Source: Caldilineaceae bacterium SB0661_bin_34 (GTDB lineage Bacteria; Chloroflexota; Anaerolineae; Caldilineales; Caldilineaceae). Taken from it: a stretch of 64,000 nucleotides of DNA. How positions within the stretch are numbered: position 1 is the stretch's first letter; each line of letters begins with the position of its first letter. The position numbers and the translations under genes were made by a program. Below, piece after piece: positions 1 to 64,000 of the stretch. The DNA lies in NCBI GenBank assembly GCA_009841145.1, contig VXMJ01000041.1:1-64000 (forward strand). The letters are read 5' to 3'. Under the pieces are notes generated by a model. The model made no database searches, was not told the DNA's origin, and worked only from the letters and a program-made list of their open reading frames with translations.

Positions 1-240
1 CGCTGCCCCGGTGGGGGCCGGACCGTGCCCGCCCCATTGTGGGGCCATGGTCCGGGGGGGGGGCTGGCCGGGCCCGGGGGGCTTGGGGGGGGTGGCCTGG
101 GGCCAGCAGCCGGGGTCCTGTCCGTCCTGGACCTGAAGGAACACTGTTCCTATCCCGTCCACGGGTGCCTGCAGCCCTCGTCGGGGCCCCGTACCCGGCG
201 GTCGGTGCGGCGCACGCGTCCGCCGCGGGCGGCGGTGACG

Positions 241-853
241 GCGATGCTGGCCCTGCTCGACGAGGCCCTGGCCGTGGATCCGGAGCAGCGCCCCGACATC
301 CGGGTCTTCGTGGGCGACAGCCACTACGCCTGCGAGCCCATGGTCGCGGGGCTGGCGGCCCGCGGCCTGGTCCTGGTGAGCAAGCTGCGCCGCGACGCCG
401 TCCTGTGGGTGCTTTGGCAGGGGCCGCCCACGGGCCGGCCCGGCCGGCCGCGCAAGTACGCCGGGCGCTTCGACCGCACCCGTCTCGGCGAGCTGCCCGC
501 CGTCGACCTGCCGGACGAGGGCACGCGGCTGTACCACGCGCCGTTGTACTACAAGCCCTTCCAGAAACTGCTCCGGGTCGTCTTCGTCCTGGATGCCGAC
601 GCCGACCCCGCCGAGGACCGGCCCACGATCCTCTTCGGTACGGACCCGGAGATGGACCCGGCTCGAACTGCGCCACGCGGCGCGGGAGGCCCTGGCCCGC
701 TTTTCGATGGCCAACGTCAAGCTCAAGGCCTTCCTCGAACTGGTGTTGGCCAGGCTTTTTGCCTGGGACGGGTTGGACCGGACCCTGCCAAAATATCCGG
801 AGGCCCTGCGGGAACTGCTCGCCCTGGGCCAAATCGAGCCCAAACCCACCTGA
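241..853 (+). pseudogene. DDE transposase remnant, frameshifted and internally deleted
   Basis: Decayed transposase of the DDE/IS4-like superfamily. The first part (from the ATG at 244) reads in one frame through a DSHYACEPMV block, where the second catalytic aspartate is expected, and on to FGTDPEMDP. The rest continues in another frame (RHAAREALARFSMANVKLKA up to the stop at 851-853). Between the two parts the segment that should carry the third catalytic glutamate (the YREK block) is missing, so there is both a frameshift near 655 and an internal deletion. The sequence upstream (25-240) is G-rich and low in complexity, and shows no convincing N-terminal domain. It is not an active element. 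The family assignment rests on the layout shared with the intact transposase at 2968-4242. Confidence 0.7.
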
Positions 854-1334
854 AGCGGCAGCGAATCCACCGGGATTCGCCGTCACTGCCCCCATCCCGG
901 CATCTTCAACCCCGATCCAAGCCCGCAGGGACGACCGTCCCTCCTCCCCATTGCATATCTCTAAAACTGTTCACACCATTGTCATTACAACAAGAGGAGA
1001 TTACCTGAACTCAGGCCACATCAAGCGGTTGTTGTAGGCCATCCTTCGGTTTTCATACCAGCAGTGTGGAAGAGGTTGGCAGGATTACGTGTTGGTACCA
1101 GTCCCTTCTCCTACCTAACCATCTCCAAGGTACTTTCGATGTGTCACAGGCTGTCGGTCTAGTGGTGCAACGAAGCTTTGAGATAGTCAGAGGCGCAATG
1201 TTGGGATTCCCTTATCGTACGCTTCGCCGTGCCCCTTGCCACCTGCCGTCGGTACTGTGATCGACTGTTCCAACGCTATGAAGGTTCGTTGCACTACTAG
1301 GCCCCTTTGCCCTAAATCAACCCAAAGCCGCAAT
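854..1334. other. Intergenic stretch, no gene recognised
   Basis: About 480 bases between two transposase remnants. The short open frames here have no recognisable product. The only structure I see is at 1264-1299, which is about 80 percent identical to 11128-11163 (see findings). Confidence 0.5.
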
Positions 1335-1391
1335 CTTGAAGAAGAAATCGGCAGATGCTTTGCCGTCCGGTAGGCCGCGGGCCGAAACGCC
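1335..1391 (+). pseudogene. Fossil fragment of the IS4-like transposase C-terminus
   Basis: This stretch matches codon for codon the 3' part of the intact transposase at 4096-4152. Both read L-E-E-E-I, then a basic stretch, then A-x-R followed by GRNA. Here one codon has become TAG. Roughly four of five bases agree by eye. It is too short to be functional and marks an older insertion of the same family. Confidence 0.6.
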
Positions 1392-1439
1392 GCCCAGCGG
1401 CAGTGCTTTGCCGGACCCCACTGCAACACCAGTGGTTAC

Positions 1440-2502
1440 CCCAGGGCAAACGCAAAGTCGATGTCAGGGCCGTGCGGCAGCCAGGATCTAGGGTTGGCGT
1501 CCGATGCGGTCGCGCAGCAACCCGATGGACACGTCCGTTTCGAGTTTCCGTTGACTCGTGCGCAGGATGTTCAGGGCAGCTCGTCTGAGGATGCCCATGA
1601 TGGCGGGCGCGTTTCCGGTGCGGATGCGGCAGTCGTCCTCGCGGAACTACACGTCCAGGGTGCGGTGCAACCCGTTCTCGACGCCCCAGTGGCCGCGCAC
1701 GAGGGTCAGCAGGGCGGCGGCATCCACGGGTCGGCTGGAGATGTAGTAGCGCACGGAGCGCTGCCGGCGGCCCCAGGGGCCGGAGCGTTCCGCCTGCACG
1801 CGGACCAGGCTGCGCAGGCCGGGCCAGGCTTCGGGGTCCGCGACCCCACTCGCCCAGGACCGTGCAGCGGCGCCGCTCGCGGCGGTCCTCGGCCTGAGGC
1901 CAGAAGGCGCCCCGCTCGGCGTTGTCGAAGGCCGCCTTCACCTCCCGGTGCAGGGTCGGGTGGTTGCGCTTGACGGCCAGCACGTAGTCGGCGCCGGCCT
2001 CCCGCAACGCCTGCCCGATGGCCGTCTGGCAGCCGGCCGCGTCGATCGTGACCACGGTCCCTGCAGGTGGATGCGGTCGAGCAAACGGAGGAGGGCCGCA
2101 AACTCATTGCTCTTGGCGTCGCACGGCTCCTGGGCCACGGGTCAGCCCCTCCCGCACCAGGAAGGCACTCACCATGTGCAGGGGCCGGGTGCCGTCGGCA
2201 AGGTCGCACGACCGGCGCGCCGCCTTGCCGTTCAGGGCCAGGATCAACTCCTCCAGGCCGGGCAGGCTGGTGCCGTCGAGCAGCCACAGCAGGAACCAGG
2301 CCCGGTGGTCGTGCGTGAAGGCGGCCACGGCCGCCAGGCTGTTGGCGCCGGCGAGCGCCAACAGCAGCGTGGACAGGAGCACGGGCAGGGCGTGGCGCAC
2401 GCCGCGCGGGTCGCGCGGATCGGGCCGCGTGGCCAGTTGGTCGGTAAAGGCGCACAGGGTCGCCAGGAGTTCGGGGTCGGGGCATGCGACAATATATTCC
2501 AT
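1440..2502 (-). pseudogene. ISAs1-family transposase, multiply frameshifted
   Basis: Read on the minus strand from the ATG at 2502, the N-terminus (PDPRDPRGVRHALPVLLS, then LALAGANSLAAVAAF) is the DDE_Tnp_1-associated domain typical of ISAs1/H-repeat transposases. The catalytic core follows in a different frame (VTIDAAGCQTAIGQAL, then YVLAVKRNHPTLH). The distal part (HWGVENGLHRTLDVVPREDD) is in a third frame. At least two frameshifts therefore separate conserved blocks. One frame stops at 1488, while the family's usual terminal residues appear in another frame near 1450. The element is dead as a transposase source. Inverted arms near 1446 and 2717 may be its ends. Confidence 0.8.
1446..1460. 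repeat. Left arm of 15-bp inverted repeat flanking the ISAs1 remnant
   Basis: The sequence gcaaacgcaaagtcg here is the exact reverse complement of 2703-2717. The two arms span 1272 bp, close to the usual length of ISAs1-family elements, and enclose the transposase remnant. It overlaps the family-typical C-terminal coding block, so the outer boundary is uncertain. Confidence 0.5.
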
Positions 2503-2702
2503 GGGGACTGTGAGGTTTTTGTCATCCCACAGAATGCACAGTGGTCCTCTTTTTTGGGCGCTTCCGGAGGCTCGCCACCGGCCCCCAATGTGGACTGTCC
2601 GTGCCGAATTAACTCCAATGGCCGGCGAATTTGTTTCGCGCCAACCGGGCGAAGTCCACGTCCCGAACCGGCCCTTCATCGCTCCGATTCACCCGCTCCA
2701 CG

Positions 2703-2717
2703 CGACTTTGCGTTTGC
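2703..2717. repeat. Right arm of 15-bp inverted repeat flanking the ISAs1 remnant
   Basis: The sequence cgactttgcgtttgc is the exact reverse complement of 1446-1460. It lies about 200 bp upstream of the remnant transposase start. It could be the other IS end or the end of a second, mostly lost, oppositely oriented copy. Confidence 0.5.
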
Positions 2718-2790
2718 TCTAGTGGCTACCCTCACTCCCTCTGGAAATGAAGCCGGCCGGACCCTGAACCCGATCCCCAAGTCGACCCGT

Positions 2791-2795
2791 TACAT
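2791..2795. repeat. Target-site duplication, left copy
   Basis: The five bases tacat directly abut the left inverted repeat and are repeated at 4304-4308 next to the right inverted repeat. Confidence 0.85.
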
Positions 2796-4303
2796 CTATG
2801 GTTTGGACAGTTTTGAGCCGTTTTCCCGTTGCATGTCCGGGCCTGGCACTGCATCCGGCATGACAAGGGGATAAATTGGGGGGGGGAGACGCTCCAGCCC
2901 CCGGGGAAAACCGCACGGAGCCTGCTATCGTTGATGTAGTTCAACGCATCATCGAAAGAGGTGTTCCGTGCGATGGTTGCGCAATATACTCGCGCTGGCG
3001 CCCTGCGGCAAACCGCAGGCATCCCACTTTGCCCACGTGACCGGACTGCTGCAGTGGCTGCCCGGACGCCTCAACTTCACCAACCTCGAGCACTACGGCG
3101 GGCGCTCGGCGCGCACCCATGCGCGCTGGTTCGCGCGGCCCTTCCCCTTTGCGCGCCTGGCCGTGGCCGCGCTGGGGGCGCTGCCTCCGCAGGTGCCCGA
3201 GGGGTTGGGGGAACTGCTGGCCATGGATGCCAGCTTCGTGGCCAAGAGCGGCGACCAAACCTGGGGCACGGGCTGGTTTGGGAGCGGCATGGCCCGGGCC
3301 GCCCGCTGGGGATTGGAGGTCACGCTGCTGGCGGCCGTGGACGTGGCGGAGGGCGGCGCCTATCCCCTCTGCGCCCGGCAGTCCCCGGGCACCGTCCGGT
3401 CGCGCCGGCAGGCGTGCGGGGCCGACACCGGTCGGGAGACGGCCCTCGACGCGGCCCTGGCCCTGCTGGGAGAGGCGGTCGCGGCCGGGGCCAAGGAGAC
3501 CCTCGGGACGCGCTGGGTGGCCGTCGACGGCGGCTATGCCCGCCGCCCCTTCGTGGAGGGTGTGCGCCAGCTGGACCTGCACACGGTGGGCCGGCTGCGC
3601 AAGGACGCGGTCCTGCGCTTCCCCTACCTTGGCTCCCACGAGCGAAGGCCCGGCCGCAAGCGCCAGTTTGACGGCTGCTTCGACCGCCGCCACCCGGCAC
3701 GCATGGCCCGCACCCCCCTGAAGAAGGCAAAGGTCGACCTGTACCACGCGGTCCTGCATGCCAAGGCCTGGCCATGCTGGCTGCAGGTGGTCTACGTCCT
3801 GCCCCGCGGCGCCGACCCGGAAACGAAGGAGGGTGTGCTCCTCTACAGCACCGACCTGGACTTGGCGCCGGAACGCATCTTCCGCTTCTATGGCGCCCGC
3901 TTCCAAATCGAGTTTGCCTTCCGCGACGCCAAGCAGCACCTGGGCCTCAACGACGGCCAGGCCCGTTCACAGGCTCGGCAGCACTTTCATTTCAACCTTG
4001 TGTTCGCGGCTCTTTTCTGGGCCCGCCTGCAGGCCCGGCTCCAGGCGGAGCGGCCTCTCGGTCCCTTTTCCCTGCGCCATCGCAAGCGACACAAGCTGGA
4101 AGAGGAAATCCACAAACGCATTGCCGCCCGGTCGGCCACGGGCCGAAACGCCCCCAATGCCGGGGCCGGCCGTTGCCGCATCCCGCCCGAACGCCTCTGG
4201 CTGCGGGCACCCCCTCCCGAAACGGGGCCGGCCGGCCCCTGAACACGGCCCCCGGACCGGAACCGCGCACCGGCTCAGGCCTCAAAATCTGTCCAAACCA
4301 TAG
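2796..4303 (+). mobile_element. Complete IS4-group insertion sequence
   Basis: A 1508-bp element. Its ends are perfect 15-bp inverted repeats: ctatggtttggacag at 2796-2810 and its reverse complement at 4289-4303. Partial similarity continues inward (ttttgag on the left, attttgagg on the right when inverted). It is flanked immediately by the same 5-bp direct repeat tacat (2791-2795 and 4304-4308), a target-site duplication. It carries one full-length transposase gene. Intact ends, intact duplication and an intact gene indicate recent insertion. An 11-base match to the terminus (tccaaaccata) recurs just outside at 4329-4339. Confidence 0.9.
2968..4242 (+). CDS. IS4-group transposase
   Basis: A 424-residue DDE transposase that would catalyse movement of the surrounding IS. 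The first catalytic aspartate lies in LLAMDASF (residue 87) and the second in WVAVDGGYARR. The YREK signature of the IS4 group is exact: Y308, R311, E315 and K322 with spacing 2-3-6 in FYGARFQIEFAFRDAKQ. The gene is uninterrupted and fills the element, with about 170 bp between the left inverted repeat and the ATG. The C-terminal basic tail is the part duplicated as a fossil at 1335-1391. Because catalytic residues and ends are intact, the element may still be mobile. Confidence 0.88.
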   Translation: MRWLRNILALAPCGKPQASHFAHVTGLLQWLPGRLNFTNLEHYGGRSARTHARWFARPFPFARLAVAALGALPPQVPEGLGELLAMDASFVAKSGDQTWGTGWFGSGMARAARWGLEVTLLAAVDVAEGGAYPLCARQSPGTVRSRRQACGADTGRETALDAALALLGEAVAAGAKETLGTRWVAVDGGYARRPFVEGVRQLDLHTVGRLRKDAVLRFPYLGSHERRPGRKRQFDGCFDRRHPARMARTPLKKAKVDLYHAVLHAKAWPCWLQVVYVLPRGADPETKEGVLLYSTDLDLAPERIFRFYGARFQIEFAFRDAKQHLGLNDGQARSQARQHFHFNLVFAALFWARLQARLQAERPLGPFSLRHRKRHKLEEEIHKRIAARSATGRNAPNAGAGRCRIPPERLWLRAPPPETGPAGP

Positions 4304-4308
4304 TACAT
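4304..4308. repeat. Target-site duplication, right copy
   Basis: The five bases tacat directly abut the right inverted repeat and match 2791-2795. Confidence 0.85.
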
Positions 4309-4366
4309 AGAATTAGGTCGCAAATGTATCCAAACCATATCTATTGGTTTACTGCATTCTACATAG

Positions 4367-6157
4367 TCAATTGAATCTTAAACCAAACAAACCCCCTGTT
4401 TCGGTCGCGTCGGTTAATCTAGGTTCGACTACATAATCCCGAAGGTCAAATCCATCTGTGAATCCGTCAGTTGGCATAGAATCAGAATTCAATGTGACAA
4501 TGTACTGAAAGCCAACAGAAGTGGCACGTTGTGCCCCAAGTTGAAGTGCTTTAGCCACTTGCCTTTCATCGACTCCGTCGAAGAGATGGCTATCATGAAT
4601 AAGAAATCCCGGCCAACGACCATACCGGGTACAGATCTCGGCTAGCATGAAATCGAAACAGAAGATCTGCATATTCGTGATTCCTTTACTACGGTCCGCT
4701 GCAATATGCACATTAATCAACGGCCCGTTTAATGTTTCAGAGATCGTTAAACTGCCAGCCCGCTCGTAGAGCGACTGTGACAGCGCCTCAAACGTCAGAA
4801 TGATCTCTCGAACGAATTCCTCGCGTCCATGGATATCGTCTCTCAATGCTTGAAATAAACGAGCGCGTTCCAGATTTAGTTCATTCTTCATAGTGTCAAG
4901 TTCCTCGATCATGGAACGCTTTTGGCGCATTATTTCGACGTCAGCTTCAATTCTCGCAAGTTCTTCGTGTAGCCCAGTGTAGTGTTCTAGGGCTCCCCCT
5001 GATTCTAACAGGCTCATGAGCTGGCCACGGCGCTGATCTAGTTCATCTATGAGCCGATCACGTTTTACAATACGATTTTCTGCACTTTTAATTTCGCTGT
5101 CAAGATGTGAACGTCGATTCTCGACAACAGCTTCATGAAATCGCTCAACTTCTTCGACCCGTCGGCGCGCTAGGTTTGGCAGCACTATTCCTGTCTCATG
5201 ATACAGCTTAGCCAAATCTTGGAAGTCCGGGGTGCTCTCCTTAGCAAGCGATGCTCGAAATTCACGAATTAAATCTCGATCAATGATGTTTTCAACATTT
5301 AGTGCTTCAATCCGACCGGTCAACTCACTTGCCTCACGTTCTAATTCTTGGTACTGTGGTACCACCTGAAAATTGCTGAGCTGCCTACGGAGGCGATTCG
5401 CCCGATCTTCGGCGACAGTCAAGCTAGTTCGCAATTCGGCAACGTTCCCCAGAAGGCGTCCGAGCTCTCCGGATCGTGCGGCTTTGCGAAGTTCCTTTAT
5501 GCTTTTCTCCCTTGTTCGGCACTCCTGAAAATGACTTGAGATTGTCCAATCCAAGCCGATCAAGTAAGAGACAGCAACCTGCTGAACCCACAACGGCTGC
5601 ATCGGTGTGTGCTTTACTGGGTCTTGGAAACTACCGTTCTCTTGTCGGCGGGCTACGAAGGAGAACAGCGACCGAAGTGTGGGTCGAAATTTCCTAGTAT
5701 CGTCACCGTCGTCAACCGGTAAACCGAACCAACGTGCACCAAGAGTGTCCTTCCATTGGGTGTTCGGGATCGCTTGCTGCGCTGCCGATTGTGGTGCCTC
5801 GTCAGGAACCAGAGATAGTTGCAGCTTTGGTGCGACTGGCCCATTCGTGTCGTCACCTGCAACATACACACGGCTGGGCGTGCTACCACTTCGTGAAACT
5901 GATAAGCGACTTTCATCCACGTCGATCAACGCAGTGAACGTCCAGTCCTGCAAGGCTGCCGAGCGGAAAATTCCGGCGGGTTTGGCATCCGCGCCACACA
6001 GAAAGTGGACTAATTCGACGAAGCTGGTCTTGCCTGCGCCGTTGCGAGATTGCCGATCACCTGCCCCTCGGCTCTTGTCGGCTAGAATGACGTTGAGGCC
6101 CGGGCCGAACGTTAGTGTCTTGAACGGCTCATGGTCGGCACTGACTTGATGAATCAT
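4367..6157 (-). CDS. ABC-3C system ATPase, DUF2326 type
   Basis: A 596-residue SMC/RecN-like ABC ATPase. The N-terminus has a Walker A motif (RNGAGKTS, residues 38-45). The middle, about 200-450, is rich in charged residues with heptad character and should form a long coiled coil. The C-terminal DUF2326 region carries the family block IHDSHLFDGVDERQ (about 520-533), corresponding to the Walker B/D-loop area. ABC-3C proteins are known from comparative genomics as the ATPase of three-component conflict systems thought to sense invading nucleoprotein. Its ATG overlaps the stop of the middle-component gene by four bases (ATGA), implying translational coupling. Base composition is visibly more AT-rich than the flanking genes, fitting horizontal acquisition. 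The defence role is inferred from the family. Confidence 0.85.
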   Translation of the reverse strand: MIHQVSADHEPFKTLTFGPGLNVILADKSRGAGDRQSRNGAGKTSFVELVHFLCGADAKPAGIFRSAALQDWTFTALIDVDESRLSVSRSGSTPSRVYVAGDDTNGPVAPKLQLSLVPDEAPQSAAQQAIPNTQWKDTLGARWFGLPVDDGDDTRKFRPTLRSLFSFVARRQENGSFQDPVKHTPMQPLWVQQVAVSYLIGLDWTISSHFQECRTREKSIKELRKAARSGELGRLLGNVAELRTSLTVAEDRANRLRRQLSNFQVVPQYQELEREASELTGRIEALNVENIIDRDLIREFRASLAKESTPDFQDLAKLYHETGIVLPNLARRRVEEVERFHEAVVENRRSHLDSEIKSAENRIVKRDRLIDELDQRRGQLMSLLESGGALEHYTGLHEELARIEADVEIMRQKRSMIEELDTMKNELNLERARLFQALRDDIHGREEFVREIILTFEALSQSLYERAGSLTISETLNGPLINVHIAADRSKGITNMQIFCFDFMLAEICTRYGRWPGFLIHDSHLFDGVDERQVAKALQLGAQRATSVGFQYIVTLNSDSMPTDGFTDGFDLRDYVVEPRLTDATETGGLFGLRFN

Positions 6158-6399
6158 CGCTCTGCCTTGTGGATCAAGCCCCGCTCAAGATCTACCGCCC
6201 GAATTGTATAAAGTAGATCGAGTGCTAGCACGAACCAGCGATAATCGATCACTGGATACGACGCTTCAACGGATCGTCGTGCCCGAATCTTGTCCCACAA
6301 CCTGGATACGGTCATCGGCTCTTGAAGGACGTCGAGTACTTGACCGCCGACGCCGATCAACGCGCGATCAGACCGAATGTGCTTCGTTGGCAGAATCAT
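6154..6399 (-). CDS. ABC-3C system middle component 6 (MC6)
   Basis: A small protein of 81 residues that I recognise as ABC-3C middle component 6 from its opening MILPTKHIRSDRALIGVG and the closing YRWFVLALDLLYTIRAVDLE, a short winged-helix-like protein. I chose the start at 6399 because it matches the family N-terminus and has GGAGG six bases upstream. The open frame extends further upstream but lacks such support. The gene overlaps the 3' end of the upstream gene by 32 bases and the ATPase start by four. In ABC-3C systems this component is thought to link the ATPase to the effector-bearing protein. Confidence 0.85.
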   Translation of the reverse strand: MILPTKHIRSDRALIGVGGQVLDVLQEPMTVSRLWDKIRARRSVEASYPVIDYRWFVLALDLLYTIRAVDLERGLIHKAER

Positions 6400-7294
6400 G
6401 TCTTGCCTCCGGATCATCGAAAATGTCGCACCGCTCAAAGAAGTACGAAAGTACTGCCAGCACTGCGGTCTGCCGTCTAGGGTCGCCACCCATGCCGACG
6501 TACTGTTGGAGATGTCCCAGGATTTGGTCCGGCGACTGGTTGCTCTCCTTCAACTGCGCGTAACGTTGGCGGAATGCCTCTGCAATTTGTTCACCTCGAT
6601 CGGCCTGGCGATCCTTCATGAACCAAGTTTCGACTAGCGCTTCCTTGCGTCGCCCCACACGCAACAATTCGGCCGCGTCCTTCGAGAGCTGGTTCTTCTC
6701 CAACTTGTCCACCGACGGTGGCGTGAGCGGTTCGGTACCTGGTTCGGGCTCCATTGACTGAAGCTGGCGAATCACGGGCTGAAGGTCATCCATCGCTAGT
6801 GTCTCCAATCCGGATTTCGACGGTGCGAAACCGAATAGGGACTGCAGGTCTGTTAAGGATAGACGATCAACGAGCTGTCGCAATGATGCCTCAGTCCAGA
6901 CGTTGATCATCACGACCGGGTAGTCCTCTCGCAGGCGCTCAAGTAGCTGAATCGATGAAGGAGGCAAGCCTCGACCGTCATTGTGCACTAGCACCCATTC
7001 CGCCATGTTGTCCCAGTTTTTATACGCCCCAACGAAGTCCTCTTCGATCTTCGTGTTCAATGGTGCTTCCCTCATCTCGTACGGTGCATAGGATTGGAAA
7101 ACCGTGCCAGTGCTGACCCGGTAACCATCGCATTTGAGATCTCCACTACCACCGTACGCACGAACAGCCTCGAAATCCGATCCGAATGCAAGCCCCGCGA
7201 GCCTGACGAACCAGTCCTGGAACTCGGTGCCTTTCTTCTCGAGAAACGCCACACGGAACCGCAATCCGTAGAATGCAGTCTGAACGTCGTCCAT
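6368..7294 (-). CDS. ABC-3C system effector/C-terminal-domain component
   Basis: Third component of the ABC-3C operon, 308 residues from the ATG at 7294. The N-terminal part (FQDWFVRLAGLAFGSDFE, then GDLKCDG at 51-57 and FQSYAP at 66-71) looks like the restriction-endonuclease-like domain that begins many of these proteins. The C-terminal third is helical and is expected to contact the other components. The start is uncertain: the frame stays open to a TTG at 7387, but the conserved-looking region begins just after 7294. It is first in the operon, so a promoter should lie between 7294 and the IS66 remnant. Nuclease activity is inferred from fold resemblance only. Confidence 0.75.
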   Translation of the reverse strand: MDDVQTAFYGLRFRVAFLEKKGTEFQDWFVRLAGLAFGSDFEAVRAYGGSGDLKCDGYRVSTGTVFQSYAPYEMREAPLNTKIEEDFVGAYKNWDNMAEWVLVHNDGRGLPPSSIQLLERLREDYPVVMINVWTEASLRQLVDRLSLTDLQSLFGFAPSKSGLETLAMDDLQPVIRQLQSMEPEPGTEPLTPPSVDKLEKNQLSKDAAELLRVGRRKEALVETWFMKDRQADRGEQIAEAFRQRYAQLKESNQSPDQILGHLQQYVGMGGDPRRQTAVLAVLSYFFERCDIFDDPEARHDSANEAHSV

Positions 7295-7499
7295 AGGAAT
7301 TCGACTTACGCTCTGCTCCACTTCCACATCACACCATCGGTCTTCATGATCGCGGCTGCTGTGCTCATTGCCATTCTCGAAGACCAAACCATCAATGGGA
7401 ACGGTGCATTCGCTCAGCTCCGCAATCCACCAATCCTAGTCGATTGCAATCCCGAAGTGTAACTATCTGGATACCAGAACAGAGGTGTAGCCGTTCTGG

Positions 7500-8090
7500 A
7501 GCGTCAGTGTGTCCAAGAGGGGTCAGTTCTGCTTGCGTGCGGTTTCCAGCAGGTCTCGCACTTGGGCGGAGCGCTCGTCGCCGACCACGGTGTGGAAGCC
7601 GCTCGAGATCTTCATCTACAGCTTAGCTATGCGTAGGGCTTGCTCGGCCAGGTTGTTGGTGATGGGCACGCGCGGGTCGGTCAGGAAACGCAGTCAGGCA
7701 TCCCGGTACCCCTAAAACGCCAAGGCCAGTTTGTGGCCGCGGCGGCGGGTGATGTCAGGCCTGCGTAGTGGTCCAAGACCGGTTAAGGAGGTTGTCCCAG
7801 ACCGCGGCCATGTCCCACAGGGACGGCCAGCCGCCCGGCCACGCAGCGACAAAGGTTCTCGACCGTGTCCGTCGTCAGGGTCGCGCCGTGTAGCTCCCGT
7901 AACGGCCGGACCAGCAGCGCTACTGGCAGGTAGGTCACCAGGACGTCCAAGCGCGGACTGAACTGCACCGGTCCAGCAATGCCGGTCGGGAAGGGTGCCC
8001 GCGTCTAGACTCGGCAGCGCACCACACGCGCCCGGTACTCCGTCACCGCAAGGGGTAGGGGTACCCAATAATGCGCTCCCAATGTAAGTG
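7500..8090 (-). pseudogene. IS66-family transposase remnant
   Basis: Minus-strand fragments in several frames carry IS66 landmarks. The upstream part reads a zinc-site-like block, then FSPRLDVLVTYLPVALLVRPL (about 7900-7968). The downstream part reads LTDPRVPITNNLAEQALRIA and then KISSGFHTVVGDERSAQVRD (about 7540-7690), the hallmark C-terminus of IS66 TnpC. The sections between are missing or out of frame and there are stops, so it is non-functional. It bounds the ABC-3C operon on its promoter side. Confidence 0.8.
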
Positions 8091-8142
8091 CGATTGCCTC
8101 GGGAGTCTGCGATAGCGGGATGCCGGACACCTCCGGTCTCCG

Positions 8143-8148
8143 TATAAT
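8143..8148 (+). promoter_or_regulatory. Candidate -10 element TATAAT
   Basis: A perfect TATAAT hexamer, 43 bases before the ATG at 8192. I see no good -35 box at the expected distance, so this is a candidate only. Confidence 0.35.
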
Positions 8149-8191
8149 CGGGCTGGACCTTGACTCCCTCCCCAACCTAGGTTGCACCACT

Positions 8192-9376
8192 ATGCAAATC
8201 GCCGACGTGCGCGTCCTTCAACTAGAAGGCGTGCTGGAACACGATGGGCCGTTCTGGGAAGAACGCCTGATCCGTCCAATCGACATCTACCCCGAGCACA
8301 AGCACGAAACCCGCGAGAATATGTTGGAGCAGACTCCGGGTTGTCTGCATCTGCAGCCGTGTTTCCTTGAGATTGAGGCGGACACGGGGGAGGTCGGCAT
8401 TGGCGGTCCGTTCGGGGAAACCGAAGGCCGCATCATTCTGTCGTCCTTCCGGCCCCTGCTGATGGGCCAGGATGCCCTAGCCATCGAACGGATTTGGGAC
8501 AGGCTTTACCGGTCGGCGGTCCATGGCCGCAAAGGCATCGAGATGATGGCCCTGAGCGTGGTGGACTGCGCCTTGTGGGACCTGAAGGGCATTCATTTCA
8601 ACGCTCCGGTCTGCTCGCTGCTGGGTGGTCCGGTGCGAACCGAAGTGCCCGCCTATGCAAGTGCACTGGGCTACTCCCTGGAACCCGACCTGGTTGCGGA
8701 GCGCGTACGCATGATTGCGGATCTGGGATACCGGGCGACCAAGTGGTTTTTCCGGCACGGACCGCACGACGGGCGGGAGGGCCGCCGCCTGAACCTGGAA
8801 CTGGTCCGCACGCTGCGGGAGACGGCCGGTCCCGACATCGATATCATGCTGGACTGCTGGATGAGCTGGGACGTGCCCTACGTCATCGACATGTCGAGGC
8901 GGCTCGAGGAGTTCCAGCCGCGCTGGCTGGAGGAGCCGGTGTTGCCCGACAAGGTGGACCAGTATGCCCAAATCCGGGCCGAGTCCAGGATCCCGATCTC
9001 CGGCGGCGAGCACGAGTACACGCGCTGGGGCCTGCACCAGTTGATGCAAAAACGGGCCTGCGATGTCTTGCAGCCCGACATCTACTGGGCCGGTGGCATT
9101 TCCGAGATGATGAAAATCTGTGCCTTGGCTTCGGCCTACGACCTGCCGGTCATTCCGCACGGCCATTCCACTCCGGCCTCCATCCACTTGATTGCGGCCT
9201 GGCCGGTGGCGACCTGCCCGATGCTCGAGTATCTGATCAAGTGGAATGCGGTCCACCAGTTCTTCCTGAAGCATCCGGTTCATCCGGAGGGCGGCATGGT
9301 GAGCGTGCCCGACACGCCGGGCTTGGGCATGGAGTTGGACCGGGACAAGGCCGATCGCGTGACGGTTCTCGGTTGA
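8192..9376 (+). CDS. Enolase-superfamily sugar acid dehydratase, L-rhamnonate dehydratase-like
   Basis: A 394-residue mandelate racemase/muconate lactonizing enzyme family protein. The layout is an N-terminal capping domain, then a TIM barrel. Metal-ligand blocks are visible: LDCWMSWDV (D221), WLEEP (E247/E248) and ISGGEHE. The PHGHS motif near the end supplies the catalytic histidine. HGPHDG and LDCWMS resemble L-rhamnonate dehydratase, which removes water from a sugar acid to give a 2-keto-3-deoxy acid. The ATG at 8192 was preferred over an in-frame start at 8120 because the protein then begins with the usual MQIADVRVLQ. Substrate is not certain. Confidence 0.75.
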   Translation: MQIADVRVLQLEGVLEHDGPFWEERLIRPIDIYPEHKHETRENMLEQTPGCLHLQPCFLEIEADTGEVGIGGPFGETEGRIILSSFRPLLMGQDALAIERIWDRLYRSAVHGRKGIEMMALSVVDCALWDLKGIHFNAPVCSLLGGPVRTEVPAYASALGYSLEPDLVAERVRMIADLGYRATKWFFRHGPHDGREGRRLNLELVRTLRETAGPDIDIMLDCWMSWDVPYVIDMSRRLEEFQPRWLEEPVLPDKVDQYAQIRAESRIPISGGEHEYTRWGLHQLMQKRACDVLQPDIYWAGGISEMMKICALASAYDLPVIPHGHSTPASIHLIAAWPVATCPMLEYLIKWNAVHQFFLKHPVHPEGGMVSVPDTPGLGMELDRDKADRVTVLG

Positions 9377-9480
9377 CCCGCATGCTGGCGGCCTTCTCCC
9401 AAGAGATCCATCGGACTTCATCTGTCGCGTCGCGCGCAAGGGAATCCACGTGAGGCGTCCGGCAGGATCGATGCGCTCTG

Positions 9481-10974
9481 ATGTCTGACGAACGACACGC
9501 AACCACGGAACAGCCTCCCGAAGGTTCCCGCAAGGGCACGCGGACCTCGTCGTTTGGCTTCTCGCGGCGGGAGGGCCATGACGCAAGCCGTTTCTATGAA
9601 CGGTTCGAATCCCCGGTCATTGAGGATGCCGAGGAGGTGCAGGGGAGCGAGACGACGATCAATCACCTTTGGGTGGGCGACGCCCGCGACATGGATGCTT
9701 GCATCGCGGCCGAGCCCGGGTCTCCGGTGTTGGCCGACAACTCCGTCGCCCTGGTGGTCACGTCACCGCCCTACTTCGCCGGCAAGGACTATGAAATCGA
9801 GCTGGGCAAGGGCGAGGTGCCTTCGGATTACCGGTCCTACCTGATCCTGCTCAGGGATGTGTTTGCCGAGTGTCTGCGCAAACTGGAGCCTGGCGGTCGG
9901 ATTGCGGTCAATGTTGCCAACCTGGGGCGCAAGCCCTACCGATCGCTGACGGCCGAAGTGATTCGGATTCTGGAGGGCCTTGGTTTTCTCCTGCGCGGCG
10001 AAATCGTCTGGGTCAAGGCCCGCGCCCTGGGCGGTTCCTGTACCTGGGGCAGCTTCCAAAGCCCGGCCAACCCCGTGATTCGGGATACCACGGAGCGCAT
10101 CGTGATTGCCAGCAAGGGTCGGTTTGACCGGGCGGTCCCCAGAGCGCGGCGTGCCAAGCGCAACCTGCCGCACATCGGCACGATGACCAAGGAAGACTTC
10201 ATGGAGTACACGACTGATGTCTGGGAAATCCCGGCCGAGAGCGCGTCGCGCGTGGGCCATCCCGCACCGTTTCCGGTGGAGCTTCCCAGAAGACTGATAG
10301 AGCTGTACACCTACAAGGACGATGTGGTCCTGGACCCGTTCCTTGGATCGGGCACAACGGCCCTGGCCGCGGTGCAGACAGGCCGGCAGTTTGCCGGATT
10401 CGATCTGGACCCCGACTATATCGCCCTGGCCCACGAAAGGCTGCAGGGTCCCGAATTGACGGATTGGGCAGGTACCGGAGCGGCCTTGGTGCCCGGAGGC
10501 AGACCATCGAAGGAGTTTGCAACGGTGGAGGAACTGATGGATGCCGCTGCCGACCGCGGTCTGCGCAGTGCGGAAATCGGAGAGGCCCTGCTCCGGTTGT
10601 GCGGATTTGAAGTGGAGTGGAAGAACCGCAAACTGACTGCACAGGGCATTGACGTGGACTTCGTGGCCAGGACACCGGGCGGGCGGCGCGTGAACGTGTT
10701 GCTGGGGGGTCCCAATTCCGGCAACAGACCCGGTCTCAAACGGGCTGATGTGTTGTGGAAGGTGTTGGGCAAGGCCGCGGTGCTTTCCGCCGTGCCGGAG
10801 GATGAACGTTGCCCGTTGCTGGTTTTGACAACGGAGTTGCCCAGGGCCGGGAGTCCCGAGGCCAAGGCCCTAAGGAACGTCACAGGTCCGGGTAGGCCCA
10901 TTGCCGCGGTGATAGACATGCTGGTCCTGATGGACGCGGCATTGCTGGAGCAACTGGCCCGCGAATGGTCATGA
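9481..10974 (+). CDS. Beta-class site-specific DNA methyltransferase with extra C-terminal domain
   Basis: A 497-residue protein. Motif IV TSPPY (94-98) precedes the AdoMet-binding motif I DPFLGSGTT (285-293), the order of beta-class enzymes. TSPPY is commonest in N4-cytosine methyltransferases. The target-recognition region lies between the motifs. After about residue 330 the protein continues for roughly 165 residues with a part I do not recognise (GIDVDFVARTPGGRRVNV, later RADVLWKVLGKAAVL). No restriction endonuclease gene adjoins it, so it is either a solitary methyltransferase or carries its partner function in this tail. Its place among toxin and defence genes fits an accessory role. 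Confidence 0.8.
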   Translation: MSDERHATTEQPPEGSRKGTRTSSFGFSRREGHDASRFYERFESPVIEDAEEVQGSETTINHLWVGDARDMDACIAAEPGSPVLADNSVALVVTSPPYFAGKDYEIELGKGEVPSDYRSYLILLRDVFAECLRKLEPGGRIAVNVANLGRKPYRSLTAEVIRILEGLGFLLRGEIVWVKARALGGSCTWGSFQSPANPVIRDTTERIVIASKGRFDRAVPRARRAKRNLPHIGTMTKEDFMEYTTDVWEIPAESASRVGHPAPFPVELPRRLIELYTYKDDVVLDPFLGSGTTALAAVQTGRQFAGFDLDPDYIALAHERLQGPELTDWAGTGAALVPGGRPSKEFATVEELMDAAADRGLRSAEIGEALLRLCGFEVEWKNRKLTAQGIDVDFVARTPGGRRVNVLLGGPNSGNRPGLKRADVLWKVLGKAAVLSAVPEDERCPLLVLTTELPRAGSPEAKALRNVTGPGRPIAAVIDMLVLMDAALLEQLAREWS

Positions 10975-11057
10975 CGGAGGCTCTGCACAGCGTAGGGAAG
11001 CCGCATTCTTATTGTTTGACAGGCCCCTGAACAGGTACCTGTCGTTCCAATCGGCCC

Positions 11058-11130
11058 GCTTGCGCTTGGAGGTGAAACCGCCCTTGGCAGTGGTTTCACG
11101 GCGCAGGTGGAAGTATTGCGAGTGGCTGTT
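11058..11130 (-). pseudogene. Fragment of an unidentified gene (TAK-KRK repeat copy 1)
   Basis: Minus-strand translation gives RRETTAKGGFTSKRKRADW followed by NDRYLF. A similar fragment (REITAKNGIAAKRKPV) occurs on the minus strand at 14261-14315, and the underlying DNA is recognisably related. Both seem to be the tail of the same decayed gene. I cannot name the family. Confidence 0.35.
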
Positions 11131-11206
11131 CCAACACCATCAAAGTTCGCTGCACGATTAGAATCAATGCGTTGGCAGATATGGCGTAGATGTTGAGAGT
11201 TGACCG

Positions 11207-11452
11207 ATGATTGCGAGAATTCCATTGGTCTTGGAGCCGCAGTCTGAAGGGGGGTACACCGTTACCTCTCCTCTGCTGCCGGAACTGGTTACCGAGGGCG
11301 ACACCATAGCCGAGGTTCTGGCAAACGTGGAGGATGCCTTCGCCGCGGTCGTGGAGATTTACCAGGACCGCGGCTGTTCATTGCCGGCGGGTATATACAT
11401 GGACGATGTCAGTGGCCCGGTATCCGTTGAGGCCGTTGTCTCCGTTCCATGA
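11207..11452 (+). CDS. hicB: HicB-family antitoxin
   Basis: An 81-residue HicB-like protein with the partial RNase H fold opening typical of the family: a strand-rich start (ARIPLVLEPQSEGGYTVTSP), LLPELVTEGDT, then the helix EVLANVEDAFAAVVEIYQDRG. HicB neutralises HicA by direct binding. In this short version there is no separate C-terminal DNA-binding domain, so autoregulation may be weak or rely on the complex. Its stop overlaps the ATG of the following hicA by four bases (ATGA). Confidence 0.85.
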   Translation: MIARIPLVLEPQSEGGYTVTSPLLPELVTEGDTIAEVLANVEDAFAAVVEIYQDRGCSLPAGIYMDDVSGPVSVEAVVSVP

Positions 11453-11661
11453 GATACCGGGAGGTCGCCAGGAAGCTGGTCAGGCTGGGATGTTACGAGG
11501 TTCCCAGGCGCGGCGGCGGCTCTCATCGGAAGTGGCATAACCCCCAAGTTCAAAAGGATGCTACGCTCCCGGACTGGGGCAGTCGGGATCTGAAAATCGG
11601 AACTCTGCGCGCGGCCATCAGACAGTTGGGCATAGACTGGTCGGAGTTTCAGGCGTCATAG
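11449..11661 (+). CDS. hicA: HicA-family mRNA interferase toxin
   Basis: A 70-residue double-stranded-RNA-binding-like toxin. It shows the family order KLVRLGCYEVPRRGGGSHRKW, with the catalytic histidine at residue 26, then a basic strand and a C-terminal helix (GTLRAAIRQLGIDWSEF). HicA cleaves mRNA when free of HicB. The gene follows hicB with an ATGA overlap, the reverse of the commonest hicA-hicB order. It appears full length with all core residues, so the pair is probably functional. Confidence 0.88.
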   Translation: MRYREVARKLVRLGCYEVPRRGGGSHRKWHNPQVQKDATLPDWGSRDLKIGTLRAAIRQLGIDWSEFQAS

Positions 11662-12232
11662 CATTCAGCGGCTGCCAATAGCCCTTGCGTCGCAAGCTCT
11701 ATTCTTCCGGAGCTGCTGGCAGGACATCCCCCAGTAGGAGTCGTTGGGCGTGGTTCACCGAGTGGCAGGTCTTGGCTGAAAGTAGGGAGAACAGCCAAGA
11801 CTTGATGCCAGTCAGCAGAATCGGACGGCCCGCCGGTAGCCGATGTTGCCGTAAGGCACCGCGACCGCCAAGTACTGGTGAATGGCAGCCGTGGCCCGTG
11901 TCGTATACGGAACCTGCGGACGCTGGGCTGCCACCGGAATCGGACCCTTTCACCCACAAGGCGGGATGCGGCCGGCACACGCTTCGGGTTCGGGGATGCC
12001 GATGCCGGAACCGGACCAAAATCAACGGGATTGAACAGTGCCCTTCCTTGGTGCTTGGCGTCGGCCGGACTGCGGTCCAAGTCTTCAAGCTGTAGAATCG
12101 CTTAGGCCCGGAAAGACGCGCTCCGGCCAGAAGCCAAATTTGAACGTCGGAGCGCTCGTGGGGAGTTGCTGCCGAAGGGGTTGTGCATCCGGGTGCCTCT
12201 GCTTGTCCGGACCCAGTGAGGATTGAGATTCA
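11662..12232. other. Intergenic region with one dispersed-repeat copy
   Basis: About 570 bases with no gene I can support. It contains copy A of the dispersed repeat at 11995-12042. The remaining small frames look random. Confidence 0.4.
11995..12042 (+). repeat. Dispersed repeat, copy A
   Basis: Contains accaaaatcaacgggattga followed by acagtgcc. Related copies lie at 16511-16547, 61510-61560 (inverted) and 63286-63323. The tract gatgccgatg just before the core is also shared with the 61510 copy. Confidence 0.55.
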
Positions 12233-13036
12233 ATGAGCTTTGACTACTCCAACAAGGTCGTGATTGTCACCGGCGGGGCCAAGGGCATTGGCCGGGGGAT
12301 CAGCCTGGCCTTTGGCGCGGCCGGGGCCACCGTCGTCAGCGCCGATGTGGATGAGCCGGCCGGAGCGGACCTGACTGCCGCCGCAGCGGACCTTGACGGT
12401 TCCGTGCACTTCGTGGCGATCGACGTGTCAACGGCCGACGGTTGTCGGTCCCTGGTTGAGACCACCATGGATATCGGGGGCCGGGTCGATGTCGTCTGCA
12501 ACAATGTCGGCATTCAGCCCATGTCCTCGTATGTCCGGGCCCATGAGCTTCCGGAGGAGGCTTGGGACCGGATTCTTGACGTAAACCTGAAGAGCGCCTT
12601 TTTGATGGCGAAGTACGCGATCCCGCATATGCAGGCCCAGGGCGGGGGTGTCATCATCAACACGGCCAGTGTTCAGGGTCTGCAGTCCGCACCAATGGTG
12701 TCGGCCTATGCTGCCAGCAAAGGGGGTCTCCTTTCCCTCACGCAGCAGTTGTCGCTCGATTATGCCGTGGACAACATCCGGGTGTTGTCCGTAAACCCGG
12801 GCACCATTGATACACCCTTGGTGGCCGAAGCCGCGGCGGCCAGTGTACGACCGGGCGTAACCTCGCTCCAGGACCTGCGCGACAGTTGGGCGGAGAGCCA
12901 TCCCATCGGCCGTATTGGGCAACCCGAGGACATCGCGCGCGTGGTGTTGTTCCTGGCTTCCGACGACGCCTCGTTCATGACCGGTTCGTGGGTCAACGTG
13001 GACGGCGGCATGATGGCCAAGGGTGCTTGGGCCTGA
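12233..13036 (+). CDS. SDR-family NAD(P)-dependent oxidoreductase
   Basis: A 267-residue classical short-chain dehydrogenase. It has the nucleotide-binding motif VTGGAKGIGRG (near residue 12), an acidic residue after the second strand (SADVDEP) that favours NAD, the NNVG motif, the catalytic serine in NTASVQG and the catalytic YxxxK in YAASK. The C-terminus (SWVNVDGGMMAKG) is typical. It likely oxidises a secondary alcohol on a sugar or acid. The 2-hydroxyacid dehydrogenase that starts 65 bp downstream on the same strand suggests co-expression. Substrate unknown. Confidence 0.85.
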   Translation: MSFDYSNKVVIVTGGAKGIGRGISLAFGAAGATVVSADVDEPAGADLTAAAADLDGSVHFVAIDVSTADGCRSLVETTMDIGGRVDVVCNNVGIQPMSSYVRAHELPEEAWDRILDVNLKSAFLMAKYAIPHMQAQGGGVIINTASVQGLQSAPMVSAYAASKGGLLSLTQQLSLDYAVDNIRVLSVNPGTIDTPLVAEAAAASVRPGVTSLQDLRDSWAESHPIGRIGQPEDIARVVLFLASDDASFMTGSWVNVDGGMMAKGAWA

Positions 13037-13100
13037 CCAGATCGAGGGCAGGTCGCCCCGGTCGTCCGAGTAGCCCTTCTCACATTTCTGTGGTGATGCG

Positions 13101-14051
13101 ATGAAGTTTCTGATCTTTCCGGCTGTCCCATCCGATGAGTTGGACCTGATCAAAGCCAAGGCCGGTCAATGCGAGGTGGTGAACGCCGCATCTCTGTCCG
13201 AAGCGGAGGCCCACATCGCGGATGCCGACGGGTTCTACGGTGCCTTGACTCCTGAGCTGTTTGCACAAGCGGACCAACTCCGTTGGGTGCAGGCCCCAGT
13301 GGCGGGGGTTGAGCATTACGTGTTTCCTGCCCTGGCCGAGAGCGATGTGGTCTTTACCAATATGGCTGGCATCTACAGCGATGTCATCGCCGACCACGCC
13401 CTGACCTATCTGTTGATGTTCGCCCGGGGTTTTCACGTCTACCGGACGGCCCAGGCGCAACGGGTTTGGGACAAGAACGCCCCGGTGCGCCACTTGGCGG
13501 ACTGCACTGTGGCCGTGGTGGGGCTCGGCGGGATTGGTGCGGCGACCGCCAAGCGGGCCAAGGCCCTCGAAACCCATGTGTTGGGCGTGGAAGTGCGTCC
13601 CATCGACAAGCCGGAAGGAGTCGACGAACTCGCGGGCATCGAGGACCTTGACGAAGTGCTGCAACGGGCCGACTTTGTGATTTTGTGCGTCCCGCACACC
13701 CCGGAGACCGTGAACCTGATCACCGCCCGGGAACTGAACCTGATGAAGCCGAGTGCCTACCTGATCAATATCTGCCGGGGCGTGGTGGTAAACCTCGACG
13801 ACCTGACGCAGGCGTTGCAGGCGGGGCGGATTGCGGGCGCGGGACTTGATGTCTTTGCCATTGAGCCACTGCCGGAGAGCCATCCACTCTGGGCCATGGA
13901 GAACGTCATCATCACACCCCATGTTGCTGCCCGCGGCCCGCACATTCGGGAGCGTCACATCCGGGTGGTGGCGGACAATCTGGCACGCTTTGCCGCGGGT
14001 CGTCCCCTGCACAACGTCACGAACAAGCGACGCTGGTTTCTGGCCCACTGA
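13101..14051 (+). CDS. D-2-hydroxyacid dehydrogenase family protein
   Basis: A 316-residue protein with the formate/glycerate dehydrogenase fold. The NAD-binding motif is VGLGGIGAATAKRA. The catalytic arginine is in NICRGVVVN, the glutamate in AIEPLPESHPLW and the histidine in ITPHVAARG. It should interconvert a 2-oxo acid and a D-2-hydroxy acid. Adjacent to the SDR gene, it may serve the same catabolic route. I cannot assign the substrate from sequence alone. Confidence 0.85.
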   Translation: MKFLIFPAVPSDELDLIKAKAGQCEVVNAASLSEAEAHIADADGFYGALTPELFAQADQLRWVQAPVAGVEHYVFPALAESDVVFTNMAGIYSDVIADHALTYLLMFARGFHVYRTAQAQRVWDKNAPVRHLADCTVAVVGLGGIGAATAKRAKALETHVLGVEVRPIDKPEGVDELAGIEDLDEVLQRADFVILCVPHTPETVNLITARELNLMKPSAYLINICRGVVVNLDDLTQALQAGRIAGAGLDVFAIEPLPESHPLWAMENVIITPHVAARGPHIRERHIRVVADNLARFAAGRPLHNVTNKRRWFLAH

Positions 14052-14612
14052 CCGGACGCAGGCACCCAGTGTCGGTCGCCAATCCCATCACCGGGTCGCC
14101 CGACATCCGAGACCTTGCCCCCTCTTGACTACACTCTGGCCCTTGTGCGTCTCACCCTCTTGATCGGGAATTCCCTTTGGCACGGTCCCTGCCGCGCCCC
14201 AACATGCAAAAGCCCCGCCGCTGGACTCGGCCCGGCTCTGGGTGTTCCTCGGCTATACCGGCTTGCGCTTGGCGGCAATGCCGTTCTTGGCGGTGATCTC
14301 GCGGTGCACCAACAACTTGCATGTTGTTTGTCAAGTAGGAATCGCCGTTGACAAGGGTTCCGTTTGCCAAGGAACTTGGTCCCGGCTCACCGCGTTCAGA
14401 ACGGTGAGCAACTTGCACATGCCAGCCCAGGTACGTGCTCGGCCGCCACCAATCCTGATTGTCCAGCAGGTCTCCCCCGGACACGCCGAACAAGGTTGTA
14501 GAATGAATTCAAGGCTGGCCCGATATCCGGTGAACAAGGTTTTCTGCCAACCTGCCAAGGTCGGCAGATCAATCCGCCCGCAAGGGGTGCCCGCGTTGAT
14601 GGAAGGAGATCC
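14052..14612. other. Intergenic region with gene fragments
   Basis: About 560 bases with no intact gene. The minus strand at 14261-14315 carries copy 2 of the TAK-KRK fragment (REITAKNGIAAKRKPV and a stop), related to 11058-11130. The rest shows nothing I can name. Confidence 0.4.
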
Positions 14613-16433
14613 ATGCCGGCAACACAACTTCCACCCCTGCACCCCAGCGATGCCGACTTTGCCGCCATTCGCCGCCGGGGTGGCTTCTATGTGGACAAGA
14701 CCGGTTTGTTCCGGGACCTGCTTGAGACGTATCCAAGCACCATCTCCAGTCCGCCGCTGACCTGCCGCCACCAGTTCTTGGCGCGTCCGCGGCGGTTCGG
14801 CAAGACGCTGTTGATTAACACGCTGGAGGCCTGGTTCCAAGGGTTGTCGCCGAACCACCCGCAAAATCCCGAAGGCCTGGCCGGCAACCTGGACGGCATG
14901 CCAACGGGCTGGACATCCCCCGCATGGCTGTGGGAGGGTTTGGAGGGGAAAGACCTGCACGGCGTACACGGTTGGCATCCCGCAATCCGCCTGGACCTCT
15001 CCCGTGTCAACAACCCCGACCCCGCAGGCACATACAGGGCCCTGCAGGTCTATCTGGGGGAGGCAATCGGGGTTTGGCACCGCCGCGGAATGCAATGGCT
15101 GTCCAACATGCCCGGAACCCTGCCCCCCGAGTCGCCCTCGGATCTCTTGGTCGCTCTCGTTCGGTCCCTGCAAAAAACCCACGGATGTTCCCCCGTGGTT
15201 TTGGTGGACGAGTACGACGCCCCTGTTGTGAAGCACATCGGCACGGACCGCAATCTACAGCCTGCGGTGGAAGCGCTGCAGGACTTCTTCCGCGCACTGA
15301 AGGACGATGAGGGCCTGCTCTACGGGGTGTTCGTGACGGGCATCACGCGCTTTGCGCGCCACCACCTGTTCTCCGCCGCCAACAACTTCCGCGATATTTC
15401 CGAACTGCCACCGTACGGTGCGCTGTGCGGCTTCACCGAAGACGAAGTGGACCGGGATCTGGCCCCCTACCGGGAGGCCCTGGCGGATATGGAACCGCGG
15501 TTGCGCCACCGCGATATCCTTGCCGACTGGCGAACGCGCTACAACGGCTACCGCTTCTCCCCCCTGCCCGAGGCCCCGCGCGTCTACAACCCCTTCACCC
15601 TGACCAATGGGCTGACCGACGTGCTGGCGGTGGAAGGACTGCGACACCAGGCTGCGGACGGCATCTGGCCGTCCGCCTGGAGCAAGTCGGGGCATCCGGG
15701 TCTCATCGCACGTCTCGCTGCCGACATCCGCCAAGCGTTGCCGGCCGGCGGCCCCGTGGAGGCCCGGGATGCACAGGCCGCCGGGATGGGCGATCTGACC
15801 CATCCGAACTATGCCGACCTCATGGTCGACACCGGCTACTACACTTGGCACGGAGGCGGGGACGCCACGTCTGCCTATCTGAACTTCCCCAACCTGGAAG
15901 TGGCTGAGTCATGGACCCGCGACATCCTGGATCGGGGGAGGTATCCGTCCGACCGGCACGCACAGCTGGTCCCCGATCTGAAGGCGGCCCTGGCAGCCGG
16001 GGACGTGAAGGGTGCCTTCCACCAACGCCTGGAGGACTACCTTTTCCACTTCTTGTTTCACAATCTGCGGAGCGAGGACACCTTCCGCACCCTATTGCAG
16101 TCCCTGCTGCTGCAAATGGGACTGCCCACGCAGTCGGAGAAGTCCACGCTGGGTGGACGCTCCGACCATGAAATCCGGTTTGGCAATCGGATGTATGTCT
16201 TCGAGGTGAAGTACAACAAGTCCCTCGTCGCGGCCCGCAGGCAGATTCGGGACCGGCAGTACGGACGCGAACACCTGAACCGCGGGTTGGAAGTGGTGGC
16301 CGTATCCCTGAACCTCCGTCGCAACAAGAACGACATCACTCTGGAGTGCGAAACGGACGTCTTGGGCGAACTGCTGGGAATACGCGACGAGGTCCTGCCA
16401 GAGGGCGGAGGAACCTTCCTGGACCCGGGGTGA
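14613..16433 (+). CDS. AAA-ATPase-like / PD-(D/E)XK nuclease family protein
   Basis: A 606-residue protein with two parts. The N-terminal AAA-ATPase-like domain (PF09820 type) starts FYVDKTGLFRDLLE, has a P-loop variant RPRRFGKTLL near residue 60 and a Walker B-like VVLVDEYDAPV near 198. The C-terminal PD-(D/E)XK domain (PF08011 type) has D in DHEIRF and ExK in FEVKYN near 529. Such proteins are abundant in Bacteroidetes, Clostridia and Chloroflexi and their role is unknown; a selfish or defence-related role has been proposed. The start is supported by AGGAG a few bases upstream of the ATG. It is full length, with no visible partner gene. Confidence 0.85.
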   Translation: MPATQLPPLHPSDADFAAIRRRGGFYVDKTGLFRDLLETYPSTISSPPLTCRHQFLARPRRFGKTLLINTLEAWFQGLSPNHPQNPEGLAGNLDGMPTGWTSPAWLWEGLEGKDLHGVHGWHPAIRLDLSRVNNPDPAGTYRALQVYLGEAIGVWHRRGMQWLSNMPGTLPPESPSDLLVALVRSLQKTHGCSPVVLVDEYDAPVVKHIGTDRNLQPAVEALQDFFRALKDDEGLLYGVFVTGITRFARHHLFSAANNFRDISELPPYGALCGFTEDEVDRDLAPYREALADMEPRLRHRDILADWRTRYNGYRFSPLPEAPRVYNPFTLTNGLTDVLAVEGLRHQAADGIWPSAWSKSGHPGLIARLAADIRQALPAGGPVEARDAQAAGMGDLTHPNYADLMVDTGYYTWHGGGDATSAYLNFPNLEVAESWTRDILDRGRYPSDRHAQLVPDLKAALAAGDVKGAFHQRLEDYLFHFLFHNLRSEDTFRTLLQSLLLQMGLPTQSEKSTLGGRSDHEIRFGNRMYVFEVKYNKSLVAARRQIRDRQYGREHLNRGLEVVAVSLNLRRNKNDITLECETDVLGELLGIRDEVLPEGGGTFLDPG

Positions 16434-16510
16434 TATTGAGGCAGTCCACGACGACGGGTCCTCTTTGGTCGTCTTGGCAACACCATGGCAGGGACCCCTC
16501 GTCATCTGTG

Positions 16511-16547
16511 CGACCGGAACCAATATCAACGAGAGCGAAACAGTGCC
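16511..16547 (+). repeat. Dispersed repeat, copy B
   Basis: Contains ggaaccaatatcaacgagag followed by cgaaacagtgcc, matching the core of the copies at 11995, 61510 and 63286. Confidence 0.55.
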
Positions 16548-16680
16548 TGTCAGGGCAATCGCTGGATTTCAGTGGGACGGCTTGTCTAGCCCTGCAATCG
16601 AGAGGTCAGGAGTGGCTGTTCTGCCCGGCGACGGCGGAGACGCGTGGTCGCAAAGCTTGACACCCCTCTCAACACTTTGA

Positions 16681-16872
16681 TGCTCGGTCGGATTCACGTC
16701 GCGATGCTGTTGCAGGCATCGGGCCACAGAACGGCCTTGCGCTCTCTCCTACGCGCCGAACAGGAACGCGGTCCCGCCTTCCTGTGCCTGATCAACGCGC
16801 TCACGGTGCTTTGTTCATGGGGCAGCGACCAAAAGCAGCTGCTGGCCGCAATGCTGCTCGCGGTTCCCTAAC
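16681..16872 (+). pseudogene. C-terminal fragment resembling DUF1156 methyltransferase tails
   Basis: A short frame (LGRIHVAMLLQASGHRTALR, later FLCLINALTVLCSWGSDQKQ and LLAAMLLAVP) ends in a stop at about 16871. The pattern of a helical stretch followed by a LINAL/LAxAL segment and a final LLxAMLLAVP resembles the C-terminal end of DUF1156-containing adenine methyltransferases as I remember them. The rest of such a gene is absent, so I treat it as a remnant. It could instead be a small orphan gene. Confidence 0.4.
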
Positions 16873-16902
16873 TTGGAAACAACAGCCTTCGGAGGTGACA
16901 GC

Positions 16903-17157
16903 ATGACCGCGCGTCTCGAACTGATGGAACGCATCACCGTGCGCCAGGATGTCTTCGGTGGCAAGCCGATCATTCGCGATCTAAGAATCGCGGTGGAACA
17001 CGTCCTCGGCATGCTCGCAGCCGGCGATACGGCTGAGACGATCTTGCACGAATATCCCTTCCTGGAGCCCGAGGACATTCAAGCCTGCCTGCTTTACGCT
17101 TACCGCTCGATCGCCGGTGAGGATGTGCACGATCGCGTGCCAGTCAGCAGGCCGTGA
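16903..17157 (+). CDS. DUF433-family antitoxin
   Basis: An 84-residue DUF433 protein (VFGGKPIIRDLRIAVEHVLG, then LEPEDIQACLLYAYR), the VapB-like partner of DUF5615 toxins. The start at 16903 is set by GGAGGT at 16891-16896, six bases upstream. The next gene begins with GTG overlapping this stop (GTGA), the usual arrangement of the pair. DUF433 proteins have a helix-turn-helix-like fold and probably repress their own promoter. Confidence 0.85.
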   Translation: MTARLELMERITVRQDVFGGKPIIRDLRIAVEHVLGMLAAGDTAETILHEYPFLEPEDIQACLLYAYRSIAGEDVHDRVPVSRP

Positions 17158-17440
17158 GGTTCTTGTTCGATGTTTGCCCCGCATCGCGCAGCATGCAGAC
17201 GACATTGACTGCGCTCGGGCACGACGTGCTGTCGGCGTGGAGCACACGTCGCGGGCTACCGGCGGGGAGCTACTCACCCTGGCGCGAGTTGAAGAACGGA
17301 TCTTGATCACCGAGGACAAGGACTTCGGCGAACTGGTCTTCGTACGGTGATTGCCTCATACATGCATCATCCGCTTCAGCACCATGCCGGTCGCGGAGAA
17401 AGTTGCGGCGATGCGTCAGTATCGCCGCCGCTGCATATAA
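17154..17440 (+). pseudogene. DUF5615 PIN-like toxin, broken
   Basis: Starts at a GTG overlapping the antitoxin stop and reads VRFLFDVCPASRSMQ and then ALGHDVLSAWS, the start of a DUF5615 PIN-like nuclease. The conserved second half (LLTLARVEERILITEDKDFG, then ELVFVR) lies in another frame, so there is a frameshift near 17255. A second lesion is an in-frame TGA after VFVR (17348-17350), beyond which LPHTCIIRFS continues to a stop at 17438-17440. With two lesions the toxin is almost certainly inactive, while the antitoxin is intact. Confidence 0.75.
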
Positions 17441-17446
17441 GTCCCC

Positions 17447-18358
17447 TCAGAAGGGCAGGGGAGTCCCGGACGCCGCCGTCAGGTCGGCGTAGGCAGCCTG
17501 CAGCTTCGATGTAACCGGACCTATGGCTCCGGTGCCAATGATGCGACGGTCCACCTCCAGCACTGGGGCCAGTTCGCCCATGGTGCCGGTGGTGAAGCAT
17601 TCGTCCGCACCGTAGACATCGGCCATGGTAACGCGCATCTCGCGGCAGGGCTGCCCGAGGTTCCGGGCCATCTCCAGCACAACGCCCCGGGTAATGCCGG
17701 GCAGGCAGCTGTCGGCCCATGGAGTGCGCAGCTCACCGTCCTGCACCAGAAACAGGTTGGTGGCGTTGGTCTCCGCCACGTAACCGGCTAGGTCGAGCAT
17801 GATGGCATCGTCCGCATCGGCCAGGTTGGCGTCGATTTTGGCCAGGATATTGTTGATCAGGTTGTTGTGATGGATTTTGGAATCCAGGCTCTGAGGCGAA
17901 TTGCGGCGCCAGGTTGAGGTGACGAGGCGGATGCCGGACCGCTTGTAGATTGGCTGCTTCCATTCGGCCAGGACGATGAGGCAACTGCCGTACTGGTTGA
18001 GCCGAATGTCCATGCCGGAGGTGACCTTCATGCCCCGTGAAAGTGTCAGGCGGACATGGACTCCGTCCCTCATGTTGTTGGCCTGCAGGGTTTGGAACAG
18101 AGCCTGCTTGATGCTGTCCCGGCTCGGAATGTCGGTGAAGTGCATGGACCGTGCGGACCGCAGGAGACGGTCCAGATGGGCATCCAGCTGAAATACGCGC
18201 CCGTCATAGATGCGCAGGCCCTCCCACACGGCGTCGCCGCCCTGCACGGTGCTGTCGAACACGGAGACCTTGGCCTCCGCGCGGGGCAGAAGTTTCCCAC
18301 CGACGTGAATCAGTATGTCCGCGTTGCGGCTGTCCGGAAGGGCGGGGTCCAGTGTCAT
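17447..18358 (-). CDS. Class IV (branched-chain/D-amino acid type) aminotransferase
   Basis: A 303-residue PLP-dependent fold-type IV aminotransferase. The catalytic lysine lies in SLDSKIHHNNLINN, the glutamate in YVAETNATNLF, and a GELAPV block sits near the C-terminus. The start at 18358 overlaps the stop of the upstream sulfotransferase-like gene by four bases (ATGA); an open extension to 18607 is rejected because it runs through that gene. It resembles IlvE-like enzymes but the overlapping partner points to a specialised, unknown substrate. Plants have proteins in which homologous domains are fused in this order. Confidence 0.8.
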   Translation of the reverse strand: MTLDPALPDSRNADILIHVGGKLLPRAEAKVSVFDSTVQGGDAVWEGLRIYDGRVFQLDAHLDRLLRSARSMHFTDIPSRDSIKQALFQTLQANNMRDGVHVRLTLSRGMKVTSGMDIRLNQYGSCLIVLAEWKQPIYKRSGIRLVTSTWRRNSPQSLDSKIHHNNLINNILAKIDANLADADDAIMLDLAGYVAETNATNLFLVQDGELRTPWADSCLPGITRGVVLEMARNLGQPCREMRVTMADVYGADECFTTGTMGELAPVLEVDRRIIGTGAIGPVTSKLQAAYADLTAASGTPLPF

Positions 18359-19110
18359 GCTTGGTCTTCCTTTGGTTCCAACGCGACTTGGCGCAGGGCC
18401 GTGTAGTACGGCAGGCACTCCTGCAGTAGATCGTTCAGGTGGTCCGGAAACGGTTCCGCAGGGGCCACCCAGGGATTGAACCCCGTGGTTTTGTGGGCCG
18501 CTGCATACCAGTGGGGAGCCCAAACCCCGTCTTCGGGTTTGGGACCGGCCGGCCACGACAGCATGGCGGGTTCGAAGGGGATGTCCAGATGCCTGCACAG
18601 CAGGCACAGTACGGCCTCCGGCTGGTTCTGGAGCAGGCGCGAGTCCACGACGGCGGGTTCCTGTCCCATGCCTTCAAGGGTTTGGTACAGATCCAGGTGC
18701 AGGGCCAGGCCCGTGTCCTCCAACCGTGGCGCGGCCAGTACCCTTCCCAGTGATGGAAGCATGGAGTGGGGATCGCGGATGAGCAGGAAATGCCGGCCCT
18801 CGCTCAGGAATGATCGGTCGAGTTCCAGCAAGTGGTGGGTCATCTGCTTGAAAAACACGACCGGCTTCGCGGCGGGACCGCGGAACTGTCGCGCGATGAC
18901 CTTCCGCGGGTCCTGCTCCTGACTGGCGATCACTTCGGCGGCAATGGGGTGATCCGCGCCGGTGGCCGTCAGGTAGGAGGCGTAGAGCGGTTCGTCCACC
19001 ACCAGCGTGTCGGACCGCTGACGGAACGCGTACATGGTGGCCGTGGAGATGTTGCGCGGTCCTGACCACATGTGGATGCGCAATGGATCGGAGAACATGT
19101 TGGGGGGCAA
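18355..19110 (-). CDS. Sulfotransferase-like P-loop protein
   Basis: A 251-residue protein with the sulfotransferase-type start MWSGPRNISTATMYAF (the 5'-phosphosulfate-binding-like loop) and a 3'-phosphate-binding-like IRDPHSMLPS near 120-130. It is shorter than most sulfotransferases and could bind another phosphate-bearing ligand. Its stop overlaps the ATG of the aminotransferase by four bases, so the two are translationally coupled. The homologous pair occurs as one polypeptide in plants (Arabidopsis branched-chain-aminotransferase-like proteins), supporting a joint function. The reaction is not known to me. Confidence 0.7.
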   Translation of the reverse strand: MPPNMFSDPLRIHMWSGPRNISTATMYAFRQRSDTLVVDEPLYASYLTATGADHPIAAEVIASQEQDPRKVIARQFRGPAAKPVVFFKQMTHHLLELDRSFLSEGRHFLLIRDPHSMLPSLGRVLAAPRLEDTGLALHLDLYQTLEGMGQEPAVVDSRLLQNQPEAVLCLLCRHLDIPFEPAMLSWPAGPKPEDGVWAPHWYAAAHKTTGFNPWVAPAEPFPDHLNDLLQECLPYYTALRQVALEPKEDQA

Positions 19111-19211
19111 TTCGTTGTGTGCGGCCGGATCGGTAATGGCTGACGGCCGCCCAAGTGGTGCAGAATCGGAGGACAGGTCGATACCGGAATTACGTCCAGG
19201 AGGGAGCGAAG

Positions 19212-20267
19212 ATGCAGGAACTCAGAGTGGGGATTGTCGGGATGGGCATCGGGCGCGCGAATGCAATCGCCCTTGATTCGTCCCCTCGCTGCCGGGTTGC
19301 GGCCCTCTGCGACATTCTACCTGAGCGCATGCCCGAGATTGCCGCTCAGATTCCCAGCCAACCGGATCTCTTTTTCACGGATCACCGCGAACTTTGCGCC
19401 AGTGACGAGGTGGACGCGATCTTCGTGGGCACGCCCAATCAGTTCCATGTGCCGGTGGCCATGGATGTGCTCAAGGCTGGCAAGCACGTAATGGTGACCA
19501 AACCCTTGGCCGATGCCCTCCAACCCGCCGAGGACTTAGTTGCGCTTGCCGAATCCACGGGACTGGTCAATATGATGTCCCTGTCCACCCGCTACAGCCC
19601 GGCTATCCAGTTCCTGGGACACCAAGTGCAGAAAGGGACCATGGGTGAGATTTACTACGCGCGGGCACGCAGCGTGCGCCGGGACGGAATCCCGGCCTGG
19701 AGCCCTGGTTTTGTACGGGAGGGCGGCGGTGCCTTCCGGGACATGGGGGTCCACTATCTGGACTCGGCCTGGTGGGTGATGGGCCTGCCGGAACCGGAGT
19801 CCGTGATGGGGGTGGCCGGAGCCAAGTTCGGCCCCCGCGGCCAAGGTTACTTCTCGACGGAGGGCCGGGTTCGGCCGCCGGAAGAGTACTGGCGGCAGTT
19901 CAAGGCGGACGACTACGGAGGCGGAATCGTGCGTTTTCGGAACGGTGCCGGCTTGATCATCGAGAGCTTTTGGGCCAGCCACCAGGAACCGGAACGGCAG
20001 ATTGAGCTGTTCGGTACGGAGGGTGGCGCGACGCTCCACCCATTGACGCTGTTTCGAACCTGTGACGGCGAGCAGCAGAACATCGCGGTGGAGCAGCCGG
20101 AAGACAAACAACAGGCCTGGCTGAACGTGGCCCAACACTTCATCGATTGCATTCTGGACGGCGTGGAATGCCAAGCCCCCTTGAGGCATGGCCTGGTGGT
20201 CCAGCGGATGATGGAGGGTCTCCTGGAGAGCGCACAAACCGGAAAACCGGTCTACTTTCCGGAATAG
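19212..20267 (+). CDS. Gfo/Idh/MocA family oxidoreductase
   Basis: A 351-residue NAD(P)-dependent oxidoreductase. The Rossmann motif is GIVGMGIGRANA at the N-terminus. VTKPLADA corresponds to the family's EKP motif, with threonine in place of glutamate. The substrate-side block GGGAFRDMGVHYLDSAWW contains the usual histidine region. The start at 19212 is supported by AGGAGGG upstream. It lies divergent from the sulfotransferase-like gene, with about 100 bp between them. Likely acts on a sugar, inositol or related cyclic alcohol. Confidence 0.85.
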   Translation: MQELRVGIVGMGIGRANAIALDSSPRCRVAALCDILPERMPEIAAQIPSQPDLFFTDHRELCASDEVDAIFVGTPNQFHVPVAMDVLKAGKHVMVTKPLADALQPAEDLVALAESTGLVNMMSLSTRYSPAIQFLGHQVQKGTMGEIYYARARSVRRDGIPAWSPGFVREGGGAFRDMGVHYLDSAWWVMGLPEPESVMGVAGAKFGPRGQGYFSTEGRVRPPEEYWRQFKADDYGGGIVRFRNGAGLIIESFWASHQEPERQIELFGTEGGATLHPLTLFRTCDGEQQNIAVEQPEDKQQAWLNVAQHFIDCILDGVECQAPLRHGLVVQRMMEGLLESAQTGKPVYFPE

Positions 20268-20312
20268 CCATGGTGGACCGTGGCCGGACCCGGTATCTGT
20301 GTGGCCCGGCGG

Positions 20313-21215
20313 TCACTGCTGCCTCAGAGGCTCTCCGGTCTCTTCATCCACCACGGTGATGGGTACCCTCGGCACCGGCGTAAGGTCGTGTGCCTTCCAG
20401 AAATACTGATACTTGTCGGATTTCCAGTCCCTGTAGATTTCTTCCCAAGTCTGCTGTGTCCCATGTGGCACCAGCACATAGTCCACGATCGGCTCGGTAG
20501 TCCGCTGATATCGGTAATCGACGGACAAGCGAAGCCTGTCGCCTGAACGGTTGGGAAGACCCCGATGCACGGTGTGGCTGTGGAAGAACAGGGCATCGCC
20601 CATCTCAAAGGGACTGGTCACCCATTCACCTTCAACACCCTGCGTCAGGGTCTTTACGCCCCCGGCACCAAGCGAAGGCGCTACGGGCAGGATGCCGAAC
20701 TTGTGAGACCCTGCCAGCACGCTCAATCCGCCATGGCTTTGAGGACAGGCTCCCAGCGGGATCCAGGCGGTCCAGACATCCGGATTGCCCTGGATGTGGA
20801 AAAAATCTTGATGTGCAGGTGTGGTGTGTTCCGTTGCGGACGGGAAAATGACTCTGGCGATGTTGGCTGGGTGCAGCATGGCATCGCTGCCAAGCAGAGT
20901 GGTCATCAGGTCCATGACCGCCTGGTCGTGAGCCAGTGAATGAAACGACTCAAGCAGTTGAATGCGGTCGTATACCGGCTGGTGCTCCTCGTCGCCATGG
21001 ATGGCTGCTGGACGATGGGTGATGGCTTCGAGAAGGTCGGTGCCCGGGGCAATCCAGCCGCACTCAAGGAGGAGCCGGGCCATGTCCCTGCGGGTTTCCA
21101 GGATGTCGTCCTGATTGACAAATCCCTTCATGAACAAATATCCGTCGCGATCAGCCCGGTCGCGCAGTGCGGACGGTTCGTGCAACAGGTCGTTGGAAAC
21201 AATGAACGGTTGCAT
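20313..21215 (-). CDS. Phytanoyl-CoA dioxygenase family protein (PhyH) 1
   Basis: A 300-residue Fe(II)/2-oxoglutarate-dependent oxygenase. The iron ligands are visible as the HxD of PAHQDFFHI and the distal histidine of HTVHRGLPN, followed by an arginine-rich segment (GDRLRLSVDYRY) that would hold 2-oxoglutarate. I chose the ATG at 21215, with AAAGG eight bases upstream; a GTG nine bases earlier is possible. It is transcribed away from the ABC transporter genes, sharing a 400-bp divergent control region. PhyH-family enzymes hydroxylate many small molecules, so the substrate is open. Confidence 0.85.
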   Translation of the reverse strand: MQPFIVSNDLLHEPSALRDRADRDGYLFMKGFVNQDDILETRRDMARLLLECGWIAPGTDLLEAITHRPAAIHGDEEHQPVYDRIQLLESFHSLAHDQAVMDLMTTLLGSDAMLHPANIARVIFPSATEHTTPAHQDFFHIQGNPDVWTAWIPLGACPQSHGGLSVLAGSHKFGILPVAPSLGAGGVKTLTQGVEGEWVTSPFEMGDALFFHSHTVHRGLPNRSGDRLRLSVDYRYQRTTEPIVDYVLVPHGTQQTWEEIYRDWKSDKYQYFWKAHDLTPVPRVPITVVDEETGEPLRQQ

Positions 21216-21612
21216 TGAGCGCACCTTTCTGGTTGGAGTGGGGATTGGAAAGCCTGGACGGGATGGGTCTGTAAAGACTGTGCAATACAGTGTAGTGTCC
21301 CTTGGAACGAGGTTGGAGTTGGTTCAATGTACATGCTCCTCATGGCCAATCGTCGGTTTGCAGAGCATCCGTTGACACCGATTTCTGCGCGCTCAGTTGA
21401 CTTCCGCTGGAAGCTCAATTTTACATAATATTTCAGGGAGAAACGTAGGGGGTGGGTGCTATAATCCCGCGGGTCTTCGGCATCCTGACCTGACGCCTGC
21501 GGGGTCCCCTCGGGCGGCCGGGTACCGTCGACTACCGTCTGCCGCCCGGGAGGAGTTTCGACGCTTTCTGGTTCAAGGCAAGCCATATCCCATTGCCAAG
21601 GGGAGAGAAGTC
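21216..21612. promoter_or_regulatory. Divergent control region between PhyH 1 and the ABC transporter
   Basis: About 400 bases without a gene. It contains an extended -10 element reading towards the transporter at 21457-21465 and an imperfect operator-like palindrome, actgt-gcaat-acagt, at 21277-21291. No regulator gene adjoins. Confidence 0.4.
21457..21465 (+). promoter_or_regulatory. Candidate extended -10 promoter element
   Basis: TGCTATAAT is a perfect extended -10 (TGnTATAAT). It lies about 150 bases before the ATG of the solute-binding protein. No clear -35 is seen, which extended -10 promoters can do without. Confidence 0.45.
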
Positions 21613-22947
21613 ATGACTGACCGATTGTCGCGTAGGACATTTTTGCGGGTAGCGGGCGGTCTCACTGCCTTGGGAGCCCTTGCCGCCTGTGCCATGCCCA
21701 CGGCTGGGCCTGCTTCAGAAGCAGAGGCGGAGCAAGTGTCCGTGACGTTCTACACCAACGACGTGGGTTGGCGGGAGGAGCGTTACAAGCGGATCATTCC
21801 GGACTTTGAGGCGGAATTTCCACACATTACGGTTGACTACACGCACTACACCACGGATTGGGAAGCGTCACTGACTACCTGGGCGGCGGGCGGTACCATG
21901 CCCAACGTCTTCTACAGTCGTACGCAGAAGACATCGGCACGCGCTCGCTTGGGCTGGATTCTGCCGATCACCGGGTACATCGACGCCGATCCTGACAAAG
22001 ATCTGCTGTTGGACGACTTCTGGCCGATTCAGGTGCCTCAGCTGCAATACGAGAACGACTGGTACCTGATCCCGGAGAACATTTCCTCCATCACTATGCG
22101 GTATCAGGTGGAAGCCCTTGAGGCAGCGGGATTCAGCGCGCCGGATGAGCCTTGGTCCTACTACGAGGAGTGGCCGAACGTAGTCAAGGAGCTGACCATT
22201 AGGGACGGTGACGAGACTACGCAGTGGGGGTTTGACGCCGGCTGGATGTTCCAATACAGCGGTTTCGCTTGGATCTGGTTGCCCGCCGGCATCGTGGACA
22301 CGGATACCAACACGTGCATCATCGACCAGCCGGAGAACGTGAAGTCTCTCAATCAGCTGCAGGACATGAGGTTTCGCGATCGGCTGATTCCGCAGAGCGG
22401 TGACATTCCCGAGGGCGTCAACATGTTCGCCAGCGGCCGGCTGGCCATGAACATGGCCGGAGTCTGGGAAATCACCAGCACGCGGGATCAGGTCGGAGAC
22501 ATGGCTTGGGATATCGCCTTGATCCCTCAGAACCCTCTGAATCCTGGGGAGAACCTGTCCATCAACTACGGCGCGGGGTACGCCATGGGAGCTGAAACCA
22601 AGCATCCCGATGCCGCTTGGGACTTGATTCGGTACCTGTCTCTGCCGTCCATGCAGCAGGTGTTCATCGTTGAAGACAACTGGGCGTTGCCGGGACGCCG
22701 ATCAGTGGCCAAGGACTGGCTGAACGGTGTGCTTTCGACGGGTTCCGGCATGCCGGCCCATGCGGAACACTGGATTACGGCCTTGGAGACGGGCCGCAGC
22801 GTGCCGGTCACAGCGGCGGAAAAGGAGATTGAGGACGTTTACCCCAATCTGATTGCGCCGATCCTCGTGACGGGAGAGTCCAGGGCGGAAGAAGCGCTGC
22901 CTCACATCCAGGCGGAAATACAAAAAGTACTCGACAAGTACGTCTAG
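21613..22947 (+). CDS. ABC transporter solute-binding lipoprotein, family 1
   Basis: A 444-residue extracellular substrate-binding protein. The N-terminus MTDRLSRRTFLRVAGGLTAL has a twin-arginine motif (SRRTFLR), and the following LAAC is a lipobox, so it is probably exported folded by Tat and lipid-anchored at the outer face of the membrane. The mature part (VTFYTNDVGWREERYKRIIP and onwards) resembles sugar-binding family 1 proteins. The start at 21613 fits GGGAGAG upstream; the frame opens earlier at 21397 but without signal sequence sense. Two permease genes follow. Ligand unknown. Confidence 0.88.
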   Translation: MTDRLSRRTFLRVAGGLTALGALAACAMPTAGPASEAEAEQVSVTFYTNDVGWREERYKRIIPDFEAEFPHITVDYTHYTTDWEASLTTWAAGGTMPNVFYSRTQKTSARARLGWILPITGYIDADPDKDLLLDDFWPIQVPQLQYENDWYLIPENISSITMRYQVEALEAAGFSAPDEPWSYYEEWPNVVKELTIRDGDETTQWGFDAGWMFQYSGFAWIWLPAGIVDTDTNTCIIDQPENVKSLNQLQDMRFRDRLIPQSGDIPEGVNMFASGRLAMNMAGVWEITSTRDQVGDMAWDIALIPQNPLNPGENLSINYGAGYAMGAETKHPDAAWDLIRYLSLPSMQQVFIVEDNWALPGRRSVAKDWLNGVLSTGSGMPAHAEHWITALETGRSVPVTAAEKEIEDVYPNLIAPILVTGESRAEEALPHIQAEIQKVLDKYV

Positions 22948-22955
22948 AAAGGCAG

Positions 22956-22983
22956 AGGGAGAGGCGCAGGTCCGCCTCTCCCT
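22956..22983 (+). terminator. Intercistronic stem-loop
   Basis: A perfect 11-bp inverted repeat (agggagaggcg and cgcctctccct) with a 6-base loop, starting nine bases after the binding-protein stop. No T-run follows, so it is more likely a processing/stability hairpin or partial attenuator that keeps binding-protein mRNA above permease mRNA, as known for malE-malF, than a complete terminator. Confidence 0.65.
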
Positions 22984-23160
22984 TGCCATTCCAACGGTCC
23001 ACCACCTGCCGCCCCATACCCTTCGGCCGGCCCATCCCATGGTGCCATTGAATTCACACGAGGGCGGCCGGGACTGGACCTGCGGCTTGTCCGGCTCTGT
23101 CATTGCCGCCTTCGACAGTGGCGGAGACCGTTAGTTTTACGCGCTCCCCGGCCCGGCAGG

Positions 23161-24111
23161 GTGGTCCACGGCTATGACGCGCTGGATGACAAAACCTTGA
23201 ATACTCGGACGGGTAAGGGCGGTTTGGGCATCGCCCGCCGGGAGAACCTGGAAGCCTATCTCTTCCTGCTGCCCTGGATCATCGGCTTTCTGGTCTTAAC
23301 CATCGGCCCTATCCTCGCATCTCTGGGCCTTTCCTTCACGGACTGGCAGGTGGGCCTGGGTATGAACTTCATTGGCCTGGAGAACTTCAGGCTGATGGTT
23401 GTCGAAGACGACCTGTTCAAGAAGAGCCTGGGGGTGACGTTCAACTATTCCCTGATGGCGCTGCCCGCCGGTATCGTGGTCGCCTTGGCCATGGCGTTGC
23501 TCCTGAATCAGAAGGTCTTCGGCATCGGGGTCTTCCGTACGATCTACTATCTGCCCGCGGTCACCTCCGGCGTGGCCGTGGCCATGCTTTGGGCATGGAT
23601 CTTCAACAGCGAGTTCGGACTCCTGAACTGGGCTCTCGACCTGATCAACGTGAAAGGCCCGGCCTGGCTGCTTGAGCCGCGCTGGGCGCTGCCCGCGTTC
23701 GCGGTCATGAGCCTCTGGGGTGCTGGTGGCCTCATGATCATTTACTTGGCCTCGCTGCAGGCCATTCCCCAGACCCTGTACGAGGCAGCTCAGATCGACG
23801 GGGCCAACGTGGCAAGGCAGTTTTTGCACGTGACTTTGCCCATGCTGACTCCAACCATCCTGTTCAACCTGGTGGTAGGCATCATTGCCGTGTTTCAGAC
23901 GTTCACCAATGCCTACATCATGACCGCAGGCGGACCCAACTTTGCCACGTACTTCTACGTCCTGCATCTCTACAACAACGCGTTCGGTTATGCCCGTATG
24001 GGCTACGCCAGCGCTCTGGCCTGGGTTCTTTTCGTCATCGTGTTGGTCATGACCTTGGCGGTCCTGCGCACATCTCAGTACTGGGTCTTCTATTCCGGAG
24101 AAAAAGAGTGA
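23161..24111 (+). CDS. Carbohydrate ABC transporter permease, MalF type
   Basis: A 316-residue inner-membrane permease with six predicted membrane spans, the first at LFLLPWIIGFLVLTIGPILA. The EAA loop that docks the ATPase is EAAQIDGANVARQFLHVTLP near residue 220. The start is a GTG; the frame has no upstream alternative with good support. Its 3' end overlaps the next permease by GTGA. It forms a heterodimer with that protein. No ATPase gene lies in the cluster, so a shared MsmK-like ATPase elsewhere is expected. Confidence 0.88.
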   Translation: MVHGYDALDDKTLNTRTGKGGLGIARRENLEAYLFLLPWIIGFLVLTIGPILASLGLSFTDWQVGLGMNFIGLENFRLMVVEDDLFKKSLGVTFNYSLMALPAGIVVALAMALLLNQKVFGIGVFRTIYYLPAVTSGVAVAMLWAWIFNSEFGLLNWALDLINVKGPAWLLEPRWALPAFAVMSLWGAGGLMIIYLASLQAIPQTLYEAAQIDGANVARQFLHVTLPMLTPTILFNLVVGIIAVFQTFTNAYIMTAGGPNFATYFYVLHLYNNAFGYARMGYASALAWVLFVIVLVMTLAVLRTSQYWVFYSGEKE

Positions 24112-24977
24112 GTCTGCAAGCGCCCGCGGACAAGCCGCAAGGCTGGACCTTCACCTACAAGACACGGCGGGCCGTTGTACAGCTGGCCGTGCTCCTGGTG
24201 GGCAGCGCCGTTTTTCTGACCCCTCTCGGCTGGATGGTCTTGACCAGCCTCAAGCCTACCGAACAGATTTTTCTGTTTCCCCCGGAATTTATTCCCAAGC
24301 CCGTCGAGTGGGACAACTACGCTGAGGCCTGGAGCCAAGGCGAGTTCTGGACGTATACCCAGAACTCCACGCTGGTCGCGGCGTTGAACATCGCCGGCAA
24401 CATTTTCGGTAGTTCGTTGCCCGCCTTCGCATTCGCGCGGCTGCGCTTCAACGGGCGGCGCGTCCTTTTCCTGATCATGCTCAGTACCATGATGGTTCCG
24501 ATCTGGGTCACAATCGTGCCCACCTTTCTGCTCTTCAAGTTCTTCGGCTGGAACGGTACGTTGCTGCCCCTGATCGTGCCGGGCTTCTTCGCCGTGCCGT
24601 TCTACACGTTCCTGCTACGCCAGTATTTCCTCGGCATCTCCCATGAATTGGAGGATGCTGCGCGCATGGATGGTGCCAATTCCCTGACCATCTACTTCCG
24701 CATCGTGATGCCCTTGGCGCGACCCGCGCTGGCGACGGTGGCCATTTTCGCCTTCGTCTACCACTGGAACGACCTGATCACACCGCTCATCTATCTGACG
24801 GACGAGAAGCTCTTTACGGTAGCCTTGGGCTTGTCGCGCTTTCGCAACTCCTACCGCATGGAAATGAGCCACATGATGGCCGCAGCCACCTTCGCGCTGG
24901 TGCCCGTGTTGATTATCTATTTCTTCACGCAGCGCCTGTTCATTCAAGGCATCGTGCTGTCCGGAAGCAAAGGCTAG
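24108..24977 (+). CDS. Carbohydrate ABC transporter permease, MalG type
   Basis: A 289-residue permease with six membrane spans. The EAA-like loop is ELEDAARMDGANSLTIYFRI followed by VMPLARP. It starts at a GTG that overlaps the stop of the MalF-type gene (GTGA), so the two are translated together. The C-terminus (FIQGIVLSGSKG) is typical of the family. Together with the binding protein it would import an oligosaccharide, polyol or similar compound; the neighbouring dioxygenases hint at a substrate that needs oxidation. Confidence 0.9.
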   Translation: MSLQAPADKPQGWTFTYKTRRAVVQLAVLLVGSAVFLTPLGWMVLTSLKPTEQIFLFPPEFIPKPVEWDNYAEAWSQGEFWTYTQNSTLVAALNIAGNIFGSSLPAFAFARLRFNGRRVLFLIMLSTMMVPIWVTIVPTFLLFKFFGWNGTLLPLIVPGFFAVPFYTFLLRQYFLGISHELEDAARMDGANSLTIYFRIVMPLARPALATVAIFAFVYHWNDLITPLIYLTDEKLFTVALGLSRFRNSYRMEMSHMMAAATFALVPVLIIYFFTQRLFIQGIVLSGSKG

Positions 24978-25038
24978 CGGCCTTTGCCGTAGGCAGCCTG
25001 TTTCGCATCCCGAACCATTTCGGCATTTGGAGAAAGCT

Positions 25039-25788
25039 ATGGAGCGCCCGGATTACTCAATCATCCCCAACCAGATGAATCCTCTGCTGACTGCGGAATT
25101 GGAGCGAGATGTTGCGTTCTTCCGGAAGTGGGGTTACCTCATAGTCGAGGACGCGATCACCTCCGATCAGGTGGAAACGCTGCGGGAGGCCTTGGACGAG
25201 ACATTCGATCGCAAGGGGGAAATGTTCACTCACCAACTACTGGAGGAGGATGACCGTTTCGCATTCCTGCTCGACAATCCGCCCGTACTGGACCGAATGC
25301 GGGCCATTCTGGGAAATTGCGTGCAGCTGCACAGCGCCACCGCCCGCGTGACCGAGCCCGGCACGCCGGATCAGGACTGGCATCGAGACATGCCTTGGCC
25401 CGTGGATCCCGAAGGGACGCCGTACGGCAGCGTTCCTGCCCAGATCAACTGCGGCTACTACCTGGACTCGCTGACATTGGAAAACGGTCCCATCGCGGTG
25501 GTGCCCGGCAGCCAGAAGGCGTTGTTCAAGCCTCCGGAAGGACATCCCAAGTTCCCTGACGAACTCGTCGTCTTTGCCAAACCTGGCCAGGCGGTCATGT
25601 TCGACGGCTGGATCTACCACCGCGGCATGGCCAACAAATCGGAAGGGCGGCGGCGGACCTGCCTGATGTGCTACCAAAACGCCTGGATCAAGTCGCGAGA
25701 GCCGTTCGACGGCCCCAAAGTCTTGGAGTTGCGGGCCAACGGCACCCAGGATCAAAGATTGTTGCTGGGGGAAATCGAAAAGTGGTGA
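25039..25788 (+). CDS. Phytanoyl-CoA dioxygenase family protein (PhyH) 2
   Basis: A 249-residue Fe(II)/2-oxoglutarate oxygenase, only distantly like the one at 20313. The iron ligands are the HxD of DWHRDMPWP and the histidine of IYHRGMANK, followed by RRRTCLMCYQ with the cosubstrate arginine. The ATG at 25039 has GGAGA six bases upstream; an in-frame TTG at 25027 is less likely. It lies 60 bp after the permease on the same strand and is probably the last gene of the transporter operon, linking uptake with oxidation of the same compound. Confidence 0.85.
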   Translation: MERPDYSIIPNQMNPLLTAELERDVAFFRKWGYLIVEDAITSDQVETLREALDETFDRKGEMFTHQLLEEDDRFAFLLDNPPVLDRMRAILGNCVQLHSATARVTEPGTPDQDWHRDMPWPVDPEGTPYGSVPAQINCGYYLDSLTLENGPIAVVPGSQKALFKPPEGHPKFPDELVVFAKPGQAVMFDGWIYHRGMANKSEGRRRTCLMCYQNAWIKSREPFDGPKVLELRANGTQDQRLLLGEIEKW

Positions 25789-25911
25789 GCCCCACCTTGC
25801 CTGCCCTTGGCCCTGCCCGTTCGTGGTCTTAAAGGCAAGTTCCCGGTCTCGCTGGGCTTTCACCGGCAAAGCGGCCAAGATGGCTCTTCGCCCCTTAATT
25901 CGGGGTTGATC

Positions 25912-26688
25912 TTATGGAGCCTGAAAGTCAGCCGGGTTCAGTTGAAACCAGGTCACCCTGCCGGCATTGATGACAGGCTGAATGTCCCGGTCGTTGCGGA
26001 CGCTGGCGACAACGGCTGAGGCCTCGTGTCCGGTGCACCGTTTGAGCATTTCCGCATTGCGGATCGCGCGGCTTGTATCCCGGTGAGCCCCGGTGTACGA
26101 GGCTTCTACCGCCACGTAGCGCGTTGTATCGGGATCTTGAACTTCCGTGGCTTCCATAACCAAATCGGCCCTGTAGAAACTGCGCCGATCGCCCCATTCG
26201 AACTTGTTCGCACCAAACCCGCGCACCATCTTGGTCAAATCCTCGCGGGCCAGAAGGCGTACACACTCCAGGTTCAGGTCCTCCAGGATTTCGTCATAGC
26301 GGGACAATGCGATCCAATAGGCTGCATTTCCCTTCAGTTCGCCCACGTCGGTTTCGATCCGCTTGAGTGTGTTTTTGATCTCGGCCTGGCCCTCCTTGAG
26401 TTCGTTCACGTCGGTGCGGAGTTCGGCCTGGCCCTCCTTGAGTTCGGCGACATCGGTGCGGAGTTCGGCAACGTCGGTGCGGAGTTCGGTGTTGATTGTC
26501 CTCTGCTCGTTTGCGAAGACGCCGAACTCCTTTGACAACTTCGCCAATTGAGCGGATGTTTCCGCCAGGTTCTCGGGCATGGCGATCAACTCGGCGGACA
26601 GCACGCGCCTGCGGACCTCATCCCTGAATTTGGGTGAGGTGTCAAGTCTTTCCAGGAACTGCTGTTCCGTAACCGTGTCCCAAACCAT
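25912..26688 (-). CDS. Coiled-coil protein with PD-(D/E)XK-like C-terminal domain
   Basis: A 258-residue protein of unknown function. Residues about 75-140 consist of near-identical heptad units (ELRTDVAELRTDVAELKEGQ), built from a repeated DNA unit at about 26395-26500, and must form a coiled coil. The C-terminal part contains RADLVMEATEVQDPDTTRYV and then AVEASYTG, whose spacing of aspartate and E-x-S recalls DUF3782-like PD-(D/E)XK nucleases, with the usual lysine replaced by serine. The start at 26688 has GGAGG four bases upstream. It sits alone, divergent from nothing obvious, and its role is not known. Confidence 0.6.
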   Translation of the reverse strand: MVWDTVTEQQFLERLDTSPKFRDEVRRRVLSAELIAMPENLAETSAQLAKLSKEFGVFANEQRTINTELRTDVAELRTDVAELKEGQAELRTDVNELKEGQAEIKNTLKRIETDVGELKGNAAYWIALSRYDEILEDLNLECVRLLAREDLTKMVRGFGANKFEWGDRRSFYRADLVMEATEVQDPDTTRYVAVEASYTGAHRDTSRAIRNAEMLKRCTGHEASAVVASVRNDRDIQPVINAGRVTWFQLNPADFQAP

Positions 26689-27043
26689 GGATCCTCCTTC
26701 GGGCCGGAATTGTATCCCAGACGATACCTCACTGGGCAAAAATTCGCCTTTTGGACACTGGTTGCAGTTTCATTGGCCTTGATGCGAGTCGTGTGCCGGT
26801 ATTTCTGGGGAGTGGGTCAGCCCTGTTCGGGTGTCTCGGGCCGTGGCGGTTGACAGAAGAGCCGGGAAATTGAATGCTCCCCGTATTGTTGCTTCAGCCT
26901 CCGGGTTGGATGCACTTGCGGTTCGAGCCGCACTCGGAAGATGCCCGACCAATTCCCAGACCGGTTTGGTATTTTCGGAGTAGGCACTGTTTCGGCGCAG
27001 GGGACCGGGTGGCCTGGGGTTCCGGAAAGTAGATCCCCCCACG

Positions 27044-30000
27044 TCAACCAGCAGGTTTGATCAACGCCTTCAGGTTGGATAGGGGCAACCGCTCCATCAG
27101 GTAGCGAACTTCGCCGGTCGCGTACAGGGTTGCCATGTATGCCGCGCTGGTAGCCAGGAAGATTATCCAGACGGACCAGCCGAAACGGCTCAGACCGGCG
27201 GCCAGAACCGCCATGACAGCCAGCCCCACCGCCGGTTTCCAAACCAGGGGCATCCAGTCCACCGTGCCCAGGTGCCGGCGAATTCCGGCTTGGAAGGGAA
27301 TGAACAGGAACATTTCACTGAGAATCGTCACCACCGCGGCTCCCGTGTAGCCGAACACCGGAATCAACAGCAGGTTGCCGACGGCATTGAACACAACCAC
27401 GGCAATGAATGCCTTGGTCAGATAGCGTTGTTGGTCGAGTGCGATCAGGACATATTGCGTGACCGCATTGATGAAGTTGAAGACAATGGTCCAAATTACC
27501 ACCTGCAACGCCAGATGGGATCCGCCGGTGAAGGTATAGCTGCGTCCAAGGATCTCGAACGTTTCTTCGACCCCCAGGAATTCCGCGCCGCCCACCACCA
27601 GCACCAGGGGCTTGGCCAGCAGTGTGGTGCCGAAGGCGATGGGCACGCTGACCAGGGTCAGCAGGCGGATGCTCAGCCGATAGGCACCCATCAAGCCGTC
27701 GCCGGTTTGCCGGGCGTAGCGGGAAAACAACGGGAAGATGGCGAAGTTGAACATGCTGGGGATCAACGTGATCCCGAAGCGGTACTTGAGGGCCACGCTG
27801 TACAGGCCGCTGGCGACCTCTCCGGACATCAGCCGCAGGATCCAGATGTCGATGTTCAACAGCACCGTGGCCAGCAGGGAGTTGAGCATAAACGGAAAGC
27901 CGTTGGCCAACATCCAGCGCTGCAGGGGCCAGTCCCATTCCCAGCGCCAATGGAACAACGTGCGCCGCAACATGACATAAAACCAGACAACCTGCATCAC
28001 GACGGTTGCCACGGCCACCCAGGCGATGCCGGGCAGGCCCCAACCCAGCAACAGAACCAGGGCGCCCAGGCCGGAGCGCAGGAGTGTGGAGACCGTGGTC
28101 AGGCTGGCCGGATATTCCATCTTTTCCCAGGCATGGAAAGCGGCGCTCAGGGCATCCGACCAGCCGGCGAAGAGCATGGCCAGGGAAAAGATCACGATGG
28201 TGACGACTTCCACGTCCGTGATGCGGTCCACCTGCCGGAACCCCAGGGTCACGCCGACCATGGCAATGGTGGCGCCGGCCCAGATCAGGGTGCGCAAGGC
28301 ACACACGTTGGTCAGGTACCGGCTCGACAGATTCTTGTCGCGGGCCACGTCGCGGGTCAGCAGGGTGTCCAGCCCGAAGCGCGATACGAGTTCGAACACT
28401 CCGTACAGGGCGACCACGAACGCGAACTGGCCGGTGCCCACCGGCCCCAGCTGCCGCACATAGAACATGGCGAAGGCGAAGTCGATGATGCGCGTCATCA
28501 GCGTCAGGTTCAGCGGTACCAGGAAGTTCTTGGCCACCACGGTCGCCTCCGTGAGCTGGGCGTCCGGCTGACGCCAGCGGCCCCAGCTCCACCACAGGAG
28601 CATCATCAGGGCACAGGCCGCGGTCAGGAAGGAGAAGAACAGTCCCATGCGCAGGCTGCCTGGTTCATAGACCATGCGCACGTCGCCGCGGTACCCGGCA
28701 GGCAGTTCGACGGCGCGCAGCGAACCGTTGGCGCGCAGAACCTTGGTTTCGCGCTCTTCCGCGGCGCCGTCGGGGATCAGCCAGGCCTTCCAACCGGGAA
28801 ACCAGGCGTCCCCCACCACCAGCCACGTTGCCGGGTCGGTTTCCACTCGAATTCGGAGTTCGTTCGGTGAGTAGGCATCCATCCTTGCCAATGAGGCAGT
28901 CAGATCGGCCGCGGGATTCCCCGCCCGCGGAGACGGCAGGTCTTCAAGCAGGACGGCGGTGCGGACATCAAGGTCGGCCAGGGTGGTTCCGCCATCCCCG
29001 GTCCGCACGGCCGCAGGCACCAGGAACGCACGCGGCAACACGTCCGTGTTCTCGTAGATTCCGGCATGGTCATTCCGGTAAACCTCCTGCCAGCCGGGCC
29101 GGCGGACCCGGTGTGTGGTCAGCAGGTACTTCACGTTCCACAGATCAAGGAGCGGGGAGTCCAGGAAGGAAGGGCTGCCCAACTCGGAATACAAATACCC
29201 CGCGCGGTCCAGCCGCAGATCGACCTCGTGGCCGCGCCATCCCGGTACGCCGAGTTCGCTGAACACGGCTTGGAACTGGGCCGGAATCAAGCCGGTTTTC
29301 CCCCTGAGGTCGTGCCAGCCCAAGTAGAAGCCGAGATTGGCTTTCCAGGGTCTGCGCGCCCTGGAACTGAGTGTGGTCAGGCGCCACTCGTGGTCGTGTT
29401 CCTCCCGTTCGGCCAGGAACTCCGCCACCCCGGGTAGCGGATCCGTGGGCGACACGCTGCGGTCCGCGCCGGTCAGGTAGCGGCCGTGGGCCACATAAAG
29501 GTCCGCGACCAGAAGCAGGCACGCCAACAGGGGCAGCATGGCCGGACCCGTTCCCGATCCGGTGCGGATCGAGTGGCCGAAACGCCACAGCAGCAGGCCG
29601 GCTCCACAGGCGACCAGGGCTAAGTGCAGCAGGTTGCGCAGCTGGTAACCCACAAATAGGCGTGGCTGCCCAAACATGTGGCGCATGTATTCGCTGAGCC
29701 AAAACAGCTGCCGGACCGGACGTTCGAGAAAGGCTGGATTGCTCCATGCCACTGCGAACAGGACCAGGCAGACGGCGGCAATGACGAGGCAGACGGCCGC
29801 GACGGTCCGCATGCCCGAGCGCGAACGGCTGGCCGTGCAGGCGTTGAACAAGGCCTGGCACCCGACTGCACCGGCGAGCGTCAGGCAAAAACTGAAGATG
29901 AGAGTCCAGTTGTAGGCCGACAGGACGGTGTTCCAGATAGGCAGCGCGTGCAGTGGGCGGTAGGTGGGCAGGCCAAGGGTGAAGGAAAGGGCCAGGAGGC

Positions 30001-31285
30001 CGGTTGCCAGGCAAAACCACAGGGTGCGCCGATGGGTGCCCGCGAGGCCGCCGCGCCGGAAGCCTGCCCACACCCCGAGGGCCATCAAGGGCCATGGAAG
30101 CAGACCGACATAGGTGGCTCCGACCGAGTAGTTGCGCAGGCCGTAGTCGAAGGATTGCGTGTCGCGCCCAAAACGGTGCAGGGGTGCATCGGTCCAGCGC
30201 AGGTTCCAGATGTCAAACCATTGATGATGGGTGGGGTTGCCGAATGCATTGGGCACCCACAGGGTCAGGAGCTGGCGCTTGGGCCAGGCCAGGTTGGACA
30301 CCTGCTGGAAGGTGGCGGTGGTGTCCCGGTAGCTGAACAGCCAGTTCTCCGCGAACGGAATGATCTGGACCGCGGCCATGCCCAGGCCGAGCACCAGCAT
30401 CAGAACCATCCACATCGCCTGCTTGGCCACGCGGTGCAGGGCTGCCGGTTGCCACCACCCGGGCGGATCCGGCGCATCCGTGGATTCGGGTTCCGCTGCG
30501 GCCAACGCAGCGCCTCGCATGTCCCGCACCAGATTCAGATACAGGCCGACCAGCCGCAGCAGAATGTAGGCGGAACAGAACACCATCGCGTAGAGCAACA
30601 ACTCCGGATTGCCCGCCATGGCGCCCATGGCAATGGCCACGGCTCCCACCAGCAGGTAGGGAATGGGCCTGAAACTGACGGTTCCCTTGGCTTCCTGCTT
30701 GCTCAGAATCACCTCGGCCATCGCCAACAGCCAGGGCAGCCAGGCCGCGATGGCGAGTACCGTCGGATAGGCGCCGCGGGTTGCCATGTATCCGCCGAAG
30801 GCCCAGGCCAGGCCCCCCGTTAGGGCGGCCCAGGGGTGGAGGCCCAGGCTGCGGCCCAGGACATACATGCCAATGCCGGCCAGGGAGCCGTGCATCGCCG
30901 CGTAGGCGGCAAAGGCCACATCCGGCTCTCCCATCAGCAACAGCACGGACAGCGGGTAGAGCAGGCCGGCTTCGCCACCGGCCAGGAACGGAACACCGGT
31001 CAGAAGATGGGGGTTCCAAAGAGGAATGATCCCTGCCTGGAGGTAGCTGTGAAGCAGGTAATGCCAGGCGTTGTGGTGCAGGATTGCATCCGCGACGGCA
31101 TGGTTGTGCGGCACCACGCCCGGATACAGGCCGCGCCACGGATCGGTGACGGCCAGCGTGTCGTACGGCAGAATGGTCAGGCCGGTCCAGGGTGCCAGCA
31201 GGACCGGGCTGTACCAGAGGATCGGAAGCAGTGCCAGCGCCAGGACGGCGCGCAGGTCAGCCGTGTGTTGCCGCAGGAATTTCAT
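27044..31285 (-). CDS. Fusion of a YfhO-type membrane protein and a polysaccharide flippase
   Basis: A 1413-residue integral membrane protein. The first ~900 residues resemble YfhO/GT-C-like proteins: many membrane spans, a loop with PYDTLAVTDPWRGLYPG and NPHLLTGVPFLAGGEAG near the N-terminus, then a soluble domain and a last span. The final ~500 residues (from about VVAKNFLVPLNLTLMTRIID) are a MOP-superfamily oligosaccharide flippase with up to 14 spans (RQLGPVGTGQFAFVVALYGV). YfhO proteins are linked to glycosylation of teichoic acids and surface polymers. A single polypeptide could glycosylate a lipid-linked glycan and flip it. The start at 31285 (MKFLRQHTADL) was preferred to an upstream GTG because the membrane-protein sense begins there. 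Confidence 0.8.
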   Translation of the reverse strand: MKFLRQHTADLRAVLALALLPILWYSPVLLAPWTGLTILPYDTLAVTDPWRGLYPGVVPHNHAVADAILHHNAWHYLLHSYLQAGIIPLWNPHLLTGVPFLAGGEAGLLYPLSVLLLMGEPDVAFAAYAAMHGSLAGIGMYVLGRSLGLHPWAALTGGLAWAFGGYMATRGAYPTVLAIAAWLPWLLAMAEVILSKQEAKGTVSFRPIPYLLVGAVAIAMGAMAGNPELLLYAMVFCSAYILLRLVGLYLNLVRDMRGAALAAAEPESTDAPDPPGWWQPAALHRVAKQAMWMVLMLVLGLGMAAVQIIPFAENWLFSYRDTTATFQQVSNLAWPKRQLLTLWVPNAFGNPTHHQWFDIWNLRWTDAPLHRFGRDTQSFDYGLRNYSVGATYVGLLPWPLMALGVWAGFRRGGLAGTHRRTLWFCLATGLLALSFTLGLPTYRPLHALPIWNTVLSAYNWTLIFSFCLTLAGAVGCQALFNACTASRSRSGMRTVAAVCLVIAAVCLVLFAVAWSNPAFLERPVRQLFWLSEYMRHMFGQPRLFVGYQLRNLLHLALVACGAGLLLWRFGHSIRTGSGTGPAMLPLLACLLLVADLYVAHGRYLTGADRSVSPTDPLPGVAEFLAEREEHDHEWRLTTLSSRARRPWKANLGFYLGWHDLRGKTGLIPAQFQAVFSELGVPGWRGHEVDLRLDRAGYLYSELGSPSFLDSPLLDLWNVKYLLTTHRVRRPGWQEVYRNDHAGIYENTDVLPRAFLVPAAVRTGDGGTTLADLDVRTAVLLEDLPSPRAGNPAADLTASLARMDAYSPNELRIRVETDPATWLVVGDAWFPGWKAWLIPDGAAEERETKVLRANGSLRAVELPAGYRGDVRMVYEPGSLRMGLFFSFLTAACALMMLLWWSWGRWRQPDAQLTEATVVAKNFLVPLNLTLMTRIIDFAFAMFYVRQLGPVGTGQFAFVVALYGVFELVSRFGLDTLLTRDVARDKNLSSRYLTNVCALRTLIWAGATIAMVGVTLGFRQVDRITDVEVVTIVIFSLAMLFAGWSDALSAAFHAWEKMEYPASLTTVSTLLRSGLGALVLLLGWGLPGIAWVAVATVVMQVVWFYVMLRRTLFHWRWEWDWPLQRWMLANGFPFMLNSLLATVLLNIDIWILRLMSGEVASGLYSVALKYRFGITLIPSMFNFAIFPLFSRYARQTGDGLMGAYRLSIRLLTLVSVPIAFGTTLLAKPLVLVVGGAEFLGVEETFEILGRSYTFTGGSHLALQVVIWTIVFNFINAVTQYVLIALDQQRYLTKAFIAVVVFNAVGNLLLIPVFGYTGAAVVTILSEMFLFIPFQAGIRRHLGTVDWMPLVWKPAVGLAVMAVLAAGLSRFGWSVWIIFLATSAAYMATLYATGEVRYLMERLPLSNLKALIKPAG

Positions 31286-31350
31286 GAAGCCGCATGTGCA
31301 CGCTCGGCCGCAGGGCTCTGCAAGGGGAGACGGAGCTGGGACCCGCGGCA

Positions 31351-31375
31351 ACGTTCAGCCGCAACGGCTGAACGT
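31351..31375 (-). terminator. Hairpin between trmFO and the YfhO-flippase gene
   Basis: A perfect 11-bp inverted repeat (acgttcagccg and cggctgaacgt) around a 3-base loop, in the 123-bp gap between the two genes. No T-run follows on the minus strand, so termination is uncertain; it could act as an attenuator or mRNA-stability element. Confidence 0.5.
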
Positions 31376-31408
31376 CCGGGGACGGCACGGAACGGCCACG
31401 CTTGTCCT

Positions 31409-32848
31409 TCAGCCTGCAGCGGCCGTCTCGGGCGTCGGTTCCGCCATCCGGGTCAGGCGTGTCACCAAGTCGAGGTTCGCCGCGTCCAGGTCCAGGGGTG
31501 TGAGCCGGCCGGCCTGCATGAAATCGGACAGCGCTTGCCGTGCCCGTTCGGAGAAGGCCTGGTAGCGTTCCCGCTTGCGCCGTACCCGTTCGGGCAGTTC
31601 CGGCAACAGGCCCATGTTGGCCTTCATGGGCTGGAAGTGGCGGGCATCGGTGTGGGTGATGTAGCGGAGCAGGGCTCCCACCATGGTTTCCGCGGGAAAT
31701 GTCCACGGACTCTGGTTGTCGAGCATCCGGTGCATGTTGAGGCCGCAGACCAGACCGCCCATGGTGCTTCCGACATAGCCTTCCGTGCCCGTGATTTGAC
31801 CCGCGAAGAAGAGGTCGTCCCGAACCCGGGACTGCATGGTGGGCAACAGCAGCTCCGGGCTGCTGATGAAGGTGTTCCGGTGCATCTGGCCCATGCGGGC
31901 GAAACGGCTCCGCTCCAGGCCCGGAATCAAGCGCAGGATTTCTTCCTGTCGTCCCCACTTGATGTTGGTTTGGAAACCCACGAGGTTGTACAGCGAGGCG
32001 GCCGCGTTGTCCTGGCGGAGCTGCACCACCGCGTGCGGACGGTGCCCGGTGCGCGGATCCCTGAGGCCGACCGGTCGCATGGGCCCGAAGGCCAGGGCGT
32101 CTTCCCCGCGCCGGGCCAGGACCTCGATCGGCAGGCAGCCTTCAAAGTAGCGTTCCAAGTCGGCGTCGGCCTTGGACAGGGCATTGCTCTCGGCCGCTCT
32201 GACCGCGGCCACGAAGGCGGAGTACTGGTCCGCATTCATCGGACAGTTGATGTAGTCCCCGTCCGGTGCCCCGTCCTCCGCCTTTTGCCAGCGGTTCTGG
32301 CGAAAGGCGACGGACATGTCGATGGAATCGCGGTACACAATCGGTGCCACCGCGTCGAAGAAGTGCAGTTTCCGCTCGCCGGTCAGGGCCTGAATGGACT
32401 TGGTTAGGGACTGGCTGGTCAACGGCCCCGTGGCGATGATGGTCGGTCCTTCGGGGACTGCGCAGACCTCGTCCCGTCTCAGGTCGATCAACGGGTGGCA
32501 GCTGATGCGGGAGGTGATCTCCGCGGCAAAGGCTTCCCGGTCGATGGTCAGGGCCGCGCCGCCCGGCAGCGAGTGCGCACAGGCGGTGCGTACGAGCAGG
32601 CTGCCCAGCAGCAACAGTTCCCGCTTGAGGATGCCCAGGGCCCGGTCTTGCAGCAGGGATCCCATGCTGTTGCTGCAGACCAGTTCGGCCAGACGGTCGC
32701 CTTGGTGCGCCGGGGTACGCCGGACCGGACGCATTTCGTAAAGGACAACGGACCGGCCCCGTTCCGCCAGTTGCCAGGCCGCTTCGCAGCCCGCCAGGCC
32801 GCCCCCGATGATCGTGATCGTGGGTGAGGATGGAGACATGGCGGGCAT
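31409..32848 (-). CDS. trmFO: Methylenetetrahydrofolate-tRNA (uracil-5-)-methyltransferase
   Basis: A 479-residue flavoenzyme that makes 5-methyluridine at position 54 of tRNA using methylenetetrahydrofolate and FADH2. It opens with the FAD-binding motif [41 protein letters not shown] (with the conserved cysteine) and the late [12 protein letters not shown] are family signatures. Length is slightly above the usual 435-460. It starts three bases after the stop of the HAD gene and belongs to that operon. An alternative start three codons in (MSPSS) is possible. Confidence 0.95.
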
Positions 32849-32851
32849 TTC

Positions 32852-33556
32852 TCAGACGACCTTTTCACATAGGGCCCGCCGCAAGTCGTCCACGGTCAGG
32901 TCGTGCATCGAATCGACGACCCGGGCTCCTCCCGGATAGGCGGCCTGTCGCGACACTGCGGTCGGGATGGCGAAGACGGTGAGGCCTGCGGCCAGGGCGG
33001 CCGTCACACCGTGCACCGAGTCCTCAAGGACTACCACCTCGTGGCCCGGCACCCCCAGGCCGTGCAGGGTCAGGTGGTACAGGTCCGGCGCGGGTTTGTG
33101 CCGCCGGTTCATGTCGCCCGTGTAGACGTGGTCGTCGTCGAACCAGCGGTCCAGGCCCAGGCGCTGCCAATGTTGGTTGACCCATTCGCGATCCGAGTTG
33201 GTGCAGATGGCGGTACGCAGGCCGGCCTCCCTGACCGCGTTGGCTAGGGTTTCGACACCGGGCATCAGCGTCAGGTGTTTGCTCAGTTCCGGATACAGTT
33301 CGCTGTGCCGGGCCAGGATGGCTTCCTCGTCCACATCCCTGTCGGTCAGCCCGCGCAGGACATCGAAAATCCGCGGATGCACCCAAATGCCGACGAACTC
33401 GGCCCAGATGTCAGTCGTGAGTTCGGCCCCGTGGTCCTCGAAGATGCGGGCCCAGCTCTCGAACTCCATGCGTTCGGAGTCGATGAGCGTGCCGTCGAAA
33501 TCGAAGATGACGGCCGTCAATCGTGATTCAGGCTGGGACACGGCTGCTGTAGTCAA
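32852..33556 (-). CDS. HAD-superfamily hydrolase, beta-phosphoglucomutase-like
   Basis: A 234-residue HAD hydrolase. Motif I is FDFDGTLIDSE with the nucleophilic aspartate, motif II is CTNSDREW, and the acidic motif is VVLEDSVHGV. The helical cap after motif I marks it as the phosphoglucomutase/phosphatase subgroup. It overlaps the end of the glycosyltransferase gene by 29 bases when the TTG at 33556 is used; a GTG at 33541 is also possible, and no ATG precedes motif I. It probably acts on a sugar phosphate. Confidence 0.8.
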   Translation of the reverse strand: MTTAAVSQPESRLTAVIFDFDGTLIDSERMEFESWARIFEDHGAELTTDIWAEFVGIWVHPRIFDVLRGLTDRDVDEEAILARHSELYPELSKHLTLMPGVETLANAVREAGLRTAICTNSDREWVNQHWQRLGLDRWFDDDHVYTGDMNRRHKPAPDLYHLTLHGLGVPGHEVVVLEDSVHGVTAALAAGLTVFAIPTAVSRQAAYPGGARVVDSMHDLTVDDLRRALCEKVV

Positions 33557-34733
33557 TCAAGGTGCGGTAGGTGTAGCGGGCCCGCCGCGTGATCCGATCC
33601 CAGTTGAACTGGTCTCTCACGACACGGGTGGCGCGATGGGCCCGGACGCGGGCCTGGTCGGGTTTGCTGCGGATGTGTTCGACCGCCCAGCAAATGCTGT
33701 GCGGGTCGTTGGGATAGACGGTCAGTCCAGTCACTTCGTGTTCCACCACCTCGCTTAGTCCGCCCACGTCGGATACCACGACCGGGCATCCCGCGGCCAT
33801 GGCTTCCAGTGCAACAATACCGAAAGGTTCGTACAGACTGGGAAAAACCGCGGCGTTGGCCACCTTCAGAAGACAGTTGCGGGTGACGTCGTCCACATAG
33901 CCCAGCAGGTCCACCTTGTCGGCCAGGCCCCGCTGCTGGACCGCCATGATCTGCTTTCTGCTGTCGCGCCCTACGACCAGCAGGCGCGCGTCCGGCTGGG
34001 TTTCGGCAATCAGGACCATCGCGTCCAACAGGACGTGAAGTCCCTTCTCATGGGTGGGACGGCCCACAAACAGCAGCAGGAATTCGCCGTGTTGGGCGTA
34101 CAGCTGTCGCAGCTGCTGTTCGCGCGCCTGGTCCCGAGCCTGGGGTGGATGGATGCTGATCCCGTTGGGGATGACATCCACCACGTCGCGGTCCAGGCCG
34201 AAAGTCCGCATCAGGCTGTCGCGCATGAAATAGCTGCAGACGATGACCCTCCACGCTTCCCGGCAGAGGCGGGATTCCAGATCGTGGATTTTGCGGCTGA
34301 GTTCCGTGTGCAGGTGCCCCATGTACCGCCCGTGCTCGGTGGCGTGGACGGTTGCCACCAGCGGAATCCTCCAGTCGTGCATGAGTTCCAGGCTAGCGGT
34401 GGCCGGCAGCCAGTCGTGCACGTGGATCAGTTCAAAGTCAATCTCCGAGGCCAGTTCGCGCGCGGCATGAGCCAACTGGGCGTTGCTGGCGACATTGCGG
34501 TCGAAGAAGTCGCCTTCCTCGGGAGGGTGCAGGTCGACCCTGTGGATGTGCAGTCTGTCGTTGCGGTCCTCCCGGGCTGGTGCGCCGTCCGCGGCCGGGG
34601 TGAGCACGTGGACGTCGAACTGCTCCTGCCCCTGACAGCCACCGCCCATGGCCTCGGTCAGTTCGGTCACATGCTTGCCAAGGCCGCCGATGATGTTCGG
34701 TGCATACTCCCAGGACAGCATCAGGATGCTCAT
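33528..34733 (-). CDS. GT4-family glycosyltransferase
   Basis: A 401-residue GT-B glycosyltransferase. The N-terminus MLSWEYAPNIIGGLGKHV has the glycogen-synthase-like acceptor/nucleotide loop, ELIHVHDWLPA lies in the middle, and the C-terminal domain has FVGRPTHEKGLHVLLDAM and the E-x7-E block SLYEPFGIVALEAM. It retains anomeric configuration and uses a nucleotide sugar. Its start overlaps the stop of the upstream GNAT gene by four bases (ATGA), and a broken copy of this start region is present at about 36000 from the segmental duplication. Product unknown. Confidence 0.88.
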   Translation of the reverse strand: MSILMLSWEYAPNIIGGLGKHVTELTEAMGGGCQGQEQFDVHVLTPAADGAPAREDRNDRLHIHRVDLHPPEEGDFFDRNVASNAQLAHAARELASEIDFELIHVHDWLPATASLELMHDWRIPLVATVHATEHGRYMGHLHTELSRKIHDLESRLCREAWRVIVCSYFMRDSLMRTFGLDRDVVDVIPNGISIHPPQARDQAREQQLRQLYAQHGEFLLLFVGRPTHEKGLHVLLDAMVLIAETQPDARLLVVGRDSRKQIMAVQQRGLADKVDLLGYVDDVTRNCLLKVANAAVFPSLYEPFGIVALEAMAAGCPVVVSDVGGLSEVVEHEVTGLTVYPNDPHSICWAVEHIRSKPDQARVRAHRATRVVRDQFNWDRITRRARYTYRTLIDYSSRVPA

Positions 34734-35713
34734 CGCAGGATCTCCCGCACATCGGCTTCCCCACACAAGGACCGGTGCCAGGTCTGTGCATCAGGCAGCT
34801 GCCGGAAACCGAACGCCTGATTGATTTTGAACATCGAGGTTCCGGCGATGGTGTCCGTCCGGATGCGGGTACCCCCTCGGTGTTGCACGGCTTCGATCGC
34901 GGTGGTCTTGAGGGCCGAGGCCAGTCCCAGCCGACGGTGGGCGCGGCCCACGCCGGTCAGGGATGTCCACCACAGGGTCGGATCCGCTGTTGACTGCCAC
35001 AGCGCCGTCAGAGCCAGCCATTCCCCGTTTCGGACGGCAATGAACGTCATCGAAGGGTCGAACACGCTATTGCGCTGATGCTTTGCCCAGTGCTCTGCAA
35101 GTGTCAGCGGAGCAGGCGGATACACCAAGTCGGCCAGGAATTCCATACACAGCTCGTGGTATTTCTCGAACCAGTCGGGATCTTCGGCAGACACCTCGGC
35201 CAGGGATAGGCACTGGATGTCCTGCGCCAACAGGCTGGGTCGCCGATCCGGTTTCTCGGTCAGGCCGTAGCCGGTGACGTCCAGTTCGCTTTGTTGGATG
35301 GACTTTCCGAGGATGAATCCCCTGTTCTGCAGAAAACGGATTCCGCGTTTCTGATCGGACTTGGTATCGCAGGTAAGCTCCGCAACCTCGTGCCGGGCCA
35401 GGAGGGCGGAAAGGCAGTGGTTCCAGAGTTCGCGTCCCACACCCCGGCCCTGCCAGCGCGGAGTCACTGCCGCATACACCCGAAAGCGTCCCGGGGACCG
35501 GTCCCACGTTTCTTCCGCACCCACGAAAAAACCGGTCGGGGTATCTCCTTTCCAGTTCAGCCAACAGTAGTGGGGATGAGATTCCCCAAGACTCGGATCC
35601 TCGTTGGCCAAGTCTTGCCCTGAGACGGGGTGGTGCGGTGCCACGGCCGCGAGCACCTCGGCCATGGCCGCATAGCTGGCGGGGGTACCGTCGGATTGTC
35701 TGATGTCGAACAT
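34730..35713 (-). CDS. Double-domain GNAT acetyltransferase, copy 1
   Basis: A 327-residue protein with two GNAT-like halves. The first (about 1-155) has the acetyl-CoA loop PRWQGRGVGRELW. The second has GVGRAHRRLGLASALK. It overlaps the glycosyltransferase by ATGA. It is closely similar along its whole length to the protein encoded at 36007-36990, and both are exactly 327 residues, offset by 1277 bp. Acetyl-acceptor substrate cannot be told from sequence; tandem GNAT proteins include mycothiol synthase-like and antibiotic-modifying enzymes. Confidence 0.85.
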   Translation of the reverse strand: MFDIRQSDGTPASYAAMAEVLAAVAPHHPVSGQDLANEDPSLGESHPHYCWLNWKGDTPTGFFVGAEETWDRSPGRFRVYAAVTPRWQGRGVGRELWNHCLSALLARHEVAELTCDTKSDQKRGIRFLQNRGFILGKSIQQSELDVTGYGLTEKPDRRPSLLAQDIQCLSLAEVSAEDPDWFEKYHELCMEFLADLVYPPAPLTLAEHWAKHQRNSVFDPSMTFIAVRNGEWLALTALWQSTADPTLWWTSLTGVGRAHRRLGLASALKTTAIEAVQHRGGTRIRTDTIAGTSMFKINQAFGFRQLPDAQTWHRSLCGEADVREILR

Positions 35714-36006
35714 GGCCGCTGGTTGCAGGTGGACGGGCGCGGAATCTCAATGTCGTTGTTGTGACTGAATCGTACAGGGCACTGAGCGGCAAGGGGCGGA
35801 CCAGCCGCACAAGCACGGCCACCTCCAGCGGCAAGTCATGCAACAGGAACGGTTCTGGCGTCTGTGTCAGTCCAAGAGCTTCGCCAAGGTTGGGGTTTGG
35901 GGCTTCGTCGAGGGCAACGACAGGGCCGACTTGCTCCTGCTCGGGCAGCTGCGGCCCACACGACCAATGGCGTTCGGCGCACGCTTGCAGGTCTGTATCA
36001 GGATGC
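35714..36006. other. Spacer of the 1277-bp tandem duplication
   Basis: No gene recognised. Its left end (about 35985-36006) resembles the start of the glycosyltransferase gene (34710-34733), but the ATG is lost (CAT has become CAA on the plus strand). The stretch near 35767 resembles the region before the S4 gene (37043). Both ends therefore record the duplication. Confidence 0.6.
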
Positions 36007-36990
36007 TCAACGCAGGACCTCACGGATGTCGGCCTCGCCTCGCAACGGCCGGCGCCAGTTCTGTATGTCCGGCAAAAGCCTAAAGCCGAAGGCCTGATTG
36101 ATCTTGAACATCGGGTTCCTGGCGTCGTTGTCCGTGCGGATGCGGGAACCGCCGCGCTGCTGTACCGCTTCGATCGCCGTGGTCTTGAGGGCCGAAGCCA
36201 GACCCAGCCGGCGGTGGGCGCGGCCCACACCGGTCAGGGATGTCCACCACAGGGTCGGGTCCGCCCCCGACTGCCGCAGCGCCGTATAGGCCATCCATTC
36301 CCCGTCCCGCACGGCCACCAAGGTCATGGAGGGATCAAACTCGCGATTGGACTGATGCTCCGCCCAGTGCTCCTCCAGCGTCAGAGGGGTTGGCGGATAC
36401 ATCATGTCGGCCTGGAACTCCATGCGCAACTTGTGGTATTTCTCGAACCAGGCGGGATCGTCCGTTGACAACTCGGCCACGGAAAGGAATTCGATGCCTT
36501 GTGCCAGCAGGCCGCGCCGGCGGCGCAGTGGCTCGGTCAGGTCGTATCCTATGACCTCCAACTCGCTTTCGTGGGCGGACTTCTTGAGGACAAATCCCCT
36601 GTCCTGCAGGAATCGGATGCCCCGTTCCTGATCGCTCCGCGTTTCGCAAGCGAGCTCCGTGACTTCGTATTTGTCCAGCAGGGCCGACAGACAGTGGTTC
36701 CAGAGCTCGCGTCCCGCGCCCTGACCCTGCCAGCGCGGATCCACCGCGGCATACACCCGAAAGCGCCCCGGGGATCGGTCCCACGTCTCTTCCGCACCTG
36801 CGAAGAAACCGGCCGGGGTATCGCCGCTCCAGGTCAACCAGCGGTAGCCCGGATGCGATTCCCCAAGGCTCAGGTCCTCGTTGGCCAAGTCGTCCCCGGA
36901 GACGGGATTGTTGGGCGCCACCGCCATGAGAATGTTGGACATGGCCGCATAGCTGGTGGAAGTGCCGTCGGACTCTCTGATTTCAAACAT
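36007..36990 (-). CDS. Double-domain GNAT acetyltransferase, copy 2
   Basis: A 327-residue paralogue of the gene at 34730-35713, with the two acetyl-CoA loops PRWQGQGAGRELW and GVGRAHRRLGLASALK. I chose the ATG at 36990 (MFEIRESDG) because it matches the start of copy 1; the frame is open to 37029. The two copies have diverged at many positions but not in length, suggesting both are under selection. It is divergent from the S4-domain gene, with 67 bp between starts. Confidence 0.85.
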   Translation of the reverse strand: MFEIRESDGTSTSYAAMSNILMAVAPNNPVSGDDLANEDLSLGESHPGYRWLTWSGDTPAGFFAGAEETWDRSPGRFRVYAAVDPRWQGQGAGRELWNHCLSALLDKYEVTELACETRSDQERGIRFLQDRGFVLKKSAHESELEVIGYDLTEPLRRRRGLLAQGIEFLSVAELSTDDPAWFEKYHKLRMEFQADMMYPPTPLTLEEHWAEHQSNREFDPSMTLVAVRDGEWMAYTALRQSGADPTLWWTSLTGVGRAHRRLGLASALKTTAIEAVQQRGGSRIRTDNDARNPMFKINQAFGFRLLPDIQNWRRPLRGEADIREVLR

Positions 36991-37057
36991 GGTGACGTAC
37001 CGTCCTGCGAGGGGCTGTTTTATCCGCAAATACCGTTACGATGGAATCGTACAAGGC

Positions 37058-37309
37058 ATGAAACGGCGAATGACCCACAACCCGCACAGGCCCGACCAAA
37101 AGGACCGCCCGCCGGATGGCGAGACCATTCGCCTGGACCAGTTCCTGAAAGTCCAACGGTTGTGTGCGACTGGAGGGTTGGCCAAGACTGTGGTCCAGCG
37201 TGGCTTGGTCGAGGTCAACGGCAAGGTCGAACAGCGACGCGGCCGCAAGCTGCGGCAGGGCGATGTTGTGTCGTACGATGGGTACACGGTTCCGGTCGAC
37301 TTCGTTTAG
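37058..37309 (+). CDS. S4-domain RNA-binding protein, YbcJ-like
   Basis: An 83-residue protein that is essentially one S4 domain: IRLDQFLKVQRLCATGGLAK, then VVQRGLVEVNGKVEQRRGRK. YbcJ/YaaA-type proteins bind structured RNA and are linked to ribosome or tRNA biology. Start at the ATG preceded by AAGG; a second ATG four codons later is possible. It stands alone between GNAT copy 2 and the convergent DUF1385 gene. Confidence 0.8.
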   Translation: MKRRMTHNPHRPDQKDRPPDGETIRLDQFLKVQRLCATGGLAKTVVQRGLVEVNGKVEQRRGRKLRQGDVVSYDGYTVPVDFV

Positions 37310-37347
37310 GGGCCGATGCCGCGCGGCACGGGGACGGAATCGCGCCT

Positions 37348-38355
37348 TCAGGAAGTCATGGAGGACAGAACCACCCGGTCCGCAAGGAGTGCTCGCGTGG
37401 CCGGGTCCACCTCGACGCCGTCGGATTCGAGCACCGGAATCAGGGCCGCCACTGCCGTCCGGACCATTTCGTCGTCCGGGGTGCGCGTGGTGGCCTTCTG
37501 TAGCCACAGGCCCGGCTGGATGAAGACGCGCAGCAGGGTGTTTTCCTGATGTCTCGCACTGAACCGGATCAGCTCGTAGGCAATTCCGGCCACGATCGGC
37601 AGCAGCAGCAAACGGCTGGCAAACCGCAGGAGCAGTGCCAGCCAGGCCGGTTCCACGCCGTGGAAGGACAACGGGAAGAACAGGATGATGCTGATGACCA
37701 CCACAAACAGGATGAAGGACGTGCCGCAGCGCACGTGCTGGACGCTGTGCCGCTGGACGTCGGAGACGGACAGGTTGGAGCCGGCCTCGAAGGCATTGAT
37801 GGCCTTGTGTTCGGCCCCGTGGAATCCGAACATGCGTCGGATGTCCTTCATGAAGCTGATGGCGAAGAAATACAGCGCGAAGAGCACCAGCCTGACCGCC
37901 CCCTCGATCGCCGCGTCCGTATAGGCGGAGGCCCCGAAGAATTCAGCGACCCATCCGGACACCAGCGTCGGCAGCAGAAAGAACAGGCCGATGCCGAAGG
38001 CAAAGCTGAGGGCCACCGTGCCCCAGGCCAGGGGGCCCTGGAAGCGCAGGGTCTCCCTGTCCTCCGCCTCCCCGTCCGGATCCGCGTCGTCATCGTCCAG
38101 GGGCAGATCCTGGGCGGCGATGTCCGCACTCCACATGATGGCCCGCACGCCGAGCCCGAGTGCCTCCCACAACAGGCCCAGCCCGCGCACAAAGGGCAGC
38201 TTGCCCAGCCGGCTCGTGTAAATCCAGGCTTTCAGCGGCTCGTGGTGGAGACGGATTTCTCCGGAGGCGGTGCGCACGGCCACGGCGAATGTGGAGGCGC
38301 CGCGCATCAGGACGCCCTCGATGATGGCTTGGCCGCCGTAGTATTGCTGGCTCAA
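37348..38355 (-). CDS. DUF1385 membrane protein, YqhQ-like
   Basis: A 335-residue integral membrane protein of family DUF1385. It opens with the family signature YYGGQAIIEGVLMRG, has several membrane spans (for example ALSFAFGIGLFFLLPTLVSG), and the conserved MFGFHGAEHKAINAFEAG block, whose histidines and glutamate suggest a metal site. RCGTSFILFVVVISI follows. The function is not established. It is divergent from recD2, with about 97 bp between the starts. Confidence 0.9.
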   Translation of the reverse strand: MSQQYYGGQAIIEGVLMRGASTFAVAVRTASGEIRLHHEPLKAWIYTSRLGKLPFVRGLGLLWEALGLGVRAIMWSADIAAQDLPLDDDDADPDGEAEDRETLRFQGPLAWGTVALSFAFGIGLFFLLPTLVSGWVAEFFGASAYTDAAIEGAVRLVLFALYFFAISFMKDIRRMFGFHGAEHKAINAFEAGSNLSVSDVQRHSVQHVRCGTSFILFVVVISIILFFPLSFHGVEPAWLALLLRFASRLLLLPIVAGIAYELIRFSARHQENTLLRVFIQPGLWLQKATTRTPDDEMVRTAVAALIPVLESDGVEVDPATRALLADRVVLSSMTS

Positions 38356-38452
38356 TGGACAAATCCTTCAGCGGTACCGGTGCCGCGTCTGTGTGCGAGG
38401 GAGGGATGCCGCAGCCAAGGGCGGCCACGGCCGGGTGCTAAGATCCCGTCCT

Positions 38453-40846
38453 ATGCCTAGGCTGGTCGGGACGGTAGCCTCCGTCGTTTATTGTAACGAA
38501 GGCAATGGCTTCGTGGTGGCGGATTTGCATGTCGACCAGCGTGCCGACGGCCATGCCGATTCCCCGGCGGCGCCCGCTCCACCGGACACGCTTGAGCGCA
38601 TCACCGGTATTCTGCCCGGCATACGCGAAGGAGCACGGCTCGAGGTTGAGGGGGAGTACCGGGTTCACCAAGCCCACGGTCGGCAATTCGCCGTCGGCCG
38701 CCACCGATTCATCCAGCCCACGAGCAAGGATGGTTTGATCGGGTTCCTCGGCAGTGGCCTGCTCAAGGGCGTCGGGGAGGTCACAGCCCGCCAAGTGGTC
38801 GGCAGGTTCGGCAAGCGGACGCTGGAAATCCTCGACAGTGAGCCCGAACGCCTGGCGGAACTGAAGGGAATTTCCCTCCGCAAGGCCCGTGTGATCGGCG
38901 ACCATTGGCGAGAGGTGGCCGGCGAACGGGAATTGGCCGCTTACCTGCAGCATCTGGGGGTGTCCCTGACCCTGGCGCGCCGAATTCGCCAAGAGTTCGG
39001 GGACAACGCAGTCCAGGTCCTGAAGCACAACCCGTATCTCCTGACCCGGATGCAGGGGATCGGGTTCCAACGGGCCGATCAGATGGCCCTGTCCGTCGGG
39101 ATAAGGCGCAACGATCCCAGTCGCCTCCGGACAGCCCTGCAGTATGTGTTGGGCGAGCAGACTACCCGCGAAGGCCACGTGTTCCTGCCGGAACACGAGC
39201 TCGTCGAGGAAGCTCTGAAACAGGTGGGGCCACCGGCCACGCGGGACGAGGTGCAGGCTCAGCTGGAACTCTTGATCCGGGACGAGGACCTCATCGTTAC
39301 CGAAGCGCCCGGCCACGCGCGCTGGCAACCCCAAACCGATTGGACTGTCCTGCCCGAGGATCCAGTCCGCAACGAGGATGGGACACAAGAACGCGCTTCG
39401 TCGGTCCAAGCCGGGGGCGGCGGCCGGCAGGTATATCCGCCCTGGAACTATCACAGCGAAACGGACCTGGCCGACCGGCTGCTGAAGCGCATCGGGCGAC
39501 CGGAGCTTTCACCCTTATGCGGCCGCGACTTCGACGTGGAAGCACTGCTGGACGCCGCCGCGGAGCGGGGCACCCCGTTGAATCGGGGCCAGCGGGACAT
39601 CGTGGAGTCGGTTCTGATCCATCCCTTTACGATTCTGACCGGAGGGCCGGGCACCGGCAAGACCACTACCATCCGTACCATCCTGGAACTGTGCGACACC
39701 TACGGCCTGGATGTGCAGTTGGCGGCTCCCACCGGCCGGGCGGCCAAGCGCATGCAGGAAGCCTCGGGCCACCCTGCCAGGACTCTGCACCGGTTGCTGG
39801 AGGTGTCCAATGTCGACGGCAGCCTGGAGTTCGACCGCAACGAGGAAAATCCGCTGGACGGCGACCTGCTGATTGTGGACGAGGCGTCGATGCTGGACGT
39901 ACACCTGGCCAGCCACCTGGTTCGCGCGGTGCCCGATGCGATGCACATGCTGTGGGTGGGCGACGTGGACCAGTTGCCCAGCGTCGGTTCGGGCACGGTC
40001 CTGCATGACGTCATTCGGGCGGTCGAGGAACATGCCGAACGCGTCGAGCCCGGCCACTCCGGGGCACGGGTCACGCGCCTGTCGGAGATTTTCCGCCAAG
40101 CCGCGGACAGCGCCATCGTCACCAACGCGCACGAGGTCCGGCGTGGCCAGATGCCCGTCCTCGACAATCGGCGCTTCCGCGATTTTTTCTTCATGCCGGA
40201 AGAGGATCCGGTGCGGGCCTGCCACCTTTGCACCGACCTGGTCCGCAGGCGGCTGCCCGAATTCACGGGGCTCCGGCCATCCGACATCATGGTGCTGTCG
40301 CCCATGCGCAGGGGACCGATCGGAACCCTGGAACTCAACCGGGCCCTGCAGACCTCCATCAACGGCTCCTCGCTTCCGACGATCGAACTTGCCAACGGTC
40401 AGGTGTTCCGCCCGCGCGACCCTGTCATGCAAACCCGCAACGACTACGAAAAGAAGGTGTTTAACGGGGACCTTGGATACGTCGTGCGCCTGGACCCGGA
40501 CACGCGGGAGGCAGTGGTCAGCTTCGAAGGCCGGGGCGTGCAGTACGAGCGCGACGAGCTCAACGATCTGGCATTGGCCTACGCCATGACCATCCACAAG
40601 AGTCAGGGCAGCGAGTACAAGGCCGTGGTCCTGCCGATGATGAAGGCGCACAGCATCATGCTGCGCCGGAACCTCCTGTATACTGCGCTCACGCGCGCGG
40701 GGCAGCTGGTGGTCATCGTGGGCCAGAAGGCGGCGCTGCGCATGGCGGTCAACAACCATTTGGTCAGGGATCGCCACACCGCGCTCCTGGAGCGACTGTC
40801 CCTGAAATTGAGCCGGGACGAGGTTCCGGAGGGCGTTCCCTTTTGA
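38453..40846 (+). CDS. recD2: ATP-dependent RecD2-type DNA helicase
   Basis: A 797-residue SF1B helicase. The N-terminal region (VGTVASVVYCNEGNGFVVAD) and helix-hairpin-helix segments such as VGEVTARQVVGRFG are typical of RecD2, which acts without RecBC. Walker A is GGPGTGKTTT near residue 397, Walker B is VDEASMLD, and motif VI region is TIHKSQGSEY. It unwinds DNA 5' to 3' in repair. The start MPRLVGTV is 8 bases after a TAAGAT hexamer (38439-38444), with no ribosome-binding site visible, so the message may be leaderless. Confidence 0.93.
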   Translation: MPRLVGTVASVVYCNEGNGFVVADLHVDQRADGHADSPAAPAPPDTLERITGILPGIREGARLEVEGEYRVHQAHGRQFAVGRHRFIQPTSKDGLIGFLGSGLLKGVGEVTARQVVGRFGKRTLEILDSEPERLAELKGISLRKARVIGDHWREVAGERELAAYLQHLGVSLTLARRIRQEFGDNAVQVLKHNPYLLTRMQGIGFQRADQMALSVGIRRNDPSRLRTALQYVLGEQTTREGHVFLPEHELVEEALKQVGPPATRDEVQAQLELLIRDEDLIVTEAPGHARWQPQTDWTVLPEDPVRNEDGTQERASSVQAGGGGRQVYPPWNYHSETDLADRLLKRIGRPELSPLCGRDFDVEALLDAAAERGTPLNRGQRDIVESVLIHPFTILTGGPGTGKTTTIRTILELCDTYGLDVQLAAPTGRAAKRMQEASGHPARTLHRLLEVSNVDGSLEFDRNEENPLDGDLLIVDEASMLDVHLASHLVRAVPDAMHMLWVGDVDQLPSVGSGTVLHDVIRAVEEHAERVEPGHSGARVTRLSEIFRQAADSAIVTNAHEVRRGQMPVLDNRRFRDFFFMPEEDPVRACHLCTDLVRRRLPEFTGLRPSDIMVLSPMRRGPIGTLELNRALQTSINGSSLPTIELANGQVFRPRDPVMQTRNDYEKKVFNGDLGYVVRLDPDTREAVVSFEGRGVQYERDELNDLALAYAMTIHKSQGSEYKAVVLPMMKAHSIMLRRNLLYTALTRAGQLVVIVGQKAALRMAVNNHLVRDRHTALLERLSLKLSRDEVPEGVPF

Positions 40847-40907
40847 TTTCGATTTTCCCGCCGGCGTTGCTCCGTTTGCCGGCTGAACCATCCCCAGGAC
40901 TTTCGCC

Positions 40908-41693
40908 ATGACCGAATCCGCACTGCCCATCGGCCTTCAGCTCTACACCCTGCGCAACATGGATGCGACCGAGGACGAGGTGTTGGCCGCCGTCAAAGGC
41001 GCCGGCTATGCCTATGTGGAGACCGTGCACCGGACCGACCTGTCCGGTGCCGATTGGAAGAGGCTTCTGGACGGCCACGGTCTGCGCGCGGTGTCGGCCC
41101 ATGTGCCCCAGGAGGCTTTCGAGAGCGACCTTGACGGCACACTGCGCACCTATTCCGATCTGGGTGTGGAGCATGTGATTGTGCCGGCCCCGGGTGGCAA
41201 CTTCTTTAGCCCGGGCACCGAGTACAGGGCGGCAGACTGGGCGCGGCTGGCCGACAGTCTGCGCTCCATTGGCCAGGGGTGCCGCGATGCCGGCATGAAC
41301 CTGCTGTACCACAACCATTGGCAGGAAATGGAACAGTTTGACGGCCGACTGGCCATCGACATTCTCCTGGCCGATACCGAACCGGATGTGCTGGGATACG
41401 AACCGGATTGCGCCTGGATATCCAAGGGCGGCCAGAACCCGGTCGAGTTGTTGCGCAGATATGCCGGCCGCGTGCCCTGTGTCCACATGAAGGATCTCGC
41501 CCCGGAGGGGGAGAACGAGGATCAGATGGGTCTGGCCGACGTCGGCAGCGGCACCCTGGACTGGGACGCCATCTTCCCTCAGATCAGCGCATCAGGTGCC
41601 CGGTGGTACATCGTGGAGCACGACATGCCCGGCGACTACGTCCAGAGCATCACCAACAGCTACGAGTTCATCGCCGGCCACCTGGGTGGCTGA
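40908..41693 (+). CDS. Sugar phosphate isomerase/epimerase family protein
   Basis: A 261-residue TIM-barrel protein of the xylose isomerase-like family. It opens with GLQLYTLRNMDATEDEVLAA and carries likely metal ligands in YHNHWQEM, VHMKDLAPEG and YIVEHDMPG. Such proteins isomerise or epimerise sugars, inososes or keto-sugars. It lies 61 bp after recD2 and just before a small hypothetical gene. Substrate is unknown. Confidence 0.85.
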   Translation: MTESALPIGLQLYTLRNMDATEDEVLAAVKGAGYAYVETVHRTDLSGADWKRLLDGHGLRAVSAHVPQEAFESDLDGTLRTYSDLGVEHVIVPAPGGNFFSPGTEYRAADWARLADSLRSIGQGCRDAGMNLLYHNHWQEMEQFDGRLAIDILLADTEPDVLGYEPDCAWISKGGQNPVELLRRYAGRVPCVHMKDLAPEGENEDQMGLADVGSGTLDWDAIFPQISASGARWYIVEHDMPGDYVQSITNSYEFIAGHLGG

Positions 41694-41717
41694 GGCGGGT
41701 TGCGGGAGGGCTGTTCG

Positions 41718-42137
41718 ATGGCTACCCGCGCCATGTTCGGCGGGCTGGTACAGGACAGCCAAGGCGACCTTGTTAACGTACGCCAGGTTGGTGCGGACGA
41801 GGTGTACGTGGTCCGCGAGGACGGGTTCGACTGGCACCTGGAAGCCGGGAAGGTGGACGCTGCGATCTGGTCTCACATGAAGCAGATATTTGTCGAACAC
41901 CGCGACCAGATTCCGCCGGAGGCCCTGCAGGCCCTGACCCACGGCGACATTTTCCAGCAGGCGGCCATCGAGTCTGCCCTGGACCGGGTCGACGAGATCG
42001 AGCGGATCGAGATGCCACCGCAACAACGGGACCTACTGGCGCTGCTGGGCTTCCGAGTCGTGATTGACTACCACGGCGATGTGCTGGAGGTGGTGATACC
42101 GGATCAGGGGTTCGGCATCGATCCCGACGAGGAGTGA
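41718..42137 (+). CDS. Small acidic hypothetical protein
   Basis: A 139-residue soluble protein. No domain is recognised. It has a strand-rich start (MFGGLVQDSQGDLVNVRQVG), a helical middle (KVDAAIWSHMKQIFVEHRDQ) and an acidic C-terminus (IDPDEE). The ATG at 41718 has GGGAGGG upstream. It follows the isomerase by 24 bp on the same strand. The regular reading frame, clean start and codon use suggest a real gene. Confidence 0.65.
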   Translation: MATRAMFGGLVQDSQGDLVNVRQVGADEVYVVREDGFDWHLEAGKVDAAIWSHMKQIFVEHRDQIPPEALQALTHGDIFQQAAIESALDRVDEIERIEMPPQQRDLLALLGFRVVIDYHGDVLEVVIPDQGFGIDPDEE

Positions 42138-42219
42138 GCCGCCGGCGCGGGCGGTCTGCCGATGTCGGCCTGGTTGCGGCAACACCCAACCGGGACAGGT
42201 GCGCCGGTGCGCCAGGGAG

Positions 42220-42870
42220 TTACTTCGCGGCCTGCCAGTTGTGCAGCAGCAGGCGGGCCTTGGTGATCAGGACGTCTTGGCGAATGTCGCTGCCCACAAG
42301 CGAACTGCCGATTCCCACGCCCGCGGCACCAGCCTGGCGGTAGGAGCCGATATTGTCGGCGTCGATGCCGCCCGTGGGCACAAACTCCATGTCAGACAGC
42401 GGAGCTCTGACAGCTTTGAGATAGGCGGGATCGGGACAGGGGAACAGCTTCACCATGGTGCAGCCCAGCCGGCAGGCCTGTTGTGCCTCGGTGGGGGTGA
42501 AAATCCCCGGCAGGAACAGCACATCGGCCTCGACAGCGACCCGAACACTGGCCGGATCAAGGCAGGGAGACACCAGGAATTCGGCGCCGGCCTCAATGGC
42601 GGCCGCAGCCTGGTCCGCAGTACGGACGGTGCCCGCTCCGATCGCCATGCTGTCGTCGTATCGTTGGCGAAGGGTTTGAATTGCGGTCAGTGCGTCCGGC
42701 GTGTTCATGGTGATTTCCAGCAACGGCAGGGGCGCGGCCAGCATGGCATCCGCGATGGCAATGATCTCCGGCAGCGAATAGCCTCCGCGCACAATCGCCA
42801 CCAGCCCTTCATTCCGAACCCGCGTCCGCATCGCGGCCGTGTGCGAGCCGGCAGTTGTCCTTGCGGTCAT
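42220..42870 (-). CDS. eda: KDPG/KHG aldolase
   Basis: A 216-residue class I aldolase that splits 2-keto-3-deoxy-6-phosphogluconate (Entner-Doudoroff) and 4-hydroxy-2-oxoglutarate. LLEITMNTPDA holds the catalytic glutamate, and the Schiff-base lysine is in TMVKLFPC. EFLVSPCLDP and GIDADNIGSYRQAGA (phosphate-binding) follow family order. Its ATG overlaps the selD stop by four bases (ATGA). It may process the product of a sugar-acid dehydratase such as that at 8192. Confidence 0.88.
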   Translation of the reverse strand: MTARTTAGSHTAAMRTRVRNEGLVAIVRGGYSLPEIIAIADAMLAAPLPLLEITMNTPDALTAIQTLRQRYDDSMAIGAGTVRTADQAAAAIEAGAEFLVSPCLDPASVRVAVEADVLFLPGIFTPTEAQQACRLGCTMVKLFPCPDPAYLKAVRAPLSDMEFVPTGGIDADNIGSYRQAGAAGVGIGSSLVGSDIRQDVLITKARLLLHNWQAAK

Positions 42871-43928
42871 GTCACCTTGATTCCCGATCCGGCCGCAACC
42901 TCACCTATACACCAGCAGTCCTGACCGAGGTCCTGGCAAGCTTTTTCGAAGGTTTCCTCGTTTCCCTGCGGTACCGCGAGTAGCAGTCCGCCGCTGGTTT
43001 CTGCTTCCCAAAGTACCTGCCGGAGCTCGGGCACCACGGTGTCCGCGAAGCGCACGGACTGTCCGAAGTGCTCCGGATTACGCTGTGCCGCCCGGGTCTG
43101 CACTCCGTTTTGCGCGTAGGCGAGGACGTTTGGCAGCAGAGGCACTGAATCGGCCTTGATGCGGAGACCGCAATGGTTCTGTGTGTCGAGGCCCAGCATT
43201 TCACAGGCATGGCCTAACAGGCCGAAGCCGGTCACATCGGTGCCGCGCCTGGTACCGGACGTCCGGGCTGCTGTGGCGGCCGCCGCATTCAACGACAACA
43301 TGGACTGGATGGCCGCCTCCAGGTCACCGGGATCAATCAGCGAGTGTGTCTCCACGATGTGGGCCGTGGTCACGATTCCGGTCCCCAGGGGCTTGGTCAG
43401 CCACAACGTCTGGCCCGGATCCAGGCTTTCGCCCTTGGTGAGCAGATGGTCCGGGTCCCCCAGGCCGGTCACGGACAGTCCGTAGAACAGTTCGGGGTTC
43501 GTCACCGTGTGCCCGCCGGCCACTACGCCTCCGGCTTCCCGGACCTTGCGGGCACCGCCGGCCAGGATGGCGGACAAGGTATCCAGGCCAACCGTCTCCG
43601 GCATGCCGGCAATATTCAGGGCAAACAGGACTTCGCCGCCCATGGCAAAGACGTCGCTCATGGCATTGGCGGCCGCGATGGCCCCGAAGGTTTCGGGATC
43701 ATCGACGATGGGCGTGAAGAAGTCCGCGGTTTGGATCAGGGCCTGATCCTCATGCAGGGTCCATACGGCGGCATCGTCGGGCCGTTGGATGCCGGCACGC
43801 AAGGCTCCATTGCCGGAGCCCTGCATTTCGTTCAGTTGTCGCAGGACCTGCGACAGCTCCCTGGGCGGGAGTTTCGATGCTCAGCCGGCGCAGGAGGCCA
43901 GCGTCGTCAGCTTGATGTCAGGATCCAC
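42867..43928 (-). CDS. selD: Selenide, water dikinase containing selenocysteine
   Basis: SelD makes selenophosphate from selenide and ATP for selenocysteine and selenouridine synthesis. Reading from a GTG at 43928 gives VDPDIKLTTLASCAG, then UGA (43883-43881), then ASKLPPRELSQVLRQL and the rest. The UGA lies exactly where family members have the catalytic Cys or Sec of CAG(C/U)A, at residue 16, with the essential lysine three residues on. The downstream sequence forms a bacterial-SECIS-like hairpin. Treating the UGA as a stop would remove the active site, leaving an apparent gene from 43826. Total length about 353 residues fits the family. The GTG start is the only plausible start after an upstream TAG but lacks a clear ribosome site. 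Confidence 0.88.
43837..43855 (-). promoter_or_regulatory. Candidate bacterial SECIS hairpin in selD
   Basis: On the selD mRNA, TGTCGCAG-GTC-CTGCGACA forms a perfect 8-bp stem with GUC at the tip. The loop starts 33 bases after the UGA, within the 16-37 base spacing known for bacterial SECIS elements, and a G-U is present in the loop. A smaller hairpin (ctccc-gccca-gggag, 43857-43871) lies between it and the UGA. SelB would bind this to deliver Sec-tRNA. Confidence 0.65.
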
Positions 43929-44099
43929 AGGGCGTGCGGTTGGCTGTTGGGAACTGCGGTCAGTCTATGCGCTGAGTACGGAATTCCGGTGATTTTGTTT
44001 CCAGGCTGCCTTGGGTTGGCGGCTGTCCAGCCTCAGCCAAGGAATGCCCCGATGATTTGCCGGTGGCTTCATGTCATGACTCCGCGTGTTGGTGGGGGT

Positions 44100-45116
44100 T
44101 CAGATACCGTTCCGCCAACCGTCCTCCTTGTGGTACACGTAATCGGGATCGTCGGGACCCAGCACCTGCATGCGCTCCTCCGCGGCAAAATCAGCCATGA
44201 CCATGCGGATCGACTTGCGCGCCATGGCGATCAGGAAGTCGACAAGGACCGACAGGTCGCCTGCGTTTGCCTGCTGCATACCGTATAGGTAGGCGTTGCG
44301 ATCCTGCCGGTGTACCAGAACGGGCAGCCAGCCGTTGCGGACCAAGTGCCAGTTCAGGAGCACGCGCCCCGTGCGCCCGTTACCGTCTGCGAAGGGATGG
44401 ATCTGGATGAAGCGGTGGTGCAGCCAGGCCCCCGTCAGCAGCGGATTCCAGGCTGGTTCGTAGGTCACGTAGAGTTCCAGCAGGAGGTCCAGCTGAGGAT
44501 CCACCTGCTCCGGCGGCGCGTAGAGATGGATCGTGCCGTCGGGCCGCGTGGGATTGTTGGGGTAATCCTTCCACACTCCGCGTCGCAACCTGCGCTGCAC
44601 GGGCCGTCCCAGCATGTCCACTGCATGGTGTGTTTCCTGGTGGGCAGTGATTTGGGCGTGCAGCTCGCGCATGGAGTGCTTGGTGATGGGGCGGTCCTCG
44701 CGAATAAAGGCGTAGACCCTTGCGCCGGCTGCCATATGGTCCTGCAGCACAGTCACCAGATGCTCCGGCTCCACGTCCACGCCCTGTCGGCGCACATGCT
44801 CTACGCGGAAGCCTTCCCGCAGCAAGGTCTGCGTGACGCCATGGGTGGGGTTGTACAGGCCCTCGATCACACCGGTCTCGATGGCTATGCTGCGCTCCAG
44901 GCGTTCCAGACCCTCTCGGATCCGGTCTCGGACTGCGGGGTTCGCGCGCAGGTTTTGGAAGCGTAGGTTCCATTCATCCTCGTAGTCGAACGCGCGTTCC
45001 GTGTCCGCGGCAGCCAGGGGCTGAATGCCCTCCCAGTCAGCGTAACGGGTTTCCCTTTCCTTGTCTCGGTCGCCGCGCCGCGGCAGACGCGGTTCCCGCG
45101 GAGATTGCAGTTTCAT
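44100..45116 (-). CDS. Fic-domain AMPylase-family protein, class II
   Basis: A 338-residue Fic protein. The catalytic motif is HPFADGNGRTGR (240-251), with all conserved residues. An N-terminal inhibitory helix motif (S/T)xxxE(G/N) is present as TGVIEG (81-86), so this is an auto-inhibited class II enzyme. The beta-hairpin flap lies before the motif. The ATG at 45116 has GGAGA six bases upstream; the frame extends to 45191 but without such support. Fic proteins usually transfer AMP to target proteins; the target here is unknown. Confidence 0.88.
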   Translation of the reverse strand: MKLQSPREPRLPRRGDRDKERETRYADWEGIQPLAAADTERAFDYEDEWNLRFQNLRANPAVRDRIREGLERLERSIAIETGVIEGLYNPTHGVTQTLLREGFRVEHVRRQGVDVEPEHLVTVLQDHMAAGARVYAFIREDRPITKHSMRELHAQITAHQETHHAVDMLGRPVQRRLRRGVWKDYPNNPTRPDGTIHLYAPPEQVDPQLDLLLELYVTYEPAWNPLLTGAWLHHRFIQIHPFADGNGRTGRVLLNWHLVRNGWLPVLVHRQDRNAYLYGMQQANAGDLSVLVDFLIAMARKSIRMVMADFAAEERMQVLGPDDPDYVYHKEDGWRNGI

Positions 45117-45199
45117 GACCGGTCTCCAGTTGATGTTGCCGGACCTGCAGGGTTTGCCTGCGGCACCCCTTTCCAGTGTTCGTCGCAGCATACCCCATG

Positions 45200-46266
45200 A
45201 GCACCATCATTTTTGGAGTATGTTGTCGGGAGGGGCTGAACCTTCGGTCGCGGACGCGTCTCGGTGTGGAAGGGACGGAGACAAGGAATAGAATTGTCCA
45301 TCGGTGGGCAGATTACGGAGACAACCCCCGGAAGAGCCTGTGGACTTCACTGTTGAGGCTCTGTCCCGATTTCCCGGAATGGCTCCATGCAGCTGACGGG
45401 GCTATTTCGTGCCACAGGCGGAGGCGCCAATTAGCATATGGTCCTCTGCGTACCTCTGTGCATGCCCCAAGGTCATGATCAGGGAAGACTCGGATCGGAT
45501 ATTCGGACCAAGAACCTGAGAAGGAATCGCTGTCCCATGGCTTGGGTGTTCCGGGTGTGTGGTCGTGGGCACGCAGCACCACCGTCATGCTGAATGGACT
45601 CCTGTGTTGGGCTCCCTAGTTCTGATGGCAGTCGGCTATGCGGCAGTGGCGACCCCTTGCCGCACGGCCACGGGCGCGGTCGTTGTCTGGATGGTGACCG
45701 GCTGCGTGGTCATGATCCGCTTCGTGGCTGACACCATGTGCATGGTCGAATACCGGGCTGCTTTTGCTGGCTTGTAGGGCATCGAATTGTCCGAGACGGC
45801 GCGTGCCCGGATTGATACCCTTGAACAACGTCTGGTCTTCCTGATCACGATTTTGTTCTATGGTGTCAGTCACGAGTCTGATTCTGATGAAGCACGTCCT
45901 ATCCCTGCTATCAACCAACTTACACGGTCCGCTGGAGTCCAACGGATTCAATGGATGCGTGGCATGTCGTTGCCGATTCGGTTCACTGGGTGTGGGAGTT
46001 CACAGGACATCTGTATCCGGAGGCGGCGGATCAAGGAACCATGATCGTAACTACCCGGTCTGGACCGCCGCTGTGCGAACGAACTGGGGTTGCAAATCAC
46101 CGACGGCTTGCAACCTCAGCTGGTGAAGCGGAGTGGCCGCGGATTACATCTCGGGGCCCGGGTGTTCATGGGTGCCGCGTTCGACTGTCCGGTGCAAGTT
46201 CATGGCTATCCTGACCACAATCCCGGACCAGCAAGCTGCTGACTTGGTGCCGAACATTGCTCTGTG
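45200..46266. other. Long non-coding or decayed stretch
   Basis: About 1.1 kb in which I find no convincing gene. Small frames on both strands (for example 45559-45777 and 45616-45951) lack recognisable domains and ribosome sites. The stretch is less GC-rich than its neighbours and may be degraded mobile DNA. Confidence 0.45.
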
Positions 46267-46299
46267 TTGACATTGTCAATGCCCTGAGGAAATACAAGC

Positions 46300-46758
46300 A
46301 TGGATCTATTTGATACGAAAGATGTCGTTCAGGGAATTGTCATTGGGGTTTTGGGCACTGTCGTGGCCTCAGTCATCCTGTTTGCCCCTAGAGGGTTGAA
46401 GGCGCGTTTGGAATATCGAAATCAGAGGGTATTCCTCACTCGGACCATTGAGAAGTACCGGGATCTGATTTACGGAGCGCAGGCGGTTGAAGTAAATGAG
46501 GAGATATGGACAGTGGTCGAGGTTCGTCATGCCCAATTCAAGGCATTCCAGCGTGAGATGGATATCCTCCAACAGGGCCGAACATCCCGACTGTCGTTCG
46601 ACCAGAAACAAGCGGTGTTTGGACGACTTGCCTTCTTTGCCGAACAGTATTCCGAGGTCCGACTAAACCTTGAGGGTTATCGGGAGATCTTCGATGAGTT
46701 GGAAGCCATTCCATGGCTTCGACTGAAGAAACCGCTTGCCTCCGAACACGCTGACTGA
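46300..46758 (+). CDS. Small membrane-anchored hypothetical protein
   Basis: A 152-residue protein with one N-terminal membrane span (QGIVIGVLGTVVASVILFAP) followed by a charged, mostly helical cytoplasmic part. No domain recognised. GAGGA is ten bases before the ATG, and a perfect 6-bp palindrome ttgaca-t-tgtcaa (46267-46279), which includes a -35-like TTGACA, is close upstream and might be a promoter or operator. It overlaps a second small membrane-protein frame. Confidence 0.55.
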   Translation: MDLFDTKDVVQGIVIGVLGTVVASVILFAPRGLKARLEYRNQRVFLTRTIEKYRDLIYGAQAVEVNEEIWTVVEVRHAQFKAFQREMDILQQGRTSRLSFDQKQAVFGRLAFFAEQYSEVRLNLEGYREIFDELEAIPWLRLKKPLASEHAD

Positions 46759-47098
46759 ACTGGATGAAAACGCGCCGCTCCGGATAACATTGCTGCCGAC
46801 AGACGATGTGCCCGCGGACTTCGCCGATGATGAGCATGAGCGGAGGCGGACCCGGTGGGGCGATCTGCGTAAGGTCTGGCTGTTCTGCACGGCTATGGTC
46901 CTGTGCTTATGCCTAGTAGTGGTGTGGGTGGCGGCGGTTGAAGGCGAAGCATGTAGTCACGACCACGAGGATGGCTTCTATGGCACGGACAACAGCCGAC
47001 CCACTGCCGGACCTGGAGGGCTCGTACTCCGTGACCCGGAAGCGCTACTGCCGCGACGCGGTGCTGTCCTTCCACTGCAGAACAGGCTGACGGAATAA
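46736..47098 (+). CDS. Possible small membrane protein
   Basis: A 120-residue frame starting at a TTG that overlaps the preceding gene by 23 bases. It has an acidic start, a basic stretch and a single membrane span (VWLFCTAMVLCLCLVVVWVA). No homologous family comes to mind. The non-ATG start and unremarkable second half make it doubtful, though overlap with another small membrane protein is a typical arrangement. Confidence 0.35.
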   Translation: MPPNTLTELDENAPLRITLLPTDDVPADFADDEHERRRTRWGDLRKVWLFCTAMVLCLCLVVVWVAAVEGEACSHDHEDGFYGTDNSRPTAGPGGLVLRDPEALLPRRGAVLPLQNRLTE

Positions 47099-47120
47099 AA
47101 GCGTGGCCGTACCTGTGTAC

Positions 47121-48017
47121 TTACAACCTTGTATCACAACCCTCAGCGACAGTCCTACTGTATGTCTGTATGTCTGCTTCCCTTTGCGGAGCCAAGCCGC
47201 ACGCTGAAAAGAGAGGACCGCCACTTGCGCGCACCGCGCGCATCCTGAACCAGCTGTCGGCAAGCTGATTCAAATCCTGCTTTGCCTGTTCAGGGAAACG
47301 CTCATTGAACTTGAACATGTCTCCGCGCCTTCCACCCAGTGTGCCCATTCTTTCGTAGCCTTTTTCAACAAGGTTATGGTGTAGAAATTCCTCAAGCTGC
47401 TTACGCTCGGCTTCCTTGAGTTCAGGGCACGGACGTTCCCACCAAGCGTACTCTTCCGCCTCGAAGGTGTTCTGGAGCGCGGAGTTCTCATTAGCTCGTT
47501 GCGCAGGGTGTCTGTCTGTTTCGCCTACCCGAAATTGTTTTCCACAATTCAAGCGGTTAGCATGCACCCAGGATTTTGGTGATGGCGGCACAGAGGGCAG
47601 ACCATTCTGCTTGATCTTGGGCTCACAGCCTCTCCCGTAGGCTTGTCGCCAAGCTTGGCTTAAACTGGTACATTGGGCCAATTGGTCATCGGTGCACTGG
47701 TTGACCACTGCCAGTCGTCGGAGGGTCTCTATACCTACCGATGTGCCCTTGAGGCGACGCAAGGTTATCTTCGCCTTGCGTGCGGTTTCACACACAACTT
47801 CGGCATGATGCCCGCAGTGCCTCACATAGTTCAGCGTGCGGGTCTTATATGCCTTGTTGAAGTCATCAATGGCACTCTTCAACTCAGGCGGATAGTCTTG
47901 GGGGTGGGCATCGGTGGGCACGGAGCTGGTTTCCGTTGGATGAATGCTACTACTGAACAGGCAGCCAGTATATGTTAGCCAGCTCCTCGGCGGTCGAAGG
48001 GAATCTGCGTTTACCAA
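47121..48017 (-). CDS. Hypothetical protein, family unknown
   Basis: A roughly 298-residue minus-strand frame, less GC-rich than its neighbours. It has several cysteine and histidine residues in the first half (YVRHCGHHAEVVCETARKAK) and a C-terminal half with AEEYAWWERPCPELKEAERK and YERMGTLGGRRGDMFKFNER. I recognise no domain. The start at 48017 is a TTG without a good ribosome site; a GTG further in (before PTDAHPQ) is an alternative. It could be a horizontally acquired orphan gene. Confidence 0.45.
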   Translation of the reverse strand: MVNADSLRPPRSWLTYTGCLFSSSIHPTETSSVPTDAHPQDYPPELKSAIDDFNKAYKTRTLNYVRHCGHHAEVVCETARKAKITLRRLKGTSVGIETLRRLAVVNQCTDDQLAQCTSLSQAWRQAYGRGCEPKIKQNGLPSVPPSPKSWVHANRLNCGKQFRVGETDRHPAQRANENSALQNTFEAEEYAWWERPCPELKEAERKQLEEFLHHNLVEKGYERMGTLGGRRGDMFKFNERFPEQAKQDLNQLADSWFRMRAVRASGGPLFSACGLAPQREADIQTYSRTVAEGCDTRL

Positions 48018-48670
48018 GGAGTACTGCCCGCATAGGGCGTGGCCGAGGGTTGGGCTACCCGGTTGGCGAGGTGCCGGTCCACGATGAGGGTGTCGGAGGC
48101 GTTGGTGTAGGCACTGGCGGTAGCCATGGCTTGGGCGTTGCCGCGGGCAGGGTCCCAGTGGTCACACACAGGAACAGTTCCCAGCGATTGGGTCTGCCAC
48201 TTGAGGTGTTGGTGGCCACCACCAGCAGTACGGGACTAAGGTTCTGGTGAAGGTCACATCTCCGAGCGCGCTGCAGAATGCGCCGCCGGCAGCGCTGCTG
48301 GTATCCCGGCGGGTTGGCGGCCGGCCGCGGGTAACGTGTCGCAACCGTCGACAAGGCCGTGCACATTGGTGCAAACCATGGTCTCACCAGTTCGGCAGTC
48401 AGTTCGATTTTGGTCGTGGGCGGCCACACCGGCGTCGTGCCCCTGCCATTAGTGGTCAAGGTCTGGCCGTCGGGCATCAGGATCCTGTCCACCTCCAAGG
48501 TGCCGGATGCGACGGTTCCGGCGGTCAGCTGGGTAGCCAGTAGGTGGACTGCGTCGGGTTCGAACACTGCCGTAGGTCGCTAAACCGCGGTGGCCCCCAG
48601 CAGGGGTGTGGGAGTCGGCGTGGGTGATGGGACCGGAATCAGCTTGCAGTCGGAGCTAGCCTCGCAGGTT
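48018..48670 (-). other. Probably decayed gene for a Pro/Thr-rich exported protein
   Basis: Minus-strand frames in two registers contain PT-repeat linkers (IPVPSPTPTPTP and PPVPTPTPPTPSS) and a stretch LEVDRILMPDGQTL, typical of Chloroflexi surface or lipoprotein linkers. There is no continuous frame with a signal peptide. I interpret this as a remnant, with low confidence. Confidence 0.3.
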
Positions 48671-49309
48671 TCAGGATCCCGGGTCTCCCATCTCCGGAAC
48701 ATACAGGGAATGGTCCTCAATGTAGTCGTGCACTGCCAGCGGAACCAGATATCTGATCGGTTCGCCGGCATCGATACGGGTCCGGATATTGGTGCCGGAC
48801 AAGTCGACCCCGGGCATCTCCATCAAGTGGACACGGTTCCGGATCCCAGGAAACCTTTCGTCCAACCGGAGCCAGATCTTCTCCACGCCAGGACGGTTCA
48901 AGATCACCAGTTCGCAGTTTTGGACAAGCCAGTCCGGCTTGTGCCAAGTATGCAGGTCGCGCAGGCTGTCCATGCCCATGAGGAAGTAGAGATTGGCGCG
49001 CCCGGCGAGTTGCGTTTGCAGCATCTCCATCAGATCCGCGGTGTAGTTCGGCACAGCATCGTCGGCATTGAGCAGTGAGACACTGAAGGCGGGATTGCCG
49101 GCCACGGCCAGCTCGACCATGGCTAGGCGATCTGTAAATGGCGTCTGTACCTCGCCAGCCTTGTGGGGAGGGTAGTTGGCCGGTACGAACCAGGTCTGGT
49201 CCAGGGAAAGGCGCAGGGCCGCTTCTTGGGCCAGAAGCAAGTGGCCCACGTGGACCGGATCGAACGTGCCTCCGAACACTCCAAGGCGGGGTATCGCATT
49301 TCCGGCCAT
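48671..49309 (-). CDS. nadD: Nicotinate-nucleotide adenylyltransferase
   Basis: A 212-residue enzyme that joins ATP and nicotinate mononucleotide in NAD synthesis. It has the nucleotidyltransferase motif GVFGGTFDPVHVGHLLLAQE and, near the end, LSGTNIRTRI, the ISSTxIR-type nucleotide motif. The start at 49309 gives the family N-terminus; the frame extends upstream to 49444 over the intergenic gap. It follows obgE by 91 bp on the same strand, an arrangement seen in many bacteria. Confidence 0.93.
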   Translation of the reverse strand: MAGNAIPRLGVFGGTFDPVHVGHLLLAQEAALRLSLDQTWFVPANYPPHKAGEVQTPFTDRLAMVELAVAGNPAFSVSLLNADDAVPNYTADLMEMLQTQLAGRANLYFLMGMDSLRDLHTWHKPDWLVQNCELVILNRPGVEKIWLRLDERFPGIRNRVHLMEMPGVDLSGTNIRTRIDAGEPIRYLVPLAVHDYIEDHSLYVPEMGDPGS

Positions 49310-49400
49310 CGAAAACCGGTCTGGCGTGTGGCGGACACCGATCGTCCTCATGGTGCAGTGGATGCCGTGCCAAAGTGTGTCTTTCGCGATGGTCGGGAAC

Positions 49401-50678
49401 TCAGAAGGCATTATCGAACCCCCAAACAAGTTCGGATTCGGCAATCCTCACGGTGTCTCCCTCTTCGATGCCCTGGGCGCGCAAGGTCTCGGAAACCCCC
49501 CAAGTGTCGAGGATGTTCTGGAAGCGCAGGGCGGACTCCGACAGATCCCAATTTGTCATGCGCGTAATTCGTTCCAGGCCGACACCGGCGACCTGCCAGC
49601 GGTCGGGACCCAGACGTGTCACGGTGAAGGCCCGGTCGTCTTCCGACACGGCGATCTCCGGAAGGTCGGGAAGGGTGCTTGCTTCCACTGCGGGAATCTC
49701 CTCGAGTTGGCGATCCAGAGCCCAAAGCAGGTCTTGCACATTCTCGCCGGTGACGGCCGAGATGGACCAGAAAGGCAACCCGCGCTTGTCCATGGTCGTT
49801 TTCAGTTCCGCTTCGGCGGCGCGGGCCTGTGGAAGGTCCCGCTTGTTCAGGACCACCACCCTCGGTTTGGCGGCGAGTGCCTCGCTGTAGTTGGCCAGCT
49901 CCGATTCGATTATCGCCATCTCCCCGCCCGGATCGTTCGACGATCCGTCCAGCAGGTGTACCAGCAGGCGCGTGCGTTCCACGTGACGAAGAAACTCGAT
50001 GCCCAGTCCCGTGCCCTGATGGGCCCCTTCGACCAAGCCGGGGATGTCCACGAAGATCCGTTGCCGGTGGTCCAGTTCCACCACGCCCAAGTTCGGCACC
50101 AGGGTTGTGAAGGGATAGTCGGCGATCTCCGGACGGGCTGCGCTGATGCGGCTGATCAGTGTCGACTTGCCGGCGTTGGGCACCCCGATGATGCCGACCT
50201 CCGCCACCAGTTTCAATTCCAGGTCGAGCCAGTGCTCCTGGCCCGGTTCGCCCTTCTCCGCCAGGCGCGGTGCTTGGTGACGAGCTGAACGGAAGGAGGC
50301 ATTGCCCCGGCCGCCGCGCCCGCCCCGGACCAGCAGGGCTCGTTGACCCTCGTCCGTCAGGTCCGCCATCAGATTGCCGTCCTCGGCATTGCGCACGAGG
50401 GTGCCAGCGGGCACCCGCACCTCCAGGTCCGCGCCGTACGCTCCCTGCTTGACCGTATTGCCTCCGCGTCCTCCCTTGCCGGCCCGGTAATGCACCTTTC
50501 GGCGCAGCCCGTGGAGAGTGTTCATGGATGCGTCCGCCACGGCAACAACATGTCCGCCCCGGCCGCCGTTGCCGCCGGACGGGCCGCCGCGCGGGGCGTG
50601 CTTCTGCCGCAGGAAGGCCACGATGCCATCGCCGCCCTGGCCGCCTTGGACCCAAATTCGCGCTCGGTCAAAGAACAT
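49401..50678 (-). CDS. obgE: GTPase ObgE/CgtA
   Basis: A 425-residue ribosome-associated GTPase. The glycine-rich Obg fold fills the first ~155 residues (VQGGQGGDGIVAFLRQKHAP). The G domain has G1 GVPNAGKSTL, G3 DIPGLVEGA and G4 NKRD. A C-terminal OCT domain (VTRLGPDRWQVAGVGLERIT) follows. It acts in 50S subunit assembly and stress control. Divergent from the 7TM-HD gene at 50862, with a TATAAT in the gap. Confidence 0.96.
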   Translation of the reverse strand: MFFDRARIWVQGGQGGDGIVAFLRQKHAPRGGPSGGNGGRGGHVVAVADASMNTLHGLRRKVHYRAGKGGRGGNTVKQGAYGADLEVRVPAGTLVRNAEDGNLMADLTDEGQRALLVRGGRGGRGNASFRSARHQAPRLAEKGEPGQEHWLDLELKLVAEVGIIGVPNAGKSTLISRISAARPEIADYPFTTLVPNLGVVELDHRQRIFVDIPGLVEGAHQGTGLGIEFLRHVERTRLLVHLLDGSSNDPGGEMAIIESELANYSEALAAKPRVVVLNKRDLPQARAAEAELKTTMDKRGLPFWSISAVTGENVQDLLWALDRQLEEIPAVEASTLPDLPEIAVSEDDRAFTVTRLGPDRWQVAGVGLERITRMTNWDLSESALRFQNILDTWGVSETLRAQGIEEGDTVRIAESELVWGFDNAF

Positions 50679-50772
50679 GTTGTGGGAATGGGTTCCGTGA
50701 TGGTTGTCGGGAGGCTGGTTGGGGACGGTGCATCCGATTCAGGGGTTGCGGATCCGTGCCGAATCTACAGTG

Positions 50773-50778
50773 TATAAT
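50773..50778 (+). promoter_or_regulatory. Candidate -10 element TATAAT
   Basis: A perfect TATAAT in the divergent gap between obgE and the 7TM-HD gene, reading towards the latter, 83 bases before its ATG. Like the element at 21460 it is followed directly by cccgcg. A TTGCGG lies 21 bases upstream, a longer spacing than usual. Confidence 0.45.
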
Positions 50779-50861
50779 CCCGCGTTTCTGACCGTTGCGA
50801 CAATGTTGGTACCTGGGGGCCCGGTTTGGGCCCATTTCGTTCACTAGCCTTTCAATCGGCA

Positions 50862-52904
50862 ATGAACATACCGGCGGGTGGTTTGGTCCGGAGACCGGCT
50901 CACCTTGTCTCGTTGGTTGTGCTCGCGTTGGGCTTGACGTCCGTGGTGGCACTTGAGATTCCGGGGGTCACGCGTTTCAAGGTGGAAACGGGTGGCACGC
51001 TCCCGGTTCGGATTGTTGCGCCCTTCGATCTGGTTTTGGGCGAAGGGTCTCCCTCCGACGGCGCACGGGCCGGCGAACCGGACCTCCGCAGCTATTTGGA
51101 TGCCGTTTCGGTCCACAGGCAGTCCGGGAGCCAACCGGCAACTTCACCGGCAGGCTACAGCCAGTTGCAGAAGGCACTGCTGCCCGAGCTGTTGGCTATG
51201 TCGGACGATGCTTGGTCGGCCTTGAGGCACGCCCTGGATGAAGCTCTGCAACTGGTGGACACCGAAACGCAGGTCCCACAGGATCTGGCCGGATACCGGG
51301 ACCATCTGTACAGGCAACTGAACAACCTACCGCCGGGGCAGGCGGACATCGCCTTTTCCCTGTTGCTGCCGGTTATCTCCGAACGGGCTGCCGCCGGCGC
51401 CTTTGGCTCGGGTGCGACCGTGGCCGTGCCGGGCATGCCGCTGGACAGCGTGCAGGTCGCGGCTCTGAGGCGATTGGATTTGGTGTGGACAGGGTGGATC
51501 ACACCGCGCTTTCTGTTTCTGTTTCCGGTCGTGGTCGGCCTGTTGTTTCTTCTGTACCGCGTCATCCCGGAGACCAACCAATACCTGGTACAGCAGCCAC
51601 GGGAGTTGAAGGCCTTGGTGCTGCTGATTGCCGCCGGCCTGCTGGTGGTTCGCCTGCAAGCGCATCTGGCACCCTGGCTCCGGTACATGATTCCCTTGGC
51701 CGCCCTGGGCATGACAGTCAGGGCCCTGGCCGGTTTTCGGGTGGCCTCGATGGTGATGTTGGTTTTCCTGATTGTCTGTGGGTTCGTGCCTCGGATGACG
51801 CTCCCGCACATGGTGTTCCTGGCGATGACCGTTGCGACCGGATTGGTCGCGCTGCGCCAGACACATCGAATCGGCGACTTCATGAAAGCGGGTGTTTGGG
51901 TGGCGATTCTGGCTTCACTCCTGATTGTTCCCGGCTGGCTGCAGAAGTCGCCCGGTTTGCCTGAACTGTCGGGCTCGACCGGCAACTGGCTGGAGACCGG
52001 TCCGGCTTTCTTCGCCCGCGGCCCCTTTCTGATGGGACTGGCGGCCGTGGTGCACGGCTTGACAGCGTCCAGCCTGGCCTTGGGAGCGATCTACGGATTG
52101 GGGGACGCGACCGGCCGCGTGACGAGCTTCCGCCTGGCGGAACTCGCACGCCCGGATCATCCGTTGCTGGCGGCGTTGCGGGAAGAGGCCCCCGGCACGT
52201 ACCAGCACTCCCTGTTGGTTAGCGACATGGCCGAGAAGGCGGCCCATGCCATCGGAGCCGACCCTCTGTTGACCAGGGTGGGCGCGCTGTACCACGACAT
52301 TGGCAAGCTGCAGAACCCGGGCATGTTCGTCGAGAACATGGGGCCGGACGACAATCCTCACCAGGATCTGTCGCCCCGCGAGTCGGCGGAGATTATCATT
52401 CGGCATGTGGCGGACGGGGTCAGAATGGGCAAGGAGCACAACTTGCCGCCGCGCATCCTCGACTTCATCAGGGAACACCATGCCGACCAAATCATGGTGC
52501 CGTTCTTCCACCGGGCCTTGGAGGAGGCGGGAACCGACGTCCAGGTCGGTGAGAAACCGTTCCGATACGCGGGTCCCAAGCCGCAAACCCGAGAAACTAC
52601 TGTGTTGTTCCTGGCCGACTCCTGCGAAGCCGCGTTCCGTGCCATGCGCCCCGAAACCGAGGATGCCGTCCAGGAGTTGGTGAGCGGACAATTCGAGGCC
52701 CGACTGTTGGACGGATCGCTGATCGATAGTCCGTTGCGGCTGGCGGAGTTCCAGACGGTGCGCCGAATCGTGGGGGCCATGCTTCAATCGGTCAACCACC
52801 GCCGGATTCCCTATCCGATTTCGGACGAGGGTTGGGCGCGGCCGTCGACGTTGTCCGCCAAGACGATTTCGGCAGCGCCCCCGCACACCCAAGTCCAGAT
52901 GTAG
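50862..52904 (+). CDS. 7TM-HD family phosphohydrolase, PgpH-like
   Basis: A 680-residue membrane protein. After a first span near the N-terminus there is an extracytoplasmic helical domain (7TMR-HDED), a cluster of membrane spans (about residues 210-400, for example FLFLFPVVVGLLFLLYRVIP), then a cytoplasmic HD domain with TYQHSLLVSDMAEKAAHAIG, ALYHDIGK and EHHADQ. Homologues (PgpH) hydrolyse cyclic di-AMP. The start is the ATG of MNIPAGGLV. Position just before ybeY and the DgkA-type kinase is the conserved order in many Gram-positive-like genomes. Confidence 0.9.
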   Translation: MNIPAGGLVRRPAHLVSLVVLALGLTSVVALEIPGVTRFKVETGGTLPVRIVAPFDLVLGEGSPSDGARAGEPDLRSYLDAVSVHRQSGSQPATSPAGYSQLQKALLPELLAMSDDAWSALRHALDEALQLVDTETQVPQDLAGYRDHLYRQLNNLPPGQADIAFSLLLPVISERAAAGAFGSGATVAVPGMPLDSVQVAALRRLDLVWTGWITPRFLFLFPVVVGLLFLLYRVIPETNQYLVQQPRELKALVLLIAAGLLVVRLQAHLAPWLRYMIPLAALGMTVRALAGFRVASMVMLVFLIVCGFVPRMTLPHMVFLAMTVATGLVALRQTHRIGDFMKAGVWVAILASLLIVPGWLQKSPGLPELSGSTGNWLETGPAFFARGPFLMGLAAVVHGLTASSLALGAIYGLGDATGRVTSFRLAELARPDHPLLAALREEAPGTYQHSLLVSDMAEKAAHAIGADPLLTRVGALYHDIGKLQNPGMFVENMGPDDNPHQDLSPRESAEIIIRHVADGVRMGKEHNLPPRILDFIREHHADQIMVPFFHRALEEAGTDVQVGEKPFRYAGPKPQTRETTVLFLADSCEAAFRAMRPETEDAVQELVSGQFEARLLDGSLIDSPLRLAEFQTVRRIVGAMLQSVNHRRIPYPISDEGWARPSTLSAKTISAAPPHTQVQM

Positions 52905-52964
52905 CCTTGAGGTCGACTGGCCGGTCGCCGGAACCGGGAATGTCGGTCCGTTGGGATTGGAATA

Positions 52965-53492
52965 GTGATCGAAACTCCTCGGCTGCAGTTCGTCGGTATC
53001 CTTCCCGGATGCCTCGATTCCGGGGATTTGGAACAGGCGGTTGCCCTGGTGGCAGTCGAGGTGGGGCCAAAGGTCCGACTGTCTCCCCCGCGAGGTTCCG
53101 TCCTGAACGTGTTGTTCGCTGCGGAAGATGAAATCCGAGCCCTGAACCACGAGTTTCTCGGGGTGGACGGTGTCACGGACGTTCTCAGCTTCGGGGAGGA
53201 CACGGATGCCCTCCCGGTTGATATGCGGCTTCTGGAGGAGCCGATTGTCTTTGGCGAACTCGTGCTCTGCCCCGACTATGTCACCCGGTACGCCCGGCGG
53301 GTGGGCACCGAGCCTGCGGCGGAACTGCTCCTGTGCTTCGTTCACGGATTTCTGCACCTTCTGGGTCTGGACCATGGAACTCCGGAGGAGGAAGATGTGA
53401 TGTTCCACCTGCAGGACCGGGTCGTGCGCAGGCTCGGACATAGCCCTCGGACGACGTATCGCGGGTGTTCCGCTGCATCCAGGCAGCCATGA
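52965..53492 (+). CDS. ybeY: Endoribonuclease YbeY
   Basis: A 175-residue zinc-dependent RNase for 16S rRNA 3'-end maturation and ribosome quality control. The zinc motif is HGFLHLLGLDH (H-x3-H-x5-H), preceded by DVLSFGED and ELVLCPDYV. It starts at a GTG. Its stop overlaps the following gene's ATG by four bases. Confidence 0.93.
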   Translation: MIETPRLQFVGILPGCLDSGDLEQAVALVAVEVGPKVRLSPPRGSVLNVLFAAEDEIRALNHEFLGVDGVTDVLSFGEDTDALPVDMRLLEEPIVFGELVLCPDYVTRYARRVGTEPAAELLLCFVHGFLHLLGLDHGTPEEEDVMFHLQDRVVRRLGHSPRTTYRGCSAASRQP

Positions 53493-53851
53493 ATCGATTC
53501 GTGCTCGGGGTCCGGCATGCCCTGTCCGGACTGGCCCATGCGGCCCGACGCGAGCGCAACTTCCAGATTGAATTGGCCTTGGGCCTCGCGGCCCTCGCGA
53601 TGGCCTGGTGGTTGCGAATCACACGCATCGAGTGGTTGGTCGTTGTGATCTGTTGTGGCCTAGTGCTGTCCGCGGAACTGCTCAACACCGCGGTCGAACA
53701 CTTGGCCGACACAACCGGACTCGTGCGCAGCGAGCAGATCCGCGTTGTCAAGGATGTTGCCGCTGGTGCAGTACTGGTGGCTGTGGTGGTCAGCCTTGCA
53801 GTCGGAGCCGCGGTTTTCCTTCCGTATCTGGCTGCCATGGCAAGGTCCTGA
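53489..53851 (+). CDS. dgkA: Diacylglycerol/undecaprenol kinase family protein
   Basis: A 120-residue membrane kinase with three spans. The family block SAELLNTAVEHLAD (catalytic glutamates and the asparagine) and VKDVAAGAVL are present, as is the N-terminal ARRERNFQIE. In monoderm-like bacteria this family phosphorylates undecaprenol, feeding lipid-carrier recycling. ATGA overlap with ybeY shows coupling. Confidence 0.9.
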   Translation: MNRFVLGVRHALSGLAHAARRERNFQIELALGLAALAMAWWLRITRIEWLVVVICCGLVLSAELLNTAVEHLADTTGLVRSEQIRVVKDVAAGAVLVAVVVSLAVGAAVFLPYLAAMARS

Positions 53852-53975
53852 ACCGGAAGCCGGAAATCCGGTGGCGAGATTGCACTGCAATGGCGGATGA
53901 TTTGGTGTGGACCTCGGCCACTGGACTAAAATAGTCGAATCTACAGGTCTGCATGGATGCTTGCGGCAGGCAGGG

Positions 53976-54902
53976 ATGGAAACAATGGAGAAGAACGGAT
54001 ACATCAATTCCAGCAACGGAGCCCGGACCGGTACATATACGGTCAAGGCCGGCTTGGCCCAGATGCTGAAGGGCGGCGTCATCATGGATGTCGTGACACC
54101 CGAGCAGGCCCGGATCGCCGAGGAGGCGGGTGCCTGCGCCGTCATGGCGCTTGAGCGCGTTCCGGCGGACATCCGCAAGGAAGGCGGTGTCTCCCGCATG
54201 AGCGATCCCCAGGTGATTCGCGCCATCAAGGAAGCCGTCACCATTCCCGTCATGGCCAAGGCGCGCATCGGCCACTTTGTCGAAGCCCAGATTCTGGAGG
54301 CCCTCGGCATCGACTACATCGACGAAAGCGAGGTCCTGACCCCGGCCGACGAGAACAACCACATCGACAAGCACAACTTTACGGTTCCCTTTGTCTGTGG
54401 TTGCCGCAACCTGGGCGAGGCGCTGCGGCGCATCGCCGAAGGCGCCGCCATGATCCGAACCAAGGGCGAGGCCGGTACGGGCAACGTGGTCGAGGCGGTG
54501 CGCCATGCGCGCAGCGTGCTCGGGGAGGTTCGGCGCATCTCGACCATGAGCGCCGACGAGCGCTATGCGTATGCCAGGGACATTCAGGCACCGGTGGAGC
54601 TGGTCAACGAGACGGCAACCCTGGGCCGCCTGCCCGTGGTCAACTTTGCGGCCGGCGGGGTTGCCACCCCGGCGGACGCCGCACTCATGATGCAGCTGGG
54701 CCTGGACGGTGTGTTCGTGGGCTCGGGCATCTTCAAGAGCGGAGCACCGGCCAAGCGGGCCCATGCCATCGTGCAGGCGGTGACCCACTTCAACGATGCC
54801 GAAGTGCTGGCCGAAGTGAGCGAGGACCTAGGCGAACCGATGGTCGGCATCAATCTCGATACGCTGTCCGAACCGGAGAAGATGGCTCATCGCGGCTGGT
54901 AG
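53976..54902 (+). CDS. pdxS: Pyridoxal 5'-phosphate synthase, lyase subunit
   Basis: A 308-residue TIM-barrel enzyme that builds PLP from ribose 5-phosphate, glyceraldehyde 3-phosphate and ammonia. Signatures: [71 protein letters not shown]. It forms a dodecamer with PdxT, encoded directly downstream. I chose the ATG at 53976; the ATG three codons later is nearly as good. Confidence 0.96.
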
Positions 54903-54915
54903 TGAGGCCGTACCC

Positions 54916-55539
54916 CTGCGCATCGGCGTACTGGCGTTGCAGGGAGCTTTTCGGGAACACATACAAAAACTGGAAGTTCTGGGAGCTGCGGCCGTTGAAG
55001 TGCGGCGGGCGGACCAGCTCGGTAAGCTGGACGGGCTGATCATTCCCGGCGGCGAGTCCACAACCATGGGCCTCGTCGCGGAACGTTGGGGGTTGGTCAA
55101 CCCCCTACGGCGGTGGGTGTCCCAAGGCCGGCCGGTCTGGGGAACCTGTGCCGGGCTGATCCTTCTGGCGGATCGGGCCACGGGCCAGAAGCGGGACGGA
55201 CAGCCACTGCTGGGCGGCCTGAACGTGTCGGTGGATCGCAACTTCTTCGGCAGCCAACGGGACAGTTTCGAGGCGGAACTGGAGGTTGCCGGCTGGGATG
55301 CCCCGTCACCGGCGGTGTTCATTCGCGCGCCGGCCGTCATCGAAACCGGTCCAGATGTGGAAGTTCTGGCGGAGTGGACGGATCCCGACGGCAACGCTGT
55401 CCAGGTGGCTGTGCGTCAGAGCCACATCTTGGGGACGGCCTTTCACCCGGAATTGTCCGGGGATTTGCGCTGGCACCGTCTGTTCCTGAACATGGTTGAA
55501 GCGGGAGCCGCGACGCAGGTCAACCGAAGCGGTCCCTAA
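54916..55539 (+). CDS. pdxT: Pyridoxal 5'-phosphate synthase, glutaminase subunit
   Basis: A 207-residue class I glutamine amidotransferase that passes ammonia to PdxS. GGESTTMG, the nucleophile cysteine in [11 protein letters not shown] and the His-Glu pair in FHPELSGD are intact. The family N-terminus ([15 protein letters not shown]) needs a start at or before 54916, but the only candidate in frame there is CTG (54916-54918); there is no ATG, GTG or TTG between the pdxS stop and this point. The first accepted start codon (TTG at 54937) would cut off the conserved beginning. The gene is 13 bases after pdxS. Confidence 0.9.
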
Positions 55540-55599
55540 CCGGGCAACCGCGTCGCTGGGGTTGGTGCGCGGAACGTTGGTCTCCGGAATCCGGTCCGC

Positions 55600-56892
55600 T
55601 CACCGGATCAGCTGGACCACCAGTTCCTCGCGCACTCCGGCATTGGTTTCCCCGGCTTGGTGTGTCCGCAGGATGTCCGCTGCATTCGAGCCTGCGGATT
55701 TGCGCATGACCTGCCCCAATGCCCAGACGGCGTGTTCCCGAACCGCGGCCGAATCCTCCTGCAGTGCCTTTTCCAAGGCCTGCAGGGCTGCAGGTGCTCC
55801 CCAGTTGCCCAAGGCGGTACATACGTTGCGGAGCATTCCAGTGCGCTTGGCCCGTTTGACCGCGGAGTGTCGGAAGTACGCTCTGAATGCCCTATCGTCA
55901 AGCCAATAGGGATGGTTTTCCCGAAAGCCGTCCAACAGCCTGGGTGCCATCCACTCGGTTTGGATCGGCTGGCTCGCCAGAAACCCGGCACCGGGTTGTC
56001 GATCGTGGTTCCAGGGACAGACCTCTTGGCAGACATCGCACCCGAACACCAGGTTGCCGAATCGGCTGCGGAGATCCCTGGGCACGGCCCCCTTGGCTTC
56101 TATGGTCCAGTAGCTGATGCACCTGCGGGCATCCAGCATCAAAGGCCCGCGGAAGGCATCGGTGGGACACTGGTCCAGGCAGCGGGTGCACCGGCCGCAA
56201 GTCATGGTGCGTGTGGTATCGCCCGCCTCTGCGCTTTTCCACGAGCCTAGGTCCTGTTCGTACGGCAGGCCGTCCATAACAGCGATGGGCGACAAGGTTG
56301 GCGCCGAGGAGCGAACCGCGGGAGCCGGATCCGGCGCGACGGTTTCCGGAATGGCCAGGACGGCCAGGAAAATCCAGCTGCCCAGGTCCGGGTTGATGGT
56401 GCAGCAGTTCTTGCCGGTGAATGCCAGACCGGAGGCCATGGCCCAGTCACGTTCCACTACTGGCCCCGTGTCCACCCAGCATCGGGCATGGGCAGTACGG
56501 CCGCTGAGTTTCCGGATCAGGGCATCCAGTTCAAAGAGCCGGGGTTTGATTTGGTCGTGGTAGTCCTCGTGCCAGGCATACCGGGCAAAGATGCCGCGCG
56601 ACGGATCCCGGCGTACGTGTTCGGGCAGATCCGCATGCAGGTAGTCAACACCAAGCACCACCAGGGTGCGGACAGGCTGGCTGTCGGCCACGAGCAGGCG
56701 GTCCGGATGCATGCGGATATCCGGGTTGCGCGCCAGCCAGGCCATGTCGCCGTGGCAGCCTTCCTCCAGCCAGGCCTCCAGGTAGTCGGCGTGCACAGCC
56801 CCAGACCGCGGGGCGGCAATGCGGCACAGATCGAAGCCCAGCCCCGAGGCCAGGACCCGGATCGTGGATGCGGACAATCCGGGCTGCGTCAT
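55600..56892 (-). CDS. queG: Epoxyqueuosine reductase
   Basis: A 430-residue cobalamin-dependent iron-sulfur enzyme that finishes queuosine in tRNA. The catalytic region is CWVDTGPVVERDWAMASGL, followed by FTGKNCCTINPDLGSW. Two [4Fe-4S] clusters are bound by CGRCTRCLDQCPTDAF and CDVCQEVCPWN. A HEAT-repeat tail (ALEKALQEDSAAVREHAVWA) ends the protein. It is convergent with pdxT. Confidence 0.95.
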   Translation of the reverse strand: MTQPGLSASTIRVLASGLGFDLCRIAAPRSGAVHADYLEAWLEEGCHGDMAWLARNPDIRMHPDRLLVADSQPVRTLVVLGVDYLHADLPEHVRRDPSRGIFARYAWHEDYHDQIKPRLFELDALIRKLSGRTAHARCWVDTGPVVERDWAMASGLAFTGKNCCTINPDLGSWIFLAVLAIPETVAPDPAPAVRSSAPTLSPIAVMDGLPYEQDLGSWKSAEAGDTTRTMTCGRCTRCLDQCPTDAFRGPLMLDARRCISYWTIEAKGAVPRDLRSRFGNLVFGCDVCQEVCPWNHDRQPGAGFLASQPIQTEWMAPRLLDGFRENHPYWLDDRAFRAYFRHSAVKRAKRTGMLRNVCTALGNWGAPAALQALEKALQEDSAAVREHAVWALGQVMRKSAGSNAADILRTHQAGETNAGVREELVVQLIR

Positions 56893-56994
56893 GTCTCGGG
56901 TTTCCGGGCGGCAGCGTCTGGTGCGTTCTCGACTTGCGAGTACACTGATGGGGTGTTCCGCCTGTCTTGGTTCCTACCCATTGGTGTTCCGCCC

Positions 56995-58302
56995 ATGAAC
57001 CTCAACTCCCAAACCCCCAGCGCTGGCGAAAGTGTCTTGGCCATCCATGGCGGCCCCAAGGCGGTAGACCGTGATCTCAATCTGTTCAAGGGTGCCGGTC
57101 TGCTTGGAGCCGAGGAGAAGCAGGCCGTGATGGAAGTATTGGACGCCCAGTCCCTGTTCCGGTACTACGGTCCCAACCACCTCGGCAAGGTGGCGGCCTT
57201 TGAACAGGCCCTGGCGGACTATTTAGGCGTGCCGTTTGCCTTGGGCGCCGCCAACGGCACAGCGGCGCTGCGCCTCGGCTTGGCGGCCCTCGGGGTCGGT
57301 CCGGGGGACGAAGTGATCGTACCAGCCGCCACCTTCATTGCGTCGGTTGGCGCCATTGTCGCCAGCCGTGCCCGGCCCGTGTTCTGCGAGGTAGACGCCA
57401 ATATGCTTCTGGATCCGGAGGATCTGGAACGGTGCCTGACTCCCTTGACCAAGGCGATCATGCCCGTCCACCTGGGAGGCAAGTGCGCGGACATGGATGC
57501 CGTGTGCGACTTTGCCCGAGTCCATGGCCTCAAGGTAATAGAAGATGCGGCCCAGGCCGTAGGCAGTGTCCATCGGGACCGGCCCGTGACCACCATCGGT
57601 GATGTGGGTTGCTTCTCGTTCCAGTTGGAGAAGAACATTACCAGTGGCGAAGGCGGGGCGTTGATCACGAGCGATCCGGAACTCTACCGTCGGGCCACCA
57701 TCTATTCCGATCAGGGCGGCCAGTTCTGGACATCCCATTCGGGAGTCAGGGATCACTTCAAGGGTTTGCAGGCCGATCCGATTGTTGGCGAAAACCTTCG
57801 CATGAACGAGATTGCAGGTGCCATCATGGGCTGCCAACTGAGCAAGCTGCCCGCCGTTCTGGATCGCATCGAGTCCACCAATGGTGCCCTCAGGACTGGC
57901 ATGGAGGAACTGGCCGGAGCCAGCCTGGAGCCCCGGGCCGAAGGCCGCGATCGGCATTCCGTCTGGGTCATCGACTATGCCGAGAGTGCCGAGGACGCTT
58001 CCGAGCGCATCGAGTGGCTTCGCGCCGAAGGGTTGCCCGTCGGCAAGATCTACGGTGGGGTTCCGGTTTATGCCGCCGATCAGGTGCTGAACCAGCGTCT
58101 GGCCGCACGAGGTTGTCCCTTCGACTGCCCCGCCTATTTCCCCGAGCCCGTGGAGTACAGCATGGGAATGTGCCCGCGGTCGGAGGATCTGATGAATCGG
58201 TCGATCGTCCTGAACGTGGGCCCTCTGTGGTCGGAAGAGGACCTGGACGACGTGTTGACTGGCGCCGCCAAGGTGTATCGGGCTGCGACTGGTTCCGGGT
58301 AG
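56995..58302 (+). CDS. DegT/DnrJ/EryC1/StrS-family aminotransferase
   Basis: A 435-residue PLP enzyme of the sugar aminotransferase family. The PLP lysine is in FSFQLEKNITSGEGGA, and the family blocks GAANGTAALRLGLAALGVG and VPAATFIASVGA are present, with VIEDAAQAVGS binding the cofactor. Residues such as HSVWVIDY near the end are also family-like. It transfers an amino group to a keto-sugar or related ketone. The start is the ATG of MNLNSQ; an upstream extension overlapping queG is rejected. Confidence 0.88.
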   Translation: MNLNSQTPSAGESVLAIHGGPKAVDRDLNLFKGAGLLGAEEKQAVMEVLDAQSLFRYYGPNHLGKVAAFEQALADYLGVPFALGAANGTAALRLGLAALGVGPGDEVIVPAATFIASVGAIVASRARPVFCEVDANMLLDPEDLERCLTPLTKAIMPVHLGGKCADMDAVCDFARVHGLKVIEDAAQAVGSVHRDRPVTTIGDVGCFSFQLEKNITSGEGGALITSDPELYRRATIYSDQGGQFWTSHSGVRDHFKGLQADPIVGENLRMNEIAGAIMGCQLSKLPAVLDRIESTNGALRTGMEELAGASLEPRAEGRDRHSVWVIDYAESAEDASERIEWLRAEGLPVGKIYGGVPVYAADQVLNQRLAARGCPFDCPAYFPEPVEYSMGMCPRSEDLMNRSIVLNVGPLWSEEDLDDVLTGAAKVYRAATGSG

Positions 58303-58411
58303 CTGTGGTCTGTCGCAGCCGACACGCCTGGATGCAGGCCCGATCGATCCAGACCGTGCATCCAGTGGCGGGACCTGGCGCATCCTTGTATATGTCCATA
58401 TCTCTTCATGG

Positions 58412-58828
58412 ATGAACAAAGTACCCATGGAACCGCGTATTAGCCTTGTTACCCTAGGCGTTACCAACCTGTCTCGCTCGGTGGAGTTTTATCGGGATGG
58501 ATTGGGACTGCCCCTCGTGGATGAAAACACCGAATCCATCGCCTTCTTCCAGACCCGGGGTACGTGGTTGGCCTTATACCCTCGGGATGCCCTGGCCGCC
58601 GATGTCGGTGTGGCAACGGAGGGCAAGGGCTTTTCCGGAGTCACCCTGGCTCACAACGTCCGTACGCAGGAAGAGGTGGATGCCCTGCTGGACGTGGCCG
58701 TAGCTGCCGGTGCCACACTGGTTAAACCGGCCCAAGATGCCTTTTGGGGAGGCTACTCCGGTTACTTTGCCGATCTTGATGGCTACCTTTGGGAAATCGC
58801 ATGGAATCCTCATTTTTGGGTTGAGTGA
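58412..58828 (+). CDS. VOC (glyoxalase/dioxygenase) family protein
   Basis: A 138-residue protein made of paired beta-alpha-beta-beta-beta units: ISLVTLGVTNLSRSVEFYRD and VDALLDVAVAAGATLVKPAQ, ending in GYFADLDGYLWEIAWNPHF, whose glutamate is a metal ligand. The substrate is unknown; family members include glyoxalases, resistance proteins and lyases. A start five codons later (MEPRIS) is possible. Confidence 0.85.
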   Translation: MNKVPMEPRISLVTLGVTNLSRSVEFYRDGLGLPLVDENTESIAFFQTRGTWLALYPRDALAADVGVATEGKGFSGVTLAHNVRTQEEVDALLDVAVAAGATLVKPAQDAFWGGYSGYFADLDGYLWEIAWNPHFWVE

Positions 58829-59199
58829 CTGATCCGGGACAACATGCTTCACAAGGGATTGAGGACAACGCGCAGAGTCGGGCCTGTGCCGTTGGTGGGG
58901 AGATCGAATTCATGGCTCCTGAAGAGTTTCTGAAAGCAAGGAACTTGGAATTCGCGACAGTCGGCAAGGCTTGTTTCCGTACAGTCTTCCAACTGTCATG
59001 CGGCGTTGACCGCATGGCAATGCACGCGGCCTTTCCAGCAACCAACGGCCCGGTTAACTGACCTCGGTGTCAGCTGTCGGGACCGGACCTCTTGAGTACC
59101 CACGGCCTTCATCCCATGGTTCGCTTCCAACAAGCCGGTGCCGAAAGGCCAACACAGCTGATGCGTGAGCTCCCGACTGGAGTTCGCAGGAGGGGAAGC
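58829..59199. other. Intergenic stretch, nothing recognised
   Basis: About 370 bases before the LysM-hydrolase gene. One small open frame (58825-59061) has no domain or ribosome site. AGGAGGGG at the right end is the ribosome site of the next gene. Confidence 0.4.
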
Positions 59200-61119
59200 A
59201 TGATTGCTGGAATGCTGCACAAAGGAGTGAGGCAGGTTTTGCCACTATGCCTTGTTTTCTGTTGCCTGCTGCTGGGTTTGCTGCAGACCGGCGTTGTAGC
59301 CCAAGGACCACTGGAGGAGCGGACTTTGGAAGCTTCACACTCACCGGCGGACCGGGATGGCACGATGCCCGAAGGAGGACAGGCTCTCAACAAGGTTGGC
59401 GAAGATGACACCGCCAATGGAGATCAAGGTGGAGACACTCAGGCTGCGGAGGCGGAAGCCTCCAACTTTGACTGTGCACGCCAACATACAGTGGCGACGG
59501 GGGATACGCTCCTGGCGATAGCCATCCGGTACGACGTTGCTGTGACCGCAATCCGTCAAGCCAGCGACCTGACGGATGCCGATCCGCTGTCGGTTGGCAG
59601 AACACTCTGCATACCCGGCGAGGCAGCGGATCCGTCGTCGCGGTCTCGGGTCGTATCTGCTCCGCTAACCAGAGGCGAGAGGTATGTTGTCACAGGCGGC
59701 GACACTCTCTCCGAGATCGCTCTGAATCACGGTGTGTCTTTGGAGGTGCTTGCCCGTTCCAACTACCTGACGGACATCGACTTGCTGCCTGTTGGTCAAG
59801 TGCTGTGCATACCCAGGCTGGGATGGACTTGGCCTTCCGCAATCGATGCCGCGATGGAAGGTGTTCCATATGCAGTCCAGGAGGGGGACTCCCTGTTGGG
59901 GATTGCCCTCGATCACGAAGTGTCCCTTACAGACTTGCTGTTTGCTAACCGTCTTACGGAATGCAGCTTGATTCGTCCTGGTGACAATCTTGTCCTTCCG
60001 GCTGTCGGCGAGCTCACTGCGGAGTCGCTGCCCGCCCCGCTTCCTACCGCGGAGGCGATTCCCTTGGAGTTTGCCTACGGTATTCAGGGACACGCCTTGG
60101 GCGAGGAAGTTGGTCAGCTGGTTCTGGCTGTGGTCCGTGACCTGGGTTTCACTTGGCTCAAGCAGCAGGTGCGCTGGGAGGACATGGAACCCCACCGCGG
60201 GCAAAGGCAGTGGCTCGGAATGGACAGGTTGTTGGCCGAGGCCGACCGGCAGGGGGGCGTGAATGTGTTGTTCAGCGTGGTGGCTGCACCGCTCTGGGCT
60301 CGGGAGAGTGGTGCTGATCGGAGCGTGGCTGGCCCACCTGCCGACAATGAGGACTTCGCCAACTATTTGGGGGCGCTGGCCAGCCGTTACTGCGGCCAAC
60401 TTGATGCTATAGAGGTCTGGAACGAACAGAATCTGCACTACGCATGGGGAAATCTCACTCTCAGTGCCGAGTCCTACGTGCAAATGCTGGCGACCGCTTC
60501 GGCTGCGATCCGGGAAGCCTGTCCCTCCATGCGGATCATCTCCGGTGCACTCACGCCGGCAGGCAGTGTTGCCAACCTCGTTGTGGATGACTTTGTCTAT
60601 ATGCAACAGATGCTGGAATCCGGCATGGCAAATCATGTGGATGGCATCGGTGCCCATCCTCGTGGCTACAATGTTCCGCCTCAATACACTTGGCAGGAGG
60701 CGTGCACAGCCATCCAGGTATCCGGTAACACTTATTTCAACGGTGCTTGTGACGTGCCCCATCATTCCTGGAGCTTCCGCTCCACCATGGAGTTTTATCG
60801 TGATCTGGCAGTGCAATACGACGCGTCCGACAAGCCCGTCGTGCCGACTGAATTCGGCTGGGCCGTAGGCAACGGGTTTGCCCCTCACAACTATGCGTAT
60901 GCGAACGACAACAGCTATCAAGAGCAGGCAGACTGGACCGTTCAGGCTTACACGATGATGCGGGACTGGGGTTGGGTTGGGCCCGCGTTTCTATGGAATT
61001 TGAACTTCAGGGTTGTTTCCCCTGGAACGGAACGGACAGTGTGGAGCATTGTCTTTGCTGACACTGCTGACGGGGAGCCTTTGCCGCTCTATACGGCCCT
61101 AAAACAAATGGCGAAATAG
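59200..61119 (+). CDS. Secreted LysM-glycoside hydrolase
   Basis: A 639-residue exported protein. A signal peptide (LPLCLVFCCLLLGLLQTGVVA) is followed by three LysM modules at about 93-138, 160-205 and 223-267 (each with a GDT/GDS turn and LCIP or LVLP end). The catalytic part (about 300-639) is a GH-A-clan TIM barrel, with acid/base E409 in VWNEQN and nucleophile E551 in PTEFGWA, resembling GH5/GH39-type enzymes. LysM modules bind peptidoglycan or chitin, so the enzyme is held at the cell wall. The ATG is preceded by AGGAGGGG. Substrate unknown. Confidence 0.85.
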   Translation: MIAGMLHKGVRQVLPLCLVFCCLLLGLLQTGVVAQGPLEERTLEASHSPADRDGTMPEGGQALNKVGEDDTANGDQGGDTQAAEAEASNFDCARQHTVATGDTLLAIAIRYDVAVTAIRQASDLTDADPLSVGRTLCIPGEAADPSSRSRVVSAPLTRGERYVVTGGDTLSEIALNHGVSLEVLARSNYLTDIDLLPVGQVLCIPRLGWTWPSAIDAAMEGVPYAVQEGDSLLGIALDHEVSLTDLLFANRLTECSLIRPGDNLVLPAVGELTAESLPAPLPTAEAIPLEFAYGIQGHALGEEVGQLVLAVVRDLGFTWLKQQVRWEDMEPHRGQRQWLGMDRLLAEADRQGGVNVLFSVVAAPLWARESGADRSVAGPPADNEDFANYLGALASRYCGQLDAIEVWNEQNLHYAWGNLTLSAESYVQMLATASAAIREACPSMRIISGALTPAGSVANLVVDDFVYMQQMLESGMANHVDGIGAHPRGYNVPPQYTWQEACTAIQVSGNTYFNGACDVPHHSWSFRSTMEFYRDLAVQYDASDKPVVPTEFGWAVGNGFAPHNYAYANDNSYQEQADWTVQAYTMMRDWGWVGPAFLWNLNFRVVSPGTERTVWSIVFADTADGEPLPLYTALKQMAK

Positions 61120-61627
61120 GCAAGGAGGACTACAAGCCCGGCGGAGACAGGCTATTTTCTCCGAGCCAATCAATCCCGGAATCCCATGTGGCAATCGAGA
61201 TTCTGACCTCGTTGGAGGTGAAAGGCTCCGGCAATTGCTTCTCTTCCGAACTCGACTTGGTACAAAACCGGAACGCGGAATCATGGAAGTGGCCAGTTGG
61301 CACTTTGGGCCAAGTCACCTCCCAACTGCATTTCATCCCGTCAGTCCCCTTGTGTATTCCCACGGGATCCGTTCACGGTCTTGGTCTGCATGTGCACTAA
61401 TCGCAAGGCCCATTCCTTGTGACGGGGTACCCTGTCCTTTCCTGGTCCGCACACTGCGACCGAGGCTTGGCCCCGAGCAACCGGCGGGGCCGTTCCTGGT
61501 TGTTTTTTGCCGGAACTGTTTCAGTTTCGTTGATTTTGGTTCGAACCCGCCATCGGCATCTCCCGCGCTAGGGGTACCTTGGGTTTGCCGAGCGGCACGG
61601 TCCTGACAGCTTCGGGGAAGAATACCC
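61120..61627. other. Intergenic region with one dispersed-repeat copy
   Basis: About 500 bases with no gene recognised. It holds copy C of the dispersed repeat (61510-61560). Confidence 0.4.
61510..61560 (-). repeat. Dispersed repeat, copy C (inverted)
   Basis: Read on the minus strand it contains gatgccgatg, then ccaaaatcaacgaaactgaa acagt, matching the copy at 11995-12042 most closely. Confidence 0.55.
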
Positions 61628-62935
61628 ATGATGTGGTATGCAAGAGCCGAAGGCTCCATGCAATGCACGAAGTGCAACAGCGATATTCCGGCTGGTGCGG
61701 CCTGCCTGTCACAGTTGCCTTGGGCTCTGCCGGCAGGCATCCATCGATCGGACTACAAGAACTTCTGCATCGCCTGCTTCGAGTGGGACCAAGGCGGCTC
61801 GCCTGTCCCTTGTTGCACTCTGGCCCCGGAACACTTGCAGCGGGAGATAGTGGAGGATCCTGTTTCCTGTCAACGTTGCCGGGAGACCATGCATCCAAAC
61901 ACCCGGGCGTTTTTCTGGACATTCTTTGATTGGCCCGAATCAACCAGTGCCCGGTCCAATCCAGAGGCGCGGAAGCTGCACCGTTGGGGCGGCGCGGCTC
62001 CAGGGTTTGGTGGGTTGGGCGGGCGCAAGGGCGGATGGAACCGTCTTGAATCAGGCACGCAACGCATGTTCCGGACCCGAGGTCTGGGACGCGGTTTGGG
62101 TTCCCGGCCTCCGCCGGAGGCCCGAAGACTGTATGAAAGCATTCCCAAGTCCAGTCGCAATTCAAATGAGGATACCCTGCAATTTCTGAAGGGGCGAGAT
62201 GCAAGCCACATCAAACCTGTATCGCGGTATCCCGGCTTGGCCAAGAAACCCAGAAACATTGTCTGGGAGAATTCCAGCAGAAACCGCAGCCGCGGAGCCC
62301 GCGACATGACGAAAGCGGAAAGGGCAGCGGCCTGGGCAGATACTCAAAGAGCCGGATACAAGGCTTTGGGGAAGTCTGTGGCCAGACAGGCAGCTCTGGC
62401 AGCCGCACTCGAATTTATCGTGGCCGGCTTGGAGAATTGGTTTCACTGGAGACGTGGTCGGAAGACCGGGAAACAGGCTGCAAAGGATATGGCCAAGAGC
62501 ACACTCACGAGTTTGTGGACCGCGGCGGTCTGGATAGCCGTGATCAAAGTGGTTGGTCTAATTGTGCCGTCCCTGGTTCTGCTGGTCCTCTACCTAGCCA
62601 TGGGAAGCCTCATCGTGGGGTTGTTCATGGGTGCTCCGCTAGCCATTCCACTGGTCATTTTGGGTGCCGGATTGGCCGTGTTGACAGTGCTGGCAGTGTT
62701 GGCCGCAGCCAGGATTGGGTTTCTGATTGTGGGAGCAGTCAAGTCTTACCGTCGCGTGGCCCGGGCTGCCAGTCAAGACGACGGAAACAGCGTCACCGTG
62801 AATGACGGCTTTCCGCTGAACGAGTTCCGCGTGTACTGCTGTGCGCGATGCATATTGCAAGAACATATTTGCCCTCGTGTTGGGCCGGACAGATTGGAAT
62901 GGAGTACCGGTCTGTCACCAGAACCCGGAGGGTAA
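61628..62935 (+). CDS. Putative zinc-finger/HNH-like membrane protein
   Basis: A 435-residue protein with three parts. Near the N-terminus are CxxC pairs (CTKC 13-16, CIAC 47-50, CQRC 81-84) that could bind zinc. The middle (about 190-230) has RDASHIKPVSRYPG and NIVWENSSRNRSRGARDMT, with H194, N210 and N219 spaced as in HNH-type nuclease folds. Then comes a basic helix and a hydrophobic region (about 295-375) with several spans. I know similar combinations only as uncharacterised bacterial proteins, some in conflict-system surveys. The start may instead be the ATG ten codons in. Nuclease function is an inference. Confidence 0.5.
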   Translation: MMWYARAEGSMQCTKCNSDIPAGAACLSQLPWALPAGIHRSDYKNFCIACFEWDQGGSPVPCCTLAPEHLQREIVEDPVSCQRCRETMHPNTRAFFWTFFDWPESTSARSNPEARKLHRWGGAAPGFGGLGGRKGGWNRLESGTQRMFRTRGLGRGLGSRPPPEARRLYESIPKSSRNSNEDTLQFLKGRDASHIKPVSRYPGLAKKPRNIVWENSSRNRSRGARDMTKAERAAAWADTQRAGYKALGKSVARQAALAAALEFIVAGLENWFHWRRGRKTGKQAAKDMAKSTLTSLWTAAVWIAVIKVVGLIVPSLVLLVLYLAMGSLIVGLFMGAPLAIPLVILGAGLAVLTVLAVLAAARIGFLIVGAVKSYRRVARAASQDDGNSVTVNDGFPLNEFRVYCCARCILQEHICPRVGPDRLEWSTGLSPEPGG

Positions 62936-63097
62936 GGTTCAGGCAAAGGGATCGTCTACGCCCGACTGAAAGCGACCCCTTCCTGATGCACCCGCGACAA
63001 AACTCAAGTCCAACACTAGGGGGCTCCATGCCAATGGGGAGAAACTGGTTCGGTCCATGGAAGACGGTTCCTTGACTGGATGAAGTAGTGCCGTCGC

Positions 63098-63244
63098 ATG
63101 GCCACGCGCCACGAGAGGACGGCGGCCATCTGTCTGGGGTTTGTCCAGTTTGCCGGTGCACGCAGGCAAGTACAGGTGCGGGGGCTGAAAACGGAGACGG
63201 AAGCCCTCAACCTCGTGCGCCTGATGGCCCACGGCATGGCCTGA
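63098..63244 (+). pseudogene. Possible transposase C-terminal fragment
   Basis: A 48-codon frame (MATRHERTAAICLGFVQFAG, later ALNLVRLMAHGMA) that looks like the tail of an IS5-like transposase from the TAAICLGFVQFA pattern. There is no upstream coding part. Low confidence. Confidence 0.3.
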
Positions 63245-63285
63245 ACCAAAGCCGGAAACCCGCTTCCACGAAGGTCGCCCGGGAC

Positions 63286-63323
63286 GGTCCGAAACCAACA
63301 TCAACGAGATTGAAACAGTGCCT
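63286..63323 (+). repeat. Dispersed repeat, copy D
   Basis: Contains gaaaccaacatcaacgagat followed by tgaaacagtgcct, matching copies A to C. It lies 80 bases before the carboxypeptidase start. Confidence 0.55.
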
Positions 63324-63403
63324 TGATGGTTTCCCCTGTTGGTAGGACTGGAATCCCGGTGGCAGAATGGCTTCTCTTCATCGAGCACATGGAATGACCG
63401 GTA

Positions 63404-64000
63404 ATGAGCAACCCGTTGGACAAACTCAAGGAACGGCTGGCCACCGTCACCGATCTAAACCAGGCCGCCAGCCTGATGCACCACGACCAGGAAACGGTCA
63501 TGCCGGAAGGCGCTGCGGCTGCGCGCGCGGCGCAATTGGGCACGGTGTCCAGGGTTGCCCACGAGCTGTTTGTTGCCGACGAAGTCGGAGTCTGGCTGGA
63601 GGAACTGCAACCTGCCGCGGAGGATCGGGATCTGGCCGCGGAGGATCGGGATCTGGTCAAGGTCGCGGTCCGGGATTACAGGCGCAAGCGCAACCTTCCG
63701 GCCGAGTACGTGAACCGTTCAACCGAAACGCACATACTGTCCAACGAGGCATGGCGCAAGGCCCGGGATGCCGCCGACTATGGACAGTTCCTGCCGTGGT
63801 TGCGGAAGTGCGTGGACTTGGCACACGAGTACGCTGACTACCAGGGCTACGACGAACACGTCTACGATGCCCTGTTGGATCAATTCGAACCCGATATGAA
63901 GGCCCGGGAGGTGGAGGCCATCTTTACGCCCCTGCGGGCCGAAACCGTTCGCCTGGTCAAGGCCGTTGCCGATTCGGGCGTGCAACTGGACAAGTCCTGC
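63404..64000 (+). CDS. M32-family carboxypeptidase (partial, runs off the end)
   Basis: The 5' part (199 codons) of a metallocarboxypeptidase of family M32. MSNPLDKLKERLATVTDLNQ and then the AASLMHHDQETVMPEGAAAA block match the N-terminal helical region of these enzymes, which remove C-terminal residues. The HExxH zinc motif lies beyond the window end. An in-frame 21-bp direct repeat (63614-63634 and 63635-63655) gives AAEDRDL twice. The start ATG is 80 bases after dispersed repeat copy D. Confidence 0.85.
   Translation, partial: MSNPLDKLKERLATVTDLNQAASLMHHDQETVMPEGAAAARAAQLGTVSRVAHELFVADEVGVWLEELQPAAEDRDLAAEDRDLVKVAVRDYRRKRNLPAEYVNRSTETHILSNEAWRKARDAADYGQFLPWLRKCVDLAHEYADYQGYDEHVYDALLDQFEPDMKAREVEAIFTPLRAETVRLVKAVADSGVQLDKSC

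Follow-up and report, generated by a model that had tools for sequence, protein, structure and literature searches.

The window, i.e. the whole stretch of 64,000 nucleotides that was analysed, contains a selD gene whose product, as judged from the sequence and its homologues, almost certainly carries selenocysteine (Sec) at the catalytic position through recoding of an in-frame UGA codon (Table 1). This window is part of contig C40 of a 4.34 Mb Caldilineaceae genome (98% complete), for which a complete Sec pathway and several probable selenoproteins are thereby documented. The Sec-SelD of this lineage is an ordinary case, being one of the commonest bacterial selenoproteins, and is less surprising than the initial annotation had held; its value lies in a correct re-annotation, and no known concept is altered.

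SelD was listed in 2006 as the second most frequent bacterial selenoprotein (38 of 285; PMC1794560). Among prokaryotic selenoprotein families it ranks second in size, and its Sec form was already described in early surveys of bacterial selenoproteomes (PMC1794560, PMC13188914). The Sec and Cys forms have been mapped over prokaryotes and eukaryotes (PMC4561486). Three selenoproteins had already been counted in Chloroflexi in PMC1794560, and no paper on the SelD of the Caldilineaceae lineage was found in the literature on Sec in Chloroflexota. The bacterial Sec-SelDs described (PMC1794560, PMC4561486, PMC13188914) belong to the same family and share the UGA at the position equivalent to Cys17, a bacterial SECIS element (bSECIS) just downstream, and SelA, SelB and tRNA-Sec. 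The present one differs from them in its host lineage only (Caldilineaceae, Chloroflexota), apart from two traits at the sequence level by which the mechanism is unaffected, namely a Ser where E. coli has Cys19, and the overlap of selD with a KDPG aldolase gene.

Table 1. Features of the selD locus and other probable Sec genes of the same genome (positions refer to the window unless another contig is named)
Feature	Position	Strand	Remarks
Sec-containing selD (selenide, water dikinase; selenophosphate synthetase)	42867..43928	(-)	stop TGA 42869-42867; probable GTG start 43928
In-frame UGA, Sec 16, opposite E. coli SelD Cys17	43881..43883	(-)	translation, alignment, homologues
Putative bacterial SECIS element: hairpin with a stem of 8 bp and an apical GUC loop (43847-43845)	43837..43855	(-)	33 nt from UGA to loop; -10.8 kcal/mol
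KDPG/KHG aldolase-like gene (eda family)	42220..42870	(-)	start overlaps selD stop (ATGA)
Fic-domain protein gene, upstream of selD	44100-45191	(-)	weak matches to Fic adenylyltransferase models
fdhA, formate dehydrogenase alpha, NCSRA-U-HSP (L146)	C47:14627-16630	(-)	UGA at the expected Sec position
SelW-like Rdx protein, EFC-LQ-U-NYSP (C-L-Q-U; L152)	C11:32107-32325	(-)	in-frame UGA
Thioredoxin-like redoxin, WTFG-U-INCKRTIPSL (L166)	C94:32600-33600	(-)	UxxC form of CxxC

Reading frame of selD and position of the UGA

Translation of 43928-42867 on the minus strand, with TGA taken as Sec, gave the sequence VDPDIKLTTLASCAG-U-ASKLPP..., ending at the stop codon 42869-42867, and this frame has a single in-frame UGA and is otherwise open. 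The read-through protein matched the selD model TIGR00476 with 320.2 bits (cut-off 125), covering positions 1-308 of the 311 of the profile, i.e. its full length. The initial annotation had continued the frame through the UGA at 43883-43881 to restore the N-terminus, with which the translation agrees, and all its coordinates were right. It had also held that automatic calling starts at 43826 and drops the active site; standard ORF calling indeed returned 42867-43826 (319 aa), with the active site missing among the first 34 codons of selD that are lost in this way. Such a loss probably affects many related selD genes, so that bacteria of this kind could mistakenly be taken to have no functional SelD.

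The E. coli SelD (PDB 3u0o), a Cys form in which UGA recoding is not needed, is homologous over residues 4-349 (E = 8.4e-58). Its catalytic Cys17 was aligned with U16 and its Lys20 with K19, which places the Sec at the catalytic position, as had been claimed. Regarding the start of the gene, the GTG at 43928 is preserved in three congeneric genomes, but no obvious Shine-Dalgarno sequence was found before it, and we therefore only infer this start; initiation is possibly leaderless or of an unusual type. The leader (window 43929-44060, minus strand) is partially conserved among congeneric genomes despite the missing Shine-Dalgarno sequence.

Conservation of the UGA among relatives

The SelD matches above the cut-off were listed for 150 genomes (the host genome itself and those of its genus, family and class). 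Among the matches listed, exactly one TGA was found in all SelDs but eight, which were four Cys forms, three fragments without the active site and one sequence masked there. Alignment of the active-site codons showed TGA at 108 loci and TGC or TGT at 13, with one further locus masked and one carrying AGC. The SelD of Larsenimonas rhizosphaerae (L139) had, according to the alignment, Ser (AGC) at the catalytic position (RHAGS-DCK), which is neither Cys nor Sec. After removal of rows with identical downstream sequence, 103 distinct Sec and 12 Cys SelDs were left, with UGA and a Cys codon, respectively, at the active site; an alignment with Cys- and Sec-type proteins had been proposed in the initial annotation. 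Moreover, three congeneric genomes presented an identical active-site UGA together with an identical downstream hairpin, and the closest named records were Caldilineaceae or Caldilineales MAGs with 93-95% protein identity, by which the host is assigned to the Caldilineaceae (Chloroflexota); an association with sponges can only be guessed at from the names of isolates.

No second SelD above the cut-off appeared in the host genome among the matches listed. For the class Anaerolineae, it seems somewhat probable that a self-dependent Sec-SelD is near fixation, usually as the sole SelD above the cut-off in a genome, with its SECIS lying within the conserved peptide L-[SA]-Q-V-[VL]-R and with rare conversion to Cys, unlike lineages with repeated SelD switching. 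If true, this would be a class-wide pattern and no new mechanism. A genome of the same family (G005) had a Sec-SelD together with a divergent Cys-SelD (L051 and L066), and this second SelD may be a horizontal acquisition or a contaminant.

The hairpin downstream of the UGA

The candidate SECIS hairpin has the sequence UGUCGCAG-GUC-CUGCGACA (43855-43837), with -10.8 kcal/mol when folded alone. In the bSECIS model, as given in PMC13188914, the loop has 3-9 nt, the upper stem 4-16 bp and the distance from UGA to loop 16-37 nt, with a G within the first two loop positions and a minimum free energy of -7.5 kcal/mol or lower. The selD hairpin lies within all of these limits (loop of 3 nt with G first, 8 bp, 33 nt and -10.8 kcal/mol). 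Loop and spacing were both correct in the initial annotation, which had described a SECIS-like hairpin with a GUC tip 33 bases past the UGA and had suggested a bacterial SECIS search. Besides its agreement with every published limit, the hairpin shows a compensatory change (see below).

A strict rule, demanding at least 8 uninterrupted Watson-Crick pairs, a loop of 3-5 nt starting with GG or GU and the right spacing, was satisfied by one of the 1603 TGA trinucleotides of the window (both strands). Under a loose rule, in which G-U pairs and loops of 3-9 nt were allowed, 8 bp were reached by 3% of TGAs, so the hairpin alone is suggestive and not decisive. The folding energy did not stand out from dinucleotide shuffles (z = -1.63) and was not significant against synonymous-codon shuffles (z = -1.02; mean of the 103 Sec sequences, -0.81), and nothing in the 64-kb window was matched in an Rfam scan at gathering thresholds. 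Because the energy was not significant against shuffles, covariation was used as the test of the hairpin.

The inner part of the stem, with five pairs from 28-42 to 32-38, was intact in 84 of the 103 Sec sequences vs. none of the 12 Cys sequences, an absence that is partly confounded by the higher divergence of the Cys-SelDs. Pair 28-42 links the first position of a codon for Ser, Ala or Thr with the third position of an Arg codon that varies synonymously, and it occurred as TCG/CGA (25), GCG/CGC (46) and ACG/CGT (5), i.e. U-A, G-C and A-U, respectively. It was Watson-Crick in 78 of 86 sequences, the permutation expectation being 38 and the maximum 54 in 20,000 permutations. Furthermore, these genes otherwise use CGA less than any other CGN codon (43 of 527 in the family, a count that includes the hairpin codon). 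On a tree built with the hairpin region left out, the contrasts at this pair were compensating or neutral and never opposite, the well-supported independent ones numbering two to four, where a sign test needs more for significance. Within the family, GCG/CGC was found in three genomes among TCG/CGA relatives, with both sides changed. Judged on the aligned sequences, the change at pair 28-42 is compensatory. It is the comparative evidence, from the conservation of the UGA as well as from this pair, and not the folding energy, that is decisive.

Selenocysteine machinery, alternative readings and neighbouring genes

The initial annotation had expected SelA, SelB and tRNA-Sec elsewhere in the genome and had named their absence as a ground for rejection. 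All three were found: selA with 478 bits and selB with 297 bits (324 with its C-terminal part), both above the curated cut-offs, and a tRNA-Sec with 67.5 bits, also above the cut-off, with anticodon UCA (ARAGORN). Moreover, a search covering a few selenoprotein families revealed at least three further genes that probably encode selenoproteins, each of them with one in-frame UGA at the expected redox position (Table 1), and the redoxin had matches with one TGA in congeneric genomes too. The Sec machinery would thus be in general use, selD being one client among several. On the other hand, mnmH/ybbB (tRNA 2-selenouridine synthase) and yqeB had no match in the host genome, with a positive E. coli control, so selenophosphate seems to serve Sec alone and selenium use in the host appears to be Sec only; the selenouridine trait is likewise unreported for Chloroflexi in PMC1794560. 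In the window, 35 places combined a UGA with a loose hairpin, of which only two had a CxxU or UxxC motif, namely selD and 50450(+), and no second selenoprotein is claimed there because the latter is antisense to a GTPase-like ORF (49401-50678, minus strand).

By analogy with well-studied families, the ribosome would reach the UGA at codon 16 of selD, SelB with Sec-tRNA-Sec would bind the hairpin (loop 33 nt further on), and Sec would be inserted in place of termination. The enzyme would then convert selenide and ATP into selenophosphate, which SelA would use to form Sec-tRNA-Sec, and, since SelA needs this selenophosphate, SelD would depend on its own product.

Three other readings of the locus were weighed. 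A sequencing or assembly error, in which the true codon is UGU or UGC and the protein an ordinary Cys-SelD, would take just one base change; nevertheless, it is exceedingly improbable, as the same UGA in three independently assembled congeneric genomes and in nearly all SelDs listed for the 150 genomes excludes it for practical purposes, with 103 distinct homologues sharing the UGA and a downstream stem that co-varies. The sense codon at 43881-43883 that had been proposed as a refutation was thus not encountered. It is also very unlikely that the gene starts at the ATG at 43826, with the upstream part untranslated or decayed: the longest standard ORF does begin there, but the peptide LTxxASCAG-U-ASK upstream of it is conserved across the phylum, the UGA is kept and not decaying in close relatives, and such a start would cost the catalytic residue and the Lys.

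Reassignment of the UGA in the genetic code, or its unspecific read-through (e.g. as Trp), is similarly improbable as an alternative to Sec, and no support for it was found. The selD gene itself terminates at a UGA (42869-42867), the replaced position is precisely that of the Cys, and the genome holds the complete Sec machinery along with further UGA-containing selenoprotein homologues, all of which argue against this reading.

Finally, the overlap between selD and the aldolase-like gene was arranged in the same manner in the three congeneric genomes. No functional link of the latter to selenium was evident, and it is a probable operon partner of selD that stands outside the recoding.
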